Shown here: piece after piece, positions 1 through 59,056 of the stretch
Position numbering within the stretch: the first letter of the stretch is position 1
Layout: every line of letters begins with the position of its first letter
From: Betaproteobacteria bacterium
Lineage (GTDB): Bacteria > Pseudomonadota > Gammaproteobacteria > Burkholderiales > Ferrovaceae
Reading direction: 5' to 3'
Assembly (NCBI GenBank): GCA_018971415.1
Contig: JAGXAW010000007.1
Span: 1-59,056, forward strand
DNA length: 59,056 bases
Notes under the pieces: model-generated
Database searches by the model: none
The model's input: the letters and a program-made list of their open reading frames with translations, nothing else
Told to the model about the DNA's origin: nothing
Program-made: the position numbers and the translations under genes

Positions 1-85
1 ATAGCTCTTTTACAGGAATGCCAGCTTCTGCTTCCTTCAAAAACCCAATAATCTGTTCCTCTGTAAATCGCTTCTTCAAGTCCAT
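1..85 (-). CDS. IS3-family transposase OrfA, N-terminal fragment
   Basis: The minus strand encodes a protein whose N-terminus contains KKRFTEEQIIGFLKEAEAG followed by PVKEL. This is the hallmark start of IS3-family OrfA, the helix-turn-helix subunit that binds the element's ends. Only 28 codons are in the window. Two starts are possible: ATG at 85, or TTG at 79. The TTG gives the family-typical M-K-K-R-F start and lies seven bases from AAGGAG, whereas the ATG is only one base from it, so TTG is the better choice. In this family a full transposase is usually made by frameshifting into orfB, which would lie to the left. The identification is firm; the completeness of the element is unknown. Confidence 0.85.
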   Translation of the reverse strand, partial: MDLKKRFTEEQIIGFLKEAEAGIPVKEL

Positions 86-142
86 TCTCCTTTACATAAA
101 TGAACTTTACTAGATTTAACATAAAACTAAAAATTGGGTGCA
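1..142 (-). mobile_element. Left end of an IS3-family insertion sequence (continues off the window)
   Basis: The element is inferred from three things. An IS3-type OrfA start lies on the minus strand at 79-85. The glycosyltransferase reading frame upstream stops resembling its family at about position 142. At exactly that point the minus strand begins TGCACCC, and IS3 termini generally begin with TG. Between the presumed terminus and OrfA are about 57 bases of A+T-rich leader containing AAGGAG. The other end, the target duplication and orfB lie outside the window, so the boundary is an inference and the IS subgroup is not assigned. Confidence 0.6.
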
Positions 143-947
143 GGTCAACAAACCATTTTTTTGGAGAAATTACTAGTTTAGTATAACTGTTACCTAGCCA
201 TGCACCCCACCAACTAAAGGAACTATTTGCAATTATAAAATGTTTGCAATGCGACATTAAATAAATATCTTTTGAAGGTTCATTCTCGTTGTTTTCAATA
301 TAAGAAACATTATTTAAATATCTAAAATTTGATTTACACCAATTGATATCATCAGAAAATACAAAAAAAGAAGGATTTTTTATTTTGTTAAGTATAAGTT
401 CAATTCCTTTTTTATAGTAATCGATATCACATATTCCATGTATTTGTAGGTTGATGGGATTATTAACATAGTCCCCCCTTCTAACGTGAATCATTACACT
501 TTCACTTCTTTTTATTTTATTAAGTGTGTTTAAGTTTTCTGGATCTAACGGATCTATAAGAGTAAAGTCATTAAAAATACTCTCTTTGTATTTTAAAAAA
601 TATTTTTCTGACTGATAAAAACCGTCCAACATAACCGGTACTTTTAAATTAAAGTAATTAGGGTCAAAATTATAAGATAGTTCAAAATGATATTTTGATC
701 GCAACCCAAGCTTTTGAAATATTTTATTAATTTTTTTATACTTAATAGGCCAACCTTTTAAAATATTTTCATCTGCAATTTCGGCTCTTATATTGAAGTC
801 AAGTAGTTCGAATTTTCTAATCTTATCTGTTTGGTAGGTTGTAAGATCGAGATATAAATCTGTTTTAATATGGTCGGCAAGAGCCCTTCCCGCCGCATAC
901 TGAAACATTTGATTACCTAATCCTCCTTTTAAATGAATACAAATCAT
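1..947 (-). CDS. Alpha-1,2-fucosyltransferase (GT11 family), 3' end probably replaced by IS sequence
   Basis: This enzyme family transfers fucose from GDP-fucose to a galactose of surface polysaccharide or LPS. Seen here: the N-terminal GGLGNQMFQYA signature right after the start, the HVRRGDY GDP-fucose-binding motif near residue 156, VFSDD near 198, and NSSFSWWGAWL near 245. The ATG at 947 lies five bases after the stop of the GT2 gene, so the two are probably co-transcribed. From about position 142 (residue 268) the sequence no longer looks like GT11. The frame merely stays open through IS3 DNA to the window edge. Family members usually end 20-30 residues later with a short hydrophilic tail, so the gene has probably lost its C-terminus. 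Whether the hybrid protein works cannot be judged. Confidence 0.8.
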   Translation of the reverse strand, partial: MICIHLKGGLGNQMFQYAAGRALADHIKTDLYLDLTTYQTDKIRKFELLDFNIRAEIADENILKGWPIKYKKINKIFQKLGLRSKYHFELSYNFDPNYFNLKVPVMLDGFYQSEKYFLKYKESIFNDFTLIDPLDPENLNTLNKIKRSESVMIHVRRGDYVNNPINLQIHGICDIDYYKKGIELILNKIKNPSFFVFSDDINWCKSNFRYLNNVSYIENNENEPSKDIYLMSHCKHFIIANSSFSWWGAWLGNSYTKLVISPKKWFVDLHPIFSFMLNLVKFIYVKENGLEEAIYRGTDYWVFEGSRSWHSCKRA

Positions 948-952
948 ATTAA

Positions 953-1846
953 TTAAAACCTGTATTTAAACTTTGAGCATAATATAGTAATAAATAAACT
1001 CCAGTTTTGAAGTCTAATAGCTGTTTTTAAAGATTTAAGATAACGTTTCTTAATTTTATTTTTTAATTGTTTTTTATTTTCAAATCTAGAAGGTTTTAGT
1101 TTCAAAAGTATGTCTAACTCAACTAAAAAAGATTCAAGAATTGTGACATTTTTTTTACTTGAAACACTTATATCTGTAATTCTATAAATACTTACAAAAT
1201 TGGGAACAAAAATAAAATTAATATTGTTTAAATAGCATTTCCAAGTAAACCCATAATCACAAGCATCTTTAATTAATCCATAATTAAATAAACCAAGTTG
1301 ATAACAATAGCCAATTTTCTTTAATAAGTCAGTTTTAATTATAAAACCATTACTTGGAATTGTATGCTGACTTACCAACTCAAAACTTGAAGGCAAAACC
1401 TTAGAAGGATCTCGATGAAACTTTTTGTTGAATTCTAATGCTTCATCGTCAGTTTGAAGTTTATTATTTTTTAATAGCTTCTGCATACCAAAAAATAGAT
1501 CACCATGACTTGATTCTTTAGTAGTATTAAAAAACTTCTGTAAGCTATTTTCAATTAGTAAGTCATCATCATGAATAAGCATTGTCCAGTTGGATTGAAC
1601 CTTGTTAATTAAATCATTAACATTTTTACTTTGCCCTAACGGTTTTGTTCTGTTTAGTACTTTTATGTTAAATGGATATTTTGATTGTATTTCTTGAGCA
1701 TCTATAGGGTCCTCAATACAATCGTTTCCAATAACTATTTCATTTGGTAACACATCTTGTTTGGAAATTGATTCTAAGCAACATGTTAAAAGTTCTTTTC
1801 TTTTATAAGTTGGTATGATTATGGATAAATCAATTAATGGTTTCAT
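953..1846 (-). CDS. Glycosyltransferase family 2
   Basis: A 297-residue GT-A fold glycosyltransferase. The N-terminus has the nucleotide-sugar binding strand LSIIIPTYKR (residues 7-16) and IVIGND. A DXD-type metal site, HDDD, lies near residue 93. The second half is poorly conserved and gives no clue to the acceptor. It has no signal peptide or obvious membrane segments, so it is a soluble or peripheral inner-membrane enzyme. It sits one base after the GT9 gene and five bases before the fucosyltransferase, which points to one LPS-core, O-antigen or capsule assembly operon on the minus strand. The donor sugar and linkage cannot be read from sequence. The stretch looks more A+T-rich than the housekeeping genes to its right. 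Confidence 0.88.
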   Translation of the reverse strand: MKPLIDLSIIIPTYKRKELLTCCLESISKQDVLPNEIVIGNDCIEDPIDAQEIQSKYPFNIKVLNRTKPLGQSKNVNDLINKVQSNWTMLIHDDDLLIENSLQKFFNTTKESSHGDLFFGMQKLLKNNKLQTDDEALEFNKKFHRDPSKVLPSSFELVSQHTIPSNGFIIKTDLLKKIGYCYQLGLFNYGLIKDACDYGFTWKCYLNNINFIFVPNFVSIYRITDISVSSKKNVTILESFLVELDILLKLKPSRFENKKQLKNKIKKRYLKSLKTAIRLQNWSLFITILCSKFKYRF

Positions 1847-1847
1847 C

Positions 1848-2897
1848 TTATAGCTGAGTAATAGTACTTAACACTTTTTCCAAAGGCATATCAATTAAAC
1901 AATCACTAAAACTTAGTGGTTTCTTGTTGCAGCCCTCATTCATACAGGGAACACAGAACTTTTCACCCTGTATCAAATATATATTATTAATTTTGTTATT
2001 TATAACTTTAAGTGGCCAAGCTGAGCTTTCGTTGTTTTTAAAATTAATTGGCCAAGGCCCCCACTTTATAGGGTTCGACGGACCAAATAAGGCAATGGTT
2101 TTTACTCCAGTTGCAGCTGCAATATGAGTAACACCAGTGTCTGGCCCTACAAAAAATTCAGCTTTTTTAATTAAGGCCCCTACTTCCCCTAGATTTATTT
2201 TACCTGCAAGATTGATACAGTGCGTAGCATCGACAATCTCCTTACAGTACTGTAGTTCATCCTCTTCCTTGCTACCTGTTAGTACAATCTGTATGTTTTT
2301 GTTTAAGATGAACTTGATTAATTCAATCCATTTTTGTTTGTCCCACATTTTGTAGTTAAATTTGGGGTATGGATGAATAACAGCGTATGGCTTGTTAATC
2401 CCCCATTTGATTAGATCAATCTCTTTAAATGGGGGAACGACTGTATTGGTAGGTTTAATGTTCAGAAAACCAAGAAGTTTTTGTCCATGAATAACTGTGT
2501 GTGTATTTAAATCATCAAATAAAAAGCCGTCAGTGAGCAATGCCTTTGAAATTTTTGCTGTATGTTCGTTATAAAAGCCGTAGAATTTTTTAGCGGTAAT
2601 GTAGCCATAAAGTCTTGCTCTGTCTGATGAGACAGGACTTAACGCGATATCGTATTTATTCCACAGACTAATATATTCTTTTAGTCGATTAAAAAAAGAG
2701 GTTCTGTGCGGTAAAGCTATTACAGTGTTTATGTCAGTATTCCCCTCTAAAATGCCCTCATTACCTTTGAGAACCAGATAATCAATTTGTGCGTCAGGAT
2801 CATGAGCTCTAATTGAGTGAGCAATGGGTGTACTCAGTAAAATATCACCTAAACGTAAGGTACATATAATGAGATATTTTTTTCTGGGTTTAGGCAT
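1848..2897 (-). CDS. Glycosyltransferase family 9 (LPS heptosyltransferase-like)
   Basis: A 349-residue GT-B protein of the ADP-heptose:LPS heptosyltransferase family, which adds heptose or a related sugar to the LPS inner core at the cytoplasmic face of the inner membrane. Seen: the N-terminal LRLGDILLSTP motif (residues 14-24) and the C-terminal nucleotide-sugar site with GPDTGVTHIAAATG and ALFGPSNP. It also has a Cys-rich tail (CVPCMNEGC) often found in RfaQ/heptosyltransferase III-like members. The exact acceptor is uncertain. The start is chosen because K-Y-L-I-I-C must be the first beta strand. The ATG lies nine bases after the CCA of the tRNA-Arg gene, and no Shine-Dalgarno sequence is visible, since the region is tRNA sequence. 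Confidence 0.88.
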   Translation of the reverse strand: MPKPRKKYLIICTLRLGDILLSTPIAHSIRAHDPDAQIDYLVLKGNEGILEGNTDINTVIALPHRTSFFNRLKEYISLWNKYDIALSPVSSDRARLYGYITAKKFYGFYNEHTAKISKALLTDGFLFDDLNTHTVIHGQKLLGFLNIKPTNTVVPPFKEIDLIKWGINKPYAVIHPYPKFNYKMWDKQKWIELIKFILNKNIQIVLTGSKEEDELQYCKEIVDATHCINLAGKINLGEVGALIKKAEFFVGPDTGVTHIAAATGVKTIALFGPSNPIKWGPWPINFKNNESSAWPLKVINNKINNIYLIQGEKFCVPCMNEGCNKKPLSFSDCLIDMPLEKVLSTITQL

Positions 2898-2906
2898 AAA
2901 GAAATT

Positions 2907-2983
2907 TGGCGCGCTCGACAGGAGTCGAACCTGTGACCTTTGGCTTCGGAAACCAACACTCTATCCAACTGAGCTACGAGCGC
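2907..2983 (-). tRNA. tRNA-Arg, anticodon CCG
   Basis: The 77-base minus-strand sequence folds as a standard cloverleaf. The acceptor arms GCGCTCG and CGAGCGC pair perfectly. The D arm carries AGTTGGATA, the anticodon arm is TTGGT-TTCCGAA-GCCAA with anticodon CCG, and the T arm is ACAGG-TTCGACT-CCTGT. The discriminator base is G and the CCA end is encoded (2907-2909). It reads arginine CGG codons. It separates the A+T-rich glycosyltransferase cluster from the core genes, and its 3' end faces that cluster, the orientation expected if it has served as an integration site. Confidence 0.97.
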
Positions 2984-3105
2984 ACAATAAACTGCAATAT
3001 ATGAAAATGCGTTAAGTAAGTAATTCTCTTATTTTATAGTCTTTCTTTCTTAAGCACACAGAAAAAAAGCTATAATCAAATAGTATATCGTAATGGATTT
3101 AGATT

Positions 3106-3645
3106 ATGTCTAATACAAACTCTTCTTTTCTAAATATCGTAAAAGGTGTTTTGCTAACTCTAGCGGGTGTTGTAGGAGTTTTACTGTTACAACATTATGT
3201 ATTCAGTTTGAAGTCAGAAGAGCAAATCTCAAAACAGGACACGGACAACAGAATTAAACCTATTGCTAGGGTGGTCATTACTCCATTACCTAAACAGGCA
3301 GTTCCGGCAGCTACTCCTTCATCAATCAATGAACAAGCTAAGACTGATACCCAAACTACTTCCCAATCTGTAAAACCGGCATCAATGGCAAGTAACAATG
3401 ATGTCGAGTTAGGCAAAAAAACCTTTGAGTCAATTTGTACTGGTTGCCACAGTTCCGGTGCCTTGGGAGCACCGAAATACGCCAATAAACAGGACTGGGC
3501 TCCTAGAATCGCTCAGGGCATAGACGTTTTATACAAAAGTGCTATAAATGGAAAAAACAGTATGCCAGCTAAAGGTGGAAATCCTGCTTTATCGGATGCA
3601 GAAATAAAGGCAGCTGTTAATTATATGGTGGCAGCGGTTAAATAA
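3106..3645 (+). CDS. Membrane-anchored cytochrome c5-type monohaem protein
   Basis: A 179-residue c-type cytochrome. One N-terminal membrane segment (about residues 11-31) is followed by a hydrophilic Pro/Ala/Thr-rich tether (about 60-95). A single C-terminal haem domain has the covalent haem site CTGCH (Cys111, Cys114, His115). SMPAKGG supplies the likely axial Met153. It is typical of the c5 family, which carries electrons in the periplasm between respiratory complexes and terminal oxidases. The anchor appears uncleaved, so the haem domain should stay on the periplasmic face of the inner membrane. An exact TATAAT at 3071-3076 could be its -10 box, but no good -35 is seen. ApaH follows after only three bases. 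Confidence 0.9.
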   Translation: MSNTNSSFLNIVKGVLLTLAGVVGVLLLQHYVFSLKSEEQISKQDTDNRIKPIARVVITPLPKQAVPAATPSSINEQAKTDTQTTSQSVKPASMASNNDVELGKKTFESICTGCHSSGALGAPKYANKQDWAPRIAQGIDVLYKSAINGKNSMPAKGGNPALSDAEIKAAVNYMVAAVK

Positions 3646-3648
3646 AGC

Positions 3649-4479
3649 ATGAGTGTTTACATTATTGGTGATGTTCAAGGCTGTTTTACTCCTCTTGAAA
3701 GGCTCTTAGACACAATACATTTTAATCCTCAGTTGGATCAATTATGGTTTGTTGGTGATTTAGTTAATCGTGGACCTCAATCCTTAGAGGTATTGCGGTA
3801 TATAAAAAATCTTGGTGATAGTGCAGTAACCATTTTAGGTAATCACGATCTGCATTTGTTATGTGTGGCTGAGGGTTATCAAAAGGCTCATGCTAGCGAT
3901 ACCTTGGATGCTATCTTAGAGGCACCAGATAAAGATGATTTATTACGTTGGTTAAGATATCGCCCGATGATGCACCACGATCAAGGGTTTACCATGGTGC
4001 ATGCAGGTCTACTCCCTCAGTGGTCTATTACCGAGTCTTTATCTTTGGCAGTAGAGGTTGAGCAAGCTCTTAGAAGTCAACAATACCAAGAGTTTTTAAT
4101 CCACATGTATGGCAATAAACCGGCTTATTGGAGTGACGATTTAGAAGGCATGGAGCGCCTAAGAGTCATAACTAATGCCATGACACGTTTAAGACTTATT
4201 GATAAGGACGGTAAAATGGACTTCTCCTTTAAAGGAAAAATCCAAGAAAAACCTAAAGGTCTTTACGCTTGGTATGAGCATCCTAACCGAAAAACCAAAA
4301 ATGACACGATTGTATTTGGCCATTGGTCAGCCTTAGGCTTACATATGGAGTCTAAGGTTTTGGCTTTAGATACGGGATGTTTATGGGGTGGATGTTTGAC
4401 GGCTTTACGACTTCATGACCGCAAGATATTCCAGGTTAACTGTAAACCAGAGGCTTCACTTAAGCACTTCATGAAGTAG
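3649..4479 (+). CDS. apaH: Diadenosine tetraphosphatase, symmetrical
   Basis: Hydrolyses Ap4A to two ADP, limiting alarmone dinucleotides and acting as an RNA-decapping enzyme in related bacteria. The 276 residues have the PPP metallophosphatase motifs in order: GDVQG (7-11), GDLVNRG (36-42), GNHD (64-67), a conserved HAGLLPQW (about 118-125) and FGHW near 225. Motif I has Gln where E. coli has His (GDVHG); this Q form is common in ApaH and is not a sign of decay. The length is typical. It lies three bases after the cytochrome gene, so both are probably on one message, and its last 24 bases overlap the end of the convergent plsC gene. Confidence 0.95.
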   Translation: MSVYIIGDVQGCFTPLERLLDTIHFNPQLDQLWFVGDLVNRGPQSLEVLRYIKNLGDSAVTILGNHDLHLLCVAEGYQKAHASDTLDAILEAPDKDDLLRWLRYRPMMHHDQGFTMVHAGLLPQWSITESLSLAVEVEQALRSQQYQEFLIHMYGNKPAYWSDDLEGMERLRVITNAMTRLRLIDKDGKMDFSFKGKIQEKPKGLYAWYEHPNRKTKNDTIVFGHWSALGLHMESKVLALDTGCLWGGCLTALRLHDRKIFQVNCKPEASLKHFMK

Positions 4480-5205
4480 TGTATGAGTGTCTTTCTCTAA
4501 AATTTGCGCCAACTCTCTGCGGTGGACATCAACGGGGGTAATGGTATTACCAATCGCCACCTTAACCGTGGTTTTAGGACTTTTTAACACGCCAAGTAAG
4601 GATGATACAAAATTCATATCGCCAATAAAGGGAATATGGTGGTTTATTTTTCCATTCTTGAGGTAGTAACGAAGAGCGATGGGCACAAAAGGAGTTTTCT
4701 CACTGACGGCGGGTTGTAACATTGAGCTTTTAAAGGGCAGTATTTGTAAACCGTTGGATGTTGTACTTTCCGGAAAAAGCCCCAGAGAGTCCCCTTCCCT
4801 AAGAGCAAACACCATATCGTGACCAATGGCATGAGTTGCTTTTCTGTTTTGTCTTTGTAAAAAAAGGGTGCCTGAGCGATTAGCCAGCCAACCAAAAATA
4901 GGCCAACTTCTGACCTCAGATTTAGAGACAAAGCGCACAGGGTAGAGTGAATGAATAACAAAAATATCTACCCAGGAAATATGGTTAGAGGTCAAAATGT
5001 AGGTTTGTTTTTTAAAGTCAGGCAGCTCGCCAACTTTTTCTACACGGATATTTAAATATAACAGTAACATCTGCGCCCATTTTTTAATTAGTCCCAGGCG
5101 TACTTTTTTTGAAGAAATGGGAAAGATAAAGGCGCAAGTTATCACCCCAATTGTCACGTGAAACGATACGAAAACCAGTTTTACTAATGAAAGAACACGA
5201 ATCAC
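4456..5205 (-). CDS. 1-acyl-sn-glycerol-3-phosphate acyltransferase (PlsC family)
   Basis: A 249-residue inner-membrane acyltransferase that makes phosphatidic acid, or a related lyso-lipid product, from a lyso-lipid. Seen: an N-terminal membrane segment (about 8-30), the catalytic HX4D box in NHISWVD (His75, Asp80), and the substrate-binding block FPESTTS (144-150), followed by VPIALRY. The usual block is FPEGTRS; here Gly is Ser and Arg is Thr, so the substrate may be a variant such as an ornithine lipid rather than lysophosphatidate. The start is GTG, inside a four-base GTGA overlap with the preceding PfkB kinase stop, showing translational coupling. It converges on apaH. Confidence 0.87.
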   Translation of the reverse strand: MIRVLSLVKLVFVSFHVTIGVITCAFIFPISSKKVRLGLIKKWAQMLLLYLNIRVEKVGELPDFKKQTYILTSNHISWVDIFVIHSLYPVRFVSKSEVRSWPIFGWLANRSGTLFLQRQNRKATHAIGHDMVFALREGDSLGLFPESTTSNGLQILPFKSSMLQPAVSEKTPFVPIALRYYLKNGKINHHIPFIGDMNFVSSLLGVLKSPKTTVKVAIGNTITPVDVHRRELAQILEKDTHTLLHEVLK

Positions 5206-6140
5206 GTATCAAGATCCAAATCAAATTGTTGCTTAAATAATGATGCGATTTCAGCGAACGTATAGCGGTGGTTCTGTCCGCCTCGGTGGCCAATTTTTAA
5301 TGATCCCATGAGCGCGGCTAATCGACCTGTTTTGGCCCATGACCATTGGTGAGTAATGCCATAAATTAAGCCTGCACGATAAGCATCACCGCAACCCGTG
5401 GGATCAATAATGTTTTCCGCTCTAACTGCAGGAATGTGAATGGTTTCATTATCGGTATAGATGGTAGAGCCCTCTGCTCCTCGAGTCACAATGGCAGCGT
5501 CAACCCGTTTGGCCAGCTCTTCAATGGCGAGTCCGGTTTTATCAACCAATAATTGAGCCTCATAATCGTTTACGGCAAAGTAAGTGGCCTGTTCGATAAA
5601 GGTTAATAATTCCTCACCGCTGAACATTGGTAGGCCCTGTCCTGGGTCAAATAAAAAAGGGATTGCTTGTTGATGAAAGGCTTTGGCGTGTTCTATCATT
5701 CCCGTTTTACCATCAGGGGATACCACGCCAAAAGTCACGTTTTGAGCCTCTTTCACGTGATTTAAGTGAGAGAAGTTCATGGCACCCGGATGAAAGGCCG
5801 TTATTTGATTGTCATCAAGGTCCGTTGTAATGAAGGCTTGAGCAGTAAAACTGTCAGAGAGCTGACGAATATGCTGCGTTGAGATATTTAGTGATTCTAA
5901 GCGTTGGTGATATTCAGTAAAGTCATGGCCTACAGTTGCCATGATGAGTGGGTTGGTCTCTAATAAATTAAGGTTATAGGCAATGTTGCCTGCCGTACCT
6001 CCAAATTCTTTTCTTAGGGTAGGGACCAAAAAAGCGACACTTAAGGAATGAATTTTTTCTGGCAGAATGTGATGCTGAAAGCGATCTTCAAAAACCATAA
6101 TGGTGTCATAGGCCATGGAACCACAAACGAGAGTTGTCAT
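5202..6140 (-). CDS. PfkB-family carbohydrate/nucleoside kinase (adenosine kinase-like)
   Basis: A 312-residue ribokinase-fold kinase. Substrate contacts are suggested by the GGTAGN motif (47-52). The PfkB signature 2, DPTGCGDAYRAGL, near residue 250 supplies the catalytic Asp and the anion hole. The N-terminus and overall length resemble betaproteobacterial proteins usually called adenosine kinases, which phosphorylate adenosine to AMP, but other sugars or nucleosides cannot be excluded. It overlaps plsC by four bases and stands 70 bases after the gcvH stop, so it may share that transcript. The ATG at 6140 opens directly into the first beta strand (LVCGSMAYD), supporting this start. Confidence 0.87.
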   Translation of the reverse strand: MTTLVCGSMAYDTIMVFEDRFQHHILPEKIHSLSVAFLVPTLRKEFGGTAGNIAYNLNLLETNPLIMATVGHDFTEYHQRLESLNISTQHIRQLSDSFTAQAFITTDLDDNQITAFHPGAMNFSHLNHVKEAQNVTFGVVSPDGKTGMIEHAKAFHQQAIPFLFDPGQGLPMFSGEELLTFIEQATYFAVNDYEAQLLVDKTGLAIEELAKRVDAAIVTRGAEGSTIYTDNETIHIPAVRAENIIDPTGCGDAYRAGLIYGITHQWSWAKTGRLAALMGSLKIGHRGGQNHRYTFAEIASLFKQQFDLDLDT

Positions 6141-6210
6141 AAGCGTATTTTGATCCTATTTAAGCGTAGTAGTAATTAACGACTTCAGGCAAGCGAAATC
6201 TGCCTTAAGT

Positions 6211-6588
6211 TTACTTGGTGAGTTGTTGATATTGTTCTTCTGTGAGCAGTTTCTCGAAATCTGTTTTATTTGAACATTTTATCTTGAATAACCAGCTACC
6301 GTAGGGGTCACTATTAATATTTTCCAGTGCGGAAGTGAGTTCATGATTCACTTCAACAACGCTACCTGCGAGAGGAGAATACACATCGGAGGCGGATTTT
6401 ACAGATTCCACAGTGGCGCAGCTTTCTCCTTGTTGAACAGCTTGATTAAGCTGAGGGAAATTGACAAACATCACGTCCCCCAACTGCTGTTGAGCAAAGT
6501 CAGTTATGCCAACGCTATACAGATCTTCTCCAATAGGTAAAGCCCATTGATGGGTGTCGCTATAGCGACGGGCTGCAGATTGTGTCAT
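6211..6588 (-). CDS. gcvH: Glycine cleavage system H protein
   Basis: A small 125-residue lipoyl carrier. The lipoyl attachment site is Lys64 within VESVKSASD, and the hairpin VYSPLAGSVVEVN follows as in all H proteins. In the glycine cleavage system it shuttles the aminomethyl group between the P, T and L proteins; in some bacteria it also relays lipoate to other enzymes. None of gcvP, gcvT or lpd is in this window, which is unusual since gcvH normally sits with gcvT and gcvP. It lies 24 bases after prmA on the same strand. Confidence 0.95.
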   Translation of the reverse strand: MTQSAARRYSDTHQWALPIGEDLYSVGITDFAQQQLGDVMFVNFPQLNQAVQQGESCATVESVKSASDVYSPLAGSVVEVNHELTSALENINSDPYGSWLFKIKCSNKTDFEKLLTEEQYQQLTK

Positions 6589-6612
6589 GTGTTTTCCTGT
6601 TCTTACAGTAGA

Positions 6613-7503
6613 TTATTTTTTACCCATTAGACAAACCCACTCTTCCTGTTGCGAGACTTTCCTTAAGCTAATAAACGGACTATAGCAAGCAATCATCTCA
6701 TCGGTTTGTTTATCTAATAACCCTGAAAGTATAAGCCAACCACCAGGTTTCACATAGGAGGATAGCAAAGGCGCCAAGACCTTTAATGGTGCCGCTAAAA
6801 TATTTGCTACCACCCCATCGTAAAGCGTATCGCTTTTCCAGTCTTGATTGTTGTAAAAGTGAGCGCTTACATTATTAAGCTCAGCATTGCGTTTGGCTGC
6901 TAATACGGCGGCCTCATCAATATCCACTCCAATGACCGATTGAGCCCCCATTTTTGCGGCGGCAATAGCCAATATGCCAGAACCGCATCCATAATCAAGA
7001 ATACTGGATTGTGGGGTGATCTCTTTTATTAGTGCATTCAAACACAATTGAGTGGTTGGATGGCCGCCCGTACCAAAGGCCTGTCCAGGATCAATTCTGA
7101 TGTTAATCGCCTGCTCATCAGGAGGAGTGTGCCAGGTGGGAACAATCCACATATGATCGTTGATTTGTATGGGTTCGAATTGGCTTTGTGTGAGTTGTAC
7201 CCAGTCCTGGTCTTCAATGACGTCCACTTGAAAGGCGGGGATGTCACTTAGCTCAATCTCAGCGCATGCTCGCTCGATCAGGTCAGCAGCATTATCTTTG
7301 AAGTCAATGAGCACTTTAAGCGTACACCAAGGCCAGAGTTGATCAGTTTCATAACCTGGTTCACCAAACACCTCAAATTCGGGCTGTCCTGGTAACTCAA
7401 AGTTTTCAAGGGTAACGGTTAAAGCCCCTTGATTCATAAGTGCGTCAGAGAATTGCTCAGCCACCTCTGAGGACAGAGTGAGTTGAATTTGGTGCCAGGC
7501 CAT
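6613..7503 (-). CDS. prmA: Ribosomal protein L11 methyltransferase
   Basis: Trimethylates lysines and the N-terminus of ribosomal protein L11 using S-adenosylmethionine. The 296 residues have the N-terminal L11-binding domain and a Rossmann-like methyltransferase domain. That domain has FGTGGHPTT (143-151), the SAM loop ILDYGCGSG (168-176), VDID near 193 and VVANILAAPL near 233. Length and motif spacing match the family. Its ATG shares one base with the accC stop (TAATG), so translation is coupled to accC; the accBC-prmA arrangement is familiar from beta- and gammaproteobacteria. Confidence 0.96.
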   Translation of the reverse strand: MAWHQIQLTLSSEVAEQFSDALMNQGALTVTLENFELPGQPEFEVFGEPGYETDQLWPWCTLKVLIDFKDNAADLIERACAEIELSDIPAFQVDVIEDQDWVQLTQSQFEPIQINDHMWIVPTWHTPPDEQAINIRIDPGQAFGTGGHPTTQLCLNALIKEITPQSSILDYGCGSGILAIAAAKMGAQSVIGVDIDEAAVLAAKRNAELNNVSAHFYNNQDWKSDTLYDGVVANILAAPLKVLAPLLSSYVKPGGWLILSGLLDKQTDEMIACYSPFISLRKVSQQEEWVCLMGKK

Positions 7504-8852
7504 TAATTTTTACTTGAAGCGAGTTTTTCTTCTAAATAATGAATACTGGTCCCACCCTTAATAAATTCAGCATCATTAAGTAACTGTTGATGAAGAGGAA
7601 TATTGGTTTTAATCCCTTCCACCACCATTTCCGATAAGGCAATACGCATTCTGGCTAAGGCCTGCTCTCGCGTTGCGCCATGGGTTAATACTTTAGCAAT
7701 CAAAGAGTCATAGTAAGGCGGAACAAAGTAATTTTGGTAAATATGAGAGTCAACGCGCGTACCAGGGCCTCCTGGCGCATGGTATTGATTAATGCGTCCT
7801 GGAGAGGGCATAAATGTGTAAGGGTCTTCCGCATTAATACGGCACTCAATAGAATGACCATTGAGCACAATGTCTTTTTGTCTAAAGGAGAGTTTGTTGC
7901 CCGCTGCAATACGAATTTGTTCTTGTACTATATCGATACCAGTAATTAGTTCAGTCACAGGGTGCTCAACTTGCACACGGGTATTCATTTCAATAAAGTA
8001 AAATTCGCCATTTTCGTATAAAAACTCAAAGGTACCAGCACCGCGGTATTTAATACGTTTACAGGCAGCCACACAGCTTTCACCAATTTTTTGCCGTAGT
8101 TTTTCACTAATCCCTACTGCTGGAGCTTCTTCAATGATCTTTTGATGGCGACGCTGCATTGAGCAATCACGTTCGCCAAGGTACACTGCATTACCATGTT
8201 CATCTGAAAGAACTTGAATTTCTATATGGCGAGGCTGACTTAAATATTTTTCCATATAGACCGTATCGTTACCAAAGGCAGCTTTGGCTTCTGAGCGAGT
8301 CATTTGTAGCGAAGAGAGTAAATCCTCTTCTTTTTCAACAACCCGCATCCCACGTCCACCGCCACCGGCAGCAGCTTTGATTAGTACGGGGTAGCCAATT
8401 TGTTGGGCGATTTTTTTAAGCTCTTTAGGGTCCTCAGGAAGTTGCCCTTCAGAGCCTGGAACAACAGGCACACCAGAGGCTTTCATGGCACTTTTGGCGC
8501 TGATTTTGTCACCCATCAAGCGAATGGTTTCAGCTTTAGGACCAATAAATACAAAACCACTGTTCTCTACGCGTTCAGCAAAATCAGCGTTTTCTGATAA
8601 AAATCCGTAGCCTGGGTGAATGGCCTGTGCGCCAGTGACTTCTGCTGCAGAAATAATGGCAGGAATATTCAAGTAGCTTTGTAAAGAGGAGGCGGGTCCA
8701 ATGCATACGGACTCATCTGCTAGCATCACATACTTTGCGTCGGCGTCAGCCTCAGAATGTACCGCGACCGTTTTGATACCCAATTCTCGGCAAGCCCGCT
8801 GAACTCGCAGAGCAATTTCGCCGCGATTGGCAATTAAAATCTTATCAAACAT
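7503..8852 (-). CDS. accC: Acetyl-CoA carboxylase, biotin carboxylase subunit
   Basis: Carboxylates the biotin on AccB with bicarbonate and ATP, the first half of malonyl-CoA formation for fatty-acid synthesis. The 449 residues show the N-terminal [13 protein letters not shown] motif, the ATP-grasp glycine loop AGGGGRGMR, the strand [16 protein letters not shown], and the catalytic [14 protein letters not shown], all intact. The length equals that of the E. coli enzyme. It lies 18 bases after accB and overlaps prmA by one base. The carboxyltransferase genes accA and accD are not in the window, as is usual. Confidence 0.98.
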
Positions 8853-8870
8853 AGTTGTTTTACCAGTAAT

Positions 8871-9353
8871 TTAAGAGATGATGAACAAGGGTTGTCCATA
8901 CTCAATGGGCTGTCCATTTTCAACTAAGATACGTTTAACTGTACCTGCCACATCTGACTCAATTTCGTTGAGCAATTTCATGGCTTCTATAATGCACAGA
9001 GTTTGTCCTTCGGTAACATTTTGACCCACCTCAATAAAGGGAGGAGACCCAGGAGAAGGTGAGCGGTAGAAGGTACCGACCATAGGCGATTTAACCACGT
9101 GACCATCATCGTCGGTATTCACAGGTTCTGCGGCAGGCGTCGCTGTGACATTATTTTGTTGTCCTGCCATCATCCCTTGATTGACCGGCGGGGCGTTGTA
9201 CTGATAATTAGGCATGGCATTGGGCATCATAAAGTGACTGCCGGCCTTTGAGATTCTTACCTTCTCTTCCCCTTCAGTGATCTCAAGTTCAGAGATACCT
9301 GATTCTTCTACCAGATCAATTAATTTTTTGAGTTTTCTTAAATCCATAGTCAT
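8871..9353 (-). CDS. accB: Acetyl-CoA carboxylase, biotin carboxyl carrier protein
   Basis: Carries the biotin that moves CO2 from AccC to the carboxyltransferase. The 160 residues comprise an N-terminal helical region ([16 protein letters not shown]), a Pro/Gln/Asn/Met-rich linker (about 42-80) and a C-terminal biotinyl domain whose biotin lysine is Lys126 in IEAMKLL. The ATG at 9353 overlaps the aroQ stop in ATGA and has GGAA five bases upstream. A second ATG at 9347 matches the E. coli N-terminus and is also possible. It is followed by accC after 18 bases. Confidence 0.97.
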
Positions 9354-9784
9354 AGACGTTCCAGCCAGTAGTTAAGCGCCAAATGATAGCCTGTAGCCCC
9401 AAGACCACTAATCACGCCTTCTGCTAAGGGTGACAAGTAAGAATGAGTACGGAAGCTTTCGCGGGCGTAAATGTTAGAAAGATGAACTTCGATAAAAGGA
9501 ATTTTTACACCAGCTAGAGCATCCCTTAAAGAAACGCTGGTGTGGGTCAATCCACCCGGATTAATGATAATGCCATCGACCCCCTCTTCTTTTGCATGAT
9601 GAAGGCGATCAATTAAAGCCCCTTCCCAATTACTTTGAAAGGTACTCAATGTCACGTCAGTGCCATGACATAGCGCTTCCAACTGACGATTAATGTCATC
9701 GAGCGTGGTTCTGCCATACACATCAGGTTCACGCGTCCCAAGAAGATTCAAATTGGGGCCGTGCATCACTAAAATTTTCTTCAT
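9350..9784 (-). CDS. aroQ: 3-dehydroquinate dehydratase, type II
   Basis: Converts 3-dehydroquinate to 3-dehydroshikimate in the shikimate pathway; the next enzyme, AroE, is also in this window (57298). From the preferred ATG at 9784 the protein is 144 residues, the family norm, and begins [16 protein letters not shown]. The catalytic Tyr lies in DVYGR, and HLSN plus the later Arg/His segment (ARESFRTHS) form the active-site lid. The frame is open to an upstream ATG at 9808, adding eight residues not found in the family. It overlaps accB by four bases, the common aroQ-accB-accC operon. Confidence 0.96.
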
Positions 9785-9853
9785 AATGCTAATTTTCCCG
9801 ATTTTCATGCATTTTGTCTAGTTTTTCGACGAAGTTACGGAAAATTTACTGTT

Positions 9854-10729
9854 TTACTTAATGAGTTTGAGTTTGGCTAAACAACTCGTTACGGATGGAT
9901 AGAGAAATTCAAAGTTTAATTCTTTAGTTAATCTTTGATTGGTAATTTTACGTGATTCTGCTATGAAACTCCAGCTAATTTCGCTAATTATGTTTTTAAC
10001 TTGCTCTTTTGCGAGCCGTGGTGCTCGATTGAGTTGGAAGTGATCTGCCAGCTGATCGTAAAAGTCTCCTATTTGCATAGGCTCGTTATCCACCACATTA
10101 TAAGCTCTTGAGTTACGGGGTTGATACATACTTTTTACCGCTGAGCGTGCTAGATCTAAGGCATGGATATGGTTACTCCAGGAATCCTCTTCTTTTGTAA
10201 CTAGAGGCAATTGGTCGCTAAGTCGTTTTAAGGGTAGTCTATCTTCTGCGTAAATCCCCGGGGCTCTTAAGATGGTGAGCTTGATGGTCTGATGACAGGC
10301 AAAGCGGCGCAATTGGTTTTCCGCATCAACTCGCCGTATGGCCCTGGCGGATTGTGTTTGCTTTCTAGTTGTCTCATCAACCCAGCCGCCCTGCTGATCT
10401 CCGTACACTCCGGTTGTACTGATATAGACGATATGCTGTGGTAAACTATTTGACCTTGAAAGAGCGGAAATAAGGTGACGCGTTCTTAAATCTTTGTCGC
10501 CACCCAGATTGGGTGGCGCAAAATGAAAGACTCCCTCAGCAATCCCTGCAATTTGGGTTAAGCTTTGTGGATCGTCAAGGTCACCAATAATCGGTGTAGT
10601 GCCTAAGTCTCGCCAATAATCGGCTTTTTCTGGGTTACGGCAAAGAGCAAAGAGGCGCGCGCGATGTTGAATAAGAGGCACCATACGTGCTGCAACATCA
10701 CCTGCTCCAATGATTAACCAGCGTTTCAT
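9854..10729 (-). CDS. NAD(P)-binding epimerase/reductase, YeeZ-like
   Basis: A 291-residue atypical short-chain dehydrogenase. The N-terminus has the dinucleotide loop LIIGAGDVAARM (5-16). STTGVYGDQQGGWVDE near residue 105 is the hallmark of the YeeZ group, with a Tyr in VYG, and later YNVVDNEP. The reaction and substrate of this group are unknown. The start (KRWLIIGAG) is fixed by the first beta strand. It is divergent from the ferredoxin-reductase gene with only 30 bases between start codons, so their promoters must overlap or lie within the genes. Confidence 0.85.
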   Translation of the reverse strand: MKRWLIIGAGDVAARMVPLIQHRARLFALCRNPEKADYWRDLGTTPIIGDLDDPQSLTQIAGIAEGVFHFAPPNLGGDKDLRTRHLISALSRSNSLPQHIVYISTTGVYGDQQGGWVDETTRKQTQSARAIRRVDAENQLRRFACHQTIKLTILRAPGIYAEDRLPLKRLSDQLPLVTKEEDSWSNHIHALDLARSAVKSMYQPRNSRAYNVVDNEPMQIGDFYDQLADHFQLNRAPRLAKEQVKNIISEISWSFIAESRKITNQRLTKELNFEFLYPSVTSCLAKLKLIK

Positions 10730-10759
10730 GTTTTCTACCTTAATCTTTAGGATAAACGT

Positions 10760-11785
10760 ATGTTAGTAAAGGTTACTTTAAGCCCCAGCGGCAATCAGTT
10801 TCAATGTGATCAGGAAGATACTATCTTAGAAGGGGCACAGAAGGAAGGTCTTGTCCTCCCCTTTGGTTGTCGAAGCGGCGCCTGTGGCTCTTGTAAAGGT
10901 AAGGTGCTTGATGGCTCCTTAGACCGTGGTGAATATCAAAGCTCTGCATTAACTGAGGAGGAAGTCTCTCAAGGCTTTGCCCTGTTGTGCTGCGCTAAAC
11001 CTACTTCGGACGTCACCATTGAGATCAGACAGGTGAATGGCATGAAAGACATTCACATTAAAAAATTACCCTGTCGCGTTGAGTCAATCGAAAAACCCAA
11101 TCATGATGTGGCCATTTTAAAACTTAAATTGCCTGCACAAGAGAAATTTGAGTTTCTCGCTGGTCAATACATTGATTTCTTATTAAAAGATGGTAAGAAA
11201 AGAAGTTTCTCTTTGGCTAATGCCCCCCATGAGGCCGGTATTATTGAACTACATATACGTAACTATCCTGGCGGTAGCTTTTCTCAATACGTATTTAATG
11301 AGTTAAAAGAAAAGATAATTTTACGTTTTGAAGGCCCCTTGGGCACATTCTTTTTAAGAGAAGACTCTGACAAGCCCATCATATTTATGGCTGGCGCCAC
11401 AGGTTTTGCACCTATAAAAGGAATAATTGAGTCTGCCAAACACAAGGGGATTACTCGTCCAATGGTACTTTATTGGGGAGTGAGAAGTAAGCAGGATTTA
11501 TACTATTATGAGCTCGCACAAAGCTGGGTCAATGAGCAATTTACCTTTATTCCAGTTCTGTCAGAGCCCCTGGCAGAAGATCATTGGCAAGGAAGAACAG
11601 GGTTAGTTCATGAAGCAATTCTTGCGGACTATCAAGATTTATCTGGGTACCAAGTCTATGCTTGCGGCGCGCCAATAATGGTGGAATCAGGTTTTAATAC
11701 CTTTACTAAAACCAGGGGCTTACCTGAGGATGAGTTTTATTCTGACCCATTTACCCCTTCCGTAGACAACAAACCCGCGGCTTAG
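10760..11785 (+). CDS. 2Fe-2S ferredoxin-type flavin oxidoreductase (annotated in the family as CDP-6-deoxy-delta-3,4-glucoseen reductase)
   Basis: A 341-residue NAD(P)H-dependent electron donor. The N-terminal plant-type ferredoxin domain has cluster ligands Cys37, Cys42 and Cys45 (GCRSGACGSCKG) and a fourth from Cys77/78. The FAD domain has RSFSLANAP. The C-terminal NAD domain has MAGATGFAPI and ends in a YACGAP motif. Homologues are often named for a deoxysugar enzyme, but no deoxysugar genes lie nearby, so a role as reductase for some oxygenase or radical system is just as likely. Its last four bases overlap the convergent hemY gene. Confidence 0.85.
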   Translation: MLVKVTLSPSGNQFQCDQEDTILEGAQKEGLVLPFGCRSGACGSCKGKVLDGSLDRGEYQSSALTEEEVSQGFALLCCAKPTSDVTIEIRQVNGMKDIHIKKLPCRVESIEKPNHDVAILKLKLPAQEKFEFLAGQYIDFLLKDGKKRSFSLANAPHEAGIIELHIRNYPGGSFSQYVFNELKEKIILRFEGPLGTFFLREDSDKPIIFMAGATGFAPIKGIIESAKHKGITRPMVLYWGVRSKQDLYYYELAQSWVNEQFTFIPVLSEPLAEDHWQGRTGLVHEAILADYQDLSGYQVYACGAPIMVESGFNTFTKTRGLPEDEFYSDPFTPSVDNKPAA

Positions 11786-12963
11786 GCAACGCCAAAGTCA
11801 GGGTCTATGTGGTTGTTGTTACGTGAGGTAGGTTGTTTTGCAGGCCCCATCTTTTCAGATAATTCTTGCTGAAGAAGTTGGGCCTCTCTACTGGGTTCAA
11901 TAAAAATACTGGCATCTAAATAGCTTTGTGCTTTGCCCCATAGCAATTCACGCATACACAATTTGGCCAATGTCAGTAACAGTACAGCATCCTCTGGATG
12001 GTCTTTTAACCAATTCTCTGCTTTTTCAATTTGCATTCGGTTAGACTGACTGCGACACTCTCCATATAAGGCCACTAAAGCATCGTCCCAGGATTTTTCT
12101 AGATTTCTTTCGATGATAGAAAGAGCTTCATCATGGGCTTTGAGGTCAATAAAATACCCTGCTGCTGTTTGCGCAAGAAGGTGGTCAAGTCGCATTTCGC
12201 TAGGGATACTTTTCCAGGTGGTTTTTAAATCATCTAAATAGGTAGAAGAGTGTCTAAGAAGTTGTTGCCAAGCATTTCTTCTGATGGGTAAAGCATGAAT
12301 TTGATCAACAGCATGAACGGTTTCTAATAAATCCAGCGTTTCAATAGCCGCGCGCCAAGCGCCTGTGGCAAGTTGAGCTTTAAGAAGCAATTGATGAGCG
12401 CGCACATGTTTGGGAGAGAGTCGGTGTGCTTCCTTCAGTAAAGTCAGGGCCTCATTATAGCGACGCTCATCAAGCAGTAATTCAGCATGCGTGGTTAAGC
12501 GAAGTAGGCGTGTTTCAGGACCTAATTCGTTTATCTTTGCTAAATATAAATCACGCTTCTCATATTTATGTAGTTCATGGGCAGAACGAGCGGCGACGAT
12601 GGCGCTTAAAGCTGGAGATTCGCCATTTTCTAAGGCCAATTCCACCTGTTTTTCTGCACGTTTAAAGTTGCCTTCAAAATAATCGGTTAGGCCTTGATAG
12701 AGAGCGCTGCGAGCACGATTTTTTGAGCGCTTTTGACGGTAGGCTTGCACGCGGGTGGGTAAACTTAAACTAAGATACGCCAATCTCGAAAAAGTATACA
12801 AACCTAAACACAAAACAATAATACCTATTACAAACATGGCCAGAGAGATTTCAATGCGCCAAGGAGCCATGACAATTAATACATAGCCTGTGTTTAGTCC
12901 CACGGCAATAGCGACGATGGTTGCTACCACAAAGAGCGCGATAAACCACAATAAACTGCTCAT
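11782..12963 (-). CDS. hemY: HemY, inner-membrane TPR protein of the tetrapyrrole operon
   Basis: A 393-residue protein with two N-terminal membrane segments (about 5-25 and 38-60) and a long cytosolic or periplasmic run of TPR-like helical repeats, for example FEGNFKRAEKQVELALENG and RRYNEALTLLKEAH. In proteobacteria HemY is the last gene of hemCDXY. It is not the Gram-positive protoporphyrinogen oxidase of the same name, and its biochemical role is unsettled, though it may scaffold haem-biosynthetic enzymes. It starts in a four-base ATGA overlap with hemX, consistent with operon membership, and converges on the ferredoxin-reductase gene. Confidence 0.9.
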   Translation of the reverse strand: MSSLLWFIALFVVATIVAIAVGLNTGYVLIVMAPWRIEISLAMFVIGIIVLCLGLYTFSRLAYLSLSLPTRVQAYRQKRSKNRARSALYQGLTDYFEGNFKRAEKQVELALENGESPALSAIVAARSAHELHKYEKRDLYLAKINELGPETRLLRLTTHAELLLDERRYNEALTLLKEAHRLSPKHVRAHQLLLKAQLATGAWRAAIETLDLLETVHAVDQIHALPIRRNAWQQLLRHSSTYLDDLKTTWKSIPSEMRLDHLLAQTAAGYFIDLKAHDEALSIIERNLEKSWDDALVALYGECRSQSNRMQIEKAENWLKDHPEDAVLLLTLAKLCMRELLWGKAQSYLDASIFIEPSREAQLLQQELSEKMGPAKQPTSRNNNHIDPDFGVA

Positions 12964-13979
12964 CGATGATTACCCTCTTTTTGTGAACGAGCACGTCTTA
13001 CGGCATTTAAGGTGGCACTAATATCTTGCACAGACATGTTCACAGGTGCGTGACGTAATTGCTCGATAATATGTAAGTCGTTTTTAACCGCAGGTGATTG
13101 AAGATCAAAATAGCGTTTAATCCATTCTTGCGCCGTATTGAGATCTGCCTCATAAGTAATATTATTGTGAGAGAGCGCGCCAAGTCTTGCTGAAACCAAT
13201 CTTAAACGCAGATTTTCTCTTAAAAAGAATGATTGCTCGGGACTTAGCAGAGGAAGCTCTGGAGTATCAATCCGTTTAATTTGAATAGATTGACTTAATT
13301 CATTCAATAATTCACGGCCTACCTTTGATAAGGTATTGGATTTATCGCTCTGTGAAACAGCAGACTTTTTAGGGGGTCTTGTGTCAGAGGCCAGTGGAAT
13401 AATATCAATATTTTGAGCGATCTCATCGATACGGTTACTAATACCCGTGATATCAACAAAAGGCACAGCGCGTAGTCGGTCGATATCCTCAGTAATCGCT
13501 TTATGTAAAAACAATAATGAGGGACGATTTAACTTTTGTAAGCGCATATCAGCAGACTGAAGCGCTGATAAGGCAGATTGTACGTTACCTGTAAGCTGCA
13601 ATTGTTGGTTGGCCACATCAACCAGTTGCTCCACTTCTGCTAAAACCCAGTCATCACGGTTACGGGCCAATTCTTGGTACATGCTTTGTAGGACAATTTG
13701 TTGGCTTTGCGAGTCTGCCAGTTGGGATTCAAGGTTACTAATGCGATGATTAGATTCTTTCAGTGTTTCTTGGACTGAAGAATATTCCCCTTGATTTTGT
13801 TTTACCAAGCGATCGGCTTGATTAAGACGATTGGCTAAATCTTCTCTGAGTTGCAGATTATCATGGCGGTATTGTAACCACAGAGATAAGGTACCTAAGA
13901 AAGCAATGACGCTTAACCAGCCAAATAATTTATATAATTTAATCGATGTGGTGGTTGGTTGAGTGGTTTCTGTTGTCAT
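12960..13979 (-). CDS. hemX: HemX, membrane protein of the hemCDXY operon
   Basis: A 339-residue single-pass protein: a short N-terminal tail, one membrane segment at about residues 18-36, then a heptad-rich coiled coil (about 42-100) and a helical C-terminal domain. Family members are often labelled uroporphyrinogen-III C-methyltransferase, but the methyltransferase SAM motifs are absent here, so that name would mislead; this is the HemX-type membrane protein. It lies three bases after hemD and overlaps hemY by four, so the whole hemCDXY set is tightly coupled. Confidence 0.88.
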   Translation of the reverse strand: MTTETTQPTTTSIKLYKLFGWLSVIAFLGTLSLWLQYRHDNLQLREDLANRLNQADRLVKQNQGEYSSVQETLKESNHRISNLESQLADSQSQQIVLQSMYQELARNRDDWVLAEVEQLVDVANQQLQLTGNVQSALSALQSADMRLQKLNRPSLLFLHKAITEDIDRLRAVPFVDITGISNRIDEIAQNIDIIPLASDTRPPKKSAVSQSDKSNTLSKVGRELLNELSQSIQIKRIDTPELPLLSPEQSFFLRENLRLRLVSARLGALSHNNITYEADLNTAQEWIKRYFDLQSPAVKNDLHIIEQLRHAPVNMSVQDISATLNAVRRARSQKEGNHR

Positions 13980-13982
13980 GGT

Positions 13983-14732
13983 TTAAATTGCAATTTTACG
14001 CCAAGTATTAATAATGGCTTGATGATTGTTTTCAGTTAAATAGATTCTTTTAATGCCTAACTGTATCGCATAGTCCTTAATACGCTCATGGGTGACTAAA
14101 AAAACCTTTTTTGTCAGTTGATCAAGTCTGTGCGAATCTAGGCTATGCCACAGGTTTGATAAAGATTCTATACTCATAATAAGTATAACCGCTTGATCAG
14201 CCATTGCGTTATCAAAAGTTGATAAATTTAGCTTAGGTTGAGTACGTATGTAGCATTCTAAGTAATCCACCTTAGCTCCTCGTGTTTCAAGAGTCTCTTT
14301 TAACCATTCACGCCCCCCTTGGCCGCGGCAGATTAGTACAGTTAAACCATCAATAGAGTGCCATTTGTCCATTGACAGTAATGCTTCACTGTCTGTTTTA
14401 GGTTGCGGATAGCTAACAGGACGATTGGCGTGGCGTTCTAGTGCTTTTCCGCTACCCTCACCAATGGTAAACAACGTGGTATCAAGATTGATATAGTTTT
14501 GAACAAGAGGCCAGCCATATTGAACGGCATTCGTACTAATAAAAATCACTCGGTCATAGTAACGGCTAGGTAGAGATGGAGGAAGCTTGGGCGGGCTAAG
14601 GGCTTTAATCTCAATGGCGGGTAATTCATAGACCTTAGCATTAATGTTGGTAAATAAGTTGATTAAATCAAAGTTTTGACCTGAGGGTCTTGTCAGTAAA
14701 ATACTCTTTATAAGCCTTCCTTCATCTATCAT
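13983..14732 (-). CDS. hemD: Uroporphyrinogen-III synthase
   Basis: Cyclises hydroxymethylbilane to uroporphyrinogen III, inverting ring D. The 249 residues show the weakly conserved HemD pattern: an N-terminal SILLTRPSGQN, then FISTNAVQYG near residue 70 and a C-terminal half with VLICRGQGGREWL. No catalytic residue is diagnostic in this family, so the call rests on the motif order and on its position directly after hemC. The ATG at 14732 makes an ATGA overlap with the hemC stop and is preferred. An in-frame TTG at 14744 would add four residues. Confidence 0.92.
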   Translation of the reverse strand: MIDEGRLIKSILLTRPSGQNFDLINLFTNINAKVYELPAIEIKALSPPKLPPSLPSRYYDRVIFISTNAVQYGWPLVQNYINLDTTLFTIGEGSGKALERHANRPVSYPQPKTDSEALLSMDKWHSIDGLTVLICRGQGGREWLKETLETRGAKVDYLECYIRTQPKLNLSTFDNAMADQAVILIMSIESLSNLWHSLDSHRLDQLTKKVFLVTHERIKDYAIQLGIKRIYLTENNHQAIINTWRKIAI

Positions 14733-15661
14733 GATGCGCGGCAAGCATCCAATATGGCTTGCGCCCCCTGCTCAATGAGTTGATTGGCACAATTAAGGCC
14801 AATAGAGTGATACTCTTCTGGTTTTCCTGTGGCTGAGGCGCGCAGTATCAGTGAGCCATCTGGTCGGCCGACAAAGGCCTTAAGGATAAGCTGACCATCC
14901 TTAATAACGGCATGAGCGCCAAGGGGCACATCACAGCTACCGGAGAGTTGTCTTGATAGCGCTCTCTCACTTAATACGCATTGCTCAGTGGTTTTATTAA
15001 TAAGAGGCTGTAATAGCTCCTTAAGCGCTGTGTCCTCGCTGCGAAACTCGATGGCAAGCGCTCCTTGGCCAACGGCTGGAATACTCTCATCAAGACTGAT
15101 ATGTGCTTTAATTCTATTGCCTAGCCCTAAACGTTTAAGGCCGGCGGAAGCAAGAATAATCGCATCGTATTCTCCTTGATCTAACTTTTTAAGCCGAGTA
15201 TCAAGATTGCCTCTCAAAGGTGTAATGGTGAGATGGGGATAACGCTCACGCAGTTGACATTCACGACGTAAACTTGACGTTCCCACTACGGCCCCTTTTG
15301 GTAATTCACTCAGTGTTGCGAATTGATTTGAAATAAAGGCATCGGTAGCCTCTTCTCTCTCGCCCACCACGACCATACTAAAGAGCGGGGGAAGTTCCAT
15401 GGGAACATCCTTCATAGAATGCACGGCAAGTCTTGCTCTACCCTCTTCCATGGCAATTTCTAATTCTTTGACAAATAACCCCTTACCCCCTACTTTAGAT
15501 AAGGTTCGATCAAGAATCTGATCGCCTTGGGTTGTCATTCCTAACAACGAAACCTCAAGCTGTGGATATAATTGTACTAATTGGGACCGGATATGTTCAG
15601 CTTGCCAGAGGGCCAGACGACTTTCACGGGTTGCGATCGTAATTGGGAGATGAGCTGACAT
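14729..15661 (-). CDS. hemC: Porphobilinogen deaminase (hydroxymethylbilane synthase)
   Basis: Polymerises four porphobilinogens into hydroxymethylbilane. The protein from ATG 15661 is 310 residues, the family norm, and opens with LPITIATRESRLALWQA. It keeps HSMKDVPMELP, GTSSLRRECQL and LRGNLDTRLKKLD. Its dipyrromethane cofactor cysteine is in LSGSCDVPLGA. The frame extends upstream to 15703, but those 14 hydrophobic residues are not in the family. It is divergent from ppc across about 71 A+T-rich bases that must hold both promoters. It heads the hemCDXY operon. Confidence 0.97.
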   Translation of the reverse strand: MSAHLPITIATRESRLALWQAEHIRSQLVQLYPQLEVSLLGMTTQGDQILDRTLSKVGGKGLFVKELEIAMEEGRARLAVHSMKDVPMELPPLFSMVVVGEREEATDAFISNQFATLSELPKGAVVGTSSLRRECQLRERYPHLTITPLRGNLDTRLKKLDQGEYDAIILASAGLKRLGLGNRIKAHISLDESIPAVGQGALAIEFRSEDTALKELLQPLINKTTEQCVLSERALSRQLSGSCDVPLGAHAVIKDGQLILKAFVGRPDGSLILRASATGKPEEYHSIGLNCANQLIEQGAQAILDACRAS

Positions 15662-15732
15662 GAATAAGCAATCTATAAAATTAAATAAAAATAAGTTTAG
15701 CATGAAGATGGCCAGTTTCTGGAGTTCTTGCG

Positions 15733-18492
15733 ATGAGTGAGCATGCTTCAGAAAAAGACTTGCCTTTGAAGGAAGATATCCGCTTTCTGGGCCGTATTTT
15801 AGGCGATACCCTTAGAGAGCAAGAGGGTGAGAATATTTATAATCTAATTGAAGGCATTCGTCAGAGCGCAATTCAATATCGTCGGGATGATAATCCTACT
15901 GATTTACGTAAATTAGAACATAGCCTAGATGGGCTTTCAGCAGAAGACACTATCGCGGTGGTAAGAGCCTTTAGTTATTTTTCTCATTTGTCCAACATTG
16001 CAGAAGATTTACATCATAATCGCCGCCGCATGGTTTATTCTCAACGCGGTGCGCCGCCCCGTGAGGGCAGTATTTTATTGGCTTTGGAGAGAGCCAGAAA
16101 AAACCATATCACAGTTAAGCAATTGAGTGATTTTTTCTCAAAAGCACTGATCTCGCCAGTGCTCACCGCTCACCCCACTGAGGTTCAACGAAAGTCAGTA
16201 TTAGACTGTCATTTAATGATTGCCAAACGTTTAGGAGAGCGAACAAGAACCTCCATGACGCCGGAGGAGCTTGAAGAAAATGAAGCCTCTATTCGCCGAG
16301 CCATTCTTATTCTTTGGCAAACCAATGAATTACGAACTTTTAAATTGCGGGTAAAAGATGAAATCGAAAATGGACTCTCTTACTATCGTTATACTTTTTT
16401 AAAAGAAGTCCCGCGCCTGTGCGTCCAATTAGAGCGTATGGTTAAAGAGGATCAGGATTATCACGAATTAGGTAACCAACCTCTTTTACCTATCAAAATG
16501 GGCAGTTGGATTGGGGGGGACCGTGACGGGAACCCTTTTGTGACTGCGGAAGTAACCCAGTATGCATTACAACGTCACAGCCACATTGTGTTTGATTATT
16601 ACTTCCAAGAACTGATTTTATTGCGCGGACAGTTGTCTCTCTCATCCCGTTTAGTGAGTGTCAGTGATGAGCTATTATCCTTAGCCAAACTCGCTCCTGA
16701 AACAGAGGATGCTCGCTTAGAGGAACCTTATCGACGTGCAATTACAGCCATTTATTTACGTTTACAAGCCACACAAAAAAGTTTACAAAACACTCAGTTG
16801 TTGTCAGTTTCTGAAGGTATTACGCCTTATGTAAATGTCCAAGCCTTTAAAGATGATTTATCACTTTTAGCTCGCTCGCTCATTAGTCACGGTTCACAGT
16901 CTTTGTCCGAGGGTCGATTAAAACATTTGCAGCGGGCAGTGGACATTTTTGGTTTTCATTTAGCGTCCCTTGATTTAAGGCAGCACTCAGAGGTTCATGC
17001 CAAAACCGTGGCTGAGTTGTTACAAAAGAGCCAAGTGTGCGGAGACTATCTGTCACTTGTCGAGGCAGAGCGTATCAAACTCTTACTAGCTGAAATCATC
17101 AATCCAAGACCTTTGCGCTCACTCTTTATTGATTACAGTGAACAAACTCAGTTAGAAATGGCCATTTTTGAAGTGGCAAAAAAAATGCAGCTTGAGTTAG
17201 GTGAAAGCGCAATTACCAACTACATCATTTCAAAAACAGACAGTGTCAGTGATGTGTTGGAAGTGGCTTTACTCCTTAAAGAGGTGGGTTTATTGGTGCC
17301 TGGCGAAAAGCCGCAACTTAAAATGAACATTATTCCACTCTTTGAAACCATAGGCGACTTACGCGGCTGTGGACAAATTATGGCGCAATTGTTTTCTCTG
17401 CCGGTGTACAGAGACTTACTGGTTAGTCGTCAAGATCTGCAAGAAGTCATGCTGGGCTACTCTGACAGTAACAAAGATGGCGGCTTTTTAACAGCCAATT
17501 GGGAGCTGTATAAGGCAGAAAAAACTTTGGTTGAAGTCTTTCAGCGTTTTCAGATAGAAATGCGTTTATTTCACGGTCGTGGGGGTTCGGTTGGGCGCGG
17601 TGGTGGCCCCAGTTATTACGGGATATTGGCGCAACCAGCAGGCAGTGTGAATGCGCAGATCAGATTAACCGAACAAGGTGAAGTGATTGCCAGTAAGTAT
17701 TCAGATCCAGGCATTGGTCGGCGTAATTTAGAAACTTTAGTGGCGGCGACCTTAGAGGCAACCTTGTTGAATCAAAGTGGAAGCACTGAGGAATGGCAAC
17801 GTATTTATCAGGTAATGGAAGAAATCTCAGTAACTTCCTTTGAGCGTTACCGTGCCTTGGTCTATGAGACACCGGGTTTTGATCAGTTTTTTAGAGAAGC
17901 AACGCCTATTAGTGAAATCTCAAAACTCAATATTGGTAGTCGTCCCGCTTCGCGTAAGCCCTCTACCCGTATTGAAGATTTAAGGGCTATTCCCTGGGTC
18001 TTTAGTTGGGCACAATCACGCATGATTCTGCCGGGTTGGTATGGTTTTGGTAGTGCTGTTAAAGCTTTTAGGGAGCGTCACGCGGATGGATTGGCACAGT
18101 TGCAGCACATGTATCAAAAGTGGCCCTTCATGCAAACATTACTATCCAATATGGATATGGTGTTAGCCAAAACAGACTTTACCATTGCTAAACGCTATGC
18201 TGGATTAGTGAAAGATGAGGCCTTAAGAGTTCGTATTTTTAGTGAAATAGAGAAAGAGTATGAGCTCACCACAACAGAGTTAAAAGCCATTACCAGTCAA
18301 CAGGATTTTTTATCAGCCAATCCCACTCTAGCAAGGAGTATTCGTGAAAGACGCCCCTATTTAGATCCATTAAATCATTTGCAAGTGGATTTATTAAGGT
18401 GTTATCGACACGGTGAGGCAACTGAAGCGGTGCAGCGCGCTATTCATTTAACAATTAACGGTGTTGCTGCTGGATTAAGAAACAGTGGTTAG
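15733..18492 (+). CDS. ppc: Phosphoenolpyruvate carboxylase
   Basis: Forms oxaloacetate from phosphoenolpyruvate and bicarbonate, replenishing the TCA cycle. The 919 residues carry the catalytic His in LTAHPTEVQRKSVL, the second signature GYSDSNKDGGFLTANW with its Lys, the mobile loop FHGRGGSVGRGGGPS, and a C-terminal RNSG equivalent to the usual QNTG end. Length is within the bacterial range. GGAG lies eight bases before the ATG. It is followed after five bases by a D-Ala-D-Ala ligase gene, an unusual pairing. Confidence 0.98.
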   Translation: MSEHASEKDLPLKEDIRFLGRILGDTLREQEGENIYNLIEGIRQSAIQYRRDDNPTDLRKLEHSLDGLSAEDTIAVVRAFSYFSHLSNIAEDLHHNRRRMVYSQRGAPPREGSILLALERARKNHITVKQLSDFFSKALISPVLTAHPTEVQRKSVLDCHLMIAKRLGERTRTSMTPEELEENEASIRRAILILWQTNELRTFKLRVKDEIENGLSYYRYTFLKEVPRLCVQLERMVKEDQDYHELGNQPLLPIKMGSWIGGDRDGNPFVTAEVTQYALQRHSHIVFDYYFQELILLRGQLSLSSRLVSVSDELLSLAKLAPETEDARLEEPYRRAITAIYLRLQATQKSLQNTQLLSVSEGITPYVNVQAFKDDLSLLARSLISHGSQSLSEGRLKHLQRAVDIFGFHLASLDLRQHSEVHAKTVAELLQKSQVCGDYLSLVEAERIKLLLAEIINPRPLRSLFIDYSEQTQLEMAIFEVAKKMQLELGESAITNYIISKTDSVSDVLEVALLLKEVGLLVPGEKPQLKMNIIPLFETIGDLRGCGQIMAQLFSLPVYRDLLVSRQDLQEVMLGYSDSNKDGGFLTANWELYKAEKTLVEVFQRFQIEMRLFHGRGGSVGRGGGPSYYGILAQPAGSVNAQIRLTEQGEVIASKYSDPGIGRRNLETLVAATLEATLLNQSGSTEEWQRIYQVMEEISVTSFERYRALVYETPGFDQFFREATPISEISKLNIGSRPASRKPSTRIEDLRAIPWVFSWAQSRMILPGWYGFGSAVKAFRERHADGLAQLQHMYQKWPFMQTLLSNMDMVLAKTDFTIAKRYAGLVKDEALRVRIFSEIEKEYELTTTELKAITSQQDFLSANPTLARSIRERRPYLDPLNHLQVDLLRCYRHGEATEAVQRAIHLTINGVAAGLRNSG

Positions 18493-18497
18493 GAAAG

Positions 18498-19505
18498 ATG
18501 AATCAGAAAAAACAATTAAAAATCAATGTATTATTTGGTGGCGATAGTGCTGAAAGAGATGTCTCAGTGGCGAGTGGCGCTCAGGTGGTTAAGGCACTTC
18601 GTCAACGATCACACACGGTGAACGCCATTGATACCACGGTGGGCTTATTAAACACAGAACAGGAGCGTCAGTTATTTGATCGCTCTGTGGCCAGCAGTCC
18701 ACCGGTCACAAAAAAAGGATTGGCATCAGTTTTATCTTGGTTAAATAACCCAACAATTTTAGAGGCAGATTTGTGGTTTATAGCCCTTCACGGAGGTTCT
18801 GGTGAGGATGGTCGATGGCAGGGCCTCTTGGCGATGACGGGTATTCCTTTTACAGGCAGTTCAGTATTGGGTAGCGCTCTGGCTATGGATAAAGACATGA
18901 CAAAGCGAATCTTGCGCCAAGCGGGGTTGCCAACTCCCAATTGGTTAATGGCGCCAGCTAAAATTGAGGACATAGAGCAACAATTGGGCTGGCCAGTTGT
19001 TATTAAACCCAGTAAGCAAGGCTCTACGGTGGGTTTATCAATTGTTAGACAAGCGGATGAGTTAGATGCAGCACAAGCTTTGGCTTTTCAGCATGATGAT
19101 GAAGTGATGATTGAGCAATTTATTCCAGGGCGAGAATTAACCTGTCCAGTACTGCATGATAAGGCGCTACCTGTGGGAGAAATCATCCTAAAGCGTGGTG
19201 AAATTTTTGATTATGAAGCGAAATACCAACCGGGAGGCGCTGAAGAAGTGTTTCCTGCATTGCTAGATGATTTAACAACTCGGCACGTACAGGACTTGTC
19301 ACTTCAAATTCATCAGACATTGAAGTTAACTGGGTACAGTCGTAGTGATTTTAGATTAGACAATCAGGGTAGATTGTGGTGCTTGGAGGTCAATACCTTG
19401 CCTGGCCTCACCGCCATGAGCTTATTACCCCAATCAGCTCAGGTTGCAGGAATTACTTTTCCTGAGCTGATTGAGCAAATTTGTTTTAGTGCCCTAAGGG
19501 GTTAA
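18498..19505 (+). CDS. ddl: D-alanine--D-alanine ligase
   Basis: Joins two D-alanines for peptidoglycan precursor synthesis. The 335-residue ATP-grasp protein has the N-terminal FGGDSAERDVSVASG substrate loop, LHGGSGEDG, VIKPSKQGSTVG for ATP, and the C-terminal LEVNTLPGLT metal-binding block. All key parts are intact. In most betaproteobacteria ddlB lies in the division and cell-wall cluster. Here it is coupled to ppc (five-base gap), so it is either a relocated copy or a second paralogue. It ends one base from the convergent gshB gene. Confidence 0.93.
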   Translation: MNQKKQLKINVLFGGDSAERDVSVASGAQVVKALRQRSHTVNAIDTTVGLLNTEQERQLFDRSVASSPPVTKKGLASVLSWLNNPTILEADLWFIALHGGSGEDGRWQGLLAMTGIPFTGSSVLGSALAMDKDMTKRILRQAGLPTPNWLMAPAKIEDIEQQLGWPVVIKPSKQGSTVGLSIVRQADELDAAQALAFQHDDEVMIEQFIPGRELTCPVLHDKALPVGEIILKRGEIFDYEAKYQPGGAEEVFPALLDDLTTRHVQDLSLQIHQTLKLTGYSRSDFRLDNQGRLWCLEVNTLPGLTAMSLLPQSAQVAGITFPELIEQICFSALRG

Positions 19506-19506
19506 G

Positions 19507-20445
19507 TTAATGAGAAAGGTGAGTTTCTAAAGCGAGGATGGTTTTAAGCGCAATATCCTCACCTGTTTGATCACGTATTTCTCTCATGCAGGTGGGGCTT
19601 GTAATATTAATTTCAGTAAGATAATAACCAATTACATCAAGACCCACGATAAAAAGTCCATTCTCTTTTAAAAATGGCGCAAGGGTGGTGGCAATTTTTC
19701 TTTCCTGTTCAGTGAGAGGCATGGCAACACCTAGGCCGCCCGCTGCAAGATTGCCTCGTGTCTCCCCTTGTTTGGGAATACGTGCAAGAGCATGTTCCGC
19801 CACTTCGCCGTTAATCACCAATACCCGCTTATCGCCCTCTTTAATGGCAGGAATAAATCGCTGAGCCATAATGCTGCGACTCGAGTCCTGTGTCATGGTT
19901 TCTAATATGACGTTAAGGTTGGGGTCTTTGGGTGTCACTTTGAATATTCCGCTTCCCCCCATGGCATCTAATGGTTTTAAGATAACTTCCTCATGGGTGG
20001 CGACAAAGTCTTTTATTTCCTCTGGAAGGCTACTGACCATTAGGGGTGGAGTAAATTCCGGGAATAAGGTGGTGCTGAGTTTTTCATTAAACGTTCTTAA
20101 GCTATTAGGCTTGTTTAGAACCAAAACCCCCTCTTTTTCTGCTTTTTCAAGTAAGTAAGTGGTTACTATATAATTCATATTTAGCGGCGGATCAACGCGC
20201 ATAAACACCGCATCAAAATGGCTTAAGGGTTGAGTGAAGGATTCCCCCAGATAGTGCCCTTCTTTATCGTTAAAGAATACCTGCTTACCTGTCCCCATCA
20301 CTTGATTATTAATCAGTTGGAGTTGCTGCTGCTCGATTACTGCGCTGTTGTGATGGCGTAGCTCGGCAGCACGAATTAACTCGAGCGTGGAGTCTTTTTT
20401 TGGATTGAGGCTCGCAAAAGGATCAATAATAAAGGCAATTTTCAT
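19507..20445 (-). CDS. gshB: Glutathione synthetase
   Basis: Adds glycine to gamma-glutamylcysteine in the second step of glutathione synthesis. The 312 residues have the prokaryotic GshB pattern: an N-terminal IAFIIDPFASLNPKKDST, FMRVDPPLNMNY, the ATP-grasp loop ILKPLDAMGGSGIF near residue 160, and C-terminal ITSPTCMREI. It lies 11 bases after gshA, so the two steps are made from one message. Confidence 0.97.
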   Translation of the reverse strand: MKIAFIIDPFASLNPKKDSTLELIRAAELRHHNSAVIEQQQLQLINNQVMGTGKQVFFNDKEGHYLGESFTQPLSHFDAVFMRVDPPLNMNYIVTTYLLEKAEKEGVLVLNKPNSLRTFNEKLSTTLFPEFTPPLMVSSLPEEIKDFVATHEEVILKPLDAMGGSGIFKVTPKDPNLNVILETMTQDSSRSIMAQRFIPAIKEGDKRVLVINGEVAEHALARIPKQGETRGNLAAGGLGVAMPLTEQERKIATTLAPFLKENGLFIVGLDVIGYYLTEINITSPTCMREIRDQTGEDIALKTILALETHLSH

Positions 20446-20456
20446 GCTGGTTTTTC

Positions 20457-21746
20457 CTACTGATTAGCGATCAATGCGCTTTCCATTTGTTCAAGCTCTC
20501 TTGCAGCTGCCAACATGGCTAGCCGAGCAACCACACCATAGGTATAAAAACGGTTTGGTGGCGCATCAAAATCCTGTGATTGATCGGGGGCGATGGTTTC
20601 AGTCTCAAAGGCGAGGGGAACAAATTTAGCGCCCGGAGCGTTGAGGTTCTCATCAATGCCGCGTTCAGTATGGACACGGTAAAAGCCCCCTACCACGTAA
20701 TGATCAACCATATAAACCACAGGCTCTGCCACGGCGCCATCAACGTTTTCAAAGGTGTAGACGCCCTCTTGCAGTAATACTTCACGTACCACCTGGCCTT
20801 CTTTGATAACAGACATTTTGTTGCGTTGTTTTCTGTTTAAATTCACTACATCATCAGGACTTTTGACTGTCATGATACCCATACCATAGGTTCCTGAATC
20901 AGCTTTGATGATAATAAAAGGCTCTTCCTTAATGTCATATTCTTGGTATTTTATTTTGATGCGCCCCAGCAGCTCTTCCACTTTTTCTGCCAAAGAGAGT
21001 TGACTCTCTGTGTTATTAAAGTCGACATTTGTAGCATGACTGAAATAGGGATTAATAACCCATGGGTCTAGCTTGATCAACTCTGAGAATTCCTGGGCCA
21101 CTTGGTTAAAAGCAGCAAAATGCAGAGATTTTTTACGGGTAGTCCAGCCTGCAAAGAGTGGTGGCACCACATGCTGGTGAATATTTTTTAATATTTCTGG
21201 TATGCCTGCCGAGAGATCATTATTCAAAATCACTGCGCAAGGATCGTAATCTTTTAAGCCCACTCGGTGTCCTGATCTCACTATTGGTTCAAGTATCAAA
21301 TGCTCACCAGAGGGTAAATCAAAACGAGTAGGTTCTTGTATTTCAGGTAATAAGGAGCCAATACGCACGGCAAACCCTGCCCGTTGTAAGAGGGTTTTTA
21401 AAACAGCCACATTTTCCAAATAAAAGGTATTCCGCGTATGGTTTTCAGGAATCAGTAAAAATTGACGCGTATCCGGGCAAATTTTCTCAACGGCCGTCAT
21501 TAACGCTTGAATACACAAAGGATAAAACTCAGGACGCAAATTATTAAAGCCTGCCGGAAACAAGTTGGTGTCCACCGGCGCTAATTTAAAACCAGAATTT
21601 CGAAGGTCCACGGAGGTATAAAGTGGCGCAGGATGTTCTAACCATTGCTGACGAAACCAGTGCTCAATGGTTGGCATGGCATCCAATATATGGGATTCCA
21701 ATGCCTGCAAGGGGCCGGTTAACGCTGTTGATAAGTGAGGAACCAT
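20457..21746 (-). CDS. gshA: Glutamate--cysteine ligase (proteobacterial GshA, type III)
   Basis: Makes gamma-glutamylcysteine, the rate-limiting step of glutathione synthesis. The 429 residues are unlike E. coli GshA but match the alternative betaproteobacterial form, recognised by IIKADSGTYGMGIMTVKSPDD near residue 285 and by VDHYVVGGFYRVH near 355. The start at 21746 gives a normal length. It is divergent from the SUF regulator gene with 119 bases between start codons. gshB follows directly. Confidence 0.92.
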   Translation of the reverse strand: MVPHLSTALTGPLQALESHILDAMPTIEHWFRQQWLEHPAPLYTSVDLRNSGFKLAPVDTNLFPAGFNNLRPEFYPLCIQALMTAVEKICPDTRQFLLIPENHTRNTFYLENVAVLKTLLQRAGFAVRIGSLLPEIQEPTRFDLPSGEHLILEPIVRSGHRVGLKDYDPCAVILNNDLSAGIPEILKNIHQHVVPPLFAGWTTRKKSLHFAAFNQVAQEFSELIKLDPWVINPYFSHATNVDFNNTESQLSLAEKVEELLGRIKIKYQEYDIKEEPFIIIKADSGTYGMGIMTVKSPDDVVNLNRKQRNKMSVIKEGQVVREVLLQEGVYTFENVDGAVAEPVVYMVDHYVVGGFYRVHTERGIDENLNAPGAKFVPLAFETETIAPDQSQDFDAPPNRFYTYGVVARLAMLAAARELEQMESALIANQ

Positions 21747-21807
21747 ACTAATCCTTTTAAAAAAGCCCCAGAGACATAAGTTTGTGCGCTGGGGAACAAA
21801 ATAGTAC

Positions 21808-21836
21808 TATAATAGTCCACTTTAATGAAAGTGTAT
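21808..21836 (+). promoter_or_regulatory. Promoter and candidate operator of the SUF operon
   Basis: An exact -10 box TATAAT occupies 21808-21813, and no convincing -35 is seen. Overlapping it upstream is the perfect palindrome ATAGTACTAT (21801-21810). Just downstream, over the expected start site, is the perfect dyad CACTTT-AATG-AAAGTG (21818-21833). The 25 bases 21812-21836 also resemble the IscR type-1 operator, whose outer ends ATA and TAT are present along with the left half-site, but the right inner half is poor. I infer that the Rrf2 regulator encoded next binds here and represses its own operon. Confidence 0.5.
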
Positions 21837-21865
21837 TGGCAATTATATCTGAGGCTTTATTACAA

Positions 21866-22327
21866 ATGATCAAGATGGGGAAACTCACCGATTACGGGAC
21901 GTTAATGATGACCTATCTCGCAAGAGAACCTAAGCGTCTTCATTCGGCCCAAGATATTGCTCAAGCCATTGGTATTAATGTACCTACGGCCACCAAGGTA
22001 TTAAAAATGCTTACGCGTTCGGGATTATTGGAGTCCCATCGTGGTATCAAAGGAGGTTATTTATTAGCCAGAACACCCCAAGATATTACCATGGCTGACA
22101 TTATTGGTGCACTTGAAGGACCCATTGGCCTCACCGATTGTGGAACACCCAGCCAACCCGGAAATTGTCATAGGGAGCGTTCTTGCTCAGTCAAAGCCAA
22201 TTGGCAAAGAATCAGTCAAGCGGTTAATGATGCCCTAGCCAGCGTAAGCTTGGCTGAAATGACCGTTCCCGTAGCCCAACCCATCGTCATGCAACGACCG
22301 ACGCATATTGAACAGGTAAGACTATGA
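21866..22327 (+). CDS. sufR: SUF operon regulator, Rrf2 family
   Basis: A winged-helix Fe-S-sensing repressor of about 153 residues. The N-terminus [19 protein letters not shown] and the recognition-helix region [23 protein letters not shown] match the proteobacterial SUF regulator group. Three cysteines (DCG, GNC and RSC near residues 92-110 of this start) can ligate a cluster. The frame is open from TTG 21782, but those 28 residues run over the promoter, so ATG 21866 is preferred. It overlaps sufB by four bases (ATGA), making the regulator the first gene of the operon it presumably controls. The symbol is used in the SUF-regulator sense, not for the cyanobacterial protein. Confidence 0.9.
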
Positions 22328-23772
22328 ATAATACAACAACACAAATTGAAGAGATTATTAGCCAGGAATACCAGCACGGGTTTGAGACAGATGTTGAATC
22401 GGACGCCATTCCTAAAGGATTGTCTGAGGACACCGTTCGTCTTATTTCCGCTAAAAAAAATGAGCCTGAGTTTCTACTCGAGTGGCGTTTGAATGCCTTC
22501 CGCAAATGGCAAGCAATGACCCCACCTGAGTGGGCTGATGTTCATTACCCGCCCATTGATTACCAAGACATCATTTATTATTCAGCGCCTAAGTCGCAAA
22601 AGGATGGACCGAAAAGCTTGGATGAAGTGGATCCAGAATTATTGAAAACCTATGAAAAACTGGGTATTCCGCTTCATGAGCGCGCTATTCTTGCAGGGGT
22701 TGCGGTTGATGCTGTGTTTGACAGCGTTTCTGTTGCCACGACATTTAAAGACAAACTCTCAGAAAAAGGCATTATTTTCTGCTCCTTTTCTGAAGCAGTG
22801 CAACATCACCCAGAGTTAATAAAACAATATTTAGGTACGGTGGTGCCTGTGCAAGACAATTTTTATGCTGCTCTAAATTCGGCAGTATTCAGCGATGGCT
22901 CCTTTGTGTATATCCCCCCAGGCGTTCGTTGCCCAATGGAGCTTTCAACTTACTTTAGGATTAATGCCAAAAATACAGGTCAATTTGAGCGCACATTAAT
23001 TATTGCCGATAAAGATGCTTATGTGAGCTATCTTGAAGGTTGTACGGCACCCATGCGTGATGAAAACCAATTACACGCAGCTGTAGTGGAATTGGTGGCT
23101 CTAGATAACGCGACCATTAAGTACTCAACAGTACAAAACTGGTATCCCGGTGACAAAGAAGGGCGTGGTGGAATTTATAACTTTGTGACCAAACGTGGTG
23201 ACTGTCGGGGTCCTAAATCCAAAATTTCCTGGACGCAAGTTGAAACTGGATCAGCCATCACTTGGAAATATCCAAGCGTGATTTTACGAGGGGACGATTC
23301 CGTAGGAGAGTTCTATTCAGTGGCCCTAACCAATCATCGTCAGCAAGCGGATACGGGTACAAAGATGATTCACATCGGTAAGAATACCAAGAGCACTATT
23401 GTATCCAAAGGAATTTCAGCGGGTTTTGGTAAACAATCCTACCGAGGTTTGGTGCGTATCGCTAAAAGCGCAACCAATGCCAGAAACTACACTCAGTGTG
23501 ATTCTTTGCTGATGGGGGATCGTTGTATTGCTAATACTTTTCCTTATATTGAAGTGAAGAACGCTTCAGCTCAGGTAGAGCATGAAGCCTCCACCTCACG
23601 AATCGGTGAAGATCAATTGTTTTTCTGCCGTCAAAGAGGGTTGTCAGCTGAGGATGCAGTATCCATGATCGTGAACGGATTTTGTAAAGAAGTGTTTAAA
23701 GAGTTACCCATGGAGTTTGCCGTTGAAGCGCAAAAACTGTTGGGCGTGAGTTTAGAAGGCAGTGTGGGTTAA
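22324..23772 (+). CDS. sufB: Fe-S cluster scaffold protein SufB
   Basis: Core scaffold of the SUF machinery; with SufC and SufD it assembles clusters from sulfide delivered by SufS. The 482 residues have [28 protein letters not shown] with the cluster-relevant Cys, the long beta-helix core, and the C-terminal [21 protein letters not shown]. All are characteristic of SufB and distinguish it from SufD. It is translationally coupled to the regulator and is followed by sufC after 12 bases. Confidence 0.98.
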
Positions 23773-23784
23773 AGAGAGATCATT

Positions 23785-24552
23785 ATGTTAGAAATCAAAA
23801 ATTTACAAGCAACTGTAGCGGAAAAATCAATACTTAAAGGTATTAATCTAACGGTTAATCCTGGTGAAGTGCATGCCATTATGGGCCCTAACGGTTCTGG
23901 GAAAAGTACCTTATCAAACGTTCTGGCAGGCAGAGAGCATATTGATGTGACCGCTGGAGAAGTACTCTACAACGGTAAAAACTTATTGGATATGGATGTG
24001 GAAGAGCGGGCTCGAGAAGGCCTCTTTTTAGCGTTTCAGTACCCGGTAGAAATTCCAGGAGTGGGAAACATTTATCTTTTAAAAGCTGCACTCAATGCCA
24101 AAAGACAACATCAGGGTTTACCAGAGTTAGATGCAATGGATTTCTTGAATTTGGTTAAAGAGAAAGTAAAGTTGATGGAAATGAACGAAGCGATGCTTTA
24201 TCGTTCAGTCAATGAAGGTTTTTCAGGCGGCGAGAAAAAACGCAATGAAATACTTCAAATGGCAGTGTTAGAGCCCACCTTAGCTATTCTTGATGAAACT
24301 GACTCAGGGCTTGATATTGATGCCTTAAAAATTGTCGCCAAAGGGGTAAATAGTCTAAGAAGCCCACAGCGAGCCATGATATTGGTTACCCATTATCAGC
24401 GGCTACTTGATTATATTAAGCCTGACTTCGTTCATGTATTAGCCGGTGGCAAGATAGTGCGCTCTGGTGGCCCTGAGCTTGCCTTGGAATTAGAAAAAGA
24501 AGGTTATGCCTGGATTGATCCTTCTGCTAAACAATCAACAGTGAATTTGTAA
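23785..24552 (+). CDS. sufC: SUF ATPase SufC
   Basis: ABC-type ATPase that drives conformational change in the SufBCD scaffold; it is cytosolic and not a transporter. The 255 residues have Walker [10 protein letters not shown] (34-42), the Q-loop [10 protein letters not shown], the ABC signature FSGGEKKR, Walker [15 protein letters not shown] and the switch His in ILVTHYQR. The length is the family norm. It lies between sufB and sufD with gaps of 12 and 1 bases. Confidence 0.98.
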
Positions 24553-24553
24553 A

Positions 24554-25837
24554 ATGGAAGTCATTAGTCATTATCAAGAACAGTTTGCCGCTGTTAGTCA
24601 GCATGATAGTCCTTCTATCAAGGCTTATCGGCAACGGGCCTGGGAAAAGTTCGCGGCCTTAAGTTTTCCTACCCTTAAAATGGAAGACTGGAAATACACT
24701 TCAACTGCCGCTCTTCAAAAACTGCCTTTTTCAGTTAACTCATCCTTAGCATCGAAGACGAGTAAGGAAAGCGTTTTATCTCGTCTACTTATTGCTCAAG
24801 CAACGCATAAGATTGTGTTAATTGATGGTCAGTTGAGCCAAGAGAATTCTTCCTTAGATAAGTTACCAAAGGGAGTGATGGTTAAGGATTGGGCAGCCAT
24901 GACCCAAAATGAGCGGGAACAATTACAGCAACAATTAGCGCCACTTCACCACACTGACGGTTTAAGTGCTTTAAATGGTGCTTTAGTTAATCAGGGGATG
25001 ACTCTTGAAGTCAAAGAGGGTTGTGAAGTTAATGAGCCTGTCCTGCTGGTTCATCTTGTCACTGAGCCAATGAACGCCCACTTTGCAGTCCAGCAGATTA
25101 AGGTGGGTCAAGGGGCAAAACTCACTGTAGTTGAGCAGTTTATTAGCTTAACTGAAGAGCCTTACTTAAACAGTACCGTACAAAGTTATCTGATAGAGGA
25201 CAAGGCGTCCTTAAACTACATTAAAGTGCAACAGGAAGGTAAGGAAGGTTTTCATCTATCCTATACTGACATAAAGCAGCAGAAAGAGAGCTATTTTCAT
25301 GGCTCCTATTTTGCTTTATCAGGCCAGTGGGCTAGAAACACAATTTCCACAGTGTTAACGGGGGCAGGCGCTCATGCTACCCTTAATGGGATGTATCACA
25401 TTACCCAAAAGTCCCTACAGGACTTTCATACATTGATCCACCATCAGGTGGCAGATTGCTCGAGCAGTGAACTCTTTAAAGGTGTACTAGATGGAGCGGG
25501 TAGAGCGGTCTTTAATGGAAGAATTCTCGTTGATCAAGACGCGCAGCATACACAATCTGAGCAAGCAAACCATAATCTTATTCTCTCCGATCAAGCAGGG
25601 GTGGATACAAAGCCGCAGTTAGAGATTTTTGCTGATGATGTGAAGTGTGCTCATGGCACCACCATCGGTCAAATCAATGAAGAACAGTGGTTTTATCTGT
25701 GTTCACGAGGCATTAACAAAGATTTAGCAAAAAAAATGCTAATTGAGGGATTTGTTGTTGAGGTTGCGCATCAAATCAATGATGCTGAGTTGCGACTCTT
25801 AATTGAAAACCTATTACGTGAGAATATGAATGTTTAA
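24554..25837 (+). CDS. sufD: SUF scaffold protein SufD
   Basis: Partner of SufB in the SufBC2D complex. The 427 residues have an N-terminal helical domain with KMEDWKYTSTAAL, a beta-helix core (about 150-380), and the C-terminal KCAHGTTIGQINEEQWFYLCSRGI block with the conserved His and Cys typical of SufD. It starts one base after the sufC stop and overlaps sufS by eight bases, so its expression is locked to the operon. Confidence 0.96.
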   Translation: MEVISHYQEQFAAVSQHDSPSIKAYRQRAWEKFAALSFPTLKMEDWKYTSTAALQKLPFSVNSSLASKTSKESVLSRLLIAQATHKIVLIDGQLSQENSSLDKLPKGVMVKDWAAMTQNEREQLQQQLAPLHHTDGLSALNGALVNQGMTLEVKEGCEVNEPVLLVHLVTEPMNAHFAVQQIKVGQGAKLTVVEQFISLTEEPYLNSTVQSYLIEDKASLNYIKVQQEGKEGFHLSYTDIKQQKESYFHGSYFALSGQWARNTISTVLTGAGAHATLNGMYHITQKSLQDFHTLIHHQVADCSSSELFKGVLDGAGRAVFNGRILVDQDAQHTQSEQANHNLILSDQAGVDTKPQLEIFADDVKCAHGTTIGQINEEQWFYLCSRGINKDLAKKMLIEGFVVEVAHQINDAELRLLIENLLRENMNV

Positions 25838-27050
25838 TGTTGCGCAAATCCGTGGGCAATTTCCCATTTTAAAAAGTAGCGTTAGAGGTAAACCGCTCGT
25901 TTACTTGGATAACGCTGCCACAACCCAAAAACCCCAATGTGTAATTGATGCAGAATCAAACTATTATGATGTGTTGAACGCCAACGTTCATCGTGGTGTT
26001 CATAAATTAAGTCAAGATGCCACCGATGCCTTTGAAAAGGCCCGTGACACCATTCAGCATTTTATCGGCGCAGCCCATCGCGAAGAAATTATTTTTACGC
26101 GCGGAGCGACTGAAGCGATAAATTTAGTGGCGAGTAGCTGGGGAAGAGCAAACTTAAAACCTGGTGATGAGATTTTGCTCAGCCAAATGGAGCACCATGC
26201 CAATATTGTTCCTTGGCAACTGATCGCTGAGCAAACAGGAGCAAAGATTAAAGTGATTCCGATGGATGACACAGGAACGCTTGATTTAACTCAGTTTGAG
26301 GCACTGCTGTCTAGTAAAACAAAAATGCTGGGCATTACTCAAGTATCTAACGCGTTGGGTACAGTAAACCCTGTGCAATACATGATTGAAAAAGCCCATC
26401 AGGTGGGAGCTTTGGTTTTAGTAGATGGTGCTCAATCCATCTTGCACCAAACAGTGAATGTGACTGAACTGGATTGTGACTTCTTTGTTTTTTCTGGACA
26501 CAAACTCTATGGTCCAACGGGTATTGGTGTGCTCTACGGTAAAAAAGCACTACTTAATGCCATGCCCCCCTATCAAGCGGGTGGTGACATGATTTTTAAA
26601 GTGACCTTTGAAAAATCAACCTTTAACCATTTGCCGTATAAATTTGAGGCAGGTACACCCCATATTGCTGGCGCCATTGCGCTTGGAACGGCTATTGAGT
26701 TTGTGCAATCAATTGGTTTAAAAGACATCGCCCACCATGAAGCTGAGCTTTTAGATTATGCCGCTCAACAGGCGCGTTCAATTCCACAGTTAAGAGTGAT
26801 TGGCCAAGCTAAGGATAAAGTGAGCGTGTTTTCCTTTGTGATGGATGGGGTTCATCCTCACGATATTGGCACTATTTTGGACAGTGAAGGGGTAGCCATT
26901 CGTACTGGACACCACTGCGCTATGCCAGTGATGGATTATTTTAAAATTCCAGCAACTGCCCGTGCGTCTCTTGCACTTTACAATACCAAAGAAGATATAG
27001 ATGCTTTATTTGTCGCTTTACATCGCGTCACGGAGATGTTTTTAAAATGA
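25830..27050 (+). CDS. sufS: Cysteine desulfurase SufS
   Basis: PLP enzyme that takes sulfur from cysteine as a persulfide. The 406 residues show VYLDNAATTQKP at the N-terminus, the PLP lysine in FSGHKLYGPTGIG and the active-site Cys in RTGHHCAMPVMDYF. This is the group II (SufS) type with a short Cys loop. It overlaps sufD by eight bases and sufU by four. SufU or a SufE-like partner normally activates it, and SufU is the next gene. Confidence 0.97.
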   Translation: MFNVAQIRGQFPILKSSVRGKPLVYLDNAATTQKPQCVIDAESNYYDVLNANVHRGVHKLSQDATDAFEKARDTIQHFIGAAHREEIIFTRGATEAINLVASSWGRANLKPGDEILLSQMEHHANIVPWQLIAEQTGAKIKVIPMDDTGTLDLTQFEALLSSKTKMLGITQVSNALGTVNPVQYMIEKAHQVGALVLVDGAQSILHQTVNVTELDCDFFVFSGHKLYGPTGIGVLYGKKALLNAMPPYQAGGDMIFKVTFEKSTFNHLPYKFEAGTPHIAGAIALGTAIEFVQSIGLKDIAHHEAELLDYAAQQARSIPQLRVIGQAKDKVSVFSFVMDGVHPHDIGTILDSEGVAIRTGHHCAMPVMDYFKIPATARASLALYNTKEDIDALFVALHRVTEMFLK

Positions 27051-27490
27051 GTGATTTACGAGAGTTATATCAAGAAGTGATTTTTGATCATAATAGACAC
27101 CCAAGAAATTTTGGTAAGCTAGTGAATGCCAATCGTCACAGTGAAGGATTTAACCCCTTGTGTGGCGATAGTTTGGATTTATACTTAATCGTAGACAATA
27201 ATCGAATTATAGACATTAAATTTGAAGGTCAAGGATGCGCCATTTCCACTGCCTCAGCCTCTCTCATGACCGAGGTATTAAAAGGAAAAACACTGCAAGA
27301 AGCAGAGCAACTTTTTGAAGGTTTTCATCAAATGGTGACCACTGGAGAAACGCCTTCAATAGATTTAGGTAAGCTGTCTGTTTTAGCCGGTGTGAGCGAA
27401 TTCCCGGCTCGTGTAAAGTGTGCTTCTTTATCTTGGCACACGTTAAATGCAGCACTCCACAATTCTACTCAACCAGTTACAACGGAGTAA
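27047..27490 (+). CDS. sufU: SUF sulfur-transfer protein SufU
   Basis: An IscU-like zinc protein that accepts persulfide from SufS. The 147 residues have the three conserved cysteines in PLCGDS, GCAISTASAS and VKCASLSW. The inserted GKLSVLAGVSEFPAR segment separates SufU from true IscU scaffolds. It replaces SufE in this operon. It overlaps sufS by four bases (ATGA) and is followed by sufT after three. Its pairing with SufS rather than IscS suggests SUF is the main Fe-S pathway here, although isc genes elsewhere cannot be excluded. Confidence 0.95.
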   Translation: MSDLRELYQEVIFDHNRHPRNFGKLVNANRHSEGFNPLCGDSLDLYLIVDNNRIIDIKFEGQGCAISTASASLMTEVLKGKTLQEAEQLFEGFHQMVTTGETPSIDLGKLSVLAGVSEFPARVKCASLSWHTLNAALHNSTQPVTTE

Positions 27491-27493
27491 GTC

Positions 27494-27883
27494 ATGTCTG
27501 TATTAGATTGGTTTAATAAAGACCAGACCAAGGAATCAGAAAACTCTTCTCAAGAGACAACTCCAGAAGTGGCCAACGAAGAGTTAGAAGATCTTGTCAT
27601 TGCTGCCTTAAAAACCGTATATGACCCCGAAATTCCTGTGAATATCTATGATTTAGGGCTTATTTACGGTTTAGAAATTGATCACTCTACCGGACATGTT
27701 GATGTTGCAATGACACTGACTGCACCAGGTTGCCCTGTGGCTCAAACCTTTCCTGGTGAAGTGGAAAGAAGAATTATGGAAGTTCCTGGTGTCAGTACGG
27801 CAAAGGTTGAGCTAGTTTGGGAACCGCCATGGACCAGAGAGCGCATGAGCGAGAGCGCTATGCTTACTCTCGGTATGCTATAA
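27494..27883 (+). CDS. sufT: SufT, DUF59/MIP18-type Fe-S maturation protein
   Basis: A 129-residue protein with an acidic, Ser/Glu-rich N-terminal tail (about 1-35) and a MIP18/PaaD-like domain containing DPEIPVNIYDLGLIY and LTAPGCPVAQTFPGEVE, where the Cys is the conserved functional one. Proteins of this type help maturation of Fe-S proteins downstream of the scaffold. It is the last gene of the operon and stops nine bases before the end of the convergent RND pump gene; no terminator hairpin is visible in that gap. Confidence 0.9.
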   Translation: MSVLDWFNKDQTKESENSSQETTPEVANEELEDLVIAALKTVYDPEIPVNIYDLGLIYGLEIDHSTGHVDVAMTLTAPGCPVAQTFPGEVERRIMEVPGVSTAKVELVWEPPWTRERMSESAMLTLGML

Positions 27884-27892
27884 CATCATAGA

Positions 27893-30800
27893 CTAAACAT
27901 CTTCATCTTCACTTGACGCTTCATCTGCGCCTTTATTCTCTCCGAGAAAAAGCATTTGCAATGCTGGTGCGACAACTAGCAACATAATGGGCCCTAGTAA
28001 CATCCCTCCTACAACCACGGTGGCCAAGGGCCGTTGTACTTGGCTACCAATACCTGTTGAAATAGCTGCAGGAAACAATCCAATACAAGCAGATAAGGCT
28101 GTCATGAGCATAGGGCGCATACGCTGATCTGCAGCATTAAACATCGCCTCGAAAGGAGGCAACCCAGAATAGCGTAACTGATTGTAGTAGGTAATAACTA
28201 AAATGCCGTTCATAACAGATACACCAAATAGTGAAACAAAGCCAATGGCAGCTGAGATACTAAAGTGCAGTCCCGTGACGGCGAGAGCGATAACTCCTCC
28301 ACCAATAGAAAATGGAATAGCAGCCAGCGCCAGTAAACTGTCTTTAAGTGAATTGAATAAGGTATAAAGCAGCACTAGGATTAGTGCTAAAGCAATGGGT
28401 AAAATCAAAGCCAATCGTTTTTTGGCCTTCTGTAATTCTTCAAACTCACCTGACCAGACAATATGATAGCCCTCTGGTAATAGAACATGATTGGCAATTT
28501 TTTTTTGTGCTTCAGCAACGGTACTGCCTAAATCGCGACTACGAACGCTAAACTTAACGGGAATAAAACGTTGATTTCGCTCGTGATAAATATATGAGGC
28601 GCCAGTATCTAGTGAAATGTCAGCCAGTTCTTTTAAGGGAATATAGGCCATCGCACCATTTGCTGCCGCGTAACCTACTTTAAGTTGGCTAATGGTTTCA
28701 ATGTCTTTTCGGAAATTTGGTGATAAGCGAACGGTCAAAGCGAATTGACGGTCACCTTCATAAACAGTGCTGGCTTGTGTGCCGCCAAGCGCTGCCTGAA
28801 CGACGGTATTAACGTCACCTGTATTTAATCCATAGCGAGCTGCTTTAATTCGATCAATATTAATATTAAGGTTAGGTTGCCCTAGTACACGAAAAACCCC
28901 TAAGTCTGTGACGCCTTTAATTTTAGACATTTCAGCTTGCACTTGATCAGCCAGTTTTTCTAGGGTGGCGAGATCGGGTCCTAGAATTTTAATTGAGTTG
29001 GCCCCCTTAATACCAGACAACCCTTCCTCAACGTTATCCTGGATGTATTGAGAAAAATTAAGCTCAACGCCTGGAAAACGACGACTAAATTCTTTTTGTA
29101 AGTCATTAATCAGATCATTTTTACTGTAGCCACTTTTCCATTCATCAAAGGGTTTGAGAGGCACAAAGAACTCAGCATTGTAAAACCCGGCCGCATCACT
29201 GCCATTGTCAGGACGCCCATGTTGGGAAACTACGGTAATCACTTCGGGATGTTTGATAATAATTTTTCGCATTGCATCAACCACAGGCATTCCCGATTCA
29301 AGAGATATGGTCGGTGGTAGTGTTGCTCGAATCCAGAGATTTCCTTCCTCAAGAGCTGGAAGAAATTCTGAGCCTATACGGATGAAAATGATGATTGAAA
29401 CGATCAGAAAAGCCACGCCTATCCCCACGGTTTTTTTCACATTGGCTAAAGCCCAACGTAAAACAGGTTTATAGACATGACGCATTTTTTCAACTATTAA
29501 AGTTTCAGTTTCTTTGACTTCTCTGGGAAGCAGATAAGAGGCTAATACGGGGGTAATGGTAAATGTGGCAAGTAGCGCGCCAGCAAGGGCATAACCATAA
29601 GTCCGTGCCATAGGACCAAAAATCTGCCCTTCTACGCCTTCCATGGTGAACAGCGGTATAAACGCGGCAACGGTAATGGCCGTGGAAAATAAAATTGCCC
29701 TATCAACTTGAATGGTACTAATGAAAATAATTCTTAAACGGTTAGTCCAACCCTTACTCATCAAGAGTTGACGAAAACCACTTTGTTCTTGGTCTTGAAT
29801 CAGGTCTCGTCGACCATCTGGTGCCTTCTGAAAGTTCCGGAAAATATTTTCTACAAGAATCACCGCAGAGTCCACAATAATGCCAAAATCCACGGCACCA
29901 AGAGAGAGTAAATTGGCTGATTCACCTGTAATGACTAAAATAATGATACTGAAAAATAAAGCAACGGGGATGTTTACGCTAACAATAATGGCGCTTCTCA
30001 AATCTCCCAAGAAAATCCATTGAATAAAAAATACCAACAAGCAACCAAATATCAAGTTATGTAAAACGGTATGGGTTGTCACGGCAACCAGTGTGGTTCT
30101 GTCATAAAAGGGAACCAAGTGAACGCCTGCTGGCAATGTGCCATCGTGGTTAATCTTATTCACTTCCTCCTTGATTCTGGCAACCACTTCGTTGGTTTGC
30201 ATGGTTCTGTTCATCACAACGATGGCAGCCACAACATCATCGTTTTGGTCTCGCCCCGCCCTACCAAGGCGAGGTACGTTACCCACATAGACTTTGGCCA
30301 CATCTTTTATTGTGATGGGAAAGGAATTGGTTTGTTTGAGAACGATATGATTAATGTCATCGACGTTATAGCCCTTGGTGAGATCAGTATCGCCGCCAGA
30401 ATGAATTAAGCCAATACCTCTGATATTAACGGACTGTTGGCCAAAATTAATGGTTCTACCACCTACGTTAATATTGGAGTTATTAATAGCGCTTAATAGT
30501 TGGGGAATTGTGATGCCGTAGTGCTCGAGTTTTTCCGGATCAGCTTCAACCTCGAATTCTTTAGTAGTCCCTCCCCAAGTATTGACCTGGACAACACCAG
30601 GAACAGACAGTAGTCGTCTTTGCACAACCCAATCTTGTACCGTTCTTAAGTTGGTTAATCCAAAATGGGGAGGGCCCATTAATTCATAGCGATAGACTTC
30701 ACCCACCAAACTAGATGCTTGAATTTGCGGTGCAACGCTGTTGGGTAGTGAAACGTTTTGTTGAAGACTTAATGCTGCTTGCGTGTAAGCAAAGTAATAA

Positions 30801-31105
30801 TCAACCCCATAATGAAAGGTCACTCTGATGAAGGATAAACCGGTAAATGAGGTGGAGCGTATAACTTCAACACCAGGGGTTGTAGAAAGGCCAATTTCCA
30901 TGGGAATGGTGTAATAGCGCTCCATTTCCTCGGCAGACAAACCTGGTGATTGGGCAGTGATTTCAAGAATGACTGGCGCGGGATTGGGGTAAGCCTCGAC
31001 GTTCAATTTGTAGTAAGCACCTAAGCCGACAAACAGAAAACCAAACAGCAAAATAACGATAATCGGTCGACTACTTAAAGAGAACGCCAGTAAATTTTTT
31101 AACAT
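27893..31105 (-). CDS. Heavy-metal-type RND efflux pump (CusA/CzcA family)
   Basis: A 1070-residue inner-membrane proton-driven pump of the tripartite export family. The N-terminal membrane helix is followed by two large periplasmic loops and twelve predicted membrane segments. The HME-RND signature GAVDFGIIVDSAVILVEN in TM4 carries the acidic proton-relay residues. Metal specificity (copper/silver against zinc/cobalt/nickel) cannot be settled by eye, and the TM4 variant DSAV replaces the more common DGAV. It lies four bases after its adaptor gene and converges on sufT. No metal-responsive regulator is next to it. Confidence 0.93.
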   Translation of the reverse strand: MLKNLLAFSLSSRPIIVILLFGFLFVGLGAYYKLNVEAYPNPAPVILEITAQSPGLSAEEMERYYTIPMEIGLSTTPGVEVIRSTSFTGLSFIRVTFHYGVDYYFAYTQAALSLQQNVSLPNSVAPQIQASSLVGEVYRYELMGPPHFGLTNLRTVQDWVVQRRLLSVPGVVQVNTWGGTTKEFEVEADPEKLEHYGITIPQLLSAINNSNINVGGRTINFGQQSVNIRGIGLIHSGGDTDLTKGYNVDDINHIVLKQTNSFPITIKDVAKVYVGNVPRLGRAGRDQNDDVVAAIVVMNRTMQTNEVVARIKEEVNKINHDGTLPAGVHLVPFYDRTTLVAVTTHTVLHNLIFGCLLVFFIQWIFLGDLRSAIIVSVNIPVALFFSIIILVITGESANLLSLGAVDFGIIVDSAVILVENIFRNFQKAPDGRRDLIQDQEQSGFRQLLMSKGWTNRLRIIFISTIQVDRAILFSTAITVAAFIPLFTMEGVEGQIFGPMARTYGYALAGALLATFTITPVLASYLLPREVKETETLIVEKMRHVYKPVLRWALANVKKTVGIGVAFLIVSIIIFIRIGSEFLPALEEGNLWIRATLPPTISLESGMPVVDAMRKIIIKHPEVITVVSQHGRPDNGSDAAGFYNAEFFVPLKPFDEWKSGYSKNDLINDLQKEFSRRFPGVELNFSQYIQDNVEEGLSGIKGANSIKILGPDLATLEKLADQVQAEMSKIKGVTDLGVFRVLGQPNLNINIDRIKAARYGLNTGDVNTVVQAALGGTQASTVYEGDRQFALTVRLSPNFRKDIETISQLKVGYAAANGAMAYIPLKELADISLDTGASYIYHERNQRFIPVKFSVRSRDLGSTVAEAQKKIANHVLLPEGYHIVWSGEFEELQKAKKRLALILPIALALILVLLYTLFNSLKDSLLALAAIPFSIGGGVIALAVTGLHFSISAAIGFVSLFGVSVMNGILVITYYNQLRYSGLPPFEAMFNAADQRMRPMLMTALSACIGLFPAAISTGIGSQVQRPLATVVVGGMLLGPIMLLVVAPALQMLFLGENKGADEASSEDEDV

Positions 31106-31108
31106 AGG

Positions 31109-32275
31109 CTACTCCGTCGACATGTCATAGGCATGGCTTACAAATACAGCCCCTTGGGTGGCAACAGACTCACCTATTTTTAAACCCGATAGAATTTGAT
31201 AATAGCCGTTTTGTTGTAAGCCAATCCGCACTTCTCTTTTTTCAAAAAGATGGCCATTATTTGTTACCCACACGATTAAGGTGCCATCTCCTTGACGCAC
31301 AACACTTTCAAACGGAACAGCTGGAACGCCCTTTAAGTTCCCAGTTGTAATAGTGAAATTCGCTAACATACCAGGTAAAAGTAGTTCGGAGTCATCTTTT
31401 ATCTCTGAACGAACTGAAACGCTATGGGTGTTGGGGTCCACTGACTCTCCGACATTTGTAATGACACCCTTAAAATGACGCTCCTCCAAAGAAGGAACTC
31501 TCACATCAACACTTTGACCTACTTTCATGGAGGTAATGTCAGTTTCAGTGACATTGGCAATCATCCACTTTGTCGTGGTGTCAGAGATTGCCATTGGGGC
31601 AGGCAAAGTTCCTGGTTGAACATAAGCACCGGGTGCAGGATTACTAATCGCAATTACTTTTCCATTGATTGGGCTACGTATGACCAATTCAGGATCAGCC
31701 TTTTTGTTTTTAATCATTGACTGAATTTCACTCTCACTCTTATCAAAGACTTTTAAGTTTTTAACAGAGCTTTGATAATTTCCTTCCGCAGTTTGTTGGT
31801 CTGAAATGGTTTGTTGATAGTCCTTTTCAGACATGGCTCTTAGTTTGTAGAGTGCTTTAGCGCGTTCTAAGGCTTTTGTTGTTAATTCTCTGATGGCCGC
31901 ATTTGAAATAAGCGCTGATTCAGCCTGTAAAAGATCGGGGCTATTGATGCTATAAAGAGGCTGTCCAATTTTGACTTGCTCATCAAGTTTTGCGAATCTA
32001 TGAAGAATTTTTCCTGGATAGTTGGGAAAAACCTGTGTGGTCTTTAAATCATTAAAGGCGATTAGCCCCACTGCCTCTTTGTTTGACTCAAAATCATAGG
32101 CAACGACAGGTTTAACTTTAACAAACTGACTTTGTGTTGCTGATAATACTATTTGTTCTTTATTGGTTTGTTTGGGTTCTTCTGGGAGAGCGGTTGAAAT
32201 ATGACTACTCTCTAGCCAACGAGTGAGAAGAATAAGAAGAAGTACTACAGCAGTGACGGCAATTTTTTTTATCAT
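31109..32275 (-). CDS. RND efflux periplasmic adaptor (membrane fusion protein)
   Basis: A 388-residue adaptor linking pump and outer-membrane channel. It has an N-terminal membrane anchor (residues 3-17, no lipobox), a lipoyl/barrel-sandwich half with GQPLYSINSPDLLQAE, and a helical hairpin (about 125-175, RAKALYKLRAMSEKDYQQ). The other lipoyl half (VIRSPINGKVI) and beta-barrel domains (VGQSVDVRVPSLE) follow. It resembles CusB/CzcB; no His- or Met-rich metal-binding tail is visible. It sits between the channel and pump genes with gaps of one and three bases. Confidence 0.92.
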   Translation of the reverse strand: MIKKIAVTAVVLLLILLTRWLESSHISTALPEEPKQTNKEQIVLSATQSQFVKVKPVVAYDFESNKEAVGLIAFNDLKTTQVFPNYPGKILHRFAKLDEQVKIGQPLYSINSPDLLQAESALISNAAIRELTTKALERAKALYKLRAMSEKDYQQTISDQQTAEGNYQSSVKNLKVFDKSESEIQSMIKNKKADPELVIRSPINGKVIAISNPAPGAYVQPGTLPAPMAISDTTTKWMIANVTETDITSMKVGQSVDVRVPSLEERHFKGVITNVGESVDPNTHSVSVRSEIKDDSELLLPGMLANFTITTGNLKGVPAVPFESVVRQGDGTLIVWVTNNGHLFEKREVRIGLQQNGYYQILSGLKIGESVATQGAVFVSHAYDMSTE

Positions 32276-32276
32276 A

Positions 32277-33824
32277 TTAAGGTTTTTTTATCAGATCATC
32301 TAACGGTTTTTTATCCCACCAACCTCCTCCTAGAGCCACATATAATGATGCAGCATCGCCGAGTTGGTTGGTCTTCATTTGGATAAAGTTAATTTTTGCT
32401 TGTTGATAGGCAATATCAGCGTTGAGTAAAACCAGTTCATTAATGAGTCCAAGTTTTTCTTGAGATGTTGTAAGATTCAACAGTTGTTGGTTTGTGTTGA
32501 ACAATTTTTCAGCACTATTTAGTGCGTTAGCATCATTTTGAACTGCGTGCAGCGTATCCGCTACATTTTGAAAAGCGTTTAGCACGGTTGATTTGTATTG
32601 AGCGAGGGATTGATTAAATGCCTCCTTTGCTCCTTGTTCACGGGCACTCAGAGTGCCACCATTAAAGATGGGGAGAGACAAATCACCGATTAAGTTAAAA
32701 AAACCAGCGCCATTATGATAAAGCTGATCAAAGGCGTCTGCGGCGCCACCAATTGCACCTGTCACATTAAATTGTGGAAAACGATTGGCAAGTTGAACCC
32801 CAACTTGGGCGTTAGCATATCGAATTTCTTCTTCTGCAGCTAAAATATCTGGCCTTTGTCTGACAAGTTGCGCGGGCAGTGAAATCGGAAGAGTATGCGG
32901 CAATTTAAAATCATCAAGTTTAAAATCAACAGTTAACGTTTCGCTTGGAAAACGACCTGATAAGACATGAATCAAATCATTTGTTTGTGCTAATTGCTGT
33001 TGATATGGCGTGATTTGCTGTTGGGCTTGGGTGAGCTGAACGAGTTGGTTATTTAGATCAACAGCACTGATCAAGCCCAAATTAAACTGCTGCTCTGTCA
33101 GTTTTAATAATTCTTCATTATCTTTAATAATTTGTTTGTTGGCTGCAATGATGCTTTTAAGAGATGCTTGTTGAATAGCTGCGGCAACTGCATTCGCTGT
33201 TAAAGTGATATACGTTGCCTCTAGTTGATAAGCAGTAATGTTTTCCTGAGCTTGCAACGATTCAACTGCTCTTCTGTTCGCGCCAAAAAAATCAGGCGTA
33301 TAACTGAGTGAAACTTCGGCGGTATGAAAGTTATAGTAAACAGGGCCGTTAAAAGGAGGGGGTCCATTCGGTGATTGATAGGTTGAGATAACGTTCCCAT
33401 TGCCTTGAATACCTGGTGAGTTGCCACCTAAATTTCCTGCAAGTTTATTTCTTGATAAAGCGTAGTCAGCGCCGATACTTGGAAAAAAGAATCCTTGCTG
33501 AGCGATAACATTTTGTTTGGCTTGTCTTAAACTCGCTTCTGCTGCCGTAATTGATGGATTATTATGAATGACTTGCTCAACAAATTCAGAAAGATCTTTT
33601 GAGCCTAGAAGGCTCCACCAATCACCTATGATTTTAGTATTTGGATCTAAGGTTAGCTTATCACCAGACGTATTTTTATTTATTGAAGATTGCTCTATGT
33701 AGCCCGCGCTTTTAGGTAAAGTCGGTGCTTGAAAGTCGGGACCAACAGCACAATTACTTAGTAACGGTAAAAGAGTCATTGCTCCTAAATGTAAAGCATG
33801 TTTTTTTAAATACGTCTTATACAT
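32277..33824 (-). CDS. Outer-membrane efflux channel lipoprotein (TolC/NodT family)
   Basis: A 515-residue outer-membrane channel for the RND pump encoded downstream. An N-terminal signal ends in LLPLLSNC followed by AVGPDFQAP, the usual start of NodT/CusC-type lipoproteins. The residue before the lipidated Cys is Asn rather than Gly or Ala, a slightly atypical lipobox. Two repeats of the TolC fold follow (for example the AEASLRQAKQNVIAQQG and RQRPDILAAEEEIRYANAQVG regions). It is the first gene of the three-gene operon, and its upstream region carries a perfect palindrome at 33871-33883. Confidence 0.92.
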   Translation of the reverse strand: MYKTYLKKHALHLGAMTLLPLLSNCAVGPDFQAPTLPKSAGYIEQSSINKNTSGDKLTLDPNTKIIGDWWSLLGSKDLSEFVEQVIHNNPSITAAEASLRQAKQNVIAQQGFFFPSIGADYALSRNKLAGNLGGNSPGIQGNGNVISTYQSPNGPPPFNGPVYYNFHTAEVSLSYTPDFFGANRRAVESLQAQENITAYQLEATYITLTANAVAAAIQQASLKSIIAANKQIIKDNEELLKLTEQQFNLGLISAVDLNNQLVQLTQAQQQITPYQQQLAQTNDLIHVLSGRFPSETLTVDFKLDDFKLPHTLPISLPAQLVRQRPDILAAEEEIRYANAQVGVQLANRFPQFNVTGAIGGAADAFDQLYHNGAGFFNLIGDLSLPIFNGGTLSAREQGAKEAFNQSLAQYKSTVLNAFQNVADTLHAVQNDANALNSAEKLFNTNQQLLNLTTSQEKLGLINELVLLNADIAYQQAKINFIQMKTNQLGDAASLYVALGGGWWDKKPLDDLIKKP

Positions 33825-33870
33825 AAGAATTAAGGAGCAAATAAGTTAGGTAAGGTGCCAAATTGTAATG

Positions 33871-33883
33871 GTTAATCATTAAC
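33871..33883. promoter_or_regulatory. 13-base perfect palindrome upstream of the RND operon
   Basis: GTTAAT-C-ATTAAC is a perfect inverted repeat 47-59 bases upstream of the efflux-channel ATG, just ahead of a weak minus-strand -10 (TACAAT, 33862-33867). Its place fits an operator for an unlinked repressor or activator of the metal pump. Short A+T-rich palindromes arise by chance, so this is only a candidate. Confidence 0.3.
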
Positions 33884-33919
33884 AGAATATTTCATTGTAT
33901 GCGTAACTTCTGAATTATA

Positions 33920-34150
33920 TTAACTTTTTTGATTATTATTGATCTTTTTCTCGAGTTCCTCCAGTCGTTCTCGAGTTTTTAGCAAAATAGCCTTTTGAAT
34001 ATCAAACTCCTCTCTTGTTACCCAACCACTATTAGCAAAAAAATTGGTCAATATTTGCCGAATATTTTGTTCAACATCTTTAATGGGTGTTTTTTCAATA
34101 CTAGACAATATTCTTCTTATGGTTTCTTCGATCAGGTTACTTTGAAACAT
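33920..34150 (-). CDS. ubiK: Ubiquinone biosynthesis accessory factor UbiK (YqiC/BMFP family)
   Basis: A 76-residue protein. The N-terminal amphipathic region is followed by VTREEFDIQKAILLKTRERLEEL, the family signature, and a C-terminal coiled coil (about 50-72) that trimerises. In E. coli, UbiK binds UbiJ and supports the aerobic ubiquinone-biosynthesis complex. A strong AAGGAGA lies upstream of the ATG. It is divergent from the porin-glnK-amtB operon, a neighbourhood seen in other betaproteobacteria. Confidence 0.9.
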   Translation of the reverse strand: MFQSNLIEETIRRILSSIEKTPIKDVEQNIRQILTNFFANSGWVTREEFDIQKAILLKTRERLEELEKKINNNQKS

Positions 34151-34173
34151 AAAGCCTCTCCTTTGAGAATAAA

Positions 34174-34190
34174 CGCACGCTTTTGGTGCA
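34174..34190 (+). promoter_or_regulatory. Candidate NtrC enhancer site of the porin-glnK-amtB operon
   Basis: A 17-base dyad with a perfect right arm TGGTGCA and an imperfect left arm CGCACGC, giving the core GCAC-N7-GTGC. It lies at about -126 to -110 from the predicted sigma-54 start at 34300. The same core and nearly the same distance occur upstream of glnA in this window. NtrC itself is encoded at 52506-53936. Confidence 0.6.
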
Positions 34191-34272
34191 TCTTAAATGA
34201 CTGTTTCACTTAATTGAGGCTATTTTAAGCAAATAACGTGTATAAAGGTGGCTTTAATAAAGAAAAAACGAG

Positions 34273-34289
34273 TTGGCACGAGTTATGCT
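34273..34289 (+). promoter_or_regulatory. Sigma-54 promoter of the porin-glnK-amtB operon
   Basis: TTGGCACG-AGTT-ATGCT matches the -24/-12 consensus TTGGCACG-N4-TTGCT in all but one base of the -12 block. The GG and GC doublets are separated by exactly ten bases, as required. Transcription would start near 34300, about 40 bases before the porin ATG at 34341. This indicates NtrC- and RpoN-dependent, nitrogen-starvation control. Confidence 0.8.
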
Positions 34290-34340
34290 TTGTAAGCAAA
34301 TGTAATGATTTTTAATTTGTTAATTTTTGGAGAACTTGAT

Positions 34341-35486
34341 ATGAAATTTAAAAAATCACTCTTAGCTTTGGCGTCTGTTGCGGCATTATTACCAGCAGGC
34401 TTGGCCTATGCTGATGATGCAAAGCCGGCAGATGCGAAACCTGCAGGACCTACCATCTCTGATGTGTTAACAAATTCAGGGATTGATATGAAAGGCTATT
34501 TTGATGCTTCTTATATTGGCAGCAATAAGACACCTAATTCTTCAATCCAGGTTTTTAACCAAGATAAAAACTCTTTTGCCTTACACCAATTCGGTATTAC
34601 CTTTTCAAAAACACCTAAAGAAGGGTTTGGTGCTCTTTTAAACTTAACAGCAGGTCGTGATGCACAAACTATCTCTTCCTATGGGGCAAGTAGTCAAAGC
34701 GTAGATGTTACTCAGGGCTATATTCAGTATGCCAAGGGGGCTTATACCTTAATTGGTGGTAAATTTACTACTCTAGCAGGCGCTGAAGTTATTGACAGTT
34801 CAGCTAATACAAACATTACCCGTTCAATTCTTTTTGGTAAGATCCCTTTTACTCATACTGGATTGAGATTAACAGATGCACTCTCTGACAGTACAAACTT
34901 AATTGTTGGCGTAAACAACGGTTGGGATCAAGTCACAGACACCAATACACAAAAGACCGTTGAATTAGGTTTAACAACAGCCTTTACCAAAGACACTTCA
35001 CTAGCAATTAGCGGTTATTCTGGAGCGGAAAACAGTTTTCCTAACGCAGGTTACGCTTATGGTACGGCAAATGCACCAAGTATTCCCAGCGGAACAAGGA
35101 ATTTGATTGATGCCGTGTTCACAACAAATATTACGCCTTCATTAACCTTTATTTTAAATGGCGATTATGTCTCGCAAGATAATGTTCCAGGTGTAAATGG
35201 TAAAGCCACTTATTCCGGTTTTGCTGGTTACTTAAATTATCAAATTTCAGACTTTTACCGTGTTTCGTTCCGTGCTGAAGAGGTTCGTGATGACAGTGGT
35301 TTGGCCACTGGTGCAACAACTCCCGGAGCAAATAATGTACGAGAGTTTACGCTGACAGCCGGCTATGCACCTGTTAAAAATGTCGAGATACGTGCTGAGG
35401 GACGTTACGATCATTCAGACTTAGCGGTTTACAGCGGCGGTAACAATATGACTACCTTTGGCCTACAGGGCATTTACAAGTTTTAA
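34341..35486 (+). CDS. Outer-membrane beta-barrel porin (BBP2/OmpL-like) of the nitrogen operon
   Basis: From ATG 34341 (GGAG about nine bases upstream) the protein is 381 residues. It has a clear signal peptide, KKSLLALASVAALLPAGLAYA, cut before DDAKPAD. A short Lys/Ala/Pro stretch and then alternating amphipathic strands follow, ending in an aromatic residue (GIYKF), the outer-membrane barrel signature. NSFALHQFGITFSK is typical of the BBP2/OmpL-like group. An upstream in-frame ATG at 34305 would spoil the signal peptide. It lies 26 bases before glnK, behind a sigma-54 promoter. I infer a channel for ammonium or another nitrogen source; the true substrate is unknown. Confidence 0.83.
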   Translation: MKFKKSLLALASVAALLPAGLAYADDAKPADAKPAGPTISDVLTNSGIDMKGYFDASYIGSNKTPNSSIQVFNQDKNSFALHQFGITFSKTPKEGFGALLNLTAGRDAQTISSYGASSQSVDVTQGYIQYAKGAYTLIGGKFTTLAGAEVIDSSANTNITRSILFGKIPFTHTGLRLTDALSDSTNLIVGVNNGWDQVTDTNTQKTVELGLTTAFTKDTSLAISGYSGAENSFPNAGYAYGTANAPSIPSGTRNLIDAVFTTNITPSLTFILNGDYVSQDNVPGVNGKATYSGFAGYLNYQISDFYRVSFRAEEVRDDSGLATGATTPGANNVREFTLTAGYAPVKNVEIRAEGRYDHSDLAVYSGGNNMTTFGLQGIYKF

Positions 35487-35491
35487 GGTAA

Positions 35492-35851
<360 letters not shown>

Positions 35852-35863
35852 AGGGGAATTGAA

Positions 35864-37309
35864 ATGAAAATACTAATGAACAGCTTCAAGGCGGCACTCA
35901 TTGTGTTGGCTTTAACTGTTGGTTCGCACCAAGCCTACGCAGATGATGCAGCGGCACCCGCAGCAGCAGCACCAGCTGCCGCCGCTCCTGCTACTGCAGC
36001 CCCGGCTCCTGCTCCCGCAGCAGCACCTGCAGCAGCGCCTGCAGCAGCGCCTGCAGCAGCGCCTGCACCAACGGCACCTTTTTTAACCGACTTTAGTAAG
36101 ATTAACTCAGGTGACACAGCATGGATGCTCACATCCACGGCTTTGGTTTTATTCATGACTATCCCTGGATTGGCTTTGTTTTACGGCGGTATGGTACGCA
36201 AAAAGAACGTACTGGCCACCCTAATGCAAAGTTTTGCTATCACCAGTTTAGTGACTATTCTTTGGGTAGTCGTTGGTTATAGCTTGGCTTTCATGCCAGG
36301 ATCCGGTTGGCTGGGTAATTTAGATCGCTTTATGTTGCATGGTATGCTCTATCAACATGATGCCTCTAAAGTCATGGTCTCGCACATTGCTTCAAATATC
36401 CCAGAGTCTGTTTACATGATGTTCCAAATGACCTTTGCCATCATTACCCCTGCATTAATTTGTGGTGCCTTTGCAGAGCGTATGAAGTTTTCAGCGATGT
36501 TGCTCTTTATGGCTATCTGGTCAATTGTTGTGTACTCACCTATTGCCCATTGGGTATGGGAACCAGGTGGCTGGTTAGCAGGTAAAGGAGTGCTCGACTT
36601 TGCTGGTGGTACAGTTGTACACATCAATGCGGGTATTGCAGGCTTAGCTGCAGCCTTGGTGTTAGGCAAACGTGTAGGTTACGGTAAAGAACCAATGGCT
36701 CCCCACAACCTCGTATTAACTTTAGTTGGTGCATCCATGTTGTGGGTGGGTTGGTTTGGCTTTAACGCAGGTTCAGCTGTTGCCGCCGATGGTCGTGCTG
36801 GAATGGCTATGGTAGTGACCCAAGTAGCTACCGCCGCAGCTGCACTGGCATGGATGTTCGCAGAATGGATAACCAAAGGTAAGCCTAGCGTTTTAGGTAT
36901 TGCATCAGGTGCTGTAGCAGGTTTAGTAGCGATTACGCCAGCGTCAGGTTTCGTTGATACCACAGGTGCTTTAATTATCGGTATTGCTGCCGGTGTAATT
37001 TGCTTCTGGGCTGCAACCAGCTTGAAACACATGCTGGGTTATGATGATTCATTAGATGCCTTCGGTGTGCACTGTGTGGGCGGTATTGTGGGTGCACTAT
37101 TAACCGGTGTGTTTAATGTTAAAGAGATCAGCGGTGTTGATGGTAGTTTCTTAACACAGGCTTTAGGGGTCAGCGTCACCGTGGTGTATGGTTTTGTGGT
37201 GTCCTACATTATCCTTAAAGTAGTTGATCTATTAGTTGGCTTAAAAGTCACAGAAGAAGAAGAAAGGGAAGGATTGGACTTGGTCTTGCATGGCGAGCGT
37301 GTCGAATAG
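35864..37309 (+). CDS. amtB: Ammonium transporter
   Basis: A 481-residue inner-membrane ammonium channel. A signal peptide (about 1-26, ending in AYA) precedes a 40-residue Ala/Pro-only tract (about 30-68). Eleven membrane segments starting at TAWMLTSTALVLFMTIPG follow. The conserved pore twin histidines lie in GGTVVHINAG and DAFGVHCVGG, and FNAGSAVAADG is another family block. The cytosolic C-terminal tail (KVTEEEEREGLDLVLHGE) is the GlnK-interacting helix. Signal-bearing Amt proteins are normal in proteobacteria; the long Ala/Pro tether encoded by tandem repeats is the oddity. An intrinsic terminator follows. Confidence 0.97.
   Translation: MKILMNSFKAALIVLALTVGSHQAYADDAAAPAAAAPAAAAPATAAPAPAPAAAPAAAPAAAPAAAPAPTAPFLTDFSKINSGDTAWMLTSTALVLFMTIPGLALFYGGMVRKKNVLATLMQSFAITSLVTILWVVVGYSLAFMPGSGWLGNLDRFMLHGMLYQHDASKVMVSHIASNIPESVYMMFQMTFAIITPALICGAFAERMKFSAMLLFMAIWSIVVYSPIAHWVWEPGGWLAGKGVLDFAGGTVVHINAGIAGLAAALVLGKRVGYGKEPMAPHNLVLTLVGASMLWVGWFGFNAGSAVAADGRAGMAMVVTQVATAAAALAWMFAEWITKGKPSVLGIASGAVAGLVAITPASGFVDTTGALIIGIAAGVICFWAATSLKHMLGYDDSLDAFGVHCVGGIVGALLTGVFNVKEISGVDGSFLTQALGVSVTVVYGFVVSYIILKVVDLLVGLKVTEEEEREGLDLVLHGERVE
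36019..36066 (+). repeat. Four tandem copies of a 12-base repeat inside amtB
   Basis: The unit AGCAGCGCCTGC occurs exactly at 36031, 36043 and 36055, with a one-mismatch copy at 36019. It encodes the repeated Ala-Ala-Pro-Ala of the periplasmic tether of AmtB. The unit is a multiple of three, so slippage would change tether length without breaking the frame. Confidence 0.95.
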
Positions 37310-37332
37310 TTTATCCCTCTAGACTCTCCTCC

Positions 37333-37356
37333 AGGCGCCTTCGGGCGCCTTTTTTT
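37333..37356 (+). terminator. Intrinsic terminator of the porin-glnK-amtB operon
   Basis: The stem AGGCGCC / GGCGCCT closes a stable TTCG tetraloop and is followed by a run of seven Ts. It starts 23 bases after the amtB stop codon and cleanly separates the nitrogen operon from metH. Confidence 0.96.
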
Positions 37357-37408
37357 ATCTTGTGATCTGGCTTTTGAAGAAGGTCTAGACAGTGTAAAAT
37401 ATACTGCT

Positions 37409-40400
37409 ATGCAAAATAAAACCGTACAACTGCAACAATTACTGAAAGACAGGATTGTTTTTTTAGATGGTGCCATGGGCACAATGATTCAGGGTTATAA
37501 GCTTACTGAAGCTGATTACCGTGGCGATCGTTTTCGTGATTTTCCTCATGACTTAAAAGGCAACAACGATCTTTTGGTTTTAACCCAGCCGCAAATTATT
37601 AAGGCCATTCATCAAGCCTATCTTGAGGCTGGCTCAGATATTATTGAAACCAACACTTTTAATGCTAATCGCGTCTCCATGGCCGATTACTACATGGAAG
37701 ACTTGGTTTATGAAATAAATAAAACAGCTGCGCTTATTGCTCGAGAGGCAGTGGATGAGGCGTTAGCTAAAAATAGCGGTCAGCCAAAATTTGTTGCCGG
37801 TGTCTTGGGACCCACCACCAAAACAGCCTCTATTTCTCCGGATGTTAACGATCCTGGTTTCAGAAATGTGGATTTTGATGCTTTAGTTGAGACTTATATC
37901 GAGGCCATTGATGGATTGGTTGCTGGTGGCATTGACATACTCTTGGTTGAAACGATTTTTGATACTTTGAACGCCAAAGCTGCTGTTTTTGCTATTGAAA
38001 CTTACTTTGAGCAGCATGGAATACGTCTTCCTGTGATGATCTCGGGAACCATTACTGATCAGAGTGGAAGAACGTTAACTGGGCAAACAACAGAAGCATT
38101 CTGGAATTCTCTAAAGCATGCTAAACCCATTTCAATAGGGCTAAACTGTGCCTTGGGTGCTGAGTTAATGCGCCCTTATGTGGAAGAGATGGCGCGTATT
38201 GCTGACACGTATGTCAGTGCTCACCCTAATGCGGGACTGCCTAATCCTCTGTCTGAATCGGGGTACGACGAGAGCCCGCAAGTTACTGCCCGCTTACTCA
38301 AAGAATTTGCTGAGTCGGGTTTTATTAACATTGTCGGTGGTTGTTGTGGGACTACTCCTGAACACATCAAGGCTATTGTTGAGGCAATTCGCGATATTCC
38401 TCCACGCAACGTCCCTCTTATAACACCAGAATTACGTTTGTCTGGTTTGGAGCCTTTAAATATTGGCGACAATGCACTCTTTGTTAACGTGGGTGAAAGA
38501 ACCAATGTGACAGGTTCAAAAGCCTTTGCCAGATTGATACTCTCTGGTGATTTTAATGAAGCTTTGGCTGTTGCCAGAAACCAAGTAGAGAATGGCGCAC
38601 AAATTATAGATATCAACATGGATGAAGCCATGTTGGATTCTAAAGAGGCGATGAAACGCTTCTTAAACTTAGTTGCTGCCGAGCCCGATATTTCTAGAGT
38701 GCCAATAATGATTGATTCATCAGATTGGCAAGTGATTGAGACGGGTTTGAAGTGTGTCCAAGGAAAGCCCATTGTTAATTCCATCAGCCTTAAGGAAGGG
38801 GAAGAGGCCTTTTTGGAGAAAGCAAAACTGGTCTTGCGATATGGCGCTGCAGTTATTGTTATGGCCTTTGATGAACTGGGACAGGCCGATACTTTAGACA
38901 GAAAAGTTGATATTTGCACGCGCTCGTATAACTTACTCAGAGAAAAGCTCGACTTTCCACCTGAGGATATTATTTTTGATCCAAACGTTTTTGCTATTGC
39001 TACTGGTATTGAGGAGCATAACAGTTACGCGGTAGATTTTATTGAAGCGACCAGAATCATACGTCAACGCCTACCCCACGCTAAAATCAGTGGCGGAGTA
39101 TCAAATGTCAGTTTTTCTTTTAGAGGTAACGAGCCCGTAAGAGAGGCTATTCACACGGCCTTTTTATACCATGCCATTCGTGCTGGCATGACCATGGGTA
39201 TTGTTAATGCGGGACAATTAGGTGTTTACGCTGAAATTCCTGCAGATCTTCTTGAGCATGTTGAAGATATCATTTTAAACCGACGACCTGATGCGGCGGA
39301 GAGAATGGTGAGTTTTGCAAGTCAGGTCAAAGGCGAATCAAAAACCCAAACAGAGGACTTAAGTTGGCGTCAAAAAACCGTACAAGAGAGGCTGACTCAT
39401 GCGTTGATAAAAGGGATCACCAATTGGATTGTTGAAGACACTGAAGAAGCCCGTCTTCAATATGCGCAGCCGATTGAAGTGATTGAAGGCCCGCTGATGG
39501 ACGGCATGAATGTGGTAGGGGATCTCTTTGGTGAAGGAAAGATGTTTTTACCGCAAGTGGTCAAATCTGCCCGAGTCATGAAGCAGGCAGTAGCTCACTT
39601 AATACCTTTCATTGAAGCTGAAAAAGCCAAGTCTGGCGACACCCGATCCAAGGGAAAGATCTTAATTGCCACAGTAAAGGGCGATGTCCATGATATTGGT
39701 AAGAACATTGTGGCAGTGGTGTTGCAATGTAACAATTTTGAAGTGGTGAACATGGGTGTCATGGTTCCAGCGGATAAGATTTTACAAACGGCCAAGGAAG
39801 AAAAGGTTGATATTATTGGCTTGTCTGGATTAATTACCCCTTCCTTAGAGGAAATGTCTCATGTGGCAAGAGAAATGCAGCGTGAGGGATTTTCTATACC
39901 GCTGTTAATTGGTGGAGCAACAACTTCGCGCGTGCACACGGCAGTAAAAATTGAGCCGTTTTATCCAAGAGGCGTGACCGTTTATGTCCCAGACGCATCA
40001 CGGGCGGTGGGCATTTGTAGTCAACTCTTGAGCGATGAATTAAAAGCGCCGTTTATAGAAAAAATAAAGGAAGACACCCAGCGTATAAGGCAGCAGCACG
40101 AGTCTAAAAAAGGACAAGGACCGCTAGTGCCTTTAAGTGAGGCTGCAAATAACCGTTTTGTTATCAATTGGACTAACTACACACCTCCTAAACCTAAAAA
40201 ATTAGGGATTACTGTTTTTGATCAGGTTCCTCTATCCGAGTTGGTTGAGTTTATTGATTGGGCACCCTTTTTTCAAACCTGGGAATTATCGGGTAAATTT
40301 CCTGACATTTTAACGGACCCTATTGTGGGTGAGTCCGCTCAAGCCGTGTTTCATGATGGCCAAAAGATGCTAGAGGAGATTATTTCGCATAATTGGTTAA

Positions 40401-41122
40401 CAGCAAAAGGCGTAGTTGGACTCTTTCCTGCCTCTGCTGTTAATGAGAGTGAAGATGTTGCTGTTCTTGATCCTGAGACAAAAGAGGTATTAACCACCTT
40501 CCACTTCTTAAGACAACAAAATCAAAAGGCCGCTGATAGGTTTAATTACAGTTTAGCGGACTTTGTGGCACCCAAAGAAAGCGGTGTTGAGGATTATGTC
40601 GGCTGCTTTGCTGTCACTGCAGGTATTGGGATTGATAGAAAGCTTGAGGAGTTTGAAAAGAAACACGATGACTACAACTCGATTATGTTAAAAGCCTTAG
40701 CTGATCGTTTGGCTGAGGCATTTGCTGAATGGCTACATCAAAAGGTTCGTAAGGATTTGTGGGGTTACGAGCCAGAGGAAGCGCTTACTAACATCGATTT
40801 GATTGCTGAAAAATACCGAGGCATCAGGCCTGCTCCTGGGTATCCAGCCTGTCCAGACCATACGGAAAAAGCCCAGTTATTTGAGCTAATTGATGTGCCG
40901 CATCATGCGCAAATGACCCTAACAGAGAGCTTTGCCATGTTACCTACTGCGGCCGTCAGTGGATTTTATTTTTCACATCCTGATAGTCGATATTTTGCTG
41001 TTGGTAAGTTAGACCGCGATCAAATTATGAGTTATGCCCAGCGTAAGCATATGCCACTTGAAGAGGTGGAAAGATGGTTGGCGCCTAACTTAGGTTATGA
41101 CCCTTTTTCACTGTCTCAATAA
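37409..41122 (+). CDS. metH: Cobalamin-dependent methionine synthase
   Basis: Transfers a methyl group from methyltetrahydrofolate through cobalamin to homocysteine. The 1237 residues show all four modules. The homocysteine domain has FLDGAMGTM and zinc cysteines in GLNCALG and [11 protein letters not shown]. The folate domain begins near residue 350 ([14 protein letters not shown]). The B12 domain has the cobalt-binding [11 protein letters not shown]. The C-terminal reactivation domain has [15 protein letters not shown]. Nothing is truncated. No Shine-Dalgarno is visible before the ATG, TAAAAT stands only nine bases upstream of it, and no cobalamin riboswitch-like element is seen. Confidence 0.98.
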
Positions 41123-41125
41123 TTT

Positions 41126-42490
41126 ATGCACATTCATATACTAGGAATATGTGGCACCTTTATGGGTGGCATTGCTGTTATTGCCAAAGAAGCTGGGCAC
41201 CATGTCACTGGGTGCGATGCTAACGTATACCCGCCAATGAGTACTCAGCTTAAGGAGCAGGGTATTCATTTGATTGAAGGTTTTGCTGCCGAACAAATTA
41301 ATCTTAAGCCAGATTTGTTTGTGATTGGTAATGTTGTCAGTCGTGGCAACCCTCTAATGGAAGCCATTCTTGACCATGACCTTAACTATGTATCAGGACC
41401 TCAGTGGCTCTCAGAACATATTTTAAAACATTGCCGCACTCTTGCTGTTGCTGGTACTCACGGCAAAACCACAACTTCTTCAATGGCTGCCTTCATACTG
41501 GATCAAGCAGGTTATCAACCCGGGTTTCTTATTGGTGGAGTTGCTCATAATCTAAAAGTGTCAGCTCGGTTGCCCAAGCATTTTAATCATAGCCAAGAGA
41601 AACCCTGGTTCGTTATTGAAGCAGATGAATATGACACAGCCTTTTTTGATAAACGATCAAAATTTATTCATTATCATCCTGAGGTTGCCATCTTAAATAA
41701 CCTTGAGTTTGATCATGCGGATATATTTAAAGACATTGAAGCCATTAAAACCCAATTTCATCATTTGATAAGAACCATTCCTGCGAAGGGAACCGTTGTT
41801 TATAACGAAAAAGATGACAATCTACAAGATGTGATAGATCAAGGAGTGTGGTCTCACCTCGCTCCTTTTCAAGAGAGTGGCCCGTATCAGTTGTCAGTCA
41901 ATAACGCTCAAATGACGCTCAATCATCAACACTCTCAACTAACTCGCTCCTTTTCTTGGCAATTATTAGGGGCGCATAATGAGGCGAATGCTAAGGCGGT
42001 GGTCACAGCGCTATCTGTGGTGGGGTTAGATATTGATAGTATTAGTCGTGGTTTAGAGGGCTTTACCGGTATTGCAAGACGCATGGAAGTGAGAGGAATC
42101 GTTAACGATATAACTGTTTATGACGATTTTGCTCATCATCCAACAGCTATCGCAACCACCATTCAAGGATTAAGAGAGAAGATTCACCATCAGCGAATTT
42201 TGGCCGTTATAGAACCACGCTCTAATACAATGAAACAGGGCGTTTGGGCTGATACGCTTGCGCAGAGTTTGTCAGAGGCTGATCACGTTTTTGCCTATAG
42301 TGCCAATATAGGTTGGGATATTGATAGTGCTTTACAATCATTGAGTAACAAGCTGACGATTCTTGATGATTTAGATCAATTGGTGAGTGCAATTTGTAAA
42401 GTGGCAAAACCGGGTGACCATGTTCTGGTCATGAGTAACGGTGGTTTTGGTGGGATACACGAACGCCTATTAAGCGCCTTACAACAATGA
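41126..42490 (+). CDS. mpl: UDP-MurNAc:L-Ala-gamma-D-Glu-meso-DAP ligase (murein tripeptide recycling)
   Basis: Reattaches recycled murein tripeptide to UDP-MurNAc. The 454 residues follow the Mur ligase plan: an N-terminal HILGICGTFMGGIAV loop, the ATP site AVAGTHGKTTTSSM, FVIEADEYDTAF, LEFDHADIF, and C-terminal YDDFAHHPTAI with the MSNGGFGG end typical of Mpl rather than MurC. It lies three bases after metH and overlaps the RNB exonuclease gene by four, so these unrelated genes share a transcript. Confidence 0.96.
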   Translation: MHIHILGICGTFMGGIAVIAKEAGHHVTGCDANVYPPMSTQLKEQGIHLIEGFAAEQINLKPDLFVIGNVVSRGNPLMEAILDHDLNYVSGPQWLSEHILKHCRTLAVAGTHGKTTTSSMAAFILDQAGYQPGFLIGGVAHNLKVSARLPKHFNHSQEKPWFVIEADEYDTAFFDKRSKFIHYHPEVAILNNLEFDHADIFKDIEAIKTQFHHLIRTIPAKGTVVYNEKDDNLQDVIDQGVWSHLAPFQESGPYQLSVNNAQMTLNHQHSQLTRSFSWQLLGAHNEANAKAVVTALSVVGLDIDSISRGLEGFTGIARRMEVRGIVNDITVYDDFAHHPTAIATTIQGLREKIHHQRILAVIEPRSNTMKQGVWADTLAQSLSEADHVFAYSANIGWDIDSALQSLSNKLTILDDLDQLVSAICKVAKPGDHVLVMSNGGFGGIHERLLSALQQ

Positions 42491-44316
42491 ATATCTTCTA
42501 TGAGGACGAGGGCGAATTAAAGGTTGCGAGAATATTAACCTCATCAGAACAAAGCTTAATGGTGGAAACGCCCTTTGGTAAAAGAGCCAAAATAAAACGT
42601 CAGTCAGTCATCTTTGAATTTGATAGCTCATCTCTAGAGCAATTTTTAATTGATGCTAAAGCCTTATGTAAAAGTATTGATGTGAACTTGTTGTGGGAAG
42701 TATGTCCTACCACAGACACCTTGGACGTCAAGCTATTGGCCTCAGAGTATCTTGGCCATCCACCCGTCTCTTTAGAGCTCGCCTCCTTTTATTTGGCTTT
42801 GTTTCATGCCCCAATTTATTTTTATAAGCGTGGTAAAGGAGTATTTAGACGGGCACCCGAGGAGAACGTCAAAGCCGCCTTGTTAGGAATGGAAAAGAAA
42901 AAGCTTCAAGAAGAGCAAAAACAACAGGCACTAATTGCGATTCAACAAGGACAAACGCCTGATTGGTTAAAATCACATTATCAATCTATTTTGTATAAAC
43001 CCGATAAAAATACATGGGAATATAAAACCGCAGAATTCATAGCTAATCATCTTAACCTAACATTGCCTCAGTTAATGACTTTATGTGGCCTCGTTAGCAG
43101 TAGCCATGATTTTTTTACACAAAAATTTATTCATGACTATATTGTGCCTGAAATCAGTGTTCCCTCTTTTAACAGAGATGAGATTTTAAAGGATTTACCC
43201 GCCGCGTCTGCCGCAGCCTTCAGTATTGATGATGCCTTTACCACTGAGATTGATGATGCCTTCTCCTTAGAGGAATTTGATGCTTTACACTGGCGAGTGG
43301 GTATTCATATTGCCATTCCTGCACTTGGTATAGATGTGCATTCTGATTTGGCTCATTATGCCCGCCAGCGGATGTCTACCGTCTACATGCCAGGTAATAA
43401 AATCCCTATGTTGCCTCAGGAAGTGATAGATGGGTTTAGTCTAAAACAACAACATTGGAATCCTTGTTTGTCCTGTTATCTTAAGGTCGATAAGGAGAGC
43501 TATGAGATTAAAGAGAGAACCACTCAAGTTGAAAAAATTTGGGTAGCAGATAACTTAAGATTACACGAATTGCAGCCCTGTTTTAGCGACAACGACATTG
43601 TAACGGAGCACCCCTATCAACAGCAGTTACAAATTTTACTGTATTTAGTAAGAGCCATAGCAGACCGACGGGGCGTGAATGACAGACCCCAAACCCATTA
43701 TGTGGATTTTGATTTTGTTGTCATAGAGGATCAAGTCACCATAAGTCAAAGACCCAGAGGCTCGTCATTGGATACCTTGGTGGCAGAACTAATGATTGAA
43801 GTTAACAGTTATTGGGCAAGTGAGCTTGCTCAGAGTCAGTTGACAGGGTTATATCGAGTTCAAGAAAATGGTAAAACCTATATGAGTATTGACGCTAAGG
43901 CGCATCAAGGACTTGGTCTAAAAATGTATGCATGGACCAGTTCACCTCTGCGCCGTTATGTGGATCTTGTTAATCAGTGGCAACTGTTAAGGCTTATTCG
44001 TCAGCAAGAGGGAAACTGTTTTCCGCTTGCCAGTGAGTTTGAAGAGATAGCTCGCTCTTTTGATATCACCTATGGTATTTATTTGGATTTTCAGCGCATG
44101 ATGGAAAAATACTGGTCCTTTAGGTGGCTAATTCAAGAGGGTATTACAAACTGTCAAGGGACCGCTTTACGTGATACAAATGTGAGACTGAAAGATTTAC
44201 CTTTGGTGCTTCCTGTTAAAGGTGTAGAAAAGCTCGTTTCCGGAGAAGTTTATCTCGTTAAAATCAGTCACATTGATTTATGGGAGTTAACCTGTGAGTG
44301 TGAGTTGGTGTCCTAG
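42487..44316 (+). CDS. RNase II/RNB-family exoribonuclease
   Basis: A 609-residue hydrolytic 3'-5' RNase-like protein. The N-terminal third is a non-canonical RNA-binding region. The RNB catalytic domain begins near residue 245 (FSIDDAFTTEIDDAFSL) and includes SRPRGSSLDTLVAELMIEVN and WTSSPLRRYVDLVNQ. The C-terminus may hold a small S1-like fold. Aligned to E. coli RNase II (IDSASTEDMDDA), the first and last two acidic metal ligands are kept, but the second Asp is Glu. It is shorter than RNase R and divergent from classical rnb, so I give no symbol. It overlaps mpl by four bases. Confidence 0.85.
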   Translation: MNIFYEDEGELKVARILTSSEQSLMVETPFGKRAKIKRQSVIFEFDSSSLEQFLIDAKALCKSIDVNLLWEVCPTTDTLDVKLLASEYLGHPPVSLELASFYLALFHAPIYFYKRGKGVFRRAPEENVKAALLGMEKKKLQEEQKQQALIAIQQGQTPDWLKSHYQSILYKPDKNTWEYKTAEFIANHLNLTLPQLMTLCGLVSSSHDFFTQKFIHDYIVPEISVPSFNRDEILKDLPAASAAAFSIDDAFTTEIDDAFSLEEFDALHWRVGIHIAIPALGIDVHSDLAHYARQRMSTVYMPGNKIPMLPQEVIDGFSLKQQHWNPCLSCYLKVDKESYEIKERTTQVEKIWVADNLRLHELQPCFSDNDIVTEHPYQQQLQILLYLVRAIADRRGVNDRPQTHYVDFDFVVIEDQVTISQRPRGSSLDTLVAELMIEVNSYWASELAQSQLTGLYRVQENGKTYMSIDAKAHQGLGLKMYAWTSSPLRRYVDLVNQWQLLRLIRQQEGNCFPLASEFEEIARSFDITYGIYLDFQRMMEKYWSFRWLIQEGITNCQGTALRDTNVRLKDLPLVLPVKGVEKLVSGEVYLVKISHIDLWELTCECELVS

Positions 44317-44319
44317 CTT

Positions 44320-45042
44320 ATGATGAAGAAAAGCCCATTTTTATGGATACTTCTCATATCAATTACTTTACATATAAGCTTTATCTGGCTTTTGTTACAT
44401 CGTCATACGTTGCCACGGATTAATCCAGGACCTATGACAACCTTTGAAAAACCCATTGAATTATCGTGGTCGTTAGAGACTCCTCCTCAACAAGGTAGTC
44501 CAATCCCACCTCAACCTACAGAGTTATCTTCAGTGGCAAAAAAGTCTTTAAAGAAAAACCCTTCTGTCCCCACAAAGTCTGTTCAAGCTAAAGAAACCAG
44601 TCGCGATATTAATAAAAACACTGACATCATCACAGAGAGCTTAAAGTTAGCCAAACAGCTAGATATCAGTTCTGCGAGTGATAACAGTAAAATTTTAAAT
44701 ACGTTAAACAGTCGTAACGCGTTAGTGATAGATTATGAGAGTAACTTTAGGGATAAGGTTGAGAGAATAGGCTCGGTCAATTATCCTGCCCCCGTGAATG
44801 GCCGTCCCTTATCAGGTAACGTCAGAGTCAGTGTCGTGATTAATAGCGATGGACATATTCAAGAGTTACTGATTATTAGGAGCTCTGGTGTGAGTGAGCT
44901 TGATCAGGCGGCGCTAAAAATAATTAGACTGTGTGATCCTTTTCCGCCCTTTTCTAAGTCAATGAAAGCCGTGACCGATGCGGTTCGCATTACCAGAACC
45001 TTTGTCTTTAGACAGTCGGATGAATCGGTATTAAGTCGTTAA
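44320..45042 (+). CDS. TonB-family energy transducer
   Basis: A 240-residue protein with an N-terminal membrane anchor (about 6-26), a Pro/Ser/Lys/Thr-rich periplasmic spacer (about 40-100) and a C-terminal TonB domain. That domain has YPAPVNGRPLSGNVRVSVVINSDGHI, SSGVSELDQAALKIIR and CDPFPPF. It couples the inner-membrane proton force to outer-membrane receptors, but exbB and exbD are not nearby. Its position upstream of yqgE and ruvX parallels Pseudomonas and many betaproteobacteria, although here a photolyase gene is inserted between. It overlaps the convergent photolyase by four bases. Confidence 0.88.
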   Translation: MMKKSPFLWILLISITLHISFIWLLLHRHTLPRINPGPMTTFEKPIELSWSLETPPQQGSPIPPQPTELSSVAKKSLKKNPSVPTKSVQAKETSRDINKNTDIITESLKLAKQLDISSASDNSKILNTLNSRNALVIDYESNFRDKVERIGSVNYPAPVNGRPLSGNVRVSVVINSDGHIQELLIIRSSGVSELDQAALKIIRLCDPFPPFSKSMKAVTDAVRITRTFVFRQSDESVLSR

Positions 45043-46472
45043 ACCAGTTTGTAACGAGCGAGTGTTTTTTCGCGTGCGATTTTGTGATCCACCACTGGCG
45101 CTGGATAATCACTGCCAATAATACAGTGGTACTGTTGCTGCTCAATGGCAGACAATAACCAAGGACTATGGACTTTAGCGGCGGGAACCTCGCTCAGCTC
45201 TGGACAGTAACGCTTAATAAAACTCCCCTCACTATCAAATTTTTCTGATTGTGTTATTGGGTTAAAGATTCTAAACCAAGGTTGTGCATCACAACCCGTA
45301 GAGGCAGACCACTGCCATCCACCGTTATTGGCAGATAAATCAAAGTCATTTAAATGTTCAGCAAAAAAAGCTTCTCCCCAGCGCCAGTCTATTTGTAAGT
45401 CCTTAACCAAAAAGGAGGCGCTGATCATGCGTAATCGATTATGCATAAATCCTGTTTGTAACAGTTGCCTCATAGCGGCATCAACAATGGGATACCCAGT
45501 ATTTCCAGTACACCAAGCATTAAATAACTGAGGATCATTTTCAAACTCAAGTTTATCCCACTCTTTTTTAAAGGACCCCTGTGTCACATAGGGAAAGTGC
45601 CACAGAACAGAGAAATAAAAATCACGCCAAATGAGTTCATTTAGCCAGCTCGATGCTCCCTTGTTGTTTAACTGTAGTGCTTGCCTCACTAACGCCCTAA
45701 CTGAAATTGTGCCAAAACGTGAGTGTACCGACAGATAAGAAACGCCTCGTACACTCGGAAAATCTCGTCGTTCATGGTAATAGGACATTCTCGGTAAAAA
45801 GGCATCCAGTAGTGCTTGAGCCCCAGTTTCACCAGCCTCAATAGGTAAATCCGTAAGATTGGTTTTAACAAAACCTAGCTCAGCCAGGGTGGGCAGTCGG
45901 CAGTTAATCGATTCGGGTTGCGCCAAATGAGTAAAATTGGCTTTATAGTCAATATAGTGTTCACTCGATAACTGTTTGAGCCAGTTATTTTTATAGGGAG
46001 TAAAAACGGTATAGGGTTTATGTTGTGCAGTGAGCACTTCATCTTTTTCAAAGATTGCATGATCTTTAAAAGTTAAGAAGTTAATGCTGCTTTGTTTGAG
46101 TTGCTCTTCAACCAAGCTGTCCCTTTCACGTGCGTAAGGCTCATAATCATGATTTGTTACCACAGCATTAACAGAGAGTTTTTTAGCTAAATCAGTAATG
46201 ATGTTAGTTGGTAAACCGTCCATTACAATCAAATCTCCGCCAAGCTTCTTTAAGTTAACCTTAAGCTCATTCAAGGAGTGCCAAATAAATTCGACACGTC
46301 TGTCCTGTTTATTATTTAGTTGATCTAAGATGGCTCGATCAAATACAAACACACAATACACATTATCAAAGTGATCAAGTGCATAAGACAGGCCGTGATT
46401 GTCATATAAACGAAGATCACGGCGAAACCAAAAAAGCGCTTTTTGAGTGGTATTAACTTGAATACTTTGCAT
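45039..46472 (-). CDS. phrB: Deoxyribodipyrimidine photolyase
   Basis: Repairs cyclobutane pyrimidine dimers using blue light. The 477 residues have the N-terminal antenna domain (ALFWFRRDLRLYDNHGL) and the C-terminal FAD domain. The latter has TISVRALVRQALQLN, LNELIWRDFYFSVLWHFPYV, MRQLLQTGFMHNRLRM and LSANNGGWQWSASTGCD, which match class I CPD photolyases, as does the short C-terminus. It lies between tonB and yqgE in opposite orientation, splitting what is often a contiguous cluster. It implies exposure to sunlight. Confidence 0.95.
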   Translation of the reverse strand: MQSIQVNTTQKALFWFRRDLRLYDNHGLSYALDHFDNVYCVFVFDRAILDQLNNKQDRRVEFIWHSLNELKVNLKKLGGDLIVMDGLPTNIITDLAKKLSVNAVVTNHDYEPYARERDSLVEEQLKQSSINFLTFKDHAIFEKDEVLTAQHKPYTVFTPYKNNWLKQLSSEHYIDYKANFTHLAQPESINCRLPTLAELGFVKTNLTDLPIEAGETGAQALLDAFLPRMSYYHERRDFPSVRGVSYLSVHSRFGTISVRALVRQALQLNNKGASSWLNELIWRDFYFSVLWHFPYVTQGSFKKEWDKLEFENDPQLFNAWCTGNTGYPIVDAAMRQLLQTGFMHNRLRMISASFLVKDLQIDWRWGEAFFAEHLNDFDLSANNGGWQWSASTGCDAQPWFRIFNPITQSEKFDSEGSFIKRYCPELSEVPAAKVHSPWLLSAIEQQQYHCIIGSDYPAPVVDHKIAREKTLARYKLV

Positions 46473-46526
46473 TTTTTACCTGTAAAACGTCATCGAATTT
46501 TTACAACTTATGAGATAATATGCGGC

Positions 46527-47087
46527 ATGACAACGGTAAATTTAACCAATCATTTCCTTATTGCAATGCCTGCTATGCAGGACCTTAATTTTTCCGGAAC
46601 ACTGACCTACATTTGTCGCCATAACGACCAAGGAGCCCTTGGACTTATCGTTAACAGACCAACAGACATTACCTTGGTTCAGTTATTTAATCAAATTGAA
46701 GTGAACGTCGAAAACGACATTTTTAATGACAATATAGTCTATCTTGGGGGCCCCGTTCAAACTGACAGGGGTTTTGTATTGCATTCTCCCGTTGGACAAT
46801 GGCGCTCGTCTTTAAAAATCAATGATCAATTGGCATTAACCACATCTAAAGACATATTAGAGGAGATCGCTAAGGGCTCGGCCACCAACCAACTTTTTGT
46901 GAGCTTAGGTTATGCCGGATGGGAGGCAGGTCAGCTGGAAGAGGAGATTAAGCTAAACAGTTGGTTAACCGTTGAAGCGGACGCAGAGATTATTTTTAAT
47001 ACCCCCTCAGAGCAGCGTTTTAATGCAGCGGTTCGACTATTGGGATTTGATTTATCCATGTTAAGTGATGAGGCTGGGCATGCCTAA
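46527..47087 (+). CDS. yqgE: YqgE/AlgH family protein
   Basis: A 186-residue conserved cytosolic protein of uncertain function; AlgH in Pseudomonas was linked to alginate regulation. The ATG at 46527 gives the family-typical start NLTNHFLIAMPAMQD, then GALGLIVNRPTDITL, YLGGPVQTDRGFVLH, LFVSLGYAGWEAGQLEEEI and a final WLTV. The frame is open further upstream, but that part overlaps the photolyase start and is not conserved. Its end overlaps ruvX by eight bases, the usual pairing. Confidence 0.94.
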   Translation: MTTVNLTNHFLIAMPAMQDLNFSGTLTYICRHNDQGALGLIVNRPTDITLVQLFNQIEVNVENDIFNDNIVYLGGPVQTDRGFVLHSPVGQWRSSLKINDQLALTTSKDILEEIAKGSATNQLFVSLGYAGWEAGQLEEEIKLNSWLTVEADAEIIFNTPSEQRFNAAVRLLGFDLSMLSDEAGHA

Positions 47088-47505
47088 GGGCACCTTGCTC
47101 GCCTTTGACTTCGGATTACGTTACACGGGAGTTGCAATCGGTGAAGCCAGTTTGGGGGTCTCAAGGCCGTTACACACCATTGAAACCACGAATGATAAGG
47201 ATAGACTGAATCAAGCAATGGCTGTGGTGAAGGAGTGGGACCCTGTAAGACTTATAGTTGGCCTACCCTTAGATAAAGAAGGAAAGGATCAGTCGATAAC
47301 CGAGCAATGCCGCCTATTTGCGCACGATTTAGAAAAATTAACGGGAGTTAAAACATCGTTTACCGATGAGCGCTACACTTCTTTGGAGGCCGATTTGAGA
47401 ATGAAAGAAAGAGGCTTAAACGTAAAGGACAGAATGCTATCGCAACACGCAGAGGCTGCGGCCATTATTCTACAGAGCTATATGGAGTCTCTAGACAATG
47501 AATAA
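47080..47505 (+). CDS. ruvX: Holliday-junction resolvase-like RuvX (YqgF), putative 16S pre-rRNA nuclease
   Basis: An RNase H-fold nuclease of 141 residues from ATG 47080 (GAGG six bases upstream). Motifs are [17 protein letters not shown] (first catalytic Asp), [12 protein letters not shown], and [13 protein letters not shown] with the conserved DER, and the final HAEAAAIIL supplies the last acidic residue region. In E. coli the protein completes 16S rRNA 5'-end processing. It overlaps yqgE by eight bases and pyrB by eight. In related clusters pyrR stands between ruvX and pyrB, but it is missing here. Confidence 0.94.
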
Positions 47506-48466
47506 AAATATTCAGCTAAATCAAGCAGGTCAGCTGCAACATCTACTGACGATTGAGGGTTTACCGCCAAGCATATTGTATCAAATCTTAGATACAGCCA
47601 AATCCTATGAACATGTTGCCCATCAAGAAATTAAGAAAGTCCCTGTTTTACAAGGAAAATCTGTTTTTAATTTGTTTTTTGAACCCTCCACAAGAACGAG
47701 GACTACCTTTGAAATTGCCGCCAAACGCTTATCAGCTGACGTGATTAATCTGAATGTCAGTTCTTCCAGTCAGAGTAAAGGGGAGACACTCCTTGATACC
47801 GTTGATAATTTGTCCGCCATGCAGGCTGACATGTTTGTGGTACGCCATGCCGACAGTGGGGCGGCTCACTTAATTGCCAATCATGTAGCGCCTAATATTC
47901 ATGTCATTAATGCAGGTGACGGTCGTCACGCTCACCCAACACAAGCATTACTTGATATGTATACCATTCGCCACTTTAAGGGAAAGTTTAATCACTTGAA
48001 GGTGGCCATTGTGGGTGATGTGCTTCATTCTCGTGTGGCGCGTTCGCAAATTCATGCACTGACTACCCTTGGTGTCTCAGAGGTTCGTATTATTGGTCCT
48101 AAAACCTTAATTCCAAGAAATGTGGAAAGAATGGGCGTACATGTGTTTCATGACATGGTTCAAGGTTTAAAGGGCGTTGATGTGGTGATTATGCTGCGCC
48201 TACAAAATGAGCGTATGAATGGGGCGCTATTACCCAGTCGCGATGAATACTTTAAATTTTACGGTTTAACGAAAGACAAATTGATGCATGCCAAACCAGA
48301 TGCCATAGTGATGCATCCAGGCCCCATGAACCGTGGTGTTGAAATTGATTCAGAGGTGGCTGATGGGGCGCAATCAGTCATTTTATCGCAAGTCACTTTT
48401 GGTATCGCGGTTCGTATGGCGGTAATGTCTATTTTAGTGGGTAACCATGGTGGAGGCGGCGCATGA
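47498..48466 (+). CDS. pyrB: Aspartate carbamoyltransferase, catalytic subunit
   Basis: Condenses carbamoyl phosphate and aspartate in pyrimidine synthesis. The 322 residues have the carbamoyl-phosphate loop [38 protein letters not shown] and [12 protein letters not shown], all intact. The long class-A type N-terminus is present. It overlaps the dihydroorotase-like pyrX gene by four bases, which is typical of the 1:1 PyrB-PyrX dodecamer described in Pseudomonas. No pyrI regulatory subunit is present, as expected for that class. Confidence 0.97.
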
Positions 48467-49746
48467 AAATTCAAATAACCAGAGGAAAAATCGTCGATCC
48501 TCAAGCGCAAACAGTTGTGGCGGCAGATGTGTATATTGCAGCAGGGAAAATTGTCTCCATCGATAAGGCCCCACAAGGCTTTGTTCCCAACCGTATTATT
48601 GATGCCCATGAAAAGTTTATTATTCCGGGTTTGGTGGATTTATCGGCTCGCCTAAGGGAGCCGGGGTTTGAGTATCTTGCTACGCTTGAAAGCGAAATGT
48701 TAGCAGCGAGTGCTGGTGGTGTGACGTCCTTGGTTTGTCCTCCAGACACAGATCCTCCTTTAGATGAACCTGGTTTGGTAGAGATGTTAAAGCACCGAGC
48801 AAAGGGTAAAAATCAAACCAATGTCTATCCTTTGGGTGCCCTCACTATGCAGCTTAAGGGTGAGCGTCTAACTGAAATGGGTGAATTAAAAGAAGCAGGA
48901 TGTATTGGTTTTTCTCAGGCGAATCAACTCATTGCAGATAAACAAGTGCTTTTAAGGGCCATGGATTACGCCGCAACCTTTGGCTTTTCTGTCTGGTTAC
49001 AACCGCAGGATCCGTATTTGTCAAAGGGGGGAGTGGCTCACGATGGAGAAGTAGCAAATCGTTTGGGTTTGCCTGTTATTCCATCCTGTGCTGAGAGTAT
49101 TGCCGTTCATACCATCATAGAGTTAATGAGAGAGACAGGTGCGCGCGTTCATCTATGCCGCATTTCAACGGCTAAAGCTGTAGAACTCATTCAACGGGCT
49201 AAAGAAGAGGGGTTGCCGATAACTGCCGATATTTCAATAAACAGCCTTCACTTAACCGAACACGATATCAGTTACTTTGACTCTAATTGTCACCTAATCC
49301 CTCCTTTAAGGAGCATAGAAGACAAAGAAGCCTTACGTAAAGGTTTAAAGGAAGGGGTCATTGATGTATTGGTGTCAGACCACTCTCCTGTTGATGAGGA
49401 TGTAAAACAGTTACCCTTTCAGGCCTCTGAAGTGGGCGCAACAGGCCTGGAACTCTTGCTCCCCTTAACCCTCAAATGGAGTCAGGAAGACAATATTCCG
49501 CTCGCTCAGGCTTTGAGTCGAGTGACCTCTCGCCCGGCAGATATTTTGGGTATTCATGCAGGTAAAATTGCTGTGGGTGAGCAGGCAGATATCTGTATTT
49601 TTGACCCTGAGAGAGAGTGGTGGGTAACCCCTAACATGTTAAAAAGTCAGGGAAAAAATACCCCATTTGTGAATCGCCCATTACTGGGTAAAGTATCCCA
49701 TACCATTATTGGCGGTTTTTTAATTTATGAAGATGCAAGAGCTTAA
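48463..49746 (+). CDS. pyrX: Dihydroorotase-like non-catalytic subunit PyrX
   Basis: A 427-residue amidohydrolase-fold protein related to type I dihydroorotase but without its metal site. The metal motif DxHxHLREPG is [10 protein letters not shown], the HCED-type motif is QPQDP, and HLCHIS has become HLCRIS, so three groups of His ligands are gone. In Pseudomonas a similar inactive protein is needed to assemble PyrB, and the four-base overlap with pyrB here supports the same role. A true dihydroorotase (pyrC) must then lie elsewhere in the genome. Many pipelines will label this gene dihydroorotase, which would be misleading. Confidence 0.92.
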
Positions 49747-49752
49747 TTGTCC

Positions 49753-51771
49753 ATGAACCCCTTATTAGATTTTTCTGGATTACCCCGATTTGACCTGATT
49801 CAACCCACGCATATTGATGAGGCCGTTAGCACTTTAATTGAGCGTTGTTACCGTGCACTCGATAAGGTCGCAAATTACGCACAAGATCCCACCTGGGAGA
49901 GTTTTGTTTGGCCCTTAGAGACAGCCAATGAAGAGCTTTCTCGTGCTTGGGGACAAGTGGCGCACTTAAATTCAGTGGTGAACACAGCGGAATTACGTGA
50001 TGCTTATAACCGTAACCTTCCTATTGTGACGGAGTATTGGGCAAAACTGGCACAAAACCAGATACTCTATGAGGGATTTAAACGCTTACGTTCCAGTGAA
50101 GATTTTCACCGTCTCTCTCAAGTGAGACAAAAAATTGTTGAAAACGAGTTAAGGGATTTTCGTTTAGGGGGCGCCGAACTCTCTGAGGCTGAAAAACCGC
50201 TCTTCTTGAAATTAGAAAATGACCTTGCCGAGGCTGCCGCAAAGTTTGAGCAAAATCTTCTCGATACCATGAACGACTACACGTATCTTGTTACTGATGA
50301 GCAGCAGCTCTCTGGGTTACCTGAAGATGTGTTGAGTACCGCTAAAGCCTTGTCCACCGAAAAAAACCAAACGGGTTATGTTTTTACTCTACATGCGCCT
50401 TGTTATCTTCCAGTCATGCAGTATGCCGATTCAAGAGCACTGCGCGAAACCTTGTATTATGCCTATGCCACCCGTGCATCAGAATTGGGTAAAGCTGAGT
50501 GGGACAATACACAGTTAATTACAAACATTTTAAATTGGCGTGCACAGCAAGCAGCCTTATTAGGCTTTAAGCATTACGCAGAGTTGTCCTTAGCGAGTAA
50601 GATGGCCAAGTCTGCCGAAGAGGTGATGGGCTTTTTAAGAGATTTAGCCGGTAAAGCCAAGCCCTATGCATTGCAAGATTGGCAAGATCTGATTGATTTT
50701 GCGAAAGTGTACTGTGCTATTGATACACTGATGCCCTGGGATGTGGCTTATGTCTCAGAAAAGCTTAGAGTAGCGCGTTATGATTTTTCTGATCTTGAGG
50801 TCAAAAATTATTTTCCAGAGGATAAAGTCCTTGAGGGTTTATTTCGGGTAATCCATACTTTATATGGTTTATCTGTCGTTCCAGAGGATGTGCCAGTTTG
50901 GCATAATGACGCTAGATTCTATTCTTTAATCAATCAGCAACAGCAAAAAGTCGGACAATTTTATCTTGATCTTTATGCCCGTAACGGAAAACGGGGTGGC
51001 GCATGGATGGATGAGGTGATTACCCGACGTCGCCGCGGAGCTGACAGCACTATTCCTGTGGCCTATCTAACCTGTAATTTTTCTTCTCCGGTAGGCAATA
51101 AACCTGCCACCTTTACCCATGATGAAGTGATTACCTTATTTCATGAATTCGGACATGGATTACATCATCTTTTGACTGAGATTGATGATTTGTCTGTTTC
51201 AGGTATTCATGGGGTGGAATGGGATGCGGTAGAGTTACCTAGCCAATTTATGGAGAATTTTTGCTGGGAATGGGACGTGTTAAAAGCCATGACAAGACAC
51301 GTTGATACGGGTCAACATCTCCCTAAAGTACTCTTTGAGCGCATGCTCCAAGCTAAGAATTTTCAAAGTGGTATGCAAACGGTGCGTCAGATAGAGTTTG
51401 CACTCTTTGATATGCAAATCCACTGTGGCTTATTGGATAACCAGTCTCCTTTGGATGTATTAAAGACCATTCGTGAGGAAGTCGCCGTTATTCAACCGCC
51501 CCATTGGCATCGTTTCCCTCATGGATTTAGTCATATTTTTGCGGGCGGCTACGCGGCCGGTTATTACAGCTATAAGTGGGCTGAAGTGTTATCTGCTGAT
51601 GCTTATTCGTTGTTTGAAGAAAATGGGGTACTCAATGCCACCATTGGCCATCGTTTCCGTGAAGAAATACTGGCAAGAGGTGGATCAAGACCTGCCTTGG
51701 ATTCTTTTATTGCCTTTCGCGGACGAGAGCCTAGCATCGATGCCCTACTTAGACATAACGGAATGGTTTGA
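49753..51771 (+). CDS. prlC: Oligopeptidase A (M3 zinc metallopeptidase)
   Basis: A 672-residue cytosolic peptidase that degrades peptides up to about 20 residues, including cleaved signal peptides. The zinc motif is HEFGHGLHH with the distal Glu in GVEWDAVELPSQFMENF. The C-terminal FSHIFAGGYAAGYYSYKWAE is the M3 substrate-binding region. The ATG at 49753 is preferred over a TTG two codons upstream. It starts six bases after pyrX, so it may be co-transcribed, and ends one base before the xthA start. Confidence 0.95.
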   Translation: MNPLLDFSGLPRFDLIQPTHIDEAVSTLIERCYRALDKVANYAQDPTWESFVWPLETANEELSRAWGQVAHLNSVVNTAELRDAYNRNLPIVTEYWAKLAQNQILYEGFKRLRSSEDFHRLSQVRQKIVENELRDFRLGGAELSEAEKPLFLKLENDLAEAAAKFEQNLLDTMNDYTYLVTDEQQLSGLPEDVLSTAKALSTEKNQTGYVFTLHAPCYLPVMQYADSRALRETLYYAYATRASELGKAEWDNTQLITNILNWRAQQAALLGFKHYAELSLASKMAKSAEEVMGFLRDLAGKAKPYALQDWQDLIDFAKVYCAIDTLMPWDVAYVSEKLRVARYDFSDLEVKNYFPEDKVLEGLFRVIHTLYGLSVVPEDVPVWHNDARFYSLINQQQQKVGQFYLDLYARNGKRGGAWMDEVITRRRRGADSTIPVAYLTCNFSSPVGNKPATFTHDEVITLFHEFGHGLHHLLTEIDDLSVSGIHGVEWDAVELPSQFMENFCWEWDVLKAMTRHVDTGQHLPKVLFERMLQAKNFQSGMQTVRQIEFALFDMQIHCGLLDNQSPLDVLKTIREEVAVIQPPHWHRFPHGFSHIFAGGYAAGYYSYKWAEVLSADAYSLFEENGVLNATIGHRFREEILARGGSRPALDSFIAFRGREPSIDALLRHNGMV

Positions 51772-52554
51772 ATGCGTATTGCCACATGGAACGTTAATTC
51801 AATAAAAGTCCGCATGGAGCAAGTTGGTGATTGGCTCACTCAAGTTAAGCCCGATGTACTGTGTTTACAAGAGTTAAAGTGTGAAACCGATCAATTCCCC
51901 AAGGATTACTTTAGCGCTTTAGGCTACGATGCAACCATTGCAGGTCAAAAAACCTATAATGGCGTTGCTATTTTAAGCCGTCATCATTTAGTAGACAGCC
52001 TCATTGGCATGCCCGAGTTTGACGATCATCAACAGCGCGTGGTGGCTGCCACCGTTAACCATGTTCGTGTAATCAGCGCCTATTGTCCCAATGGTGAATC
52101 GGTGACCTCTGATAAGTATCACTATAAACTGAATTGGTTTAATGCCTTTAACGGATACCTTAAAAATCAAATAGCCTCCCATCAGAAAGTCATTGTATTA
52201 GGAGACTTTAATATCGCTCCTGCAGACCTTGATGTGTACGATCCGAAAGCTTATGAAAACGACGTACTCTGCACAGATTTAGAGCGACAAGCTTTTCAAG
52301 ATTTGCTCTCCTTAGGGTTTATCGATGCTTATCGCCACTGCCACAACGATTTACCTGGCTTTACTTGGTGGCATTATAGAATGAATGCGTTTAAGCGTAA
52401 GATGGGTTTGAGAATCGATCACGCTTTGGTGAGTCACTCTCTCTTACCTGAGTTATCTGACTGCCAGGTAGATGCGTTACCAAGAGCCAACGAACGCCCC
52501 TCTGATCATGCTCCGTTGTTTGTCGATTTGTCCTCTTCCAATCCCAATTCTTGA
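51772..52554 (+). CDS. xthA: Exodeoxyribonuclease III
   Basis: AP endonuclease and 3'-5' exonuclease of base-excision repair. The 260 residues have the EEP-family motifs: ATWNVNSIKVRMEQV, LCLQELKCE with the metal-binding Glu, SAYCPNGESV, LGDFNIAPADLDVYDP, FTWWHYR and the terminal ERPSDHAPLFVDL with catalytic Asp-His. It sits one base after prlC. Its 3' end overlaps the convergent ntrC gene by 49 bases, an unusually long overlap for two complete conserved genes. Confidence 0.96.
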   Translation: MRIATWNVNSIKVRMEQVGDWLTQVKPDVLCLQELKCETDQFPKDYFSALGYDATIAGQKTYNGVAILSRHHLVDSLIGMPEFDDHQQRVVAATVNHVRVISAYCPNGESVTSDKYHYKLNWFNAFNGYLKNQIASHQKVIVLGDFNIAPADLDVYDPKAYENDVLCTDLERQAFQDLLSLGFIDAYRHCHNDLPGFTWWHYRMNAFKRKMGLRIDHALVSHSLLPELSDCQVDALPRANERPSDHAPLFVDLSSSNPNS

Positions 52555-53936
52555 ATTTTACGGGTCAGTGTATTCCTCCCCCAACCCAATAAATGAGCCG
52601 CTTCGATTTTCTTCCCCGCCGTATGAGCTAGGGCCTGCTCAATCAAAATACGTTCAAATTCGATAATTAAACGATTTAAAATGCCCTGCTCTCCTTGAGT
52701 GAGGGATGAGGCTACTTCCATTTTTAGGGCATTTTGCCAAGTGAGTGAGGAATGAGTAGATTTGTCTATGCTCTCTTGGGTTGAAGGAGTTCTAATATCT
52801 TCAGGTAAATCTGCAGTATCCACCGACACACCAGGCGCCATGACGCTTACCCAGTGACAGAGATTTTCTAATTGCCTAACGTTACCTCGCCAAGGTAGGG
52901 TTTTTAAGAAGGCCATGGCATTGTCGGTAAAGCGTTTGGTTTCAACCTGAAGCTCGCGAGCGCTTTTTTGTAAAAAATAACGAGCCAGTAAAGGGATATC
53001 ATCTCGTCTGTCATGTAAGGAGGGAATTCGTATACGTATCACATTGAGTCGATGATAAAGGTCCTCACGGAAAAGTCCTTCATTGACTCGTTGCTCAAGA
53101 TTTTGGTGGGTAGCAGCAATAATTCTGACTTGGCTTGCTATCGGAGAATGCCCTCCCACGCGATAATAGTGGCCATCTGACAAGACGCGAAGAAGACGAG
53201 TCTGTAAATCTGCTGGCATATCACCGATCTCATCTAAGAAAAGAGTACCTCCCTCAGCTTGTTCAAAGCGGCCTTTACGTAATGTGTTCGCCCCAGTGAA
53301 GGCCCCTCTCTCGTGACCAAAGAGTTCTGATTCTAATAATTCTTTTGGGATAGCGGCAGTGTTAATGGCAATAAAAGGTTTATTGGCTCTTTGACTGTGT
53401 CGATGGAGGGCACGCGCCACAAGCTCCTTCCCTGTTCCAGACTCGCCGGTGATGAGGACGGTTGCTGTGGATTGCGACAAGCGACCAATAGCCCGAAAGA
53501 CCTCTTGCATGGCAGGCGCTTGCCCTAAAATTTCAGGGGTCAGGCTGTCATCAACGGTGGTGTTCTCAAAATTTGCACTTTCATTAATTGCTCGTCTGAT
53601 GAGTTCGATGGCATGATCCACATCAAAGGGTTTAGGTAAATATTCATAAGCTCCGCCCTGAAAGGCGCTCACTGCACTCTCCAGGTCAGAGTAAGCCGTC
53701 ATGATAATGACGGGTAAGTTTGGGTTGTGCTCTTTGAGTTTTTCCAGTAAAACAAGACCCGAGTGACCAGGCATACGAATATCACTCACCACAATTTGCG
53801 GCTGTTCGTCTTCCAAGGCTTCCAAGGCTTCTGGAGCAGATGAAAAGGTCTTATAAGCAATATTTTCTCGCGTTAATGCTTTTTCAAATACCCATCTAAT
53901 TGAACGATCATCATCTACTATCCAAACAGGTTTCAT
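52506..53936 (-). CDS. ntrC: Nitrogen regulation response regulator NtrC
   Basis: Sigma-54 activator of nitrogen-assimilation genes. The 476 residues have a receiver domain with phosphoacceptor Asp52 (VVSDIRMPG). The AAA+ domain has Walker A GESGTGKE, the sigma-54-contacting loop GAFTGA, and Walker B GGTLFLDEIGDMP. A C-terminal Fis-type helix-turn-helix ends in LLGWGRNTLTRKIQELGLE. Everything needed for activation is present. Candidate targets in this window are the glnA and porin-glnK-amtB promoters. It follows ntrB by 27 bases and overlaps xthA by 49. Confidence 0.97.
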   Translation of the reverse strand: MKPVWIVDDDRSIRWVFEKALTRENIAYKTFSSAPEALEALEDEQPQIVVSDIRMPGHSGLVLLEKLKEHNPNLPVIIMTAYSDLESAVSAFQGGAYEYLPKPFDVDHAIELIRRAINESANFENTTVDDSLTPEILGQAPAMQEVFRAIGRLSQSTATVLITGESGTGKELVARALHRHSQRANKPFIAINTAAIPKELLESELFGHERGAFTGANTLRKGRFEQAEGGTLFLDEIGDMPADLQTRLLRVLSDGHYYRVGGHSPIASQVRIIAATHQNLEQRVNEGLFREDLYHRLNVIRIRIPSLHDRRDDIPLLARYFLQKSARELQVETKRFTDNAMAFLKTLPWRGNVRQLENLCHWVSVMAPGVSVDTADLPEDIRTPSTQESIDKSTHSSLTWQNALKMEVASSLTQGEQGILNRLIIEFERILIEQALAHTAGKKIEAAHLLGWGRNTLTRKIQELGLEEDKSTNNGA

Positions 53937-53963
53937 AAGGGTCCTTGCTGTGCCAAATTTAAT

Positions 53964-55022
53964 TTAGTTATATTCTGTTTCGGTTATGGGGAGGACTAAA
54001 TCAAAACAGGTATATCCTGGTCGACTTTCAAACTCAACCATCCCATAGTGTTGACTAATCAAATTCTGTGCCAACATTAACCCCAACCCTGTTCCTCCCT
54101 CACGGCCTGACACTAGCGGCTGAAAAATTCGCGGTTGCAGCTGTGTTGGAATACCGGGCCCGTTATCAATAATTCTAACGACAATGCCCAATTTAAAGCG
54201 TCTTTTAGCTAAGGTGATCTGGCGCAGTATGCGGGTTTGTAAGCGAATAACACCTTGCTCTTGAATCGCTTGTGCGGCGTTACGCACAATATTAAGAATC
54301 GCTTGAATGAGCTGTTCGCGATCAGCCAGAAACTCTGGAATGCTCGTGTCGTAGTCACGTTGGATGGTGATTCTTTCCGGGAACTCAGCCAAGGTGACGC
54401 TGCGCACTCTCTCAAGTACTTCATGAATGTTAAGTGGTGCAGTTTGGTGCAACCGACTGTTTGGACTGAGCATTCGATCAAGTAACAGTTGCAGACGATC
54501 TGCTTCGTTTTTTATAACTTGGGTGTATTCTTTGAGCTCTATTTGCGTCAGTTCTTTTTCAAGTAATTGAGCGGCTCCCTTTATACCACCTAACGGATTT
54601 CTAATTTCATGGGCAAGGTTACGCACCAACTGTCTGTTAACTTCTTGGTCTTGAATGATTTTTTCTTCTTTTTCTATTTTTACTCGCTGGTTGATTGGCC
54701 TAAATTCTAAGAGAATACCAGAGGGTCGATCATCCAGTGGTGTGCCGGTACAGCTTAGTATAAGTTTTACATGAGAGGTGGAATTAAAGGACCATTCATG
54801 CTCAATAAAGCCCATTTTCTTATCCAGTGATTGGCGGCAGTCTTCAAGTAAACGGTCGATATTGGTGAGAACCAAACTTAAAGGTTGGTTCACCAGGTTT
54901 TTGCGACTAACAGCAAATAGGTCCTCAGCGGCGGTATTAATAAAAACAATGCTGAGTTCCGTATTCAGTACGATAACTGCTGTAGTGATTAAATCAAGTC
55001 CGTTATAGTCGTCGTTTTTCAT
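53964..55022 (-). CDS. ntrB: Nitrogen regulation sensor kinase NtrB
   Basis: PII-controlled histidine kinase/phosphatase for NtrC. From ATG 55022 the protein is 352 residues: an N-terminal PAS domain (AVIVLNTELSIVFINTAAEDLF), the H-box LAHEIRNPLGGIKGAAQLL, the N-box region NIVRNAAQAI, DNGPGIP and GGTGLGLMLAQ. It has no membrane segment, as expected for cytosolic NtrB. The frame extends upstream to a TTG at 55049 that lies inside the glnA terminator, so the ATG is preferred. It lies 98 bases after glnA, behind an intrinsic terminator. Confidence 0.96.
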   Translation of the reverse strand: MKNDDYNGLDLITTAVIVLNTELSIVFINTAAEDLFAVSRKNLVNQPLSLVLTNIDRLLEDCRQSLDKKMGFIEHEWSFNSTSHVKLILSCTGTPLDDRPSGILLEFRPINQRVKIEKEEKIIQDQEVNRQLVRNLAHEIRNPLGGIKGAAQLLEKELTQIELKEYTQVIKNEADRLQLLLDRMLSPNSRLHQTAPLNIHEVLERVRSVTLAEFPERITIQRDYDTSIPEFLADREQLIQAILNIVRNAAQAIQEQGVIRLQTRILRQITLAKRRFKLGIVVRIIDNGPGIPTQLQPRIFQPLVSGREGGTGLGLMLAQNLISQHYGMVEFESRPGYTCFDLVLPITETEYN

Positions 55023-55035
55023 GATTGATAAGGGT

Positions 55036-55074
55036 AAAAAAACCCGCAATCAGGATTAATCTTAATTGCGGGTT
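55036..55074 (-). terminator. Intrinsic terminator between glnA and ntrB
   Basis: On the minus strand AACCCGCAAT pairs with ATTGCGGGTT (10 of 10), and the 14 bases between can also pair partly. The stem is followed by a T run (forward A run 55036-55042). It ends glnA transcripts just 14 bases ahead of the ntrB start codon, so ntrBC expression should depend on read-through or on a promoter inside the gap. Confidence 0.9.
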
Positions 55075-55090
55075 AGTGAACATCACATTC

Positions 55091-55112
55091 GTCCCTCAAG
55101 AAACTGAGGGAC
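55091..55112 (-). other. Second hairpin in the glnA 3' untranslated region
   Basis: GTCCCTCA and TGAGGGAC form a perfect 8-base-pair stem with a six-base loop, nine bases past the glnA stop. It has no T run, so it is not an intrinsic terminator itself. It may protect the glnA transcript end from exonucleases. Confidence 0.6.
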
Positions 55113-55120
55113 AAGTTCCA

Positions 55121-56530
55121 TTACAGACTGTAATACATTTGGAATTCTAATGGATGGGTGGTCATACGGAATAGTGTGACTTCTTCCATTTTCAATGCAA
55201 TATAAGCATCAATCATTTCGTTAGAGAACACTCCACCACGTGTTAAGAATTCACGGTCTTTATCTAAAGCTGCTAAAGCTTCATCTAATGATGCTGCAGG
55301 CGCTGGAATCTTTGCATCTTCCTCAGGTGAGAGATGATAAAGATCTTTGTCTGAAGCTTCACCAGGATGAATTTTATTTTGCACACCGTCTAAGCCGGCC
55401 ATTAACATGGCAGCGAAAGCCAAGTATGGGTTAGCTGTAGGATCAGGGAAACGAACTTCTACGCGGCGAGCCTTATCGCTTTGTACGAAAGGCACGCGGA
55501 TAGCTGCAGAGCGGTTACGGGCTGAATAAGCTAACTTAACTGGGGCTTCAAAACCAGGTACCAAGCGCTTGTATGAGTTTGTGCTAGGATTGGTTAGTGC
55601 GTTGAGTGCTTTGGCGTGTTTGATAATACCGCCAATGTAATACAAGGCAAACTCAGACAATCCTGCATAGCCGTTACCCGCAAACAAGTTTTTACCGTCT
55701 TTCCAGACAGATTGGTGTACATGCATACCAGAGCCATTATCGCCAACAATAGGTTTTGGCATGAAGGTAGCTGTTTTACCGTAGGAATGAGCAACGTTAT
55801 GAACCACATATTTTAAAATTTGAGTCCAATCAGCGCGTTGCACGAGTGGTGCAAAGCGGGTTCCAATTTCACATTGCCCTGGAGCGGCCACTTCGTGGTG
55901 ATGCACTTCAACGGGTACGCCCATATCCTCAAGTGCTAGGCACATGGCAGAACGGATGTCTTGTAGTGAATCCACTGGAGGCACGGGGAAATAACCGCCT
56001 TTAACGGCAGGACGATGGCCCATGTTGCCGCCATCATATTCTTTACCAGATGACCATGGGGCCTCTTCCGTTTGAATTTTAACGCTGCAACCAGACATAT
56101 CAACGTGCCAGTTAACTGAGTCAAAAACAAAGAATTCGGGTTCTGGACCAAAGTAAGCCACATCACCGATACCACTAGACTTTAAGTAAGCTTCAGCGCG
56201 TTTGGCAATGGATCGTGGATCACGATCATAACCTTTTCCATCAGATGGCTCGATCACATCACAGGTTAAAATGAGGGTTGCCTCATCCATAAAGGGGTCA
56301 ATGTTAGCGGTACTGGCATCGGGCATTAGCAACATATCTGAAGCCTGAATACCTTTCCAGCCAGCAATGGAAGAACCATCGAAGGCATGACCTTCAGTAA
56401 ATTTGCTTTCATCAAAAGCGCTTACTGGAACAGTAACGTGCTGTTCTTTTCCGCGAGTATCGGTAAAACGAAAATCAACAAATCTGACTTCGTTTTCTTT
56501 AATCATTTGCATGATTTTTTCAACTGCCAT
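55121..56530 (-). CDS. glnA: Glutamine synthetase, type I
   Basis: Makes glutamine from glutamate, ammonium and ATP. From ATG 56530, six bases after AGGAG, the protein is 469 residues, exactly the usual length; an ATG two codons earlier would abut the ribosome site. Motifs: [24 protein letters not shown], the ATP region [30 protein letters not shown], and the adenylylation tyrosine in [11 protein letters not shown], so activity should be controlled by GlnE. Transcription is predicted from a sigma-54 promoter with an upstream NtrC site. Confidence 0.98.
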
Positions 56531-56622
56531 TTTCATCTCCTAGTTGGTTAATCTAAGGAGCCATTAATCAACGTATTTTGTAGCATTGATACTTAACGAC
56601 TCGGAATTCTAGCTATAAGTAA

Positions 56623-56639
56623 AGCACTTTGTATGCCAA
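56623..56639 (-). promoter_or_regulatory. Sigma-54 promoter of glnA
   Basis: The minus strand reads TTGGCATA-CAAA-GTGCT, close to the -24/-12 consensus TTGGCACG-N4-TTGCT. GG and GC are separated by exactly ten bases. The predicted start is near 56612. The match is weaker than that of the porin operon, but position, upstream NtrC site and gene function all agree. Confidence 0.75.
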
Positions 56640-56729
56640 AGAATAATATTAGCATTCTTTCAGTTTTACAGGGATTTAAAATCTATTACGACCTGTTTTT
56701 GCACCACAAAAGAACATAAAACGTAATAT

Positions 56730-56746
56730 TGCACCATTATAGTGCA
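56730..56746 (-). promoter_or_regulatory. NtrC enhancer site of glnA
   Basis: The dyad TGCACCA-TTA-TAGTGCA is symmetric in six of seven arm positions and matches the known NtrC consensus (TGCACCA-N3-TGGTGCA) in all but one base. It lies at about -134 to -118 from the predicted start, similar to the enhancer distances of enteric glnA. Confidence 0.78.
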
Positions 56747-56838
56747 AAGCAACCAAGTGTAATGTGTTTTGTTTGTAGTACGGGACAGTTGACGCGTAGA
56801 ATTGTTATTACTTTTTTATAATTTTGTTGAGGAATGTG

Positions 56839-57291
56839 ATGACCAAATCTTCAGATATTCTATTAAGAGCCCAAGAGCGCGCAAGGGAAGCCAATTTACC
56901 TTACGCGGGAGCCTTGTTACCACAGGAAGCCCATGATTTGCTTCATTTGGTGCATGGTTCAAGACTGATAGATGTGCGTACGCAAGCTGAATTAGATTGG
57001 GTGGGCTTTGTTCCTGATTCTTTACACATAGAATGGAGCACTTATCCAAACGGTTTACATAATCCTGACTTCATTAAACAAATTCAATCAGAGGCAACGC
57101 AGGAAACACTGTTATTTTTTATGTGTCGTTCGGGTGCAAGGTCTCACGCGGCAGCGAAACTCGCCATTGAGTCGGGTTTTGTAAACTCATATAATGTACT
57201 GCAGGGTTTTGAAGGTGATAAAGATGAACATGGCCACCGTAATACGCTTGGCGGTTGGCGTCATGCAGGTCTTCCTTGGAAACAAGGCTAA
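56839..57291 (+). CDS. Rhodanese-domain sulfurtransferase
   Basis: A 150-residue single-domain rhodanese. Seen: HGSRLIDVRTQAELDWVGFVPDSLHIEW and the active-site loop FFMCRSGARS with the persulfide-forming Cys, followed by NVLQGFEGDKDEHGH. It has no signal peptide, so it should be cytosolic. The ATG at 56839 follows GAGGA; a TTG five codons upstream is less likely. Its sulfur donor and acceptor are unknown. It is followed by aroE after six bases and is divergent from glnA. Confidence 0.9.
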   Translation: MTKSSDILLRAQERAREANLPYAGALLPQEAHDLLHLVHGSRLIDVRTQAELDWVGFVPDSLHIEWSTYPNGLHNPDFIKQIQSEATQETLLFFMCRSGARSHAAAKLAIESGFVNSYNVLQGFEGDKDEHGHRNTLGGWRHAGLPWKQG

Positions 57292-57297
57292 TTAACC

Positions 57298-58140
57298 ATG
57301 GATCACTATGCGGTAATAGGATGGCCAATTACGCACAGCCGCTCGCCTTTTATACATCGATACTTCGCAAGTCAAACCCATCAATCACTTGAGTATGAGC
57401 GTATTGCTTGTGAGCCTGATCAGTTTGAAAGTACTGTAAATGACTTTTTTTATACTGGGGGTAAAGGACTTAATGTAACGCTACCCTTTAAAGAAAGAGC
57501 ATACCGTATGGCGCAACATATTACAGAGCGTGTCAGGTTAGCTCAAGCTGCTAATACACTGTGGCTAGAGGATGGCCTTATCCATGCAGACAATACAGAT
57601 GGATTAGGACTTTTGGCAGACTATCAGTACCTTAATATCCCCATCACAGGACAATCTGTGTTGGTTTTTGGGGCTGGTGGAGCGGTTAAAGGAGTACTTG
57701 CTCCTTTATTAGAAAAAAAACCAAGGGAGCTTTTTATTGCTAATAGAACGGAATCAAGAGCCCGTGAGTTAATTGATAGTTTTAAACAAATTGCCCAGAT
57801 TAACCAGGTTGAAATGAATGCGGGATCAGTCAATCATCATAGACTACTGAAACCATTTGATATTGTTATCAATGCCACCTCAGCATCAATAAAAGGTGAG
57901 ACTTTATCTTTTCCAAATACTGTATTTGCCAAAGAGAGCTATGTTTACGACATGAGCTATGGCAGAGAGTTAACTCCTTTTCTGGAGCAAGCAAGACAAC
58001 TTCAGGTGACAAACTACTATGATGGTCTTGGTATGCTCATTGAGCAGGCAGCTGAATCTTTTAGGATTTGGCGCCATTGCCGCCCAACCACCAAAGCCCT
58101 TAGGGAAGCCTTGAGACGGGAAATTGGTGAGAACTCCTAA
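57298..58140 (+). CDS. aroE: Shikimate dehydrogenase
   Basis: NADPH-dependent reduction of 3-dehydroshikimate to shikimate. The 280 residues have the substrate site WPITHSRSPFIH at the N-terminus, the catalytic Lys in LNVTLPFKERAY, NTDGLG with its conserved Asp, the nucleotide loop VFGAGGAVKGVL, NRT, and a C-terminal DGLGMLIEQAAESFRIW. It shares the shikimate pathway with aroQ at 9350. Its last 14 bases overlap the preferred mtgA start. Confidence 0.97.
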   Translation: MDHYAVIGWPITHSRSPFIHRYFASQTHQSLEYERIACEPDQFESTVNDFFYTGGKGLNVTLPFKERAYRMAQHITERVRLAQAANTLWLEDGLIHADNTDGLGLLADYQYLNIPITGQSVLVFGAGGAVKGVLAPLLEKKPRELFIANRTESRARELIDSFKQIAQINQVEMNAGSVNHHRLLKPFDIVINATSASIKGETLSFPNTVFAKESYVYDMSYGRELTPFLEQARQLQVTNYYDGLGMLIEQAAESFRIWRHCRPTTKALREALRREIGENS

Positions 58141-58846
58141 TTTAATAAAAACATTATTCAGGTTAATTAAAAAAGCCGTTCTATTGTCGGTGTTGGTTTG
58201 GTTTCTATGGAACTGCTGGATATTCACAGAAATTTTGTGGTGGAAAAACCATAATCCTACGGACCTCACTGCCGTCATGACTCAGAGGCAATCTGAGAGA
58301 ATAAAACACCATAAAGGACCTCTGATAAAGCCTTCTTGGGTGAGCTATACATCCATTCCTAATTCGCTTAAAAGAGCCGTCATTGCGGAGGAAGACGCAA
58401 ACTTTGTTAATCATCATGGCTTTGACTGGCTGGGCATAGAAGTCGCTTTTAAGAAGGATTTAAAGAGAAAAACATGGATCGCAGGTGGTTCAACGATTAC
58501 CCAACAATTAGCAAAGAATCTATTTTTATCAACCAAACGAAATGTATTTAGAAAGGCAGAGGAAGTCATTATTACGATAATGCTGGAGAACCTGTGGAGT
58601 AAAAAAAGAATTTTAGAGGTATATCTGAATGTGATTGAATGGGGTGATGGGATATTCGGTTGTGCTTTTGCAGCGCAACATTATTTTGATGTACCTGTTC
58701 AGTCTATTAATGTCTATCAGGCAGCTAAACTGGCATCCATGATACCAAGACCTCGTTTTTACGATAAAAACGGTAACACGGAGAAATTAATTGAAAAAAC
58801 TGACACTATTCAATTAAGAATGGAACAGGTTGAGATACCAAAATAA
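58127..58846 (+). CDS. mtgA: Monofunctional biosynthetic peptidoglycan transglycosylase
   Basis: Polymerises lipid II glycan strands at the periplasmic face of the inner membrane. The roughly 239 residues have an N-terminal membrane anchor (about 14-32) and a GT51 domain. The catalytic Glu motif is IAEEDANFVNHHGFD, with GGSTITQQLAKNLFLS and LEVYLNVIEWGDGIFG following. There is no transpeptidase domain. GTG 58127 is preferred (GGGA six bases upstream); TTG 58124 is possible. It overlaps aroE, an arrangement common in betaproteobacteria. Confidence 0.95.
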   Translation: MRTPNLIKTLFRLIKKAVLLSVLVWFLWNCWIFTEILWWKNHNPTDLTAVMTQRQSERIKHHKGPLIKPSWVSYTSIPNSLKRAVIAEEDANFVNHHGFDWLGIEVAFKKDLKRKTWIAGGSTITQQLAKNLFLSTKRNVFRKAEEVIITIMLENLWSKKRILEVYLNVIEWGDGIFGCAFAAQHYFDVPVQSINVYQAAKLASMIPRPRFYDKNGNTEKLIEKTDTIQLRMEQVEIPK

Positions 58847-58879
58847 AAAACTTCTAGGTATCAAATCGATACCTAGAAG
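58842..58879 (-). terminator. Intrinsic terminator of the histone-like gene (minus strand)
   Basis: A perfect 12-base-pair stem, CTTCTAGGTATC with GATACCTAGAAG, encloses a five-base loop. On the minus strand it is followed by a T-rich run (forward A-rich 58842-58850). It overlaps the end of mtgA. On the plus strand the hairpin lacks a T run, so it may only stabilise the mtgA message end. Confidence 0.85.
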
Positions 58880-58894
58880 GATCGGTTGCACCAA

Positions 58895-59056
58895 TTAGAA
58901 CATTGGTTTAATCAAAGGTGCAGTGATAATTGGTGCTGGTGCTGGTGCAGCCACGGGCTTAACAGGAGCGGCTTTTTTAGCAGCAGGTTTTTTAGCAGCT
59001 GCGGGTTTTTTGGCGGCTACTGGCTTTTTGGCGGCTACTTTTTTAGCTGCTGGTTT
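58895..59056 (-). CDS. Histone H1-like Lys/Ala/Pro-rich DNA-binding protein, C-terminal part
   Basis: The minus-strand frame enters from the right edge and encodes repeated AAKKPAA-type blocks, then an Ala-Pro stretch and the end ITAPLIKPMF, stopping at 58895-58897. Such tails occur in bacterial histone H1-like and AlgP-like proteins that bind DNA non-specifically through their lysines. The N-terminus is outside the window, so the exact family is uncertain. The terminator at 58842-58879 follows. The repeats are imperfect and encoded by similar codons, so length variation between strains is likely. Confidence 0.8.
   Translation of the reverse strand, partial: KPAAKKVAAKKPVAAKKPAAAKKPAAKKAAPVKPVAAPAPAPIITAPLIKPMF

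Follow-up and report, generated by a model that had tools for sequence, protein, structure and literature searches.

A BBP2-type porin gene ahead of glnK-amtB in Ferrovaceae: predicted NtrC/RpoN control and a possible role in the entry of small cations

A gene for a BBP2/OmpL-type porin stands directly before glnK and amtB in the DNA analysed here, from an iron-oxidising member of the Ferrovaceae (the window, 59,056 nucleotides of a 1.5 Mb draft genome), and the three genes are very probably under NtrC/RpoN control, as judged from the conservation of the promoter element, the presence of RpoN and NtrBC, and the analogy to the nlmA-glnK-amtB operon of Herbaspirillum seropedicae. The preliminary description of this DNA had placed the porin under such control together with glnK-amtB, and the comparative evidence strongly supports that reading. 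The regulatory idea and the operon type are already known from Herbaspirillum according to the available text on that operon; new here are a slot before glnK that two barrel families fill across the order, a link of BBP2 with GlnK and Amt that reaches gammaproteobacteria and viral amt loci, a shifted promoter in the window's sister genomes and a connection to Kdp. For the porin itself, we give an even chance to a role in letting monovalent cations (ammonium, potassium) through the outer membrane when nitrogen is limiting.

Promoter elements, operon layout and regulators

The open reading frames and profile matches define porin, glnK and amtB as a three-gene unit on the + strand, spanning 34174-37350 of the window (Table 1), and the gene order previously read as BBP2 porin, PII and ammonium channel agrees with the Pfam and NCBIfam matches. 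The gaps between the genes are 26 bases (porin/glnK) and 12 bases (glnK/amtB). AmtB scores 454 bits against the AmtB equivalog PRK10666, below the cut-off of 657, and the divergent neighbour ubiK, which adjoins the slot before glnK in many of the loci surveyed and served as locus marker, scores 57.5 bits (E 1.3e-15) against NCBIfam UbiK, below that model's cut-off of 100. The next gene downstream of the operon is metH.

Table 1. Positions of genes and candidate regulatory elements in the window
Feature	Position	Strand	Evidence
ubiK (ubiquinone accessory factor), divergent neighbour	33931..34150	-	Pfam BMFP, E 1.3e-18
NtrC-like dyad CGCAC-N7-GTGCA, centre 34182, about -118	34174..34190		sequence reading
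sigma-54 -24/-12 element TTGGCACGAGTTATGCT	34273..34289	+	11/12 consensus positions
BBP2/OmpL-type porin, 381 aa	34341..35486	+	Pfam PF07642, E 7.5e-59; start ATG preceded by GGAG, stop codon reaching the end position
glnK (PII)	35513..35851	+	Pfam P-II; NCBIfam PRK10665, 188 bits, cut-off 181
amtB (ammonium transporter)	35864..37309	+	Pfam Ammonium_transp; NCBIfam TIGR00836, 445 bits, cut-off 343
intrinsic terminator 3' of amtB: 7-pair stem, 4-base loop, T run	37333-37350	+	terminator pattern scan
ntrC, likely operon activator	52506..53936	-	NCBIfam TIGR01818, 707 bits, cut-off 558.6
ntrB	53964..55049	-	NCBIfam NR(II), 332 bits, cut-off 240
glnA, first gene of glnA-ntrB-ntrC	55121..56536	-	TIGR00653, 668.5 bits, cut-off 429
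second -24/-12-like element, upstream of glnA	56623..56638	-	element scoring, 9/12
exact NtrC-like dyad upstream of glnA	56731-56745		dyad scan

The porin promoter carries both a GG-N10-GC element and an NtrC-like dyad upstream of it. The element was described beforehand as near-perfect, which its score bears out; it is the best of its kind across the 59 kb. The coordinates and distance given earlier for the dyad are likewise right: with the C of GC (34288) taken as -12, +1 falls near 34300 and the dyad centre at -118. The exact dyad GCAC-N7-GTGC occurs just twice within the window, before the operon and before glnA. Both the -24/-12 and the dyad scores were computed with the usual consensus strings. 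The preliminary description had asked for conservation of the element in other genomes, and in the 29 Ferrovaceae genomes whose ubiK/porin gap is readable an element scoring at least 10 is kept in 26 (0.62 expected in shuffles). The exact dyad is found in 18 of the same 29 (0.22 expected in shuffles), and 24 have a dyad if one mismatch is allowed (4.9 expected). That the element is a chance match, with the operon transcribed from a sigma-70 promoter, is very improbable: although the loose -24/-12 pattern (at most 2 mismatches) is frequent in the window (46 matches against 35.8 expected, insufficient and not significant by itself) and a weak sigma-70-like match lies slightly upstream (34142-34170), the conservation of element and dyads speaks against this, and from 34171 to the porin start no sigma-70-like match was found, the region holding 4 such matches against 6.5 in shuffled sequence.

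A separate promoter and terminator for glnK-amtB past the porin had been named beforehand as evidence that would count against a single unit, and this arrangement was considered and set aside on sequence grounds. The pattern scan of the + strand detected no terminator-like site in the porin/glnK gap or in the glnK/amtB gap; its 5 sites in total (3.7 expected) include one strong site after amtB and three weaker ones within amtB. A sigma-70-like match (9/12) lies inside the 3' end of the porin gene (35352-35381), but matches of this kind are no more frequent than in the shuffles.

RpoN is encoded in the window's genome (contig C9), and RpoN, NtrB and NtrC are all present. Sigma-54 activators are represented in the genome by five Pfam matches, two of them strong: one is the NtrC of the window, and the other is closest to GlrR at a score under the GlrR cut-off. 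The glnA-ntrB-ntrC genes lie in the same window as the porin operon (52506-56536). In H. seropedicae, nlmA-glnK-amtB (formerly orf1-glnK-amtB) is NtrC-dependent and expressed 21 times higher under nitrogen limitation, as stated in the available text of PMC3023670, and the window genes share its order of membrane-protein gene, glnK and amtB. The two operons probably differ in the first gene, which encodes a BBP2 barrel in the window and NlmA in H. seropedicae; NlmA is most likely periplasmic according to the authors of the same paper. Similarly, the accessible part of a study of Paraburkholderia phymatum reports a predicted RpoN box before a PII-amtB pair and RpoN-dependent expression of amtB (PMC5979394).

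The slot before glnK in Ferrovaceae and other lineages

A porin match is present in all but one of the 32 Ferrovaceae genomes. Among these 31, glnK begins 18 to 42 bases past a porin 3' end in 28; for the remaining three (G007, G016, G018) the contigs do not cover the porin/glnK junction. The one genome without a porin match, G002, has glnK-amtB. In three Ferrovum-group g4 loci (L012, L017, L105), a porin A precedes glnK and a diverged porin B lies between amtB and metH. Genome G011 carries the 5' part of a second porin A elsewhere (L050, L051/L266), differing at 38 of 700 bases; the 300 bases upstream of this copy contain no sigma-54 element (best score 5).

The three Ferrovaceae genomes lacking the element before the first porin are the window's genus-mates, G029, G030 and G031. 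Here ubiK adjoins the array porin1-glnK1-porin2-glnK2-amtB (in G031 assembled from two contigs), and an element scoring 10 or 11, without exact dyad, is located upstream of porin2. In the tree, the window porin is the ortholog of the sister porin1 (support 100/100), while the sister porin2 joins two Ferrovum porins that flank glnK-amtB (support 100/98). Read most simply, these sequences suggest that sigma-54 control stays with the amtB-linked porin. The glnK1 gene of G029 is altered at both ends. The complete glnK copies of the three genomes (loci L101-L104) are 98-99% like the window glnK and the altered glnK1 of G029 92%, and the sister porin2 is just 51-52% like the window porin; from their sequences, the sister glnK copies look as if kept alike by conversion.

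Across the order, a PII match was found in 56 of 60 genomes, and the 30 best-scoring glnK loci were read. Two are cut by contig ends, and a barrel gene precedes glnK in 24 of the 28 uncut loci. These 24 barrels belong to two families: 19 are Gcw_chp/TorF (TIGR02001/PF09694) and 5, including the window and G030, are BBP2. The earlier statement that a porin stands before glnK-amtB in other betaproteobacteria thus holds for the slot, which recurs in the order, and has to be widened for its occupant, which is usually TorF/Gcw_chp. TorF proteins are shorter, about 250 aa against the 381 aa of the window porin, which itself matches neither TIGR02001 nor PF09694. An element scoring at least 10 precedes 19 of the 24 barrel-bearing loci (0.58 expected), and three of the four uncut loci without a barrel still have an element, scoring 10 or 11. 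Since two families fill the slot behind the same kind of element, slot and promoter are conserved and the barrel exchangeable; and since these four loci and G002 do without it, the porin is dispensable. The survey also leads us to think that NlmA is more likely a TorF/Gcw_chp protein than a BBP2 protein. BBP2 and TorF are kept apart here as families, since hhalign aligned no more than 81 columns at the N-terminal side, with a probability of 66.8%.

At the level of the class, the porin profile has a match with an E of 1e-10 or lower in 10 of 185 genomes. Six matches exceed 200 bits, and all of these but L191 adjoin glnK-amtB; none of the weaker matches lies near glnK-amtB within the stretch examined. 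In six further loci (L022, L024, L029, L034, L046, L047) the order is glnK-amtB-porin, and an element scoring 10 to 12 precedes glnK in every one of them; L026, an amtB-porin locus whose glnK falls outside the contig, and L045, where a partial glnK match precedes the porin, are not counted here. The records of the six are named Gammaproteobacteria, Steroidobacteraceae, Betaproteobacteria and ANGP1, the last (L022) doubtfully so because its porin is close to that of L024 in the tree. A porin also follows an amtB relative in two Myxococcota records (L054 and L056, named Deltaproteobacteria and Anaeromyxobacter). The viral, Myxococcota and Omnitrophota porins sit on long branches, which makes their placement in the tree unsure, and a single amt-linked clade is therefore not claimed.

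Ten of the 54 loci with relatives (L027, L031, L035, L036, L038-L041, L044, L055) have neither glnK, amtB nor Kdp within the stretch examined, some being cut on one side, and BBP2 relatives therefore also serve elsewhere. A Pfam search of ten neighbouring proteins from eight unlinked loci returned KdpC at L042 and a P-type ATPase some distance off in L035, and no other common partner among these ten. Porin relatives stand beside MASE3-PAS-GGDEF-EAL proteins in two metagenome-assembled genomes (L036 and L038), as a tandem pair in L038. In another such genome (L053), ubiK-porin-glnK-amt is followed by a second glnK-amt pair.

Kdp neighbours and viral amt loci

A second recurrent neighbour of these barrels is the Kdp potassium system. 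The first instance, a close porin relative after kdpC on a Gallionellaceae contig (L042), is not independent, as this locus was fetched for its related porin; in a tblastn search with Kdp of 21 unlinked or doubtful loci, L042 was the single one found. In the class survey, one of 13 KdpC loci has a barrel, a BBP2 gene between kdpC and kdpD (L230). In the order, KdpC is present in 50 of 150 genomes, and two of the 30 loci drawn from them have a barrel after kdpC: a BBP2 gene 25 bases downstream (L283) and a TorF/Gcw_chp gene 24 bases downstream (L287:613-1470); two of the order loci (L285, L288) end just past kdpC. As both barrel families occur beside Kdp, small cations are favoured as cargo over nitrogen compounds in general.

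Within Ferrovaceae, the porin is linked to kdpD in two of the 12 genomes with KdpD (G025 and G026, where the KdpD assignment also rests on a KdpD family search); in the other ten, kdpC leads directly into kdpD. The glnK-amtB contig and the kdpD contig of G026 (L247/L248) are identical over 127 bases at the porin 3' end, beyond which they part. The overlap in G025 (L249/L250) is 121 bases, and there ubiK, the element and the porin stand on a contig that runs into kdpD and kdpE. From these shared 3' ends, the same porin probably serves, or served until recently, both the ammonium and the potassium operon of these genomes; a chimera or strain mixture in the draft assemblies may account for the joins, chiefly for that of G025. 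The window's own genome has no KdpC or KdpD match. Being a minority in each sample (2/30, 1/13 and 2/12), the Kdp links offer a clue without amounting to a rule.

A direct scan of viral sequences with the porin itself returned no relatives, and the viral loci were reached through Amt and then searched with a profile of the window porin and its relatives. Among the best 80 of 215 viral amt loci, which include the near-duplicates L143/L144 and L175/L176, ten contain a BBP2 gene (E 4.7e-30 to 3.9e-25 against the profile), always in the order PII-Amt-BBP2; no other frame of at least 60 residues in the 80 loci matched. Pfam BBP2 was recovered in all four viral porins tested. Nine neighbouring proteins, taken from three loci, were compared with PHROGs; five match families there, including replication proteins and a head-closure protein. 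Phage contigs with a PII-Amt-OmpL trio have been described, with the statement, in the available text of PMC8115048, that the association is limited to Flavobacteriales; the presence of the link in Pseudomonadota contradicts that statement as given there. In the Flavobacteriales and phage (PII-1) trio an OmpL-type porin adjoins PII and Amt, as in the window, but in the published trio the porin comes last and in the window it comes first.

Fold of the porin and its possible cargo

The window porin matches BBP2 (PF07642) over the full length of the profile (positions 2-339 of 339, 200.1 bits against a cut-off of 26.2), and BBP2 is its single Pfam match; NCBIfam gave none at E 0.001. With its signal peptide-like N terminus and C-terminal Phe (ending in IYKF), the protein presumably resides in the outer membrane. 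An AlphaFold2 model (mean pLDDT 86.7) predicts 16 strands and a helix-bearing loop after strand 5 that forms a long L3 (residues 144-170). Its best structural matches are OprO/OprP (Z 27), BpsOmp38 (24.4) and, at 24.2, DcaP and 1e54, which is an anion-selective porin. The alignment to OprO (4rjw) has Z 27.1 and an rmsd of 4.9 over 325 residues at 13% identity, and identity to the best matches (OprP/OprO, DcaP, Omp32 and others) is 7 to 16%. The OprO-type 16-strand fold predicted here is shared with OprP/OprO, DcaP and Omp32 (highest Z values 27 to 24) and is common to many other porins among the matches. These matches, being porins in general, identify a porin and say nothing of its cargo. A sequence-profile search of the PDB (profile A1) matched no solved structure. 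Residues E149, N158 and R161 of L3 and the motif NNGWDQ of L4 are strongly conserved, including in relatives that do not adjoin amt.

Taken with the neighbourhoods described above, these features lead us to a model in which low glutamine would cause NtrB to phosphorylate NtrC, which would bind the dyad at -118 and activate RpoN polymerase at the -24/-12 element. A single transcript would then cover porin, glnK and amtB and end at the terminator past amtB. The porin would act as a 16-strand outer-membrane channel that raises permeability to ammonium, taken as a small monovalent cation; the periplasmic supply of ammonium would then match the capacity of AmtB, itself gated by GlnK. We infer NtrC binding and activity, the single transcript and ammonium as cargo. 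The preliminary description had suggested a dedicated entry route made when nitrogen is scarce; its regulatory half is supported, and a nitrogen-specific route is plausible at most, the Kdp neighbours pointing to small cations. More tentatively, BBP2 and TorF/Gcw_chp may be interchangeable entry channels for small monovalent cations, each paired with the inner-membrane system in need and with the porin gene copied between operons, a generalization we regard as possible though somewhat unlikely. On this broader reading Amt/GlnK would be the partner for ammonium under NtrC and Kdp the partner for potassium, the porin gene would have been copied between both operons in one genome, and phages would carry the ammonium set. 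Several points weigh against the cation channel. Being small, ammonium is usually expected to get across the outer membrane by general porins without hindrance. The best structural matches of the model include phosphate porins (OprO/OprP), an anion-selective porin (1e54) and DcaP, which are not known as cation channels. To these are added the missing element before the sister porin1, the dispensability of the porin, the BBP2 relatives away from glnK, amtB and Kdp, the rarity of the Kdp links and the conservation of L3 and L4 in unlinked relatives.

A competing explanation, to which we accord a real if minor likelihood, is that the porin serves, under NtrC control, as a general channel for scavenging nitrogenous solutes (amino acids, urea, nitrate or short peptides), and that its adjacency to glnK-amtB reflects shared regulation only. 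It has a precedent in Pseudomonas aeruginosa, where, according to the accessible part of PMC13029640, NtrC binds the promoter region of oprD, which encodes a porin for basic amino acids; the available text of PMC4725956 predicts from the Ferrovum JA12 genome that urea and nitrate are used, and the modelled fold would suit it equally, being generic for 16-strand porins. The recurrence of the amt/glnK linkage across lineages and phages argues against this explanation, as does the other recurrent partner, Kdp, no amino acid, urea or nitrate system having appeared among the ten neighbour proteins of other loci. It is improbable that the porin carries no nitrogen source and instead belongs to a remodelling of the outer membrane in starvation, for instance by exchanging porins, balancing charge during cation uptake or reducing exposure to phages: a generic barrel may indeed suffice where two families not demonstrably related fill one slot, and the porin is duplicated and varied around glnK-amtB in Ferrovum (A and B), but the conserved L3 and L4 residues suggest a constrained channel and the PII-Amt-BBP2 trio of viral contigs suggests a use in uptake.

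No cargo for the porin is reported in the available text of the open-licence papers searched, none of which brings together KdpC, porin and OmpL, and the accessible parts of PMC8674442, PMC10782981 and PMC11332353 make no mention of the arrangement. A conserved and exchangeable barrel, apparently induced by starvation along with the ammonium channel, carried with the same partners on viral contigs and now and then located beside the potassium pump, points to the outer membrane as a step at which the scavenging of small cations is controlled. If the broader two-family reading is correct, two barrel families for which no cargo class was found would gain one, and the outer membrane would limit the scavenging of ammonium and potassium. 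As to ammonium transport in these organisms more broadly, the window's genome contains a second, distant Amt-family gene (G000:C28:11087-12232, L097) that is 35% identical to AmtB, and similar second Amt-family genes occur in G030, G031, G025 and G026.
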